Part shown: one piece after another, positions 1-20,435 of the stretch
How the letters are laid out: every line of letters begins with the position of its first letter
Position numbering within the stretch: the first letter of the stretch is position 1
Source: a virus
DNA length: 20,435 nt
Reading direction: 5' to 3' (one strand)
Virus record (IMG/VR): IMGVR_UViG_3300040801_002714
Location: 1 to 20,435 of that record
Made by a program: the position numbers and the translations under genes
The notes under the pieces: generated by a model
What the model was told of the DNA's origin: nothing
What the model saw: only the letters and a program-made list of their open reading frames with translations
Databases searched by the model: none

Positions 1-303
1 GACATCCGCCTCGGTAACAGTTGCAGGAAGATCTGCAGGCTGCGCCCAGCGCATCATCTTGTCTTCGGGGTTGTAGTAAGGGATACCCTTGAGGTCGGTC
101 GGCTCCATGAGGAGCAAGCGCATGTCGATCACAATGCGATCTTGTGCGACCGCAATTGCTTCGACCAGTTCTGATTTACCAATGCCGGGCGGACCCCAGA
201 TAAACGCAGGCTGCTGAGCGTAAATGGATAGTTCGATCAGCTCTCTAGCGTTGCCTGGTGTGACGGCATATTCACTGGCGAGGCCATCTTTCTTTGCTGC
301 CAT
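1..303 (-). CDS. MoxR-type AAA+ ATPase, N-terminal part (runs off the left edge)
   Basis: The first 101 residues are present; the gene continues beyond base 1. A Walker A P-loop, GPPGIGKS, lies near residues 38-45, preceded by the alanine/proline-rich strand typical of MoxR-family AAA+ ATPases. After it comes the RIVIDMRLLLMEPTDLKG stretch, in which MoxR proteins commonly show a D-x-R-x8-DL pattern. MoxR ATPases act as chaperones, often with a VWA or metallopeptidase-like partner encoded next door; any such partner would lie outside the window. The ATG at 301-303 is chosen because AAGGAG stands 9 bases upstream. A sigma70-like promoter (349-377) gives a leader of about 40 bases. Family-level assignment is good; substrate and role in infection are unknown. 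Confidence 0.82.
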   Translation of the reverse strand, partial: MAAKKDGLASEYAVTPGNARELIELSIYAQQPAFIWGPPGIGKSELVEAIAVAQDRIVIDMRLLLMEPTDLKGIPYYNPEDKMMRWAQPADLPATVTEADV

Positions 304-348
304 AGGTGTTTGCTCCTTGTAGTGGCGCTTTTGTTAAAACCCATGACT

Positions 349-377
349 ATAGTACGAATGTTTCGGCCCGGTGTCAA
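349..377 (-). promoter_or_regulatory. sigma70-like promoter P1 for the MoxR-type gene
   Basis: Reading the minus strand, TTGACA (372-377) is followed after 17 bases by TACTAT (349-354). The TGA inside TTGACA is the stop codon (374-376) of the upstream metallopeptidase-like gene. The -35 box is a perfect consensus and the -10 box matches 4 of 6 positions. A start codon with a strong ribosome binding site follows about 45 bases downstream. It is one of five promoters in the window with the same stop-codon/-35 geometry. Confidence 0.65.
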
Positions 378-967
378 TAGGTCTCTGTAACTTTTTTGTC
401 GGAAAGATCCGCAACAATTTCACGAAGCCGTTGTGCTTCTTGGCAAGCTTCTGCCCAAATGATGTTCATGCTGTACTCAGACAGGATGACATAAGTCTCA
501 GCAATGTACTCTTCCCAGTGTTCCTTGCGGTCACCACCCTGCATGTCGGAGCAGATCGGAGGAAGAATTTCGAGCAACTGTTCTTTGCTGCTCATAATGC
601 GATTACCACACTGGTCCAGGATATTGTTCTCCTGGGCAAACAGATGTGAAATGATGTGGGCGTTAACTTCGCGCTCGACTTCTTCGTCTGTGTAGTCCGG
701 GCGCATCGTGTTCGTAACGTAGCCGACGCCGTAGTGGTTGTGCATCAGTTTGTCGGAGTAGTCATCGAATTCCACGAACACGTCAATTGCATGACCAACT
801 TCGTGCACAATCGCTGCCAAGCAGTCTTCGGTCAGTGCGAACGCCTTGCTGTCGATTGTTGCGTTCGGGTCGTAAGAGCCAGCCAGCGCAATAAACGGGC
901 AAACAGTGTTCAGTTGATCCAGCAGCTTGTGGCTCTGACCAGGGCTTGTAGTAAAGATACTAAACAT
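374..967 (-). CDS. putative zinc metallopeptidase-like protein (HEVGH)
   Basis: The 197-residue product has an HExxH zinc-metallopeptidase signature, HEVGH, at residues 55-59 in the helical context AAIVHEVGHAID. Further acidic and histidine residues follow (EEVEREVNAHIISH, about 95-108) that could supply a third ligand. No signal peptide is visible, so it should be cytoplasmic or in the virion. The open frame extends to an ATG at 1000, but that ATG overlaps the -10 box of promoter P2 and cannot be in the message. The ATG at 967 follows GAGAG by 6 bases and is preferred; the ATG at 982 is an alternative. The gene sits directly upstream of the MoxR-type ATPase, a family that often works with metallopeptidase-like partners. 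The overall fold is not recognised, and protease activity is inferred from the motif alone. Confidence 0.6.
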   Translation of the reverse strand: MFSIFTTSPGQSHKLLDQLNTVCPFIALAGSYDPNATIDSKAFALTEDCLAAIVHEVGHAIDVFVEFDDYSDKLMHNHYGVGYVTNTMRPDYTDEEVEREVNAHIISHLFAQENNILDQCGNRIMSSKEQLLEILPPICSDMQGGDRKEHWEEYIAETYVILSEYSMNIIWAEACQEAQRLREIVADLSDKKVTETY

Positions 968-998
968 GCTGTGCTCTCTGTCCATTAACTTTACACAC

Positions 999-1027
999 AT
1001 TATGCCTGAATATATTCAGTTTGTCAA
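999..1027 (-). promoter_or_regulatory. sigma70-like promoter P2 with a 14-bp palindrome in the spacer
   Basis: Minus strand: TTGACA (1022-1027), 17-base spacer, CATAAT (999-1004). The -35 is a perfect consensus and its TGA is the stop codon (1024-1026) of the upstream gene. The spacer contains the perfect palindrome CTGAATATATTCAG (1006-1019), which would be well placed for a repressor or activator to bind between the two boxes. The promoter fixes the start of the downstream metallopeptidase-like gene at an internal ATG, because the first ATG lies in the -10 box. Confidence 0.72.
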
Positions 1028-1407
1028 CTACTGGTTTTGACCCAAACTGTCTTGGTTTTGGCCTTTGCAAGATTGTATTTTTCGAACAAAGGTCCCCATC
1101 CTTGGGGCGGAGCAGACTCTTCACCGTATGAGTCCCACCACCCAAATACTTCGTAAACAATATCCTCGACACTGTGTACTTGGGCGATTCTGTTGTATCG
1201 TGCACATGAAACTAAATCGCCCGAAGGAATCTCATTAAAATCAATGCTTCCGGTCTTGGGTATGTCGGTAATACGATACCAGAGGATTTCCTCAGGATAG
1301 TCCTCTAGGTTACCTTCGAACACTTCCGGCTTCTCTATCTTTCTGATAAAAAGCTCTACCTTGATTCCGGAGCGGAGCAGTTCTACGATGATCGGATTAA
1401 TGTTCAC
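1024..1407 (-). CDS. hypothetical protein, 127 aa, GTG start
   Basis: I do not recognise this family. The protein is mixed in composition, with no signal peptide or membrane segment. An aromatic, proline-rich middle (VFGWWDSYGEES then PPQGWGPLF, about residues 87-108) and a lysine/threonine-rich tail (KAKTKTVWVKTSS) are its visible features. The start is GTG at 1405-1407, overlapping the TGA stop of the upstream gene as GTGA. A good AAGGAGA site lies 7 bases before it, inside the upstream coding end, so the two are translationally coupled. Its stop codon forms part of the -35 box of promoter P2. It is probably a small early-type accessory protein, but that is position-based inference only. 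Confidence 0.75.
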   Translation of the reverse strand: MNINPIIVELLRSGIKVELFIRKIEKPEVFEGNLEDYPEEILWYRITDIPKTGSIDFNEIPSGDLVSCARYNRIAQVHSVEDIVYEVFGWWDSYGEESAPPQGWGPLFEKYNLAKAKTKTVWVKTSS

Positions 1408-1616
1408 TTGCAGATCTCCTTGCCAGCCTTACTGAGATGATCCTCGGAGACCATTTCGCACACTTTGCTTTCGACCATGCTCTCGTAGCCCCAGGTCCAG
1501 TTCCACCAGCGGTAAAGGTGAAAGATGCCCCATACTATTACGAAGAAGAGCACGACACCTGCAGCACCGAATGCTAGCAGTGCAAGGGTGTCACCCTTTC
1601 CTTTACGACTAGGCAT
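1404..1616 (-). CDS. small single-pass membrane protein, 70 aa
   Basis: The N-terminus is basic (MPSRKGKGD), followed by one hydrophobic segment at about residues 10-34, ending in an aromatic belt (HLYRWWNWTWGY) typical of a membrane interface. The remaining 35 residues are polar with two cysteines. By the positive-inside rule the short N-terminus would be cytoplasmic and the tail periplasmic. It could be a holin-like, superinfection-exclusion or envelope-targeting protein, but nothing in the sequence decides between these. The ATG at 1614-1616 overlaps the previous gene by 8 bases, and its own stop overlaps the next GTG start. The ribosome binding site is weak (GGAG about 9 bases upstream). 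Confidence 0.75.
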   Translation of the reverse strand: MPSRKGKGDTLALLAFGAAGVVLFFVIVWGIFHLYRWWNWTWGYESMVESKVCEMVSEDHLSKAGKEICK

Positions 1617-1938
1617 ATTCTTTTACTCCGGGCATATCCATATAGTAATCAGTAGCAGGACAGCCTAGCTTGAATATCATAGCATCTTCCGGAGTCACGT
1701 AGACTCCGCTAAAGCCCAGTATGTAATCTGTTTCTTTCTCTTCAAACCACATACGTATCATTGCTAGGGTATTTCTGCTGTGAGATCTGATACAGGCCCA
1801 ATCGTCTACCGTGCCTACCAACAAAGGCTTCGAATGCTTGAGGGGAGTAAATTCTCGATGCAGCTGGTCGGATAACTCACGGTTACCACCTCTTAGCACT
1901 CGACTGATTTCGTCCCAATCAGTTACGGGCCTAAACAT
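1609..1938 (-). CDS. hypothetical protein, 109 aa
   Basis: The family is not recognised. It looks like a soluble alpha/beta protein with no signal peptide or transmembrane segment. A glycine/aromatic stretch (YILGFSGVYVTPEDAMIFKLG, about residues 72-92) is the most ordered-looking part. It lies in a chain of overlapping genes: the ATG at 1936-1938 is inside the previous gene's end (16-base overlap), and its stop overlaps the next start by 8 bases. This argues for a single message with coupled translation. Base composition looks like that of its neighbours. No function is proposed. Confidence 0.7.
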   Translation of the reverse strand: MFRPVTDWDEISRVLRGGNRELSDQLHREFTPLKHSKPLLVGTVDDWACIRSHSRNTLAMIRMWFEEKETDYILGFSGVYVTPEDAMIFKLGCPATDYYMDMPGVKEYA

Positions 1939-2192
1939 GAAACCTTGACCTCAATGTAGGGGCTGCCGCGTCCACCAGTCATCACAGCAGCATTTTCGAT
2001 CTGTGCATAAATGGGAAACTCTTGTCGCCACTCTGTGCGTAGTTCGGCCATCGTTGCATCTAGCTGGGCCTGGGCCCGTTTTTTTGGACCCGGGAGAAAC
2101 AGCCTATCGATCTCGTCTTTGATCCGTGCATACCGTTCGACTAATTGGAACAGCTTGCAGTCTTCGTCAGGATATATTCGTATCTTGTGCAT
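1923..2192 (-). CDS. hypothetical protein, 89 aa, helical middle
   Basis: The family is not recognised. The centre (about residues 17-58) is rich in charged residues and alanine, likely a pair of helices, broken by a GPKK turn. The C-terminal part (MTGGRGSPYIEVKVSCLGP) looks like a beta hairpin. The coding sequence contains a run of seven adenines at the Pro-Lys-Lys codons (bases 2079-2085), a place where slippage could occur, but the frame is intact in this window. The ATG at 2190-2192 overlaps the bL12-like gene by 26 bases, and the end overlaps the next gene by 16. It is probably co-transcribed from promoter P3. Confidence 0.68.
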   Translation of the reverse strand: MHKIRIYPDEDCKLFQLVERYARIKDEIDRLFLPGPKKRAQAQLDATMAELRTEWRQEFPIYAQIENAAVMTGGRGSPYIEVKVSCLGP

Positions 2193-2577
2193 TGTTGAGA
2201 AACCGTTTGTCTAACATTTCGGTAATGGATGCAGATACATAATAGTCACCTGCCAGCGTCGCAGCAACAGCAATTTCTTTCAGTTGATCAACATACTTCT
2301 GATAGGTGAAGCTGTTACTGAGCATGGTGATAACTCCACCTGATCTCTCAATGACCTTGAGATATTCGTGAAGATCGGAGTCGGAGAGGTCCTCTGTAAC
2401 TACCACAGTCTGTGACCGGGTCTCAGCATCTTCGACAAGTTCTTTGGCCTCTTTAAGGCCTTTGCCGGTGAAATATCTGATAGCCTTAATGATAGATATC
2501 TTGCGAGTGGTGTCGCTAGGAATTACCCTCAGTTCGAATGCAGGTCCCATGCCGCTGTTGATCTCAAATACGCTCAT
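2167..2577 (-). CDS. stand-alone ribosomal protein bL12 (L7/L12) C-terminal-domain protein
   Basis: Residues about 13-86 align by eye with the C-terminal domain of bL12. The helix-loop-helix KISIIKAIRYFTGKGLKEAK followed by ELVEDA copies the E. coli KVAVIKAVR...GLGLKEAKDLVE segment. The residues that bind translational GTPases in E. coli (K65, I69, K70, R73, G79, L80, K81, K84) all have identical counterparts here: K26, I30, K31, R34, G40, L41, K42, K45. The N-terminal domain that dimerises and binds uL10 is missing. About 50 extra residues follow the domain. Phage-encoded bL12 homologues are known from marine viruses. The product could bind EF-Tu/EF-G or tune host ribosomes; this is inference. 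The start at 2575-2577 lies 6 bases from the -10 box, so the message may be leaderless. The ATG for residue 10 is an alternative start. Confidence 0.85.
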   Translation of the reverse strand: MSVFEINSGMGPAFELRVIPSDTTRKISIIKAIRYFTGKGLKEAKELVEDAETRSQTVVVTEDLSDSDLHEYLKVIERSGGVITMLSNSFTYQKYVDQLKEIAVAATLAGDYYVSASITEMLDKRFLNNAQDTNIS

Positions 2578-2583
2578 GTTCTC

Positions 2584-2611
2584 AGTATAGCAAACTGTGT
2601 GAATATGTCAA
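2584..2611 (-). promoter_or_regulatory. sigma70-like promoter P3 for the bL12-like gene
   Basis: Minus strand: TTGACA (2606-2611), 16-base spacer, TATACT (2584-2589). The TGA of the -35 box is the stop codon (2608-2610) of the upstream gene. Only six bases (GAGAAC) separate the -10 box from the ATG at 2577, so transcription should begin at or next to the start codon, predicting a leaderless message. The spacer carries TATTCA, similar to the P2 and P4 spacers. Confidence 0.72.
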
Positions 2612-2973
2612 CTGTTGAATATTTGTGCTTTCTCTAAAAACTGATGAACGGATCCATGCAGTTTAAGAAGCAGGGCATCGTCGTCGGAGTATACTGCAAA
2701 GAACTTTCTCGAAAGGTACCAGGGTCCAGTCAGTGCTGCTAGACCTATAATGTGTTTGGTAAGAAAGTTGTCGGAGTGTTCGAACACCCAGCACTTAGCC
2801 AGTTTACTCAAGTGTCGGTGTCCAATGTAAGTTAAACGTAAAGATCCAGAGCGTCGAAATATTTTTGATTCTGCGTCGCCATCTTGATTTAGTTCAGGAA
2901 AATGTGACACAAGAACTTCCACAGTTCTTTTTCTAACAGTCTCCTGATCGTGATTTACCAATCGGGCCACCAT
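2608..2973 (-). CDS. conserved phage hypothetical protein, 121 aa
   Basis: I believe this belongs to a family of uncharacterised proteins seen in marine T4-like phages, marked by a pattern of the type LRLTYIGHRHLSK (about residues 46-58), a central LTKHIIGLAALTGPWYLSRK (about 70-90) and an acidic-then-basic end DDALLLKLHG. That recognition is from memory and was not searched. The protein is soluble, small and basic-to-neutral, with no membrane segment. The ATG at 2971-2973 lies 19 bases inside the upstream gene, and the ribosome binding site is poor. The stop codon forms part of the -35 box of promoter P3. Function is unknown. Confidence 0.72.
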   Translation of the reverse strand: MVARLVNHDQETVRKRTVEVLVSHFPELNQDGDAESKIFRRSGSLRLTYIGHRHLSKLAKCWVFEHSDNFLTKHIIGLAALTGPWYLSRKFFAVYSDDDALLLKLHGSVHQFLEKAQIFNS

Positions 2974-3662
2974 TCTTTTCTTTCGGGCTGAGGTCCGATG
3001 TCTGGGCAGAACTTTGGCTGAGGAGTACCCTTTAAGCGATTGATAATTTCGTTATCTTCCCATTCTTTTCTCTGGGCCTCAACATTTCTTTTTAGACCAG
3101 GCCAATCATCTAGCCAGATAGTCACTGTGTAATTTCCGCGTTGTCCGCCACTACCCGATCCTGTACAGATACCAATTCTTTTCAACAAGTCAGTATCGAT
3201 ATAATAATCTTTCTTGTTGCTGAGAAGATAGATGTTTCCTGTAAAGCCAGGGTACCCTCGCGGCACACCTTTGTCACTTTCTCTCCCGCACCAGTTAGTC
3301 TTTCCTGAACGCGGACAACTGTGGCTGTTTGAACAACTGTCTGAATATCTGAGGTTATTTAGATCCAGGATAGTTTGAAAGTCTTTGGGGAACTTGGTTT
3401 GATGCCACCGATCTCTTCTGCCTTCTAGATCTAAGAAATAGTCAAGATTCTTTTCTACCCATTTGATGATTTCATAGGGCGTAGACAGTTCTTCGGTTTC
3501 GGTAGCGAACCAGTCGTAGAATTGGTCGCGCTTGCGCTGAAGCAATTCTCTCTGCTTCTTGATGCGATATTGCTTGTTGACGTGTGCGCGGTATTTCTTT
3601 TCGTCTTCTAGAGGGAAAAGCTTTTTACTGTGCGGACATTGCCAGGCTTGAACTTTTGGCAT
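2955..3662 (-). CDS. hypothetical protein, 235 aa, with N-terminal Cys/His motif
   Basis: The family is not recognised. The N-terminus has a zinc-finger-like arrangement, CPHSKKLFPLEDEKKYRAHV (residues 9-28), with a C-x2-H pair and a later histidine. A long basic helix (KKQRELLQRKRDQFYDW) follows. The middle holds four cysteines (SCSNSHSCPRSGKTNWCGR, about 109-127) and glycine-rich loops (CTGSGSGGQRGNY). The tail is proline- and tryptophan-rich (ERKEWWPDW). Nucleic-acid binding would fit the basic helix and Cys/His clusters, but this is inference. Promoter P4 lies upstream, giving a leader of about 25-30 bases without an obvious Shine-Dalgarno sequence. Confidence 0.78.
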   Translation of the reverse strand: MPKVQAWQCPHSKKLFPLEDEKKYRAHVNKQYRIKKQRELLQRKRDQFYDWFATETEELSTPYEIIKWVEKNLDYFLDLEGRRDRWHQTKFPKDFQTILDLNNLRYSDSCSNSHSCPRSGKTNWCGRESDKGVPRGYPGFTGNIYLLSNKKDYYIDTDLLKRIGICTGSGSGGQRGNYTVTIWLDDWPGLKRNVEAQRKEWEDNEIINRLKGTPQPKFCPDIGPQPERKEWWPDW

Positions 3663-3692
3663 CTGACTGTGAGAATCTGTGAGTGAGCTCGC

Positions 3693-3721
3693 AGTATACG
3701 ACTGAATATTTACTCAGTCAA
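3693..3721 (-). promoter_or_regulatory. sigma70-like promoter P4 with an inverted repeat
   Basis: Minus strand: TTGACT (3716-3721), 17-base spacer, TATACT (3693-3698). The TGA is the stop codon (3718-3720) of the upstream gene. Bases 3700-3719 form an inverted repeat, GACTGA-8 bases-TCAGTC, covering the end of the -35 box and the spacer. Its half-site and AT-rich centre resemble the P2 palindrome, suggesting a shared regulator or simply a shared promoter design. It serves the 235-residue gene whose ATG is at 3662. Confidence 0.7.
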
Positions 3722-4008
3722 TCCCCAGTATACAGTTCACCTTGTGCAAGTCTATACACTTCGAAATCTTTGCATTTGAATAGATCATTCAGTCTTTCTG
3801 CAAGATTAAGTGCGTGACCGGGATTACTGAAGCTGGTCTTTTTGTATTTAGGACCGGGGTAGCTTACTAGCTTATTCAATGTGCGTAGATTGATAGGGTC
3901 GCCCTTGTAGTACACTGCCCAAATTGCACCAGCTTCTAGTATTTGTTCTGCTTTGTACGATTCGGGATCTACATGCTCAAGAAGAATCGTTGGTTTAGGT
4001 CTAGCCAT
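3718..4008 (-). CDS. conserved phage hypothetical protein, 96 aa
   Basis: From memory this matches a small uncharacterised family widespread in marine T4-like phages. It begins with ARPKPTILLEH and has the central block INLRTLNKLVSYPGPKYKK (about residues 39-57), then SFSNPGHALNLAERLN. Such proteins are around 90-100 residues long, and this one looks complete. There is no signal peptide or membrane segment. The ATG at 4006-4008 has AAGGA 9 bases upstream and follows a late-type box (4042-4049) by 33 bases, so late expression is likely. A virion or assembly role would fit late expression but is inference. Confidence 0.78.
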   Translation of the reverse strand: MARPKPTILLEHVDPESYKAEQILEAGAIWAVYYKGDPINLRTLNKLVSYPGPKYKKTSFSNPGHALNLAERLNDLFKCKDFEVYRLAQGELYTGD

Positions 4009-4041
4009 TACAAAGGTCCTTAAATAATTATCTACTATGTT

Positions 4042-4049
4042 TATTTATC
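4042..4049 (-). promoter_or_regulatory. T4-type late promoter box (GATAAATA)
   Basis: The minus strand reads GATAAATA, matching the NATAAATA form of the T4-like late -10 element (T4 consensus TATAAATA). It is centred in the only AT-rich gap of this area (4009-4063) and lies 33 bases before the ATG at 4008. Just upstream, bases 4052-4065 can form a weak AT-rich hairpin (AAAAC-4 bases-GTTTT) behind the protease stop codon. That is too weak to call a terminator with confidence. Confidence 0.55.
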
Positions 4050-4063
4050 TAAAAACAGCAGTT

Positions 4064-5023
4064 TTAATTAAGTAGGAAACCTAGTACAACTGGAATAGTT
4101 ATTGTGTCTCGACCGCGTCTAACAGTGACATTGACTGTGGTACCTGGGCGCAAAGATTGAACATAATCGATTAGCTCGTAACTGGACACCATAGGTACTC
4201 CATCCACCGAAATGATAAGATCGTGCTTCTTGAGTCCACCGATCTTTGCAGGAGAATTTTTCATCACTTCTGTGATCAATATGCCTTGTGTTGTTCCTCT
4301 GCTAATAACACCGAAAGATGATCGTTTTATTTCACCTTTTTCAAGCAAAATTCTCTGGATAGTTTGCTGACTTAGTTCACTGTCAGTGGCAAGCGATATA
4401 CCGTTGCTTCCGCCTGATATTGTGATGATTGCTTGAATGATACCAATCACTTCACCGTTCATATTAAAAAGCGGTCCGCCCGAGTTACCAGTGTTCACTG
4501 CGGCATCTGTTTGTATGTAACGAATGAAGTTTTTCGCATAGTCTCTTCTGCCAGCAAAAGACACAATACCTTTTGTCACAGTAAACTCAAATCCAAATGG
4601 GTGCCCAACTGAGAACACATCCTCGCCTACTTGTGTTTCTCCCTGGTGCCACTTTACTGGTGTACCCGATACTCGAGACTTGTCTTCGTCCATTATGTCC
4701 AGCACCACAATATCAGCAGCAGGATCGTATCCCACAATCTTTGCTTTTAATCTCTTGTTTTGATTATATGCACGATAGTAGACATCAGTCGTGCCTTTGA
4801 TAACATGATAACTGGTAACAATAGTATCTTCGTCAATGAAGAAACCTGTGCCTTGTTTAACCACAGCTTCTTCGAAAATACTGTCTATTACAGAAGTGTC
4901 GGGAGCGGAGATGGCAGAAATTACCACAACGCTGGGAAGAACCTCACGTATGGTATCGGGGAAGTTTTCTGCTTGGGAAGTAGCAGAAATCAACAGTAAT
5001 ATACATAACAAAAACTGTTTCAA
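4064..5023 (-). CDS. secreted HtrA/Deg-like serine protease with PDZ domain
   Basis: The 319-residue protein carries a clear signal peptide (residues 1-18, hydrophobic core LLCILLLIS, likely cleavage after SQA), so it should act in the periplasm. The trypsin-like domain has the catalytic His73 (SYHVIKG), Asp104 (PAADIVVLD) and Ser181 (GNSGGPL), with the DegP-style oxyanion-loop region VGHPFG. One PDZ domain spans about 245-316 (SPAKIGGLKKHDLIISVDG). The layout is that of DegS/DegQ-type quality-control proteases; host DegP has two PDZ domains. Translation must start at TTG (5021-5023), since an in-frame stop lies three codons upstream and no ATG precedes the signal peptide. A late-type box is 34 bases upstream. 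It may help late envelope steps or particle processing, but the sequence does not say which. Confidence 0.9.
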   Translation of the reverse strand: MKQFLLCILLLISATSQAENFPDTIREVLPSVVVISAISAPDTSVIDSIFEEAVVKQGTGFFIDEDTIVTSYHVIKGTTDVYYRAYNQNKRLKAKIVGYDPAADIVVLDIMDEDKSRVSGTPVKWHQGETQVGEDVFSVGHPFGFEFTVTKGIVSFAGRRDYAKNFIRYIQTDAAVNTGNSGGPLFNMNGEVIGIIQAIITISGGSNGISLATDSELSQQTIQRILLEKGEIKRSSFGVISRGTTQGILITEVMKNSPAKIGGLKKHDLIISVDGVPMVSSYELIDYVQSLRPGTTVNVTVRRGRDTITIPVVLGFLLN

Positions 5024-5028
5024 CGAGC

Positions 5029-5283
5029 TTACTCTTCAGTGAATGATCCTCCAGTAATATTTATTGTTTTTTGCTCGTCTTTATCTGTGTTGATTTCTTC
5101 TCGCAGCTTGGAGATTTCTATTCTTTGTTCAGCTGCTGTTTTGGAAAGGTGTGTGATTTGACTTTGCAGGTCATCGATTTCTGCAAGAAGATTTCGGGCG
5201 TCATCGCGCCCGATCATTATCTTAGGTGTGCGAGTCCTAGCAGCATTTTTGTGCTGAACTCGAAGCTTCTTTATTGCTGACAT
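5029..5283 (-). CDS. small coiled-coil protein, 84 aa
   Basis: The N-terminus is strongly basic (KKLRVQHKNAARTRTPK). Residues about 28-66 form a heptad-like coiled coil (LLAEIDDLQSQITHLSKT, then EQRIEISKLREEI). The tail is acidic and flexible. The family is not recognised. A short basic head plus a coiled coil could suit a scaffold or DNA-bound accessory protein, without proof. The ATG at 5281-5283 overlaps the previous gene by 13 bases, and the stop lies 5 bases before the protease TTG start. The late box for the protease is embedded in this gene's last codons. Confidence 0.72.
   Translation of the reverse strand: MSAIKKLRVQHKNAARTRTPKIMIGRDDARNLLAEIDDLQSQITHLSKTAAEQRIEISKLREEINTDKDEQKTINITGGSFTEE
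5058..5065 (-). promoter_or_regulatory. T4-type late promoter box (AATAAATA) for the protease
   Basis: The minus strand reads CAATAAATA, fitting NATAAATA. The box sits inside the end of the upstream coiled-coil gene and 34 bases before the TTG start of the serine protease. This spacing is nearly the same as at 4042 (33 bases) and 7710 (30 bases), which strengthens the call. Confidence 0.55.
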
Positions 5284-5762
5284 TTGCGAAGCTTGGCAAG
5301 GACACTTTTCATTTCGCGTTCTAGTTTGAACGGACCTTGATACTCATACTTGTCCAGTGTGGCCAGCTTAGGACAAAAGCTAGGCAACCATCCCTTAGGA
5401 AACTTGAGGCAGTAGTAGCCTGCTGCATAATAAACTTCACTGCTTTCTGATTTGGTATACAGTGGCAGTTCGCTGAGTTTGTCGTCCGGATCAGCCTCGT
5501 AGGGATCGTCAAAGTCAACTGGGTATCCCTTTACAAAGTATTCTGCATCTGTTTTCTTTTCTTCTTCGATCACAATCTTGTCAAAGATGTCACCTACGTT
5601 GAAGAAACCAGACACTTCATCCTTTGTGTCGAACGTAGTCTTAACGTCTTTTGCAATCAGGATAAACTTTTCTTTCTGCTCTGACAGAATTGCAATTTTG
5701 TTAAGGCCGTTATCACTTAACACTAACCAACTCTTTTCTGAAAGAGGTTTTAATTTTACCAT
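5271..5762 (-). CDS. conserved phage hypothetical protein, 163 aa
   Basis: From memory this is an uncharacterised family shared by marine T4-like phages. It opens with KLKPLSEKSWLVLSDNG and has the recognisable blocks YFVKGYPVDFDDPYEA (about residues 75-90), VYYAAGYYCLKFPKGWLPS (about 110-128) and FCPKLATLDKYEYQGPFK. The repeated aromatic and proline pattern suggests a compact beta-rich domain. No signal peptide or membrane segment is seen. It lies directly downstream of the RNase H-like gene and one small gene, with gaps of 2-6 bases, so it is probably co-transcribed with them. Function is unknown. Confidence 0.8.
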   Translation of the reverse strand: MVKLKPLSEKSWLVLSDNGLNKIAILSEQKEKFILIAKDVKTTFDTKDEVSGFFNVGDIFDKIVIEEEKKTDAEYFVKGYPVDFDDPYEADPDDKLSELPLYTKSESSEVYYAAGYYCLKFPKGWLPSFCPKLATLDKYEYQGPFKLEREMKSVLAKLRKCQQ

Positions 5763-5764
5763 TG

Positions 5765-6034
5765 TTATTTTCCTGTCTTAAGCCTTCTTAGTATTTTGTA
5801 TTCTTTCCAGACTTTTTCTAGATCTGGGTGCTCTTTCCACAATTCTTTTTCTTCGGATTCGAACTGAATACGGTGTAGATCATCGAGCTCTTCGTATTCG
5901 TCTATCCATGCTTGCCATCTGTTTCCTTTACGTTTATACATAACTGATGCGACAGGATCGTAAATTATTTCCCCTTCCTCCATGTCGCTTGTATTGAACA
6001 AACGTTTTCTTCTCTTGTACAGATCGTTAGACAT
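5765..6034 (-). CDS. hypothetical protein, 89 aa, charged and helical
   Basis: The family is not recognised. The protein is small and highly charged, with a basic start (YKRRKRLF), a short hydrophobic strand region (IIYDPVASVMYKRKGNRWQAW, about residues 23-43) and an acidic then basic helix at the end (EKELWKEHPDLEKVWKEYK). The ATG at 6032-6034 is six bases after the nuclease gene's stop. Tight spacing on both sides suggests shared transcription from P5. Possibly an accessory to replication by position only. Confidence 0.7.
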   Translation of the reverse strand: MSNDLYKRRKRLFNTSDMEEGEIIYDPVASVMYKRKGNRWQAWIDEYEELDDLHRIQFESEEKELWKEHPDLEKVWKEYKILRRLKTGK

Positions 6035-6040
6035 ACAGTT

Positions 6041-7033
6041 CTAGCAGTATTTGGCATTCAGCATCTTACTAAATGCTTGAGAGTTATCACTGAGTCTTTT
6101 TAGATCCCACAAGCCACAAAACTTCATGAAGTGTATGCCTACATTGCCGATTGCTTCTGCGTCGGCTGCGGCAGCAATTGTGTGAGCACATGCAATCTTG
6201 ATTTCGTCTGGCTGTGCACGTAGATCAATGAGGTGTCGATTTCTTTCGTAGTCTTCTTTAACTATGTGCTCGACATCTTCGTGGTCAGTCCAGCGCTGCA
6301 ACATAAAGTTATTCCAGGCAAAGCCCTTTGCATGACGATCCTCGAATGCTTCTCTAATGCCTACTTTCTTGCTGCTGCCTTTTTCTCTAGCACCAGGGAA
6401 TGCACTAAACACATTGTCGCTCTTGTCGCCTCGAATACATTTGAGAAACAAGTGATACTCTGGATCGAGCGGCATCTTTTGCTCACCTGTTTTCTTGTCA
6501 ATCACAGGATTGCCGTTGTCGTCGTAGTATCCATCTAAGCGTATGTTAACTTTGTCGATGCCGTTATAGATAGAACAATTAGGTGCAAGTAACTGCACAA
6601 AGTCGGAATCAGAACTAAGGATAACATGTTCGTCGTGTGGGTGACTGTCTACCCAAAACGCAATAAGATCATCTGCTTCTGCATCGGAACATTTAAGAAC
6701 AGATACATTAGTCTTGGTGTCAACGAATTCGCAAAACTCGTTGAATGCATCCATCATGATTTGATCGTTCTCGGCTTCGATTTCTGTACGTGCCATGCGA
6801 TCAGCTTTGCGATTTAGTTTGTACTTTGGATAAACGTCCTTTCTCCAGCTTCGACCGTCCAAGCAGAACACGACATGATCTGCGTCAAAGTCTCTCCAAG
6901 CCTTCAACATGCTGTTGAAGATAATATGGAACCCCATGCCTATCATGTTGTCTAGTCCCGAACTAGGACTAACCACGTGTGAGGCCCGGAAGAACATATT
7001 CATTCCGTCTACAATAAGATATTTTTTAGCCAT
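6041..7033 (-). CDS. rnh: RNase H / FEN-type 5'-3' exonuclease (T4 Rnh-like)
   Basis: The 330-residue protein shows the metal-binding motif series of the T4 RNase H/T5 exonuclease/FEN-1 family. These are VDGMN (Asp9), FCLDGRSWRKDVYPKYKLNR (Asp59 and the arginine/lysine clamp), SDAEADDLIA (117-125), SSDSDF (Asp142, Asp144) and RGDKSDN (201-207) before the helix-hairpin-helix region. Length is close to T4 RNase H (305 aa). In T4 the enzyme removes RNA primers and flaps from lagging-strand fragments, working with gp32 and the clamp, for which a gp45-like gene is present at 19664-20404. The start at 7031-7033 is secure because the conserved first strand begins at once. It lies six bases from the -10 box of P5, so the message may be leaderless. 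Confidence 0.9.
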   Translation of the reverse strand: MAKKYLIVDGMNMFFRASHVVSPSSGLDNMIGMGFHIIFNSMLKAWRDFDADHVVFCLDGRSWRKDVYPKYKLNRKADRMARTEIEAENDQIMMDAFNEFCEFVDTKTNVSVLKCSDAEADDLIAFWVDSHPHDEHVILSSDSDFVQLLAPNCSIYNGIDKVNIRLDGYYDDNGNPVIDKKTGEQKMPLDPEYHLFLKCIRGDKSDNVFSAFPGAREKGSSKKVGIREAFEDRHAKGFAWNNFMLQRWTDHEDVEHIVKEDYERNRHLIDLRAQPDEIKIACAHTIAAAADAEAIGNVGIHFMKFCGLWDLKRLSDNSQAFSKMLNAKYC

Positions 7034-7039
7034 AGAAGT

Positions 7040-7068
7040 ATTTTACTATCTGTGCGTTAGAAAGTCAA
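7040..7068 (-). promoter_or_regulatory. sigma70-like promoter P5 for the RNase H-like gene
   Basis: Minus strand: TTGACT (7063-7068), 17-base spacer, TAAAAT (7040-7045). The TGA is the stop codon (7065-7067) of the upstream gene. ACTTCT (six bases) is all that separates the -10 box from the ATG at 7033, so transcription should start at the start codon itself. There is no room for a Shine-Dalgarno sequence in that message. Confidence 0.72.
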
Positions 7069-7679
7069 CTAGCTTCCCACTTACCGTCGTCGTCTGTGGC
7101 AGTCTTCTGAATGAACTGATCAGGGACACGTTCATCAAAGTCACCTGTGCCTGTAAACTGCTCCATTGCAATGTTACGACAAAGATCAGCTAGCCACATA
7201 TCAACTACCTGCTCATCTGCAGGAGCATCGTATCCACCTTCACGAAGTTCTTCTACAAACTTATCGTTCCAGTCGAGCTCTAGTTCACCGTGATTGGGTT
7301 TAGAACTATCAGGATTAATGTTGAGTATCTTTACCCACCCTTCGCCTTTTGCAGTTGCGCAGCCCTTTTCGTATTCGTTCTGATCGATCTTGCCTTCTTT
7401 GCGATCTAGCTCAAGCAAAGCAAGGTCTCTTTCTTCGCCTTCTTCTAAATGATTCTCGGCGAATTGCCTTTCATATTCATCTTTAGTAATCTGCTGATGT
7501 TCAAGCTGTGCATCTAAGATCGCCAAGTCACATTCATCTGTGTCCTTGCCGTGCTCAATTTCTGCTAACCGAACAGTGAGATCGTATCCCGATAGTTCGT
7601 ATTCAGCTCTGGCAATCTCTCTTGTTTTGCCTTTTAGGCCCCAGTGGCCTGGGAGCCACCCAAATGGAATTAATGCCAT
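7065..7679 (-). CDS. conserved phage hypothetical protein with SHOCT-like helical repeats, 204 aa
   Basis: The start, MALIPFGWLPGHWGLKGKT, is followed by a helical middle with two similar units, LDAQLEHQQITKDEYERQ (about residues 55-72) and LELDRKEGKIDQNEYEKG (about 89-106). Each has the leucine, short turn and E-Y-E pattern of SHOCT-like helical hairpins. The second half holds LELDWNDKFVEELREGGYD and a helical WLADLCRNIAMEQF. I think related proteins occur in marine T4-like phages, from memory only. The ATG at 7677-7679 has GAGG 6 bases upstream and a late-type box 30 bases upstream. Late expression suggests a structural or assembly role, which is inference. Its stop codon is part of promoter P5. 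Confidence 0.78.
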   Translation of the reverse strand: MALIPFGWLPGHWGLKGKTREIARAEYELSGYDLTVRLAEIEHGKDTDECDLAILDAQLEHQQITKDEYERQFAENHLEEGEERDLALLELDRKEGKIDQNEYEKGCATAKGEGWVKILNINPDSSKPNHGELELDWNDKFVEELREGGYDAPADEQVVDMWLADLCRNIAMEQFTGTGDFDERVPDQFIQKTATDDDGKWEAS

Positions 7680-7709
7680 GTTATCCTCTTATTATAATAA
7701 TTAAAACTG

Positions 7710-7717
7710 TATTTATT
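7710..7717 (-). promoter_or_regulatory. T4-type late promoter box (AATAAATA)
   Basis: The minus strand reads CAATAAATA, and the TAA within it is the stop codon of the upstream gene (7713-7715). The box stands 30 bases before the ATG at 7679, in an AT-rich gap. Twelve bases beside it (7698-7709) recur in inverted orientation at 4059-4070, next to the other intergenic late box. Confidence 0.55.
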
Positions 7718-8126
7718 GATCGAAACTAACAGTTACAGTGCCCTCTTCTGCATACACTGTGCCTTCCGGTGTACAATGGGTTATGCTAATGCCGTGTGCT
7801 AATTTTAATTTTAACAGGGCGCCTTCGTCGAACATCAAGGAGCCCGTTGCATATTCTATCTTAACATATGGAATAACTTCTTGTATTTCTGACAGGCAAT
7901 CTGCAACAGTTATTTCTTTGACTTTGAGCATCCCAAACGGATTTTTAATTACGTCCGGGCGCCAGCTTTCTTTCGGGCCTTGGTCGTATACTGTAAATTT
8001 CGCATAAGCAAGGTGACCTTGCGGCAAACCAAACACTAGTCTGCAATTTAACCACCAGTTATCCCACCAGCCTGTTTCTGTCTGGTGGCTCGATATCCGG
8101 GGTCCTATCCCGGAATCAAAATTCAT
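7713..8126 (-). CDS. hypothetical protein, 137 aa, beta-rich
   Basis: The family is not recognised. The opening SGIGPRISSHQTETGWWDNWW is aromatic and polar; the rest alternates hydrophobic and polar residues in strand-like segments (LAYAKFTVYDQG, VKIEYATGSLMFDE, GTVTVSFDQ). No membrane segment is visible. The open frame can be read back to GTG at 8183, but that would overlap queE by 47 bases. The ATG at 8124-8126, ten bases after the queE stop, is preferred, although no strong ribosome binding site precedes it. It could be a small structural or receptor-related protein, but nothing proves this. Confidence 0.68.
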   Translation of the reverse strand: MNFDSGIGPRISSHQTETGWWDNWWLNCRLVFGLPQGHLAYAKFTVYDQGPKESWRPDVIKNPFGMLKVKEITVADCLSEIQEVIPYVKIEYATGSLMFDEGALLKLKLAHGISITHCTPEGTVYAEEGTVTVSFDQ

Positions 8127-8136
8127 AAACCGAAGG

Positions 8137-9096
8137 TTACGTACCAAGCTTGTTGCCCCAGATGTAACAGTGTAGGCGACCACTCACATTGTAACCTCTT
8201 GCGATTGCCTCTTCTGCCACAGCTTGGGTGTCTTCGCTCTCTTGTGATTCTTTGGTAGCTCCAACAGGCATGATCCACACCGGCCAATGTTCGAGTCCTG
8301 CTTCTCTGAATTCCTTTACAGCTTTTTCAACTTCGTACCAGGTACGATCGTCGTTGTCGACCACAAACTTCAACTGACCATGCGGACAAACTTCAGCATA
8401 CTGTGCTACTACTTCGGGCTTGATTGCGTCGTCCCACTTTTCGCCACTGGATCGCAGCTTCGGACTCACACTCCAGAACCAAAGAGGCGCGCCTCGTTCG
8501 TCGTCGATGTATCCACCGTACATTGAACTCAGCATGAACTCTCTTAGGAAGTCTTGCATGTGATCTTCGATTGGCCGTGTGCCGTTTGTTTCCACAGTGA
8601 CCATGAGCGGCTGGTTTTCGATCTCTTTGAATCGCTCCATAATCAGTCGCATACCTTTTTGACTCATCATGGGCTCACCGCCAGTAAATGCCATGTGTGT
8701 TTCTTGTCCGCTGCCCGGGTGCTTGAACATTCCCTGCGGGTTATAAGGACTCTTCAGTGTGTCGATCAGTGTGTCGACAATCTCGCTGACAGGCTTGCGA
8801 TGTGCAAGGTGCCGGTATTCCTGGCTCCAAGTATACGAACTATCGCACCCGAACTCCCACACAGGCAAGTCTTCCATTGCGATAATGTTCGGATCAATTG
8901 TATTCTCTTCTGCAAACTTCTTGTACGGCAATTTCCAGGTGCTCGGGTCGTCTAAGTTCTCTTGTCCGAAGCCTTTGCATTCTAGGTTGCAACCCCAGAA
9001 GCGAAGCCACAGTGTAGGCACGCCGGTAAATTCTCCCTCGCCTTGAATCGAACGGAAAATCTCGCTGTAACGATATTCTTTTTCTTTATCAGTCAT
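8137..9096 (-). CDS. queE: 7-carboxy-7-deazaguanine synthase (QueE), radical SAM
   Basis: QueE converts 6-carboxytetrahydropterin to 7-carboxy-7-deazaguanine, the precursor of preQ0, for queuosine or for 7-deazaguanine DNA modification. The start YSEIFRSIQGEGEFTGVPTLW followed by LRFWGCNLEC (to residue 40) is characteristic of QueE. FTGGEP (about 144-149) is the radical-SAM glycine motif, and VETNGT and VSPKL follow. Usual QueE proteins have C-x3-C-x2-C for the 4Fe-4S cluster. Here Cys36 and Cys40 are present, but the matching third cysteine appears to be Cys84 in FGCDSSY, after an insertion of about 40 residues. The protein is correspondingly long (319 aa against about 210-250). A DpdA-like enzyme at 18122-19660 would use the pathway's product on phage DNA. 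Confidence 0.9.
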   Translation of the reverse strand: MTDKEKEYRYSEIFRSIQGEGEFTGVPTLWLRFWGCNLECKGFGQENLDDPSTWKLPYKKFAEENTIDPNIIAMEDLPVWEFGCDSSYTWSQEYRHLAHRKPVSEIVDTLIDTLKSPYNPQGMFKHPGSGQETHMAFTGGEPMMSQKGMRLIMERFKEIENQPLMVTVETNGTRPIEDHMQDFLREFMLSSMYGGYIDDERGAPLWFWSVSPKLRSSGEKWDDAIKPEVVAQYAEVCPHGQLKFVVDNDDRTWYEVEKAVKEFREAGLEHWPVWIMPVGATKESQESEDTQAVAEEAIARGYNVSGRLHCYIWGNKLGT

Positions 9097-9105
9097 AATA
9101 GTTCC

Positions 9106-9405
9106 TTAAGAAAACTTGAGCCACTTCGGCTTACTATACACTCGTATGGCCTTGCCCGCTAGTACAGCGACTAAGACATCTTCGCCAGCGTCCTTGGCTA
9201 CTATTTCGGCCTTAAATGGATTACCTTCATCTCTGCTATATATGTCAGGAGTCGGGCCACCTGGGCCCCTCTTTTTGGATTCTGAGCGCCAGTGTTCTGT
9301 GACGTAGTCGTCTGCTGCTTTCTCAGAAAGGTGTATCGAATAGCCGTCTGGTCTTGTTCCCCAGCCCCGTTCGCTCTCTTCCCACTCTTGAACCCAAACA
9401 ATCAA
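9106..9405 (-). CDS. hypothetical protein, 99 aa, TTG start
   Basis: The family is not recognised. The protein starts IVWVQEWEESERGWGTRPDG, then has a helix resembling a substrate- or DNA-binding segment (LSEKAADDYVTEHWRSESKK) and a strand-rich end (EDVLVAVLAGKAIRVYSK). The only start compatible with the frame is TTG at 9403-9405, overlapping the upstream TGA as TTGA, with GGAGA nine bases before it. The gene ends nine bases before queE. Co-transcription with queE and coupled translation are likely. The weak start codon may keep its level low. Confidence 0.7.
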   Translation of the reverse strand: MIVWVQEWEESERGWGTRPDGYSIHLSEKAADDYVTEHWRSESKKRGPGGPTPDIYSRDEGNPFKAEIVAKDAGEDVLVAVLAGKAIRVYSKPKWLKFS

Positions 9406-9605
9406 TGGATAGTTTCTCCGCCGCTGTTTTGATAGACCACAGTGTCATCATAGCGAAAGTACAGTTTCATAATGCCAGGCTTGTCGCCGTACTCTCTTGC
9501 ACTGTGCTCAAGACTGGGTCGCATTGCGTCACCGTGGCCTTCTTTGTACTCGTTCAGCGCTTTGACTGCTCTTTCAATCTCTATTCTGTTTGCTTCGGAA
9601 ATCAT
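9402..9605 (-). CDS. hypothetical protein, 67 aa
   Basis: The family is not recognised. A first helix (EANRIEIERAVKALNEYKEG) leads to a short strand pair (IMKLYFRYDDTVVYQNSGG). The ATG at 9603-9605 is preferred over an upstream GTG at 9626, because a strong GAAGGAAG site lies just before the ATG and the resulting ATGA overlap (9602-9605) matches the habit of neighbouring genes. Small size and the lack of any motif prevent a functional call. Confidence 0.68.
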   Translation of the reverse strand: MISEANRIEIERAVKALNEYKEGHGDAMRPSLEHSAREYGDKPGIMKLYFRYDDTVVYQNSGGETIH

Positions 9606-9823
9606 TCTTCTTCCTTCGGTGCCCACAGTTCTTCTGATGTTCCGTCTGCATACTTCAGCTTCAAAGGAGCTTCGCCTAAGAGGATAGCTTTATCTTCCTT
9701 TGGCAATGCTTTGAATGCCTTGTGGTCGCGTTCGATGTGATCACGCATCTTGTCCCCCATGCCAGGAATGATGCCGTTGAACATATTAACAGCGTCCTGT
9801 ACAGGATCTTTTTTAGAAGGCAT
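9602..9823 (-). CDS. hypothetical protein, 73 aa
   Basis: The family is not recognised. It is a small, charged, mostly helical protein: residues 9-40 hold an amphipathic stretch (VQDAVNMFNGIIPG, then MRDHIERDHKAFKALPKEDK), followed by a short strand-like end (LKLKYADGTSEELWAPKEEE). The ATG at 9821-9823 overlaps the upstream gene by 11 bases, and its stop makes an ATGA junction with the next gene. No membrane segment, zinc site or repeat is visible. Confidence 0.68.
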   Translation of the reverse strand: MPSKKDPVQDAVNMFNGIIPGMGDKMRDHIERDHKAFKALPKEDKAILLGEAPLKLKYADGTSEELWAPKEEE

Positions 9824-10235
9824 CTTCTGCGTCCTCGAGTTCTTCAGGAAATACCACAGAGATATTTACGTACAGTTCTCTGTCGTTGTCTGTGCGTGTA
9901 ACTTCTGCATCTTCCTCGATGATGAACTTACGAACGATTTGGTTCTCGTCGATAAGTCGACCCCAGACTCGACCCTGGCTGAATGTTTCTTTCAGCAGTT
10001 CGTATGCACGTTCGCGACTGGTGTCAGTTCGAGGCATAACACCACTCAGTCCAGCAATGAAAAAGTTTTGATCCAGGTGCTTGACATGCAGCGACAGTGT
10101 GTGGTCTTCCAACTGAGCAACAAGGTTGCTGCGGTTCAATGCCTTGAGGCCACGCAGTTCGCCGCTCATTTGCTTTACCAGCATGTCAGGGTGGCGATCG
10201 TACTTGAACTCAACGCCTGGGGTTTGATCGGTCAT
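9813..10235 (-). CDS. hypothetical protein, 140 aa
   Basis: The family is not recognised. The protein reads as a soluble alpha/beta domain: HPDMLVKQMSGELRGLKALN (helical), LEDHTLSLHVKHLDQNFFIAG (strands), a helix around RERAYELLKETF, and a final strand ELYVNISVVFPEELED, then an acidic end. The start is taken as ATG at 10233-10235, which overlaps the upstream stop as ATGA with GGAG 6 bases before it. A GTG at 10247 would add four residues. No catalytic motif is obvious. Its place in the middle of a long overlapping operon says only that it is expressed with its neighbours. Confidence 0.72.
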   Translation of the reverse strand: MTDQTPGVEFKYDRHPDMLVKQMSGELRGLKALNRSNLVAQLEDHTLSLHVKHLDQNFFIAGLSGVMPRTDTSRERAYELLKETFSQGRVWGRLIDENQIVRKFIIEEDAEVTRTDNDRELYVNISVVFPEELEDAEDAF

Positions 10236-10699
10236 TTCCATCTCCACTTGGAACCAGATAATTCGTGTACTACTTTAACGGAGTCACGAATGTAAGTCAA
10301 GTCCTGGACGGAGAGCGTTTTTCCTTCTTCTAAGTGCTGCATAATCTCTTCGAACGCTTGATCTCTGCCCTTGGAGAATATTTCTTGACGCACATCGTCT
10401 GTGACTCCATGTGCTTCAACCGCAGCATATCTAAGCATGGTTGCAAACGAAGATGCAGCATCGTTTACATCAACATCGTCTCCCCAGGTCACTACGCCTT
10501 TGCTGTCCATTTCGACAAGAGTGTTATCGTCTTTGTCGTAGATAGTCAGTAGTGTATCTGAGCCAGGAGCAGAAAATTTTATTCTCGTATTCGAGATACT
10601 CGAACTTGCAATACTTTGATTGACATATGCCCTTGTGGCAACATTGCTCGAAAGTCCGGGATTTCCAAGGGTGTTATACGGGCTTGTTGTATTTGACAT
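10232..10699 (-). CDS. hypothetical protein, 155 aa, possibly structural
   Basis: The N-terminal third is rich in Ser, Thr, Asn and Gly (NTTSPYNTLGNPGLSSNVAT, then YVNQSIASSS), a composition often seen in tail or fibre-related phage proteins. Strand-like repeats follow (TLLTIYDKDDNTLVEMDSKG, VVTWGDDVD), and then a helical end (FEEIMQHLEEGKTLSVQDL). No recognised domain is visible. Overlaps of 26 and 4 bases with the flanking genes show that it is part of the long operon. A structural role is a guess based on composition alone. Confidence 0.7.
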   Translation of the reverse strand: MSNTTSPYNTLGNPGLSSNVATRAYVNQSIASSSISNTRIKFSAPGSDTLLTIYDKDDNTLVEMDSKGVVTWGDDVDVNDAASSFATMLRYAAVEAHGVTDDVRQEIFSKGRDQAFEEIMQHLEEGKTLSVQDLTYIRDSVKVVHELSGSKWRWK

Positions 10700-11051
10700 C
10701 TCGGTAGTTCCCCTGCTCTGGTATCACATGTCTTACTCCACCTGTGGGATCTTCCATATCTCCGGATGATCTTGGAATAAGATGAACATGTGGCCAAGGC
10801 ACAGTCTGCCCTGCCGCCTCGCCCTGATTGATGCCGACATTAAACGCTTCGATCTTGCCTAGCGATCTCATGTTGTTACCGTGTCGGTATGCTGCACCAA
10901 GAGCTCTTGCAATAGAATGAGCACTGTCGTGTCTCGGAACAAACAATAGGTGACCTTCGGTTACAGGGTACGCATCTTCGTACACCAAGTAGTCTTCCCA
11001 CTCGCTGACTAGATTTGTCCAAGGACCGATCTTTTTATCATACTCTGCCAT
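10674..11051 (-). CDS. HIT-family nucleotide hydrolase/transferase-like protein
   Basis: HIT proteins bind nucleotides and hydrolyse or transfer NMP groups (for example diadenosine polyphosphates, AMP-lysine or FHIT substrates). The family's GHLLFVPRH segment is at about residues 33-41, and GQTVPWPHVHLIPR at 81-94 is the histidine-triad region. Compared with FHIT (GQTVKHVHVHVLPR), the second and third histidines, including the catalytic one, are kept (His88, His90), while the first is Trp86. A family-like C-terminal GGVRHVIPEQGNY supports the call. The length (125 aa) is typical. The gene overlaps the phosphoribosyltransferase gene upstream by 14 bases, which would suit a nucleotide-handling pair. 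Confidence 0.85.
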   Translation of the reverse strand: MAEYDKKIGPWTNLVSEWEDYLVYEDAYPVTEGHLLFVPRHDSAHSIARALGAAYRHGNNMRSLGKIEAFNVGINQGEAAGQTVPWPHVHLIPRSSGDMEDPTGGVRHVIPEQGNYRDVKYNKPV

Positions 11052-11520
11052 TTAAATTCTCCCAGGGATAAACAACCCAATTATCATTATGTATGTTACA
11101 GGCAACATAATCTGCTGCCCATGCAGATGTGTATCTTTCGTGCAAGCAAGCAACATGAACGTTGTCTTGAAAGTTTGATTTCGGTGGAACTGCTGTTGAC
11201 CAATCCGCGAATATATCGTTTATGGTTTTGCCTGTGTCTAGGATATCATCGACAATTAATATCTTTTGTCCGTCTTGTGCGAGTTCTGGTAACCAACTGT
11301 TGTGTTCGTTTCCTATTTGTTCGTTGTAGTCTCTAGTAGCCCAGCCTACACACTGAACAGGACAACCGAGTATATGGCTCAACATGATGCCCGGCACGGC
11401 ACCGCCTCTTACCAAAGGCACAATTATATCTGGCTTGTAGTTGTCCGCTCGCATCTTTTCTACTAAGATTTCAACTAAAGAACAAACATCGTCAAAATTT
11501 AACACAGTTTTATTTGTCAT
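11038..11520 (-). CDS. phosphoribosyltransferase (purine PRTase-like)
   Basis: The type I PRTase fingerprint is complete: ILIVDDILDTGKT at residues 87-99 is the PRPP-binding loop, preceded by a VPLVRGG strand-turn (35-40) that binds pyrophosphate. The C-terminal hood ends VVYPWE, as in Gpt and hypoxanthine-guanine enzymes. Such enzymes salvage purine bases using PRPP to make nucleotides; the precise base cannot be read. The length of 160 residues fits Gpt-like proteins. The start ATG (11518-11520) is preferred over an upstream TTG at 11544, as GGAG lies 8 bases before it and its overlap with the glycosyltransferase gene is short (11 bases). A nucleotide-supply role in infection is inferred. 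Confidence 0.85.
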   Translation of the reverse strand: MTNKTVLNFDDVCSLVEILVEKMRADNYKPDIIVPLVRGGAVPGIMLSHILGCPVQCVGWATRDYNEQIGNEHNSWLPELAQDGQKILIVDDILDTGKTINDIFADWSTAVPPKSNFQDNVHVACLHERYTSAWAADYVACNIHNDNWVVYPWENLNGRV

Positions 11521-12607
11521 CTGGGAACTCCAGGAGCTTCGCAACCATCTTAGTTGCAGTAAAATATTTTTCTAGCAGTCTCTTTTCTAGATCTGCTTGT
11601 GTTGACATTTCTGCTTCCATAATAAGTCGAATTCGGTCAATTAGCTTGTCTTTGTGCTTGACGTAGTTATTCCAGTTAGCTGTCCATACGCCAGGGTACT
11701 TATATTGCTCTGGGTACATCTCTGTGTAGCTCAGTCTGTCAGGTACCAACGGGAACACATCAAGTATTGCGCCTTCGTACGGGCTAATGCCCAGTGTCTC
11801 TTGCAGGTTCGCACTAAACATCAGTTTGCTTTTTGCCAGTAACTGATGATATTCGGACTTGCTTAGTTGCTGTTCCTGACAAACAACAAATTCATATTCG
11901 GGCAAGCTATCTCGCAAGTCATAAAAGATCTCAGGCTGCTTCTCTGGAGCAATACGATGCGGGAAGATAATGATATTTTCTTTTTCAGTGCCGTAGTACT
12001 GTCTTAGGGTTGCTGGCATGTAATCCATTGGCCAGCCTGTTCTTAATATCTTTTGCTGCTTATCAGAATCTGGTAATCCCCAGTCTCCGCCAAATACTAC
12101 GCTATCAAACAGCCCCATGTGAAAGTTTGTAGCAAACCAATTGTAGTCGCTAGCATGAAAGAAAGAGCGCTCTGCATTGTATGTCCAGCGCTTGTCTTTG
12201 ATTAGTCTGCCTAGAAAATCTTGTGGATCATAGCTTCCGGCGTGCCACATGCTGTGTATCTCTACAGGAATCTGTAACAGTTCACTCATGTACTTTAACT
12301 GTATGATACCGGGATGCCATGCGTCTGTGAACAAGAACTTATCGCCCGGCTGTATCTCCCCTGAGAAACGCTTTGCGATATCATTCATCTGTGTGTTCTT
12401 GTAAATATTGGTTTGTTGAAAGTTCAAGAACGCACCAGGAGTAGCTTCAATAGATTCTTCGCCCCCACTGATATTGATAACCTCGACATCGACGCCTGCT
12501 AGTTGTGCTTCTCTCTGTAGCATGTTCGGCACATAAGTTTTCCACTCACACGTATAGCGAGTAGGCACAGACTCGAGGTCTACAACATAGATTCTATTCT
12601 TGCTCAT
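11510..12607 (-). CDS. GT-B glycosyltransferase (GT4-like)
   Basis: The 365-residue protein has a two-Rossmann layout. The C-terminal half contains IIIFPHRIAPEKQPEIF (about residues 212-228), the usual strand and phosphate-binding turn of GT4 enzymes, and SANLQETLGISPYEGAILDV (265-284), which includes a perfect E-x7-E motif (Glu270, Glu278) of retaining glycosyltransferases. The N-terminal acceptor half is not recognised (LFTDAWHPGIIQLKYMSEL, SMWHAGSYDPQDFLGR). No signal peptide is present. In phages such enzymes may sugar-modify DNA or virions, or alter host surface glycans. The substrate cannot be read, and this gene is clearly different from the agt-type enzyme at 14385-15386. AGGAAAG precedes the ATG. 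Confidence 0.82.
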   Translation of the reverse strand: MSKNRIYVVDLESVPTRYTCEWKTYVPNMLQREAQLAGVDVEVINISGGEESIEATPGAFLNFQQTNIYKNTQMNDIAKRFSGEIQPGDKFLFTDAWHPGIIQLKYMSELLQIPVEIHSMWHAGSYDPQDFLGRLIKDKRWTYNAERSFFHASDYNWFATNFHMGLFDSVVFGGDWGLPDSDKQQKILRTGWPMDYMPATLRQYYGTEKENIIIFPHRIAPEKQPEIFYDLRDSLPEYEFVVCQEQQLSKSEYHQLLAKSKLMFSANLQETLGISPYEGAILDVFPLVPDRLSYTEMYPEQYKYPGVWTANWNNYVKHKDKLIDRIRLIMEAEMSTQADLEKRLLEKYFTATKMVAKLLEFPDDK

Positions 12608-12866
12608 TGCTTTCCTGTTCTTGGCTCAGTACTAGCTTTTCGATAAGTTTGTATTCGTCGTAAGCGTTTTTGAGAGATTGGTATTTTTTGAGCATTTCTG
12701 GATCTGGGTCACTCAGTATACCAATCATCTGTTCTATCTTATCTAATCTTTCGTGGACTTGTTCGAAGTGAAAATCAGCTTCATACTTTGTGTATGCATC
12801 TGTGCTCATAAACACATTATTGTCACCACCCCACATCACGCCTCTATAAGGATCTGGATTGCTCAT
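12594..12866 (-). CDS. conserved phage hypothetical protein, 90 aa, coiled coil
   Basis: From memory, proteins starting with NPDPYRGVMWGGDNNVFMS are a conserved unknown family in marine T4-like phages. The middle (EADFHFEQVHERLDKIEQMI, about residues 29-48) and the end (YQSLKNAYDEYKLIEKLVLS) are long helices with heptad spacing, likely an oligomeric coiled coil. A late-stage scaffold or accessory role is possible. GGAAGA lies before the ATG (12864-12866), which overlaps the deformylase stop by 4 bases. Its end overlaps the glycosyltransferase start by 14 bases. Confidence 0.78.
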   Translation of the reverse strand: MSNPDPYRGVMWGGDNNVFMSTDAYTKYEADFHFEQVHERLDKIEQMIGILSDPDPEMLKKYQSLKNAYDEYKLIEKLVLSQEQESNEQE

Positions 12867-13396
12867 TCTAGATTATTCTTCCTTTTCCATTTTTTAAGTT
12901 TTTTAAATTTAGCAGCATGAACACGTTTGGCTGTAGGACTTAGTCGGTCGTAAAAAGTAATGCCGTGAAGGTGATCTATTTCGTGCTGAAGGCAAACTGC
13001 ATCAATACCGTCTGCAACTACAGTAAACGTTTCTCCGTTTTTGTGCTCGGCTTCTACTACAACTGAATCAAAACGCTTTACGTTGACGAATACACCCGGA
13101 AAACTTAGGCAACCTTCTCGCTGCATACTTGTTTCTTCGCTGTGTTCTACAATACGAGGATTAACAAACTCTTTGCATAATGTACCTCCTTCTATAGACG
13201 TAGTGTCCATGACCAGTATAGGCATGATTAGTCCTACCTGATTAGCAGACAGTCCGATTCCTCGAGTCGCATACATTGTGTAAAACATGTCGTCGACTAT
13301 CTCCTCAATAGGAAGATAATCTGTTATGATTGTGTCGTATGTGTTTGCTTCTAGGCTCGTGTTAGGCCAAAATTTTAATTCTAGTTCTTTACCCAT
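12863..13396 (-). CDS. def: peptide deformylase
   Basis: Peptide deformylase removes the formyl group from the N-terminal methionine of new proteins. All three signature motifs are present: GIGLSANQVG (residues 46-55, motif 1, with Ser replacing the usual Ala), EGCLSFPG (94-101, motif 2 with metal-ligand Cys96) and QHEIDHLHG (137-145, motif 3 with ligands His138 and His142 and catalytic Glu139). The length of 177 is close to bacterial enzymes, and a lysine-rich tail (KFKKLKKWKRKNNLE) is present. Marine phages are known to carry this gene, and it is thought to boost processing of phage or photosystem proteins. Together with the bL12-like gene it hints at translation-level takeover. The ribosome binding site is weak. 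Confidence 0.95.
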   Translation of the reverse strand: MGKELELKFWPNTSLEANTYDTIITDYLPIEEIVDDMFYTMYATRGIGLSANQVGLIMPILVMDTTSIEGGTLCKEFVNPRIVEHSEETSMQREGCLSFPGVFVNVKRFDSVVVEAEHKNGETFTVVADGIDAVCLQHEIDHLHGITFYDRLSPTAKRVHAAKFKKLKKWKRKNNLE

Positions 13397-13592
13397 TCTT
13401 ATAATAGTGCGTTACGTCCCAATCCATCTCGTTAAATTCTGGACCGCTAGCTCCGCCTACTCTCCATGTACAATCTTCTTCTTCAACTCGTGTTAAGAGT
13501 ACTTCTTTTGTTTCGCCACTAGTGAAACTACGAATACGGCACAGGTATTCCCCGCTTGGCGGCATGTTACCTACGTCTATGTCTGTCCACAT
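13389..13592 (-). CDS. small DUF551-like protein, 67 aa
   Basis: The sequence pattern W-T-D-I near the start, PPSGEYLCRI, and the closing DWDVTHYY recall the small DUF551 proteins of phages and prophages, whose typical end is a DVTHWM-type motif. No function is known for that family. The start is taken at ATG 13590-13592, with AGGAG 10 bases upstream; an upstream TTG at 13619 would give a longer overlap. The gene overlaps the zinc-ribbon gene by 26 bases and the deformylase by 8. The family match is by eye and tentative. Confidence 0.6.
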   Translation of the reverse strand: MWTDIDVGNMPPSGEYLCRIRSFTSGETKEVLLTRVEEEDCTWRVGGASGPEFNEMDWDVTHYYKNG

Positions 13593-13749
13593 TGTTCCAG
13601 TACTCCTGGCTGCGCCCAACTGTATGACCGGTGCTAGTGTCTACGACTGTGAAGCCTTTGGAGATGTAGTCACATTCGTTGCACCCTTCCCAGAGATTGT
13701 CGTCCCAGAGGTTTGTGTTTCCGCATTTTGGGCATCTTGGTTTAGACAT
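13567..13749 (-). CDS. small zinc-ribbon protein, 60 aa
   Basis: Two C-x2-C knuckles, CPKC (residues 6-9) and CNEC (23-26), with aromatic residues between, form a classical zinc ribbon. The basic C-terminus (YWNNVDRHRRR) would help nucleic-acid or protein contact. The ATG at 13747-13749 has AGGAG 8 bases upstream. Zinc ribbons of this size in phages may be transcription or replication accessories or simply protein-interaction modules. Its first two thirds overlap a second, out-of-frame gene (13641-13862) on the same strand. Confidence 0.75.
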   Translation of the reverse strand: MSKPRCPKCGNTNLWDDNLWEGCNECDYISKGFTVVDTSTGHTVGRSQEYWNNVDRHRRR

Positions 13750-13862
13750 TTCTCAAGCTCCTCGGCTTTTGCAAATAGTTCACAGTCGTGCCTTCTTTTA
13801 GCACGATGCTTCATGTTTATGACGTCGAGTCTAGTCTTCGTATCTTTCGATTCTTGCGCCAT
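13641..13862 (-). CDS. possible 73-aa protein overlapping the zinc-ribbon gene
   Basis: The frame starts at ATG 13860-13862 with GAGGATAA just upstream and runs 109 bases into the zinc-ribbon gene in a different frame. The first 45 residues are convincing (basic and helical, NMKHRAKRRHDCELFAKAEE). The last 28 (TQTSGTTISGKGATNVTTSP) are low-complexity and could be either a real tail or a read-through shadow of the overlapping gene. Bases 13750-13830 belong to no other gene, which argues for a real product. The family is not recognised. Confidence 0.5.
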   Translation of the reverse strand: MAQESKDTKTRLDVINMKHRAKRRHDCELFAKAEELEKCLNQDAQNAETQTSGTTISGKGATNVTTSPKASQS

Positions 13863-14187
13863 TTTCGTTATCCTCGCTCACCGACACAACATAGTCACGG
13901 AACGGATATTCTTCTTCTAGATAATCGAGCAGCTCTTCTGCTAGCATCTCGCAACTCTTATCATCTAGCTCAAGTGTTCCTTTTTCGTACAGACCTTCAA
14001 GCTCGCGTTTAAGCATTATAAACTCAATATCTCTGTCGTTGTGTGTAACAGTCACTTCAACACGAAAGTGAAAAATGTGTCTATGCGGGTGTGCAAGAAA
14101 GCCCACTGCAGGCGGAGCATCCGGATACTGATGAATACCTTCTTTCTGAAATGTTACCCAAATCCACTTCTTATCGTTATCACTCAT
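13831..14187 (-). CDS. T-fold protein candidate, QueD/6-pyruvoyl-tetrahydropterin-synthase-like
   Basis: The 118-residue protein has the order of elements of QueD/PTPS enzymes: a histidine cluster running into a strand (HPHRHIFHFRVEVTV, residues 33-47, resembling LHGHSYRVEVEV), an F/L-rich helix (IEFIMLKRELEGLY, in the place of the DFGDLK-type region), SCEMLAEELLDYL (like the SAENLARWIF helix) and a final SEDNENGARIE (like WETPTSGAEY). His33, 35, 37 and 40 could bind zinc, but the catalytic cysteine of QueD just before the HGH is not seen, so activity may differ. QueD makes the substrate of QueE, which this phage encodes. The assignment is a motif-level guess; a family of related phage proteins is known to me only as unnamed. 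Confidence 0.5.
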   Translation of the reverse strand: MSDNDKKWIWVTFQKEGIHQYPDAPPAVGFLAHPHRHIFHFRVEVTVTHNDRDIEFIMLKRELEGLYEKGTLELDDKSCEMLAEELLDYLEEEYPFRDYVVSVSEDNENGARIERYED

Positions 14188-14392
14188 ATTCTTCCCTTAA
14201 AGCTTTTAGCAGTTTGTCACTCATTTCGAATCTAATCTTTTCTCTATTTATGTGGTCATTAACCGACACCACGTTTGTTTTCACAGACGCTACGCCCTTG
14301 ATCATTCTAATTGCATCGAGAACAGCTTCTACGTCGTCGTCTCGATAATCTTTATCGAGCGTTACTACAATGCCACTTACACGATCAGTCAT
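14180..14392 (-). CDS. conserved phage hypothetical protein, ferredoxin-like fold candidate, 70 aa
   Basis: From memory this family, with the block IVVTLDKDYRDDDVEAVLDA and IRMIKGVASV (about residues 8-37), is common and uncharacterised in T4-like marine phages. The strand-helix-strand order and VASV after a glycine recall a heavy-metal-associated or ACT-like ferredoxin fold, though the CXXC of metal chaperones is lacking. The ATG at 14390-14392 overlaps the end of the glycosyltransferase by 8 bases, and its stop overlaps the T-fold gene by 8. A candidate late box lies within it. Function is unknown. Confidence 0.72.
   Translation of the reverse strand: MTDRVSGIVVTLDKDYRDDDVEAVLDAIRMIKGVASVKTNVVSVNDHINREKIRFEMSDKLLKALREEYE
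14245..14252 (-). promoter_or_regulatory. possible late promoter box (CATAAATA), weak
   Basis: The minus strand reads CATAAATA, fitting NATAAATA. It lies inside a coding sequence and 57 bases before the T-fold gene's ATG, farther than the 30-34 bases at the other three boxes. It may be chance; it is listed so that it can be tested. Confidence 0.25.
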
Positions 14393-15386
14393 AATTCACC
14401 TTTGTGTTATTTAGGAACTGTGTTGCACAGTTATCCCAGGACCATATTTCGCTATACTTATGAACTAATCCTCTGGGCAACAGTATAGCACGATTCACGG
14501 CGTCCTGTAAATCTTCACTTAGGACTCCAGTGAGGTTTGGTTCTACAACATCAATCGGTCCTTGCACCGGATATGCTGCAACAGGCGTACCACAACTCAT
14601 TGCTTCAATCATTACTAGTCCGAATGTGTCTGTCTTGCTAGGAAACACAAAACACTTGGCGCCAGCAAATGCGTCAACTAGCTCTTGTCCTTTGAGCGCG
14701 CCACGAAACTGCAAGTCGTTTCTGTGTCCGTGTTCTTTGCGATACTGTTCTAGCATAGGACCATCGCCTACTACCACTTTGTAGCCGTCTAGTGCAAAGA
14801 AGTCTTCTAGGTTCTTTTCGATACTGACTCTTCCTACATACAGTAAATAGTTGCCTGGTTGTTCTTTGAATTGAAATTGCTCTCGGTCAACACCCCGTGT
14901 CCATGTTCTCACATTCACAAGTCGATTTGTTACCAACTTGAACATCATCTCATCTGTGGGAACTAATATGGCACTGCTTTTTCGATGAACCCATCTCATC
15001 CAATGCCATGTAAGCCATTCGGGCACATGGAACATTGCTTTTAGATACTGTGGCCAGTCTGTGTGGTATCCTGTAGTAAACTTTTTGTTTAGACTAATAC
15101 AGGCCTTCTTTGCGCGATAACCTACAGAACCCTCTGGGGTTGCGATGTGTACTATATTTGCCCACGCAATGTCGCCGTAGTATTTTTCTTTTGGTACCCA
15201 GGTGAACTTTACTTCGGGGTACGGAGTAGGAATAGAGAAACGGCCATGTTCGGGTGTTATCATCCGAACTTCGTGACCTTGTTTTTCTAGTGTCTTTGTG
15301 AGATTAGTTAGCGTAGTGACTACGCCGTTGACCTGTGGTTCCCAGGCATCACTTATTATTAGAATTTTTAGACCAGTGGATGACAC
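14385..15386 (-). CDS. agt: agt-type glycosyltransferase (GT4; predicted diacylglycerol glycosyltransferase)
   Basis: This 333-residue GT-B enzyme carries the N-terminal PQVNGVVTT (residues 17-25) typical of Agt, SQD2 and MgtA relatives. It also has the phosphate-binding strand YVGRVSIEKNLEDF (183-196), the substrate segment VVGDGPMLEQYRKEH, and TDTFGLVMIEAMSCGTPVAA (252-271), where Asp253 replaces the first Glu of E-x7-E, as in Agt/SQD2. The end WSWDNCATQFL (315-325) resembles the Agt C-terminus. Bacterial Agt makes glycosyl-diacylglycerols from diacylglycerol and UDP-sugars. The gene overlaps plcP by 38 bases, the gene pair known from phosphate-starvation lipid remodelling. The start is GTG (15384-15386) with GGGGAG 6 bases upstream. 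A GDP-mannose-using relative is the main alternative. The symbol here is not the T4 alpha-glucosyltransferase. Confidence 0.8.
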   Translation of the reverse strand: MSSTGLKILIISDAWEPQVNGVVTTLTNLTKTLEKQGHEVRMITPEHGRFSIPTPYPEVKFTWVPKEKYYGDIAWANIVHIATPEGSVGYRAKKACISLNKKFTTGYHTDWPQYLKAMFHVPEWLTWHWMRWVHRKSSAILVPTDEMMFKLVTNRLVNVRTWTRGVDREQFQFKEQPGNYLLYVGRVSIEKNLEDFFALDGYKVVVGDGPMLEQYRKEHGHRNDLQFRGALKGQELVDAFAGAKCFVFPSKTDTFGLVMIEAMSCGTPVAAYPVQGPIDVVEPNLTGVLSEDLQDAVNRAILLPRGLVHKYSEIWSWDNCATQFLNNTKVNYD

Positions 15387-16110
15387 GAAACTCCCCTTTG
15401 TGTGTCTCTACAACTGCTGTGCAATTCTCAACCCAGTCACCTGTGTTGATGTATTCCACATCGTCGTATACTGTCATTTGTGGATGATGAATATGTCCAC
15501 AGATTACCCCATCGTAATCGTTCTTGCGAGCATAGTCTGCTAATTGTTCTTCGAACTTGTTGATAAAGTTCACTGCTCGCTTTGTGCGATCTTTTAGGTA
15601 TTTACTTAGGCTCCAGTATTCCATGCCGAACATTTTTCTTATTGCGTTCAGCTTAGTATTGGCCCAGATTAATATCTCGTATGCTTTGTCGCCTAGGTGC
15701 ATGATCCACTTTAGGTCGGCTCGCATGAGGTTATCGAACATATCGCCGTGCACTACAAGATATCGTTTTCCTGACAGTGAAACATAATCTTGTCTATTCG
15801 ACACACTGATATTTCCAAAGCTAATCTCATCGCGAATGTACTGTCGCAGTGCTTCGTCGTGATTGCCGACTACATATTCGACTTGGGTGCCTTTGTTTGA
15901 TTTGCGAAGAACACAGCGTATGATTTCGGTATGGCGTTCCGGCCAATACACTCCCTTCTGCATACGCCAGCCATCAATTATGTCACCTACGAGATAAAGA
16001 TTGTCGCAGGTATTGTTTTTTAAAAAATCCAGTAGCTGCTCGTCTCGGCATCCTCTAGTACCCAAGTGAGTATCGCTAATAAAGATGCTACGATAGTCTG
16101 TCTTTTTCAT
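15349..16110 (-). CDS. plcP: PlcP-type phospholipase C (calcineurin-like metallophosphoesterase)
   Basis: The 253-residue protein has all metal-ligand motifs of the calcineurin-like fold: SDTH (residues 12-15), GDIIDGW (42-48), GNHD (82-85), HGD (121-123) and CGHIHH (204-209). The signature stretches SIFISDTHLGTRGC and NTGDWVENCTAVVE, and the WSLSKYLK helix, match the PlcP group often labelled UDP-2,3-diacylglucosamine hydrolase-like. In marine bacteria PlcP cleaves head groups from phospholipids, releasing phosphate and leaving diacylglycerol for Agt to glycosylate. The overlapping downstream glycosyltransferase strongly favours PlcP over the LpxH of lipid A synthesis. It has no signal peptide, as expected for an enzyme on the inner membrane's cytoplasmic face. 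Its ribosome binding site is weak. Confidence 0.85.
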   Translation of the reverse strand: MKKTDYRSIFISDTHLGTRGCRDEQLLDFLKNNTCDNLYLVGDIIDGWRMQKGVYWPERHTEIIRCVLRKSNKGTQVEYVVGNHDEALRQYIRDEISFGNISVSNRQDYVSLSGKRYLVVHGDMFDNLMRADLKWIMHLGDKAYEILIWANTKLNAIRKMFGMEYWSLSKYLKDRTKRAVNFINKFEEQLADYARKNDYDGVICGHIHHPQMTVYDDVEYINTGDWVENCTAVVETHKGEFRVIHWSKNSNNK

Positions 16111-16130
16111 TCGGTTTGGCTCACATTCAA

Positions 16131-16508
16131 TTAAGGCCGGCGGCGTCGGACCGGAGGAGGAGTTGGTGCACCTGTTGGTTTTCTGTTGGCATAAGATCTT
16201 GCAGTTCTTTGCTTTTCTCTAATGTCGTTTGGATCCGGTTCTCGAAGTGCACGAATCACCACATCCTCTTCACGGCAATAATCAGGCCGGCCAATTTTGA
16301 TTTCGTATCCACCTGCCATCAGTGGAGCCGTTGGATGCTCATATACACACATTCTTCTCCCAACATATTCGAGCCAGTGCTTTCTATGCAGCCCAAGATC
16401 TTCGTCGTATATGCGAACTGGATACCAAGCAAACCATCGGTGCCAGCGGCATACACGACTTACTTTTATATCGAATTTCTCTTGTGCTGTAGGACTCACC
16501 CAATCCAT
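16131..16508 (-). CDS. WFAW-motif family protein A, 125 aa
   Basis: First (leftmost) of four tandem paralogues. It contains WHRWFAWYPVRIYDED (residues 22-37), then HWLEYVGRRMCVYE (44-57), EEDVVIRALREPDPND, and a basic, proline-rich tail (PTPPPVRRRRP). The start at ATG 16506-16508 is chosen because it aligns exactly with the start of paralogue B (MRWVSPSSKQKF against MDWVSPTAQEKF). A GTG at 16559 would run 50 bases into B. The gene follows B by a single base. Conserved aromatic residues suggest a small beta-barrel-like fold. I think such motifs recur in marine phage unknowns. Function is not known. Confidence 0.75.
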   Translation of the reverse strand: MDWVSPTAQEKFDIKVSRVCRWHRWFAWYPVRIYDEDLGLHRKHWLEYVGRRMCVYEHPTAPLMAGGYEIKIGRPDYCREEDVVIRALREPDPNDIREKQRTARSYANRKPTGAPTPPPVRRRRP

Positions 16509-16509
16509 C

Positions 16510-16893
16510 TCATTGCGGTGGTTCGTAAATGCCTTCTGCTTCGGCAATCTCAGGATCACCCTTTGTGTCGTTTGGCCTTTCCCATTCGCCCTTTATTTGT
16601 GCTTTTCGCGCATCGTTGATTTCCGGTTCTCTTAGAGCTCTTACTACAACGTCTTCCTCGAAGCAGTATTCGACGTGACCAAGATATTGACGGTTAGTGT
16701 TCAATGAATATTCACCATAGCGGTGATACACAGTTTTTCGCCGGCCCACATTTTCGAGCCAGCACTTTTTGAAAAATTTGATTTCCGGATCATAGATGCG
16801 GACTGGATACCAAGCAAACCATCGGTGCCACCGAGCTTGTTTTTGTGCTTTAATCCAAAACTTTTGCTTGCTGCTAGGACTCACCCACCTCAT
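16510..16893 (-). CDS. WFAW-motif family protein B, 127 aa
   Basis: This is the closest paralogue of protein A. Both start WVSP, share WHRWFAWYPVRIYD (residues 22-35), a CWLENVGRR/HWLEYVGRR block and EEDVV-x-RALREP, and differ in their tails; here the tail is acidic (EIAEAEGIYEPPQ). The ATG at 16891-16893 overlaps the upstream stop as ATGA, and a GGGGGAG site stands just before it. High similarity of adjacent copies points to tandem duplication and divergence within the phage genome. Function is unknown. Confidence 0.78.
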   Translation of the reverse strand: MRWVSPSSKQKFWIKAQKQARWHRWFAWYPVRIYDPEIKFFKKCWLENVGRRKTVYHRYGEYSLNTNRQYLGHVEYCFEEDVVVRALREPEINDARKAQIKGEWERPNDTKGDPEIAEAEGIYEPPQ

Positions 16894-17096
16894 CTCCCCC
16901 TAAGCTCCGTGACTAGTGCATCGTGCAAGAAGTAGTACTGCCACACCCAGTCTCCGTAAAACTGCGCATCGTGTGAATCCGCAACTCGACGTCTGGCTAC
17001 ACCGCGCAGCCAAATCATTTTGTGATATTCAACGTGCGGGTCCCAAACCCAAACAGGGCGCCATGCAAACCAAGGCTTCCACTGTGACACGACCAT
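16890..17096 (-). CDS. WFAW-motif family protein C, short form, 68 aa
   Basis: The short paralogue has QWKPWFAWRPVWVWDPH (residues 5-21), then IWLRGVARRRVAD (28-40), and ends after the aromatic WVWQYYFLHDALVTELRGR. It therefore keeps only the motif core and lacks the extended tail of A and B. The stop overlaps B's start as ATGA. The ATG at 17094-17096 has no clear ribosome binding site, so it may depend on coupling with the upstream gene. Function is unknown. Confidence 0.72.
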   Translation of the reverse strand: MVVSQWKPWFAWRPVWVWDPHVEYHKMIWLRGVARRRVADSHDAQFYGDWVWQYYFLHDALVTELRGR

Positions 17097-17101
17097 ACTA
17101 G

Positions 17102-17371
17102 TTATGCGTTGCCGACCAGGCGATCTGCTACAACATCACCAGTGTCACGATATTCGGTGAACCGATGATTATAGAACAATCCGTCTTTGTAAAGACGCTG
17201 CTGAACAGTGCGACGAACGACGCCTACACAAAAGCGCCAGCTTTTGGTACCGTCAGACTGAACGAGTTGCACAGGATGCCAGGCCCACCACTTTGACCAG
17301 AGACTGGTCTTTTCTTCGTAGATGCCATATCCGTCTTCGTTCATTTCCATTTTTGCATCTGTTCCGTCCAT
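17102..17371 (-). CDS. WFAW-motif family protein D, 89 aa
   Basis: This is the most diverged paralogue. It has an acidic N-terminal extension (KMEMNEDGYGIYEEK), then LWSKWWAWHPVQLVQ (residues 24-38), SWRFCVGVVRRTVQQR (46-61) and the ending TGDVVADRLVGNA, which corresponds to EEDVVIRAL in A and B. The motif order tryptophan core, W-x(3-4)-V-x-RR, V-V-x-R/L is common to all four. The ATG at 17369-17371 follows GAGG and lies three bases after the upstream stop. Function is unknown. Confidence 0.72.
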   Translation of the reverse strand: MDGTDAKMEMNEDGYGIYEEKTSLWSKWWAWHPVQLVQSDGTKSWRFCVGVVRRTVQQRLYKDGLFYNHRFTEYRDTGDVVADRLVGNA

Positions 17372-17374
17372 TGC

Positions 17375-17938
17375 TTAATCCTCTTTAGGCTTGTTACGGC
17401 GAATTTTACGTAAAGCTTTAATATCACTGTCACGCATAATAACTTCGTCGTTGCCGTAGTCAACCCAGGGAGTAAAGCGATTTCTGTCCAGCAAATCGTG
17501 CTGTGGAATACACCACACACCTGTGTTAGTGCCTTGGAAATCAGTATCGTCTACTTTTAGTACTAGATTCTTACTAAAGGTTTCGACGTAAGGCACAATG
17601 CAACTTACCATCGGAATAAAGTGGGGGTGCGCTGCATACTTGCCAGGCAATGTGTCTACCACAAACTGCTGAGCGCTTGCAGGATAGTCCAGTGTTACCC
17701 AGAAGCCTTCATCCAACAGAGCAGGAACAATCTCTGCCCATAGCTTGTTATTCTGAAAACTTCTATTAGCACCTAGATAAATGTGTGGACAGTTGTGTTC
17801 TCTTGCGAGATCAATCATTTGTTGAATACCACGAACACCTACAACAAAAAGTGTCTTCTTGCTAAATGCAGCACTGGTTTCGACTTCTGGTCCTACAAAG
17901 TACACAGCATCATCGTGGTCTTGTCTCTCGATAGTCAT
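17375..17938 (-). CDS. conserved phage hypothetical protein, 187 aa, downstream of dpdA
   Basis: From memory this belongs to an uncharacterised family in marine T4-like phages. Blocks are AVYFVGPEVE (about residues 11-20), KTLFVVGVRGIQQMIDLARE (28-47), HIYLGANRSFQNNKLW (52-67), GFWVTLDYPASAQQFVVD (78-95) and a C-terminal DDTDFQGTNTGVWCIPQHDL (129-148). The alternating strands and helices look Rossmann-like, and the two cysteines fall in strand-end positions. It is linked to dpdA through the 66-residue gene by ATGA and 14-base overlaps, so a shared role in DNA modification is plausible but unproved. AAAGGA precedes the ATG. Confidence 0.8.
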   Translation of the reverse strand: MTIERQDHDDAVYFVGPEVETSAAFSKKTLFVVGVRGIQQMIDLAREHNCPHIYLGANRSFQNNKLWAEIVPALLDEGFWVTLDYPASAQQFVVDTLPGKYAAHPHFIPMVSCIVPYVETFSKNLVLKVDDTDFQGTNTGVWCIPQHDLLDRNRFTPWVDYGNDEVIMRDSDIKALRKIRRNKPKED

Positions 17939-18135
17939 GATAGTTTTCCTTTAATAGTTTTTGCACACTGGCTAGCAGAACGGCCATTCATGTAACTGAG
18001 ACAGGCGTAGTCAAAAATCACAGCACCTAGCCCGCGGCCGTTAATCTGATGCTTGTCTGCATCAGCAATAAACTCCGACCCTAGCTCTGCTTTAACTTTG
18101 TCAAGATACTCGACTAACTTCTCAGGATTGGCCAT
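17935..18135 (-). CDS. small helical protein between dpdA and the 187-aa gene, 66 aa
   Basis: The family is not recognised. The protein is small: a first amphipathic helix (PEKLVEYLDKVKAELGSEF), a loop with HQINGRGLGA and a second helix (IFDYACLSYMNGRSASQCAK). The ATG at 18133-18135 is inside the end of dpdA (14-base overlap) with CGGAGA upstream, and its stop overlaps the next start as ATGA. This tight coupling with dpdA suggests equal production and perhaps a complex. Function is unknown. Confidence 0.75.
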   Translation of the reverse strand: MANPEKLVEYLDKVKAELGSEFIADADKHQINGRGLGAVIFDYACLSYMNGRSASQCAKTIKGKLS

Positions 18136-19660
18136 TGCGAATCTCCGTTTCTAGTTCGTCTAGCTTCTCTTCTTCGGCTTCTGTGAAGCCTTCGTCTTCG
18201 GCGTGATCACTTTGCATCTCAAACATTTTAGCAAACAGCGGATTGTTCTCGCCGCCTTGTGTTCTTGAGCCGCTTACGTCTTGCAGGAAGTTTCTATTGT
18301 CCTCTAGCATCTGCATTGGTGCATCGCTAGTAAACAGATCCTCCACAAACTTATCAAAGAACAAGATGTTACGCGGTACCCATTTAGAGAATTCTCCGCT
18401 CTTGTCACTCTTCTTAAGCTTCTTCCATTCTGTAATGTCAGGACGGAATCTTGCAGTTTCGATAGCAGTCAAGTGGTTAGCAATTTGCACAGCACGGATA
18501 TGCTGGTAAACATTGTGCACCATTATTAGTGCATAACTCATGCTGTCCCAAGATGTCTTGCGCTCTTCGCCTTTAGTATTAAGGTTCTCTCCGGGTCCAT
18601 GGCGACAAATGTCACCTACAGTCATACGTCTACCGATCTCACTTTCGAAAGGATAAGGAATATCACTGCCTTTGAGGTCTTTATTATCTGGCGCTGGTTC
18701 CATGATATAACTGTAACGGCTGTTAGTGTGAATAGGAGCCGTGTAAGTCATCCCGTTCGCTGTTGCAATGAACGGACTAGCGCAGTCGAAGCTAATTTGT
18801 AAATTAGGATTAACGTGTTTGCGAAGCTGTCGCTGAACAGACGTAAGCATAGATGCCCAGTCCAGTCTCGAGGTACCGAGAAAGTGCATCCAGTCCTTGC
18901 CTTCTAGCCGGCCTTCGTCTCGCAGTATAATGAGTCGCTTGAGCGCAACATACATATCGCGCATATTCTTGCCACCCATTGCCCAGCCTTCGAACTCGTA
19001 ATCGCGCACAGACTCATACCAGTGCTGTGCTTCTTCCCAGTTAGATCCTTGTAGTACATTCAAGAATTTAGTCGCCCCTAAGCGATTGTCTAAGAAGAAT
19101 TCGTTGTTGAACTGTGTTGCATCCAAACAGTCTTGGAATGTTTTCAGTCCAGTGACTTTTGCTCTCAACGGGTTTGCAGCCCAGCTAGGCACATCAAGCA
19201 CCATGCTCCAGTCTGCTGTGTATTCTAGCCAATTGAGAATAGCCATTCTTGTGTTATCGGCGTTGCCTTTATAATTAGCATCGCCTTTCTTTTCGTAGAA
19301 GTTATCCCAGTCAAACTTGAGAACACCCTTACCAATCTGGAAACCACCGGAGTCGCCTAAGATCATAGTCTGTTCACGATCTCTCTGGTGAATCATTCTC
19401 TCAACGGGCTTTTCAGGATTAAGGCATTTTTCTAGATTAAGTTCAGCATGGCCCGCTGAATACAGAGCAGTGTCGTAATAGAAACTGCCTTTGTCTTTGT
19501 CTAGAAAGTTTAGACTATCGAAACCGTTTTCGAATGCGTCCGGTAATCTATCCTCGCCAATTTTTCCGTTCCAGCACGTATCGAGCATGGATGTATAGAA
19601 TCCGGAAATAGCCGGAAGGAATAGGGCATAGTCCTTCTTTTGCCCGTTAAGATCTTTCAT
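18122..19660 (-). CDS. dpdA: DpdA-like DNA 7-deazaguanine transglycosylase
   Basis: DpdA is the DNA-acting relative of tRNA-guanine transglycosylase: it swaps guanine in DNA for a 7-deazaguanine such as preQ0. The TGT-fold landmarks are present in order: GDSGGFQ (residues 102-108, base-binding Asp103), VLDVP (154-158), NVLQG (201-205), FEGWAMGG (223-230, the gly-gly substrate loop) and SFDCASP (290-296), whose Asp292 matches the catalytic nucleophile of FDCVLP in bacterial TGT. At 512 residues it is much longer than TGT (about 370-380), as is usual for phage DpdA; the C-terminal third (about 400-512) is helical and charged. The phage's own queE at 8137-9096 would feed it. It is four bases downstream of the clamp gene. 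Specificity for preQ0 against other bases cannot be read. Confidence 0.88.
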   Translation of the reverse strand: MKDLNGQKKDYALFLPAISGFYTSMLDTCWNGKIGEDRLPDAFENGFDSLNFLDKDKGSFYYDTALYSAGHAELNLEKCLNPEKPVERMIHQRDREQTMILGDSGGFQIGKGVLKFDWDNFYEKKGDANYKGNADNTRMAILNWLEYTADWSMVLDVPSWAANPLRAKVTGLKTFQDCLDATQFNNEFFLDNRLGATKFLNVLQGSNWEEAQHWYESVRDYEFEGWAMGGKNMRDMYVALKRLIILRDEGRLEGKDWMHFLGTSRLDWASMLTSVQRQLRKHVNPNLQISFDCASPFIATANGMTYTAPIHTNSRYSYIMEPAPDNKDLKGSDIPYPFESEIGRRMTVGDICRHGPGENLNTKGEERKTSWDSMSYALIMVHNVYQHIRAVQIANHLTAIETARFRPDITEWKKLKKSDKSGEFSKWVPRNILFFDKFVEDLFTSDAPMQMLEDNRNFLQDVSGSRTQGGENNPLFAKMFEMQSDHAEDEGFTEAEEEKLDELETEIRNGQS

Positions 19661-19663
19661 TGA

Positions 19664-20404
19664 TTAAGTCCTTGCAGGAAGAATGTACTCGTAGTTGCCA
19701 AGACCGCTGTCGATGTCAATCTTCAGTGCGCCCTGATCTGAGAAGCTCATAGTGCAGCTTGCACTAGTTTCTTGCAGTTTTAGAATTGCAAGTACCTGAG
19801 GTAGCGGCCAACTCCACTGATGCTTTAGTTCGCCTTCAATGTCGCTAGCAAACACAAGAGCACTTCGGTCGTTTGCGCCAGAGCCAATCAGGAACTCTAA
19901 GTTGTCGCCGCGAGTCCTAACTGTGAATGTGCTCTCGAATGCGCCCAAGATGTTGTTCATGGATGTGAGGTCTTGCAGTGCGCTTTTTGTAGGAGTAATA
20001 ACCACATCCCACTGTGCACCCTTGAACGGTGGTACTTGGATCTGTTCCTTTGCCATCTCAGCGCTCATAAAGCGATAGCTAGCAACGTGTCCTTGGTTAG
20101 AATCAAATTTAACTTCACAAGGAATGTCTACCCCGTTGCGCTCCTGAGACACAATTTCTACTTCAGCGTTATCATTACTGAAGGGAGAAAAGTTCAAGTA
20201 GCCTGCCAGTACGCCTAGGCGAGACATACCAATAGTGCCTTCTAGTCCAGCGATAGCATTGTTCTGCTCGCCGTACATAACGACAGTTCTGTCTTGGTCC
20301 ATTGCTTCAAGCTTAACACCGTCTTCTTCGCCTGTTAGCTTTACCATTTCGATAAAGCCGAGACCAGAGGTATGCTTGATGATATCTAGAAAATTATCTA
20401 ACAT
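19664..20404 (-). CDS. 45: DNA polymerase sliding clamp (T4 gp45-like)
   Basis: The 246-residue protein starts LDNFLDIIKHTSGLGFIEMV and has the length, strand-rich pattern and repeated hydrophobic spacing of phage gp45 clamps. The block LGVLAGYLNFSPF (about residues 64-76) corresponds to the clamp's central domain. The closing segment LAILKLQETSASCTMSFSDQ then LKIDIDSGLGNYEYILPA matches the final strands of marine gp45-like proteins. In T4, gp45 encircles DNA, tethers the polymerase and, late in infection, activates late transcription with gp33 and gp55. The NATAAATA boxes in this window would use such a system. The start is ATG 20402-20404, as AAGGAG lies 6 bases upstream; a GTG one codon earlier is possible. 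The family call is by pattern, without an alignment. Confidence 0.78.
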   Translation of the reverse strand: MLDNFLDIIKHTSGLGFIEMVKLTGEEDGVKLEAMDQDRTVVMYGEQNNAIAGLEGTIGMSRLGVLAGYLNFSPFSNDNAEVEIVSQERNGVDIPCEVKFDSNQGHVASYRFMSAEMAKEQIQVPPFKGAQWDVVITPTKSALQDLTSMNNILGAFESTFTVRTRGDNLEFLIGSGANDRSALVFASDIEGELKHQWSWPLPQVLAILKLQETSASCTMSFSDQGALKIDIDSGLGNYEYILPART

Positions 20405-20435
20405 CACATGCTCCTTTATTGTTATTAGATGTGCG

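Follow-up and report, generated by a model that had tools for sequence, protein, structure and literature searches.

Four adjacent genes in the window (the whole stretch of DNA analysed, the first 20,435 bases of a virus record 97,170 bases long) are diverged members of one small-protein family, called here the W family. Its members, Trp-rich and mostly basic single-domain proteins with a core of about 55-75 aa, are widespread in phages and were found in ~55 other viral or prophage loci. The W proteins may be replication-associated accessory binders, a reading favoured tentatively and given somewhat less than an even chance. It is favoured because placement beside replication and recombination genes recurs in unrelated phages.

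Organization of the array

The genes had been described in the initial annotation as four adjacent small genes of 125, 127, 68 and 89 aa with a common Trp motif, and both genes and motifs are as described there (Table 1). They lie head to tail in the order D-C-B-A, copy D being the first gene, with a Shine-Dalgarno-like AGAGGA upstream of it. The D/C junction is a gap of 5 bases, the C/B junction an ATGA overlap placing the TGA of C on the ATG of B, and the B/A junction a gap of 1 base. The copies are adjacent, tandem and translationally coupled, with tight junctions. For copy A the 125-aa ATG start is preferable to the listed 142-aa GTG start, since it aligns with the start of copy B.

Table 1. 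Genes of the W array and flanking features in the window
Feature	Position	Strand	Remarks
W-family copy A (P0001)	16131..16508	-	125 aa; Pro/Arg-rich C-terminal extension/tail; tree sister of B, 100/100
W-family copy B (P0002)	16510..16893	-	127 aa; C-terminal extension; AF2 model made
W-family copy C (P0003)	16890..17096	-	68 aa, the minimal length; PHROG 18133 at E 7e-4
W-family copy D (P0004)	17102..17371	-	89 aa; most diverged; AF2 model made
Conserved lineage gene, syntenic anchor	17375..17938	-	187 aa; directly upstream of array; 64% identical in L048
DpdA-like gene, syntenic anchor	18122..19660	-	512 aa; 77% identical in L049; PA5oct EST35_0316 42%
Metallophosphoesterase and GT4 glycosyltransferase pair	14385..16110	-	downstream of array; absent from L048

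Relationships among the four copies

The motif of A-D reads W-x2-W-[FW]-A-W-x-P-V followed by W-(L/W)-E-x-V-x-R. The alignment further displays W-x3-V with R-R, after which come a Y and D/L positions; W22, W25, A27, W28, P30, V31, W45, V49 and R52 are invariant in all four. Within the six-frame ORFs of the window the chance expectation of the motif is ~1e-6. A protein search of the phage's own 97-kb record based on copy B returned only these four copies (E 1e-90 to 2e-4), and the family HMM scores them at 3e-19 to 8e-15, values that are not independent since the HMM was built with A-D included. The shared V-x-RR and D-V-V end noted earlier hold in general, with the exceptions that copy D reads V-G-V-V-R-R and copy C ends HDALV. 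The core is kept while loops and tails vary. Copy D has a pI of 6.1 and is thus not basic. A transmembrane reading was rejected for all four, the maximum 19-residue Kyte-Doolittle mean being too low (0.4 or less).

Copies A and B, earlier taken for near-duplicates, are sisters in the tree (support 100/100), but the recency implied by that term was overstated: they are 47% identical overall and 53% across 100 aa, with pS 0.83 (synonymous sites saturated) and dN 0.53. Residues 51-75 and the tail have a high dN, the motif strands a low one. Because synonymous sites are saturated, the pair is old rather than recent, probably under net purifying selection with variable loops; a recent duplication and an assembly artefact were both rejected on the same grounds. 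Copies C and D form long branches and are unplaced, and an AU test did not reject a grouping of A, B and C (p 0.28).

Distribution of the family

Searching with copy B alone recovered 32 other viral loci and a profile search 45. Records from genome contigs extend the list to Rhizobium, Rhizobiales, Bacteroidetes, Anaerolineae, Actinomycetota and Thermoplasmata; those of the last four come from metagenome bins, whose host assignment may be wrong. Named carriers are the Rhizobium phages 16-3, RHph_X2_25, RHph_X2_26 and RHph_I1_23, Arthrobacter phages BarretLemon and MidnightRain, Gordonia phage Neville, Rhodococcus phage Reynauld and Achromobacter phage Motura. The ORFs of 16-3 (E 7e-16), Motura (5e-12) and RHph_X2_25 (2e-17) belong to the window family by profile, but are single copies of ~65-95 aa. 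The family ORF is unannotated in the records of phage 16-3 (L038 5001-5282, between p077 and p078) and Motura (L153, around 2490-2680). Profile searches of STML-198, T4 and PA5oct gave no member, and scans of viral contigs specific to copies C and D gave no relatives. Few cellular genomes carry the family: 4 of 297 from the Rhizobium seed's order and 1 of 150 from the Anaerolineae seed's phylum, each count including the seed genome. This rarity fits a phage-borne gene.

Like the rest of the family, A-D are small (about 55-130 aa) separate ORFs, tightly coupled to their neighbours and carried in a phage or prophage. Family members have a median pI of 9.05 and contain 19% aromatic residues and 8.8% Trp. 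Matches to PHROGs are solely to those of unknown function (14828, 18133 and 10835): PHROG 14828 matches A-D at 1e-3 to 0.06, and the best E per copy to these PHROGs is 7e-4 to 0.06. Across 51 family members, 13 match PHROG 14828 and 10 match PHROG 18133, BarretLemon gp67 doing so at 3e-17 and 2e-41, respectively. Proteins of these three PHROGs, gp67 included, have the core W-x2-[WV]-F-A-W-x-P in common with the window copies, which differ in matching weakly, in being tandem, and in the C-terminal extension of A and B, otherwise seen in L005 only. Sequence searches of Pfam, NCBIfam, PADLOC and the PDB gave no relevant family for the W proteins, and neither the motif string nor the PHROG numbers turned up in literature searches.

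Copy number and lineage

Copy number varies: the syntenic relative has 1, most of the clade 0 and three other phages 2-3. This departs from the constant number in all relatives that, together with a known structural function, would have refuted the initial annotation's reading. One copy is present in 49 of the 52 searched records with a match, two in L008 and L145 and three in L140, counts that are approximate since the records include near-identical ones and fragments; the four copies of the window phage are the highest number seen. The three copies of L140 (1044-1698), directly upstream of a DNA polymerase gene, form their own clade (99/92), so duplication in place has occurred more than once.

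The nearest relative, L048/L049, is collinear with the window. Its order is polymerase, clamp, DpdA, 66 aa, 187 aa, one W gene, 118 aa, PDF, GT, PRT, QueE and exonuclease; the same interval in the window holds four W genes, the metallophosphoesterase/GT4 pair and small genes. The single homologue (IMGVR_UViG_3300048582_000091, L048 7357-7689) occupies the window position after clamp-DpdA-66aa-187aa, has the length class and C-terminal extension of A and B, and is 32-36% identical to B/A. Since the metallophosphoesterase/GT4 pair is missing from this syntenic relative, it is part of the same variable segment as the array; its metallophosphoesterase is LpxH-like by eye. In the window lineage, duplication would have produced the co-translated set D-C-B-A, in which A and B have the extension that is also present in the nearest relative's only copy.

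Farther away, the 187-aa gene is also found in L133, L092, L050, L053 and L127. L133 (a 385 kb contig) and L092 each have one W copy elsewhere in the block, that of L092 being remote. The family is absent, at E <= 0.01, from 24 of the 25 more distant clade relatives tested, and PA5oct has the block without the W family.

Other genes of the window

The DpdA-like gene has no Pfam or PHROG match and at least 599 relatives among viral contigs. Together with QueE (8137-9096), it hints that DNA carries a 7-deazaguanine modification in this lineage, which is related to PA5oct. A 118-aa protein of PHROG 17812, a group of unknown function (13831-14187, minus strand), is QueD/PTPS-like by eye and conserved in every lineage member compared. 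Two further genes, both on the minus strand, encode a 136-aa protein with a ribosomal protein L7/L12 C-terminal domain (2170-2577; PF00542, E 5e-10) and a DegP/HtrA-like trypsin-PDZ protease with an apparent signal peptide (4064-5023). Ribosomal proteins encoded by viruses, bL12 among them, have already been reported (PMC6375957).

Predicted structure

Copy B was modelled by AlphaFold2 with 51 sequences. Its model comprises a helix (8-20), strands at 23-26, 31-35, 40-44, 48-53 and 82-86, and a second helix (92-104), with a core pLDDT of about 92 and a pTM of 0.49. The model of copy D (mean pLDDT 68, pTM 0.42) has a short helix, strands up to residue 76 and a C-terminal helix. The two models agree in the order of their elements. 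The predicted core starts with a helix at the N-terminal side and continues in antiparallel strands, the conserved Trp/Pro motif holding these elements together.

In PDB fold searches for B and D no match reached E<=0.001, and the Z values from VIA peaked at about 2-3. In BFVD an uncharacterised Caudovirales protein of 63 aa ranks first (E 3e-4), ahead of a Salmonella phage STML-198 protein. The Foldseek PDB list for copy D contains many OB folds (M. leprae SSB, PriB, Mycoplasma SSB) as well as Hfq, non-significant at E 0.18 or worse, and this predicted resemblance to SSB, PriB and Hfq serves as a lead only. OB-fold ssDNA-binding proteins are small and beta-rich like the W proteins, and an SSB-type gene adjoins the family in Sak4 operons, but no fold or profile match is significant (VIA Z for the OB fold was about 2, and comparison of the family with neighbouring SSBs by hhalign gave a probability of 0.1%), and membership is not claimed.

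Genomic neighbours across phages

In 24 loci the start codon of the W gene overlaps the stop of the upstream ORF. Adjacency to replication and recombination genes recurs in several otherwise unrelated phages. When 49 immediate-neighbour proteins were pooled, 6 matched Sak4 (PHROG 124), from Rhizobiales-type phages, and 3 matched PHROG 6015 single-strand DNA-binding proteins, as raw counts; helicase and thymidylate synthase were also among the pooled neighbours. In L012/L015 the W gene has DNA polymerase B upstream and a UvsX-like recombinase downstream. DNA polymerase I adjoins it in L135 and, by eye and with polymerase matches in the pooled scan, in L140, while an ATP-dependent ligase is the neighbour in L145 and a DnaE-like protein, by eye, in L008. 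In the window, L048 and L133 the gene lies in a clamp/DpdA block. At many loci, e.g. L009, L013, L018, L027, L034 and L044, a recognisable replication neighbour is absent.

Possible functions

If the W proteins are replication-associated, each would be an early-expressed accessory protein acting at the phage replication/recombination machinery, through binding of single-stranded nucleic acid or of a replisome or recombinase partner. The conserved Trp core and the basic strand W-L-E-x-V-x-R-R would underlie the binding, and the variable loops and tails would set partner specificity. Against this, the fold resemblance is not significant, many loci have no recognisable replication neighbour, copy D is not basic, and the W gene is dispensable, as its patchy presence (1 of 25 clade records) indicates, unlike core replication factors. 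Clustering in early regions is itself compatible with any early function, early genes being predicted alike by the replication reading and by an anti-defence one.

In the latter, a serious rival rated slightly lower, the genes would form a host-takeover or anti-defence array. Each paralogue, a small early protein, would bind and inactivate a host or defence protein of its own, and the copies would multiply and diverge as the targets change. The arms race proposed in the initial annotation gains from the tandem duplication, divergence and variable copy number. Tandem arrays arose repeatedly (two copies in L008 and L145, three in L140, four here), conserved anchors flank the variable segment that holds the genes, and the genes are patchy in the clade, small, often unannotated and variable in loops and tails around a kept core. 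It loses ground in that the family is mostly single-copy, that the comparison of A with B is purifying overall, with dN well below saturated dS, and that recognisable neighbours include no known anti-defence genes and are mainly replication and recombination genes. PADLOC, which gave no match, lists defence proteins and is thus uninformative for anti-defence.

A link to the 7-deazaguanine DNA-modification machinery (DpdA/QueE) of the window lineage, with the W proteins as its accessories, is improbable. The W genes do come two genes after DpdA in the window and L048, and L133 and L092 have a copy in the same block. However, of the loci retrieved together with the family, only L005/L048, L133 and the window have a DpdA homologue in the cluster, 24 of 25 DpdA-bearing relatives have no W family, and it is replication adjacency that recurs. 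Small virion or structural proteins are marginally less probable still: a few members have other kinds of gene nearby, as Neville gp116 has lysin B, but where the function of a neighbour is known it is mostly an early or replication gene and not part of a head or tail module, and the PHROG structural category holds no match.

A wider proposal, rather unlikely as a whole, is that the family constitutes a new minimal domain with clustered Trp residues that binds nucleic acid or the replisome. It would occur in phages whose hosts are Pseudomonadota, Actinomycetota and probably others, largely overlooked by standard annotation, and tandem duplication would yield paralogues with different partners as recombination mediators or anti-defence adaptors. 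Local novelty is modest, consisting of the largest tandem array seen and the C-terminally extended pair A/B. A motif common to phages of distant hosts, often next to Sak4, polymerase or ligase genes and unnamed in Pfam and NCBIfam, points to an overlooked phage protein family, and the four-copy array set against its one-copy syntenic relative offers a natural comparison for the purpose of duplication. Binding of ssDNA or a recombinase, if true, would make these proteins a new part for the phage recombination toolkit; blocking of host proteins, if true, would make them a new anti-host scaffold.
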